A stretch of DNA of 8,152 bases from Bacillota bacterium. Its GTDB lineage: Bacteria; Bacillota; Dethiobacteria; DTU022; JAAZDR01. Shown here piece after piece: positions 1 through 8,152 of this stretch. The notes under the pieces were generated by a model. It was not told the origin of the DNA. It saw nothing but the letters and a program-made list of their open reading frames with translations, and ran no database searches. Location of the stretch: positions 1 through 8,152 of the forward strand of contig JAAZDR010000082.1 of NCBI GenBank assembly GCA_012512705.1, in the 5' to 3' direction. Within the stretch, counting starts at the first letter, position 1; each line of letters starts with the position of its first letter. The translations under genes were made by a program, and so were the position numbers.

Positions 1-603
1 GCTTTCTGTCAAACGCCCGCCAACCAGACTGCCCGCCAACCAGACTTAAAGCCTGCTGAGCCTGTTTTATCTCTATCTCTGCTTTGGGGCCCTTGTAGGC
101 AATCAAAAAACCAAATTTCTGCACAAAAGGAAGCGCAATCTCCACTAAAACAGGTAGGGCGGCAACTGCTCTGGAGACGACCAGTGGGAACTGCTCTCGA
201 TACAGTGGATCATGTGCGTAATCTTCTGCTCTTCCCCAAAGGACGGCAATCCTATGCATAACTAAATTCTCTTTGACGTGTTCAATAAATTCAAGTCTCT
301 TTTCTTCGCGTCCAAAAAAACAACTTCTAAATCCGGACGTAATATTTTCAACGGTATGCCCGGGAACCCTCCCCCGGTACCTAAATCTAAAACACGTGCA
401 CCCTCTTTTGGCTGGCAAAACTTTAAAAGTGAAACTGAATCTAAAAAATGTTGAATGTAACCATCTTCAGAAACGCTGGGAACGAGGTTCATCACCGTAT
501 TTCTTTTTTTTAAAAGCACATAATGTTTCTCAATCTTCTCGCCGCATGAAGGAGGAATCTGCAGTCCGAAATCTATGGCCGCATTTTTAAGTCTCTCAAA
601 AAT
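1..603 (-). pseudogene. rsmG: 16S rRNA (guanine527-N7)-methyltransferase RsmG, disrupted and partial
   Basis: Homology is continuous to the left edge but no single reading frame is intact. RsmG methylates G527 of 16S rRNA using SAM. The first segment reads FERLKNAAIDFGLQ, then MNLV, HFLDSVSLLK and the SAM-binding LDLGTGGGFPGIPL. It stops at 262-264 after FLDAKK. The rest continues in another frame as KRLEFIEHVKENL, GRAEDYA, VVSRAVAALPVLVE and LIAYKGPKAE. Three lesions are visible. The family-length start is ATT (601-603), overlapping the mnmG stop as TAATT where TAATG is expected; SD-like AGGGAG lies at 608-613. One nucleotide is missing around 296-308. A perfect 16-bp tandem duplication (15-46) breaks the frame after LVGG; removing one copy restores LVGGRLTES. 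The first standard start, GTG at 517-519, would lose about 28 residues. Probably a recent pseudogene. The homopolymer shift alone could be a sequencing error; the duplication is harder to explain that way. The 3' end lies outside the window. Confidence 0.88.
15..46. repeat. perfect 16-bp tandem duplication inside rsmG
   Basis: The unit GCCCGCCAACCAGACT occurs twice back to back (15-30 and 31-46) with no mismatch. Sixteen is not a multiple of three, so the duplication shifts the rsmG frame. Collapsing it to one copy restores a normal RsmG-like run (ALSLVGGRLTES). This fits a recent replication-slippage duplication. Confidence 0.95.
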
Positions 604-2504
604 TAATCTCCCTCTTCCTTTCTACTCCTTTGCTCAAGATAGAGATGCAGAAGGGAGATATCAGCCGGTGTAATCCCGGAAATACGAGAGGCCTGCCCCA
701 GGGACTGAGGCAAAAACTGCTGTAGTTTATCCTTTGCCTCTAATGATAGGCCGCTGACTTTTGTATAGTCAAACTGCGGTGGAATCTTTTTATTCTCCCA
801 TTTACGGAAACGTTTAACCTGCTCCTCCTGCTTCTTAATATAGCCGGCATATTTTATTTGAATTTCAACCTGTTCTTTAACGACTTCTGGTAATTCGGGA
901 GGATCATTGTCCAATCCACTTTGCTGAAGTTTATGATAATTGAATTCCGGACGGCGTAAAAGCTGCGCCAAACTAGTTGGGCTGTTTAAGGGTGCGCTGC
1001 CCATAGCCTCCATAATTTTTTGTCTCTCTTTCGTTGGTGTAATCACAACCTCTTCCAAGCGTGAGAGTTCACGTGCAATCATCTCTTTCTTTTTTAGAAA
1101 AGCATTATAGCGCTGTTCTGAAATTAGCCCGAGATCATAGCCAAGCGGCGTAAGCCGCATATCCGCATTATCATGTCTTAAAAGCAGCCTGTATTCTGCA
1201 CGAGATGTTAGCATTCTGTATGGGTCTATAGTTCCTTTCAGTACAAGATCATCAATTAAAACGCCTATATACGCCTGAGAGCGATCGAGCACAAGCGGCT
1301 TCTCTTCTTTAATTTTTAATGCAGCATTGATCCCGGCAATGATCCCCTGTGCAGCAGCTTCTTCATAACCGGAGGTGCCGTTGATCTGACCGGCAAAGAA
1401 AATTCCCTCCACTGTTTTTAATTCAAGAGTCGGCTTTAATTGGGTTGGATCAAGGCAATCATATTCAATAGCATAGCCGGGACGAATAAGTTTCACGTTT
1501 TCCATTCCTGGAATACTCCGCAGCATCGCCACCTGCACATCTTCAGGCAAAGAAGTTGACAGCCCCTGAACATAGAGCTCCTTCGCGTTAGCGTCTTCCG
1601 GTTCTAAAAAAACTTGGTGCTGCTCCTTATCGGCAAAACGGACTACTTTAGTTTCAATAGAAGGGCAATAACGTGGACCTACACCCTTAAGGTGTCCACT
1701 ATATAAGGGGGAACGGTGCAAATTATCCTGAATTATCTGATGCGTTTCTGCAGTAGTATGAGTAAGCCAGCAGGGAAGTTGCGGTCTTAACGGCGGTTTT
1801 TGTTCAAGATGTTCAAAAGAGAAAAAAGGCGCATCATCTTCACCATATTGAGCCTCCATTTTTTCAAGATCTACAGAACTGCGGGCCACTCTCGGTGGTG
1901 TGTCCGTTTTAAACCGTCTAAGCTTACAGCCCAATTCCTGCAAGTGGAGGCTGAGATCAATTGAGGGTCTTAAGCCGTTTGGGCCACCGCTGTAAACAAG
2001 TTCACCAATAATAATCCTCCCTTTAAGATAAGTTCCTGATGTAACCACCAAACATTTAGCCTTAAAAAAGGCTCCCGTCTCTGTCTCCACCCCGCTTGCC
2101 CTTCCATTTTTAACCAAAATTCGGGTAACTACAGCTTGCCGCAAATCAAGATTTGCGGTGTTCGCTAATACCGTACGCATATTGCGCTGATAAAGCTCCT
2201 TATCAACCTGTGCCCGTAAAGCACGCACAGCTGGCCCTTTCCCCGTATTCAACATCCGGTGCTGTAAATAAGAAATATCAACAATTTTCCCCATCTGACC
2301 ACCAAGAGCATCTACTTCTCTCACCAGATGACCTTTTGCCGGACCACCAACAGCCGGGTTGCAGGGCATCAGCGCAATACCTTCAATGCTTATTGTTAGC
2401 AATAACGTTTTCATGCCCATCCGGGCTGCTGCAAGTGCTGCTTCACAGCCGGCATGTCCGGCACCGACTACCAGTACATCATATTCACCTGCCAGGTAGC
2501 TCAA
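603..2504 (-). CDS. mnmG: tRNA uridine-34 5-carboxymethylaminomethyl synthesis enzyme MnmG (GidA)
   Basis: FAD-dependent partner of MnmE. The complex installs (carboxymethyl)aminomethyl groups at C5 of wobble U34 in tRNAs reading codons that end in A or G. Residues here count from the upstream GTG at 2513. The dinucleotide-binding motif VVGAGHAG is at 15-22, MPCNPAVGG at 49-57, the GidA signature [15 protein letters not shown] at 279-293 with the expected Cys283, and [17 protein letters not shown] at 374-390. The C-terminus ends with [16 protein letters not shown], so the protein is full length. I prefer the TTG at 2504: AGGTGA lies at 2510-2515, and the product begins [10 protein letters not shown] as in the family. 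The GTG at 2513 abuts the mnmE stop and has only GGAAAG 3 nt away. Odd point: the conserved KTGTPPR reads KTDTPPR (202-208). The stop codon overlaps the ATT of rsmG by one base. Confidence 0.97.
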
Positions 2505-2513
2505 TAAGCTCAC

Positions 2514-3917
2514 CTACTTTCCAACACAAAATTGCTCAAATATTTTATTTATAACCGCCTCCGATAACGTTTCCCCGGTGAGCTCCCCAAGGGCATTCCA
2601 GGCTTCACGTATATCAATTGCTACTAGATCAAGCGGTGTCCGCTTCGCGACCTCGTTCAGGGCCGCGTTAAAGTGCGCATAAGCTACCTCTAGCCTCTTC
2701 TTCTGCCGCAGATTAAAAACGAGGTTGCTGTCTGGAGTGTTCGCTTTTCCTTTAAAAACCATCTCCACAATCTTCGCTTCCAATTCTTCTAATCCCAAAC
2801 CCTTGGTCACTGCAGTTTTTTGAAAGTCAAAGCCCGGAAAACATTTGTTCAACTCTTCCTTGCTGATATTGTTACCTAGATCAATTTTATTGAGAACTAG
2901 CAGGGCCGGCTGTTCCTCAATAAGTTCAAAAATCACCAGATCGCTCTCCGTAATGCCTTCTGAAGCGTCAAGAACAAAAAGAATTAAATCCGCAGCTCTA
3001 ATTACTTCTTTAGATCTCTGAATACCGTGCTTCTCCACGATATCTTCCGTGTCCTGGATCCCAGCCGTATCAATTATGCGTAAGGGAATACCCTTTAAGT
3101 TCAAGTATTCCTCTAATAAGTCCCTAGTCGTTCCCGGTATATCGGTAACAATCGCCCGCTGTTGTCGTAAAAGTGCATTCAATAACGAAGATTTACCGAC
3201 ATTTGGTCTTCCAATAATCGCTGTTTTTAGCCCCTCATGAATTATCCGCCCCTGATCTGCGCCGTCAATCATTTTGCGCAGCTTAATAACAATATTTTGC
3301 AATCGCTGAGAGGCATATTCAAAATCCATTTCTTCTAAATCATCTTCTGGATAATCATGGACAGCCTCTATCTCCGCCAATACCTCCACCGTTTCCGCAC
3401 GCAGCTTCTTAATTTCGGCTGAAAGCCTGCCATCCAGCTGCTGCATCGCTGTTGTAAGTGCTTTTTTCGTTTTTGCATTGACAATATTTAACACGGATTC
3501 AGCCTGGATGAGATCAATCCTGCCGTTCAAAAAAGCCCTTTTTGTAAATTCTCCAGGCTCAGCTAGACGGGCTCCCTTACGCAACAAAAGCTCCAAAACT
3601 TGCCGCACCGGGACTATCCCGCCATGACAGTTTATTTCAGCCATATTTTCACGCGTATAAGTGTGTGGTGCTTTCATAAATGATACGAGAACCTCGTCCA
3701 AAACGGTATTACCGTCTTTTATGATACCATAGTAAAGATGATGGGAACGTGGGGAATTGATCTTTTTTTGTTTTTTATAATAGAAAATTTCCATAACGAT
3801 ATCCCAGGCTTTCTCTCCGCTTAAGCGAACGATGCTGATTCCTCCTTCGCCGATCGGCGTAGAGATCGCGCAGATCGTATCCTGTTCGTTATTAAGAAGA
3901 TTATTTTGCAACTCCAT
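2514..3917 (-). CDS. mnmE: tRNA modification GTPase MnmE (TrmE)
   Basis: GTPase that acts with MnmG on U34 of tRNAs and uses a tetrahydrofolate-derived C1 unit. The 467-residue product has the full family architecture. The N-terminal folate-binding domain starts AISTPIGEGGISIVRLSG (17-34). The helical region includes PGEFTKRAFLNGRIDL (121-136). The inserted G domain has G1 GRPNVGKS (236-243), G2 TTRD (263-266), G3 DTAG (283-286) and G4 NKID (343-346). The C-terminus FEQFCVGK carries the conserved Cys of FCIGK-type ends. I chose the ATG at 3917 because AGGAGG lies 3 nt upstream and the family begins close to the DTI-AISTPIGEGG motif. An in-frame ATG at 3980 would add 21 unlike residues translated through a terminator hairpin. 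The gene follows jag after an intrinsic terminator, and its stop abuts the alternative mnmG GTG, so mnmE, mnmG and rsmG form one transcript. Confidence 0.97.
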   Translation of the reverse strand: MELQNNLLNNEQDTICAISTPIGEGGISIVRLSGEKAWDIVMEIFYYKKQKKINSPRSHHLYYGIIKDGNTVLDEVLVSFMKAPHTYTRENMAEINCHGGIVPVRQVLELLLRKGARLAEPGEFTKRAFLNGRIDLIQAESVLNIVNAKTKKALTTAMQQLDGRLSAEIKKLRAETVEVLAEIEAVHDYPEDDLEEMDFEYASQRLQNIVIKLRKMIDGADQGRIIHEGLKTAIIGRPNVGKSSLLNALLRQQRAIVTDIPGTTRDLLEEYLNLKGIPLRIIDTAGIQDTEDIVEKHGIQRSKEVIRAADLILFVLDASEGITESDLVIFELIEEQPALLVLNKIDLGNNISKEELNKCFPGFDFQKTAVTKGLGLEELEAKIVEMVFKGKANTPDSNLVFNLRQKKRLEVAYAHFNAALNEVAKRTPLDLVAIDIREAWNALGELTGETLSEAVINKIFEQFCVGK

Positions 3918-3926
3918 AAACCTCCT

Positions 3927-3963
3927 GCTAAAACAAAGCCGCTTTCCTCCCTCGGAATGCGGC
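3927..3963 (-). terminator. intrinsic terminator or attenuator between jag and mnmE
   Basis: Read on the minus strand, GCCGC-A-TTCC pairs with GGAA-A-GCGGC: nine base pairs with one internal A/A mismatch and a 6-nt loop (3948-3953). The T-rich run TTTGTTTT follows at 3930-3937. This is a Rho-independent terminator layout. The mnmE SD and ATG lie only 10-20 nt further on, so it probably lowers read-through from the rpmH-jag operon into mnmE rather than separating two fully independent units. I saw no consensus promoter in the 88-nt spacer. Confidence 0.7.
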
Positions 3964-4005
3964 CTAATAAATAAATGCACAATATTTAAAGCTTTTGAGC
4001 AAGCG

Positions 4006-4635
4006 CTATTTCAAAGAGATGACCACCTTACGGTTCGGATCTTCACCTTTGCTGCATGTGACAACATAAGGGTTATCCTGAAGTGCCAAATGAATAATGC
4101 GACGTTCTTGGGGTGTCATCGGTTCCAAAGTGATCTGCTCTTTTTTTTGCACTACTTTACGGGCCAAATTGAGGGCAAGGTTTTTTAAAGTTTTTTCTCT
4201 TTTCTGCCGATAATTTTCAATATCTAACAAAACTTTCTTCTGTAAACCCTTAAACTGACGGCGCAAGACGATATTCAATAGATATTGCAAAGCATTTAAA
4301 GTTTGCCCGCGTCGGCCAATCAATACACCTAGATCATCACCGGTGATCTCCACAGAGATAATTTCGGGTTCGCTCTCTATAATTCGCACCTGCGCTTTAT
4401 TATAACCCATACAGTCCAAAATTTTCGTCAATAGTTCAATTAGGTATTCCTGGGGCTCATATTTAACCCTAACTCTTACTTGAGCTTCGCGCGAGCCAAA
4501 AACCCCCAAAAAACCGCTGCTCGGTTCGTTTAAAACCTCGATATCAGCATTGCTTCTTTTAATAATATTTAATTTGTTTAAGGCTATCTCCACTGCTTCC
4601 TCAACAGTTTTTGCAGTGATCTCAATCTCTTTCAT
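4006..4635 (-). CDS. jag: RNA-binding protein Jag/KhpB (Jag-N, KH, R3H domains)
   Basis: Single-stranded-RNA-binding protein usually encoded next to yidC in Firmicutes; in some species it partners KhpA and affects cell division and envelope growth. The 209 residues hold three parts in order. The Jag N-terminal domain (about 1-55) runs from ITAKTVEEAVEIALNKL to the GFLGVFG motif. A KH domain (about 75-148) has the GXXG loop as IGRRG in DDLGVLIGRRGQTLNALQ. An R3H domain (about 150-209) has the motif as ERRIIHLAL, followed by KGEDPNRKVVI. The linker between the first two domains is short. Its ATG overlaps the yidC stop in a 4-nt ATGA (4632-4635), so translation is likely coupled to yidC. The terminator at 3927-3963 follows. 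Confidence 0.95.
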   Translation of the reverse strand: MKEIEITAKTVEEAVEIALNKLNIIKRSNADIEVLNEPSSGFLGVFGSREAQVRVRVKYEPQEYLIELLTKILDCMGYNKAQVRIIESEPEIISVEITGDDLGVLIGRRGQTLNALQYLLNIVLRRQFKGLQKKVLLDIENYRQKREKTLKNLALNLARKVVQKKEQITLEPMTPQERRIIHLALQDNPYVVTCSKGEDPNRKVVISLK

Positions 4636-5288
4636 TGCTCTTTCACCGCCTTCTCAACACTGGGGCGATTGACTAATAGATGCTGTCCCACAGTTAAAAT
4701 ATTATTCATTATCCAGTAAAGAACAAGGCCTGAAGGAAAGTTAATACTAAGAATCAAGAGCATTGCCGGCATAACATAGAGCATCGTTTTTTGATTAGGG
4801 TCAGTGATCATCAATTTTTGTTGCCAAAATGTCGTTAGGCCGGCAAGAACAGGAAGGATATAATATGGATCTGGCTCTAAAAGGCTAATCAGCTCCAAGT
4901 TGGGGAAAAGATAAGGTGTAAAGCCGGGAACCATCTCTAACCTTGAAGGATTTTCGCGTAAAAGGTTGAAAATAGAGATCAAAATAGGAAACTGTACTAA
5001 TAAAGGCAGACAGCCCGCTAAAGGGTTAACATTGTTTTTTTGCATAAACTCCATCGTTGCTTTATTCAGCTTTTCTTTATCATTTTTATATTTTTGTTGG
5101 ATCTTCTTTAGTTCAGGTTGAATTTCCTGCATTTTTTTTGCTGACTGCATCTGCTTTTTATTAAGTGGATATGTAATAATTTTAACCAAAACAGTTAAAA
5201 TAATAATTGATACTCCATAATTAGGAACAAGATTTACATAAAAAAACTTTAATAGCACGCCAAAAAAATCAATGATCGAGCCTGACAT
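4632..5288 (-). CDS. yidC: membrane protein insertase YidC/Oxa1 (SpoIIIJ type)
   Basis: Inserts and folds inner-membrane proteins, alone or with SecYEG. The product of about 218 residues is the short Gram-positive form without the large periplasmic domain of proteobacterial YidC. The first membrane segment (VSIIILTVLVKIITYPL) is followed by the basic cytoplasmic hairpin KKQMQSAKKMQEIQPELKK, a QKNNVNPLAGCLPLL motif leading into the next segment, and further hydrophobic segments around YYILPVLAGL and LYVMPAMLLILSINFPSGLVLYWI. The Lys in LVKIITYPL sits where an Arg or Lys is found in the hydrophilic groove. I see no lipobox or long signal peptide at the N-terminus. I chose the ATG at 5288, with GGAGGGG upstream; the adjacent in-frame TTG at 5291 is too close to that site. 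yidD lies 30 nt upstream and jag overlaps the stop by 4 nt. Confidence 0.95.
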   Translation of the reverse strand: MSGSIIDFFGVLLKFFYVNLVPNYGVSIIILTVLVKIITYPLNKKQMQSAKKMQEIQPELKKIQQKYKNDKEKLNKATMEFMQKNNVNPLAGCLPLLVQFPILISIFNLLRENPSRLEMVPGFTPYLFPNLELISLLEPDPYYILPVLAGLTTFWQQKLMITDPNQKTMLYVMPAMLLILSINFPSGLVLYWIMNNILTVGQHLLVNRPSVEKAVKEQ

Positions 5289-5318
5289 CAATTCCCCTCC
5301 TCAATCTATACCCTACAT

Positions 5319-5567
5319 TCACTGCAAAGGATCATAGCCCCCTGGATGAAAGGGATGACAGCGTAGAATACGTTTTAAAAAAAGATAGCAGCCTTTCAAA
5401 GCACCGTAACGCTGAATCGCTTCGAGACTATATTGCGAACAAGTAGGGTAAAATCTACAGCTCGGTCTCTTTAAAGGCGAAATAAGTTTCTGATAAAAAA
5501 GGATTATTAAAACTAAAAAGTATTTTATGCTTATTTTTGAGGCCAACTTTTTCCAGTAATCTTTCAA
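5319..5567 (-). CDS. yidD: membrane protein insertion efficiency factor YidD
   Basis: Small membrane-associated protein thought to assist YidC-dependent insertion. The 82 residues show the family core almost unchanged: a hydrophobic N-terminal helix ([12 protein letters not shown]), then [22 protein letters not shown] with its two Cys, a YGALKG segment and the C-terminal [15 protein letters not shown]. There is no ATG. The TTG at 5567 has a near-perfect SD (AAAGAGGTGA, 5577-5586) 9 nt upstream. A second TTG at 5546 would give a 75-residue protein closer to the usual N-terminal length but with a weaker site. The first part overlaps the 3' end of rnpA in a different frame, by up to 113 nt, so translation of the two is probably linked. 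Confidence 0.93.
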
Positions 5568-5874
5568 TATTATTGCTCACCTCTTTAAAACCGGCAACAG
5601 AAGCTTTTTTTCTAGCAATAAACACAAAATCATACCCTTGTTCTATTTTATCCTGCTGTAAAAGGAACGATTCAAAAATTAACCGTCGAATGCGATTGCG
5701 AACGACGCTGTTACCAACTTTTTTACTTATTGAAAACCCGATACGATTAAACTTTAGACCATTGGCAATATAATACATGACAATATAATGCTGAGCAAGA
5801 GATTTACCCTTACGGTATACTTTTAAAAAATCGTGATTTTTTTTAAGTCGTTTAAAATTTACCCCATTATACAC
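5455..5874 (-). CDS. rnpA: ribonuclease P protein component
   Basis: Protein subunit of RNase P; it helps the catalytic RNA bind pre-tRNA 5' leaders. The family signatures are clear. The N-terminus reads [19 protein letters not shown], and the basic RNR motif [14 protein letters not shown] (52-65) is followed by [15 protein letters not shown] comes later, with the final conserved helix [12 protein letters not shown] ending near residue 112. The remaining 27 residues (to 139) are an unusual tail encoded inside the yidD gene in another frame. The start is GTG at 5874. No ATG is available in frame, and only a weak AAGAG precedes it, so initiation may depend on rpmH translation or on opening of the hairpin at 5894-5940. 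Transcription comes from the rpmH promoter. Confidence 0.95.
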
Positions 5875-5893
5875 AACTCTTACTCTTAAAATA

Positions 5894-5940
5894 GAAGAAA
5901 AAGACTACAACCTTAAATTAGGCTGTTAGTCTTTTTCTTC
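5894..5940 (-). promoter_or_regulatory. 14-bp perfect hairpin spanning the rpmH stop, before rnpA
   Basis: GAAGAAAAAGACTA (5894-5907) and TAGTCTTTTTCTTC (5927-5940) are exact inverse complements around a 19-nt loop. The right arm is the last codons of rpmH, the loop holds the rpmH stop (5918-5920), and the left arm is the spacer before rnpA. On the minus strand the stem is followed by TATTTT, a weak T-run. It could be an attenuator, a processing or stabilising hairpin, or a poor terminator that keeps rnpA expression below that of rpmH. Confidence 0.6.
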
Positions 5941-6052
5941 CCTTTAAACGCCTTCTTTTTAAGATATTACGTCCCTCTTTAGTGCTCATTCTTTTGAGAA
6001 ATCCGTGTTCCTTTTTTCTTTTTCTTTTTTTTGGCTGATAAGTACGCTTCAC
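5918..6052 (-). CDS. rpmH: 50S ribosomal protein L34
   Basis: A 44-residue, strongly basic protein matching bacterial L34 along its whole length: [18 protein letters not shown], then [22 protein letters not shown] and RLTA. It is a component of the large ribosomal subunit. The start is GTG at 6052, fixed by the invariant (M)KRTYQP N-terminus, with a purine-rich AAGGGGGA SD about 9 nt upstream. It is the first gene of the leftward operon and has a consensus promoter about 65 nt upstream. Divergent pairing with dnaA across the origin is the standard Firmicutes arrangement. The final codons form one arm of the 5894-5940 hairpin. Confidence 0.97.
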
Positions 6053-6117
6053 TTTTCTTGTATCCCCCTTTTTTCAAAATGCATACAACTTGCTTCCTAA
6101 AAATAGTCAGTAAAAAA

Positions 6118-6147
6118 ATTATAACCGATAAAAAATAACAATGTCAA
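6118..6147 (-). promoter_or_regulatory. rpmH operon sigma-A promoter
   Basis: On the minus strand a perfect -35 TTGACA (6142-6147) is followed after 18 bp by a perfect -10 TATAAT (6118-6123). Transcription would begin near 6111, leaving a leader of about 58 nt before the rpmH GTG. It is the strongest promoter match in the window and suits a ribosomal protein operon. Confidence 0.9.
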
Positions 6148-6232
6148 GAGTTTCCGCTTGCATTAAGCTTCAAACTTTATTACAAGGTCAGTTTTTCAGA
6201 TTGCAGGTCATAATATATTTTGTTAAGATGGT

Positions 6233-6301
6233 TGTGGATAAGTCTAATTTTATTTACTTATCCACAGAATTTGTGTATAAGTAAATATTTTTTGTGGATA
6301 A
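6233..6301. promoter_or_regulatory. oriC: upstream DnaA-box cluster of oriC
   Basis: Four 9-mers match TTATNCACA exactly within 69 bp: 6233-6241 (minus, TGTGGATAA), 6258-6266 (plus, TTATCCACA), 6272-6280 (minus, TGTGTATAA) and 6293-6301 (minus, TGTGGATAA). Their density beside dnaA, between the divergent rpmH and dnaA genes, marks this as the upstream part of the replication origin. The box at 6293-6301 reaches the dnaA promoter region, so DnaA very likely represses its own gene here. Confidence 0.92.
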
Positions 6302-6318
6302 CCTTCGAAAGATATAAT
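6291..6318 (+). promoter_or_regulatory. probable dnaA promoter
   Basis: A perfect -10 TATAAT lies at 6313-6318, 42 bp before the dnaA ATG. The -35 region is poor (TTTGTG at 6291-6296, 16-bp spacing) and overlaps the DnaA box at 6293-6301, which suggests autorepression. The dnaA SD is AGGGGG at 6347-6352, 8 nt before the ATG. Confidence 0.6.
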
Positions 6319-6360
6319 ATTGTTGATCCTTAAATTTATCATTACCAGGGGGTTTTTAAT

Positions 6361-7731
6361 ATGCACGATAAACTTTCTCAGCTGTGGACAGAGACAATGG
6401 CAGAAATTGAAAAAAAGTTAAGTAAGCCGAGTTATGAGACCTGGTTAAAAATGGCTAAACCAGTAGCCTTAAAAAATAACCAGCTAATCATTGAAGTCCC
6501 GAATTATTTCACACGTGACTGGATAGAGAAACGTTATAAATTAATGTTAGCCGAAATTTTGGCACAAAATTCACAAAAAAAGCTTGAAATTAAGTTTATT
6601 ACCCCTCAGTTGAGTACATTAAAAGACAGCTGCGATTATGATAATGACAGTAAAAATAACCTGGAGAACCTGATAAAAACAGGATTAAATGGGAAAAAAA
6701 ATGCTGTTGGTACCTGGCTGAATCCGAAATACACCTTTGACACTTTTGTTGTCGGCAATAGCAATCGTTTAGCACATGCTGCATCTCTTGCAGTAGCCGA
6801 AGCCCCTTCGAAAGCATACAACCCCCTATTTATTTACGGTGGTGTAGGTTTGGGCAAAACACACCTCATGCATGCAATTGGCCACTTTATACTCGAACAC
6901 AATCTAAACAGCCGTGTTGTATACCTCTCTTCAGAAAAATTTACGAATGAATTCATCAATGCTATTCGTGACAACAAAACTCTCCAATTTCGTAATAAAT
7001 ACCGTAATGTCGATGTATTGTTGATTGATGATATTCAGTTTCTAGCGGGTAAAGAACAGACGCAAGAAGAATTTTTTCATACATTTAACGCTTTACACGA
7101 AAACAGCAAACAGATCATTATCTCCAGTGACCGTCCACCCAAAGAAATTCCAACCCTTGAAGATCGACTTCGTTCTCGTTTTGAATGGGGATTAATTACT
7201 GATATTCATCCCCCAGATCTTGAAACCCGTATCGCTATCCTCTATAAAAAAGCAAAGCAAGAAGGAATTAAAGATCCTGATGATGTAATTACATACATCG
7301 CCAATAAAGTAACTACTAATATCCGTGAATTAGAAGGTTCATTTATTAGGGTGATTGCCTATTCTTCTCTAGCGGAAAGAAGCATAAATCTCGAGCTTGC
7401 CAAAGAGGCGCTGCAAAATGTATTAGTCGAACCACAGCAAAAAATAATTTCAATCAAGGATATTATTAACAAGACAGCTGCTTTTTTTGATTTGACTCCA
7501 GAAGATTTAAAAGGGAAAAAAAGGACTAAATCCATCGCCCATACGCGTCAGATAGCAATGTATCTCTGTCGCGAGCTGACTGATTTTTCTTTACCTAAAA
7601 TTGGAGAAGAATTTGGCGGCCGTGATCATACCACTGTAATGCATGCACACAAAAAAATTAACAAAGAAATTCAGCATAATAAAGAAACTCAGGAAATTGT
7701 GGATAAAATTAGCGAAAGCCTTAAAATATAG
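6361..7731 (+). CDS. dnaA: chromosomal replication initiator protein DnaA
   Basis: AAA+ initiator that binds DnaA boxes, melts the origin and recruits the helicase. The 456 residues contain all four domains. Domain I (about 1-82) starts [24 protein letters not shown]. Domain II is a short variable linker (about 83-118). Domain III has Walker A GGVGLGKT (160-167), Walker B VLLIDD (219-224), the arginine-finger region [11 protein letters not shown] (268-278) and sensor 2 near NIRELEGS (320-327). Domain IV is the box-binding helix-turn-helix with the signature [15 protein letters not shown] (419-433). The ATG at 6361 follows AGGGGG at good spacing and gives the normal N-terminus. DnaA-box clusters flank it on both sides, and one exact box lies inside its 3' end. 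The stop codon sits inside a small hairpin. Confidence 0.98.
7698..7706 (-). promoter_or_regulatory. exact DnaA box inside the 3' end of dnaA
   Basis: TGTGGATAA (inverse of TTATCCACA) lies in the codons for the final EIVDKI segment of DnaA. It is 26 nt before the end of the gene and probably belongs functionally to the downstream origin cluster, although the coding sequence alone could produce it. Confidence 0.6.
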
Positions 7732-7738
7732 GCTTTTT
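7715..7738 (+). terminator. weak terminator-like hairpin over the dnaA stop
   Basis: AAAGCCT (7715-7721) pairs with AGGCTTT (7730-7736) around an 8-nt loop, with two more T after the stem. The dnaA stop (7729-7731) lies at the loop-stem border. Seven pairs and a short T-run make this a weak intrinsic terminator at best; partial read-through into dnaN is expected. Confidence 0.4.
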
Positions 7739-7741
7739 GCT

Positions 7742-7923
7742 TATGGATAAACCTGTGAGTAAATTATGAATAAGATGATAATAATTTACTGTTTTTAAAA
7801 TCTTGTCTGTTTCTTGTGGAGTATAAAGGCAAAATGTGGACAAGTATAAATCTTGTCAACAATATATTCACACAAAGAACTGCCATTTTTTTATGCTTGA
7901 TATACTTCTTAACATTATCCACA
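7742..7923. promoter_or_regulatory. oriC: downstream DnaA-box cluster of oriC (dnaA-dnaN spacer)
   Basis: One exact box, TTATCCACA (7915-7923, plus), is preceded by single-mismatch boxes at 7742-7750 (TATGGATAA), 7754-7762 (TGTGAGTAA), 7835-7843 (TGTGGACAA) and 7864-7872 (ATATTCACA). A weaker TGTGGAGTA lies at 7815-7823. The exact box points towards the AT-rich region before dnaN. With the cluster before dnaA this gives the two-part origin known from B. subtilis, in which unwinding happens on the dnaN side. Confidence 0.85.
7758..7796. repeat. 10-bp inverted repeat followed by a T-run
   Basis: AGTAAATTAT (7758-7767) and ATAATTTACT (7781-7790) are exact inverse complements with a 13-nt loop, and GTTTTT follows (7791-7796). 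The stem has only two G/C pairs. It may be a weak second terminator for dnaA or an origin structure; it overlaps the degenerate DnaA box at 7754-7762. Confidence 0.45.
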
Positions 7924-7927
7924 ACCA

Positions 7928-7939
7928 CTATTATTATTA
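7928..7939 (+). promoter_or_regulatory. DnaA-trio-like element
   Basis: Directly after the exact DnaA box at 7915-7923 and a 4-nt ACCA spacer, the top strand reads CTA-TTA-TTA-TTA. The opposite strand is therefore 3'-GAT-AAT-AAT-AAT-5', which fits the 3'-[G/A]A[T/A]-5' trio described for B. subtilis oriC, where DnaA grips one strand during melting. Position and orientation relative to the box also agree. Confidence 0.7.
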
Positions 7940-7996
7940 TGACGATCTATTACTTTATGATCATAATCATTATATTATGATATAGATATTATTTGT
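7929..7996. other. oriC: AT-rich DNA unwinding element of oriC
   Basis: These 68 bases are almost all A and T, starting at the trio element and ending just before the dnaN SD. A perfect 12-bp palindrome, TTATGATCATAA, lies at 7955-7966. An 8-bp inverted repeat, ATCATAAT/ATTATGAT, spans 7960-7981. Base composition and position after the last DnaA box make this the likely first-melting site. No convincing dnaN promoter was seen, so dnaN may be transcribed from dnaA. Confidence 0.75.
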
Positions 7997-8009
7997 TAGG
8001 AGGTAAAAA

Positions 8010-8152
8010 ATGCACTTTAAAGCAAATACAAGCATTCTAACTCAAAAGCTCGATATTATTGAAAAAGCAATACCCTCACGAACCACATTAGATATATTAG
8101 AAAATATTTTTGTTTCCGCTGCTAAAGATCAGTTAACTTTAATTTCTACTAA
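8010..8152 (+). CDS. dnaN: DNA polymerase III beta subunit (sliding clamp), 5' part only
   Basis: The product is the ring-shaped clamp that tethers the replicative polymerase to DNA. Only the first 47 codons are present. The translation begins MHFKANTSILTQKLDIIEKAIPSRTTLDILENIFVSA and matches the N-terminal clamp pattern: MKF-like start, an LxxxLxxxxxAIxSRTTLxIL core, then a strand ending in LTLIST. The SD AGGAGG (7998-8003) is perfect, 6 nt before the ATG at 8010. Being second after dnaA across the origin spacer is the standard arrangement. The gene continues past the right edge. Confidence 0.95.
   Translation, partial: MHFKANTSILTQKLDIIEKAIPSRTTLDILENIFVSAAKDQLTLIST

Follow-up and report, generated by a model that had tools for sequence, protein, structure and literature searches.

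Has this bacterium recently lost rsmG, or does the broken copy at the edge of its contig reflect damage in a draft assembly? If real, this would be a natural example of a lost rRNA methylation in the decoding centre, found in a bacterium not yet described, and the class may hold a second one. Otherwise, it illustrates that the contig end of a patchy draft can mimic a pseudogene and that reads are needed for claims of this sort.

The window, which is the whole stretch of DNA analysed, comprises all 8152 bases of contig C29, with position 1 at the contig end. It belongs to a draft genome (G000) of 1,536,344 bases in 327 contigs that is 87% complete, and a limited literature search found nothing on this organism. 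The window carries dnaN (its start), dnaA, rpmH, rnpA, yidD, yidC, jag, mnmE, mnmG and rsmG, with rsmG at the left end on the minus strand; rpmH and dnaN were named by reading the sequence. A search of the window for RNA families at the gathering cut-off gave no match. No genome of the same genus or family is present among the 59 relatives from the order, where mnmG identity reaches at most 58%. The highest mnmG identity among named genomes is 61%, and the best RsmG outside the window has 54% local identity.

The rsmG remnant and its lesions

The features at issue are as follows.

1 to 608, minus strand: rsmG remnant, broken and cut by the contig end, with two pieces that each match Pfam GidB and TIGR00138
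2 to 301, minus strand: C-terminal RsmG frame, reaching the contig end
15 to 46, minus strand: exact, frame-shifting 16-bp tandem duplication, lying 14 bases inside the contig
262 to 600, minus strand: N-terminal RsmG frame with the SAM-binding stretch DLGTGGGFPG and a stop at its end
297 to 310, minus strand: zone in which the RsmG homology switches frame
314 to 320, minus strand: run of seven T (minus-strand letters), a slippery-looking heptamer just before the frame switch
601 to 606, minus strand: codons TTA ATT at the expected rsmG start, with no ATG, GTG or TTG, overlapping the mnmG stop
608 to 621, minus strand: purine-rich stretch AAAGGAAGAGGGAG ahead of the rsmG start, putatively ribosome-binding as judged from its sequence
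603 to 2513, minus strand: mnmG, full length (TIGR00136, 896.7 bits)
2514 to 3917, minus strand: mnmE, full length (TIGR00450, 430 bits)

RsmG homology starts at about position 600 and runs on the minus strand to the contig end. RsmG/GidB (PF02527, TIGR00138), the 16S rRNA m7G527 methyltransferase, is the best family for both pieces. The stretch 262–618 on the minus strand matches positions 3–90 of Pfam GidB (E 2.1e-19, 70 bits) and the stretch 2–466 on the same strand matches positions 80–166 (E 1.3e-14, 54.4 bits), each separately exceeding the PF02527 cut-off of 27 bits. TIGR00138 also matches both pieces, with 71.8 and 55.2 bits, each below its cut-off of 99.5 bits. Searching with relatives' frames by tblastn located the switch in the same zone as the profile pieces. 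The SAM-binding motif of the GxGxGxPG type is kept as DLGTGGGFPG, and rsmG follows mnmG, as it does in most named relatives examined. Unlike a standard RsmG gene, the window copy has a split frame and a duplication, and lacks both a usual start and the gene end; a membership check looking for one continuous frame with a usable start did not find it here.

The 16-mer GCCCGCCAACCAGACT is present twice in tandem, at 15–30 and 31–46, with a 100% match. Allowing up to one mismatch, these two copies are its only occurrences in the genome. Four exact tandem duplications with a period of 10–120 were found in 255 kb, and the one in rsmG is the only one less than 400 bases from an end. No foreign sequence was found within rsmG itself. 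Since the contig ends at position 1, the last part of the gene is absent; judged by the length of relatives, about 40 codons would lie beyond it, as do the K, T, P, R and P columns that the RsmG alignment shows as conserved at the C-terminus. A search for a contig sharing the window's first 120 bases, and thus possibly continuing rsmG, gave only matches of about 14–21 bases.

These results bear out what the first-pass annotation had read from this locus, namely an RsmG recognisable from its N-terminus to the window edge, a frameshift (now placed at about 297–310 by two-frame Pfam and TIGR00138 matches), a 16-bp duplication, and full-length mnmG and mnmE beside them. The proposed third lesion, a non-standard start, is less certain as a lesion. 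There is indeed no ATG, GTG or TTG at the expected site, which overlaps the mnmG stop TAA at 605–603, and in two relatives (L058 and L061) the matching position holds a standard start codon. The first in-frame ATG, GTG or TTG is a GTG at 519, which would cost about 28 residues. First-codon calls in the window's gene cluster include GTG and TTG, and TTA and ATT are both unusual; it is uncertain whether the start codon is a genuine lesion.

We favour the reading that rsmG, with its frame shift, its 16-bp duplication and no usual start, is a recently lost gene, with a probability of about 0.5. The frame changes would then be present in the organism itself, and translation would end at 262 and leave RsmG incomplete; either frame change alone would suffice to inactivate the gene. 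G527 of 16S rRNA would stay unmethylated, m7G527 would be absent, and the cell would be expected to tolerate low streptomycin. According to PMC9456066, several bacteria gain low-level resistance to streptomycin when rsmG is mutated, and the loss mutants it describes in E. coli, M. tuberculosis, B. subtilis, S. coelicolor and Deinococcus were inactivated by point, frame-shift or insertion mutations. Unlike those mutants, the window rsmG has several lesions together and no known selection or phenotype. Some Mollicutes are without rsmG, according to PMC4014445. In PMC10117853, rsmG mutants are reported to be less fit under tobramycin, so the effect of rsmG on aminoglycosides is not uniform. This kind of event is already known, and would be of more interest only if its recurrence in the class were proven.

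A second methyltransferase gene had been suggested as compensation. A PF02527 profile search of the genome returned only the two pieces already described, within the readable part of an 87% complete draft; 58 of its contigs were examined, of which 20, all short, consist of N only and 38 hold letters (255,391 bp).

It is very improbable that the gene is instead rescued by recoding, with initiation at an AUU behind a strong ribosome-binding site followed by –1 slippage on the run of seven T. AUU is an allowed rare start codon, the purine-rich stretch at 608–621 would suit such a start, and T TTT TTG lies in the right frame at 319–313, where a slip would yield a protein of the fitting length. However, no stable fold lies downstream of the run (z 0.85), and programmed frame shifting was rejected on this ground. 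Slippage would also replace the acidic residue that follows the second strand and presumably binds SAM, the 16-bp duplication breaks the frame again, and the rsmG of relatives is in one frame.

Possible damage at the contig end and the state of the draft

Recent loss is favoured over assembly or consensus damage, which is nearly as likely. Damage would have arisen where coverage was thin, at the end of a contig in a patchy metagenome bin, and the organism's own rsmG would function, perhaps from a weak start codon. The gene lies at the contig end, its duplication is 14 bases from position 1, and odd loci occur in the same draft; all of this speaks against loss and for damage. However, two of the three features lie 300–600 bases inside the contig. 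The features spread over 600 bases, with the switch about 300 and the start about 600 bases from the end, which would put these two beyond the reach of one short read from there.

We surveyed the draft for split genes with 3,911 reading frames of relatives as queries against the 38 readable contigs, of which 88,662 bp were covered. The survey flagged rsmG (36 query pairs, all at 236–358) and two adjacent pairs of complete ATPase-like genes. No split gene other than rsmG was found in these 88.7 kb, of which 14,853 bp lie no more than 600 bases from another contig end; this argues against assembly damage. A codon-model scan of the organism's contigs gave 8 switches in 230,878 coding bp, made up of rsmG, six neighbouring-gene pairs and a trxB-cshA join. 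The six pairs (yidC/jag, one pair each on L034, L040, L209 and L213, and a transposase-like pair on L118) were rejected as split genes; they are pairs of neighbouring genes, named in part from their translations.

The odd loci lie on two other contigs and weigh for assembly damage. On contig C48 (L211), at about 3396, the start of a thioredoxin reductase (1–103 of 300) is fused to the end of a CshA helicase (222–431 of 434), probably a chimeric join. The second locus emerged from a search for 16S sequence: on contig C256 (L116), a gerA gene at 4322–5878 is fragmented, matching its profile at 3–172 and 248–465 with a third, weak piece at 180–215. A 46-base fragment of the 16S 530 loop lies at 5129–5174 on the minus strand of this contig, with gerA sequence on both flanks, and an intact GerA is present on contig C240. 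The locus may have arisen by an odd join during assembly, or else by a filler insertion into a paralogue that had decayed. It falls outside the compared 88.7 kb and was flagged by neither survey; both surveys are thus incomplete in sensitivity. Overall, reading frames in this draft are mostly clean, with some odd loci.

A protein collection lists an MnmE identical over its length to that encoded at 2514–3917. It comes from a 15,160-base contig, and this suggests that the organism has been assembled a second time. Searching the collection with the C-terminal piece returned no RsmG above 54% identity besides the window's own fragment. That these searches gave no close full-length RsmG, although an identical MnmE is listed, argues against assembly damage and is consistent with loss, but also with a 15,160-base contig that stops short of rsmG.

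Constraint and rsmG across the class

The window departs from the alignment at 3 of the 37 columns that are at least 85% conserved across 90 relatives; 37 of those relatives have as many differences or more (L004, L099 and database proteins shorter than 200 aa were not part of the reference alignment). Every column with a conservation of 1.0 that the pieces cover is kept. The near-invariant residues are not worn, which speaks against loss and favours assembly damage. Their retention also bears on the first-pass description of a fresh pseudogene: the gene is broken, and "fresh" fits the kept residues, with a loss in the organism itself being likely at best.

The two pieces reach 63.9 and 52.8 bits in the rsmG family score, 116.7 bits together. 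Nine of ten relatives were cut at the same place in RsmG and lost 15–18 bits, so the whole-gene equivalent of the window rsmG is about 133 bits. The MnmE score of 186.8 bits predicts 152 bits for rsmG with a residual sd of 11 (66 genomes, without G019, G058 and G080, which have a partial MnmE match), placing the window about 1.8 sd low. Intact rsmG genes scoring at or below the window estimate occur in 8 of 69 class relatives. The low score is a weak sign that may reflect relaxed constraint, or a lineage without near kin.

rsmG is in one frame over the family core in 55 of the 59 order relatives; the remaining four (G002, G048, G049 and G056) have no rsmG or weak matches only. Among 74 other genomes of the class, chosen at a completeness of at least 85% and many of them shared with the order set, rsmG occupies a single frame in 69 and is split in one, G063; the other four (G048, G049, G084 and G086) give weak matches at most. 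MnmE is missing too in G048, G084 and G086, so the region may be absent from those assemblies. The one-frame count across the class speaks for loss, and the near universality of rsmG there also counts in favour of assembly damage. As controls, rsmH has a match in 70 of 74 genomes and MnmE in 71 of 74, G000 included, and neither gene shows neighbouring two-frame pieces on one contig in any of them. Split rsmG in 2 of 71 versus 0 of 141 for the controls is not significant (Fisher p 0.11) in a count that includes the case under test; an excess of split rsmG is suggestive at most.

The rsmG of G063, at about 1570–2308 of its contig C83 (L200), is broken in frame twice and carries a deletion of 7 residues; the congener G062 has an intact copy. 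Neighbouring genes are well conserved between these two genomes, with mnmG 93% identical and 90–95% identity in genes that we take to be ParA- and ParB-like. dN/dS for rsmG is 0.22 over 222 comparable codons, versus 0.05–0.07 in the neighbours. At only 0.22, the loss there, if real, would be recent, and long decay is not demonstrated. Like the window copy, this rsmG combines several frame lesions with intact neighbours. Unlike it, the gene lies mid-contig, its lesions are at other sites and include the 7-residue deletion, and an intact congener exists. That rsmG is being lost repeatedly and of late in this class of Firmicutes-like genomes, independently in G000 and G063, is a doubtful reading. 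m7G527 would then be dispensable or selected against in the habitats of these bacteria, for example by streptomycin-like compounds.

Gene order varies somewhat within the order. In four relatives (G003, G004, G008 and G012) rsmG adjoins mnmE, with mnmG on another contig; the order in the window is mnmE-mnmG-rsmG.
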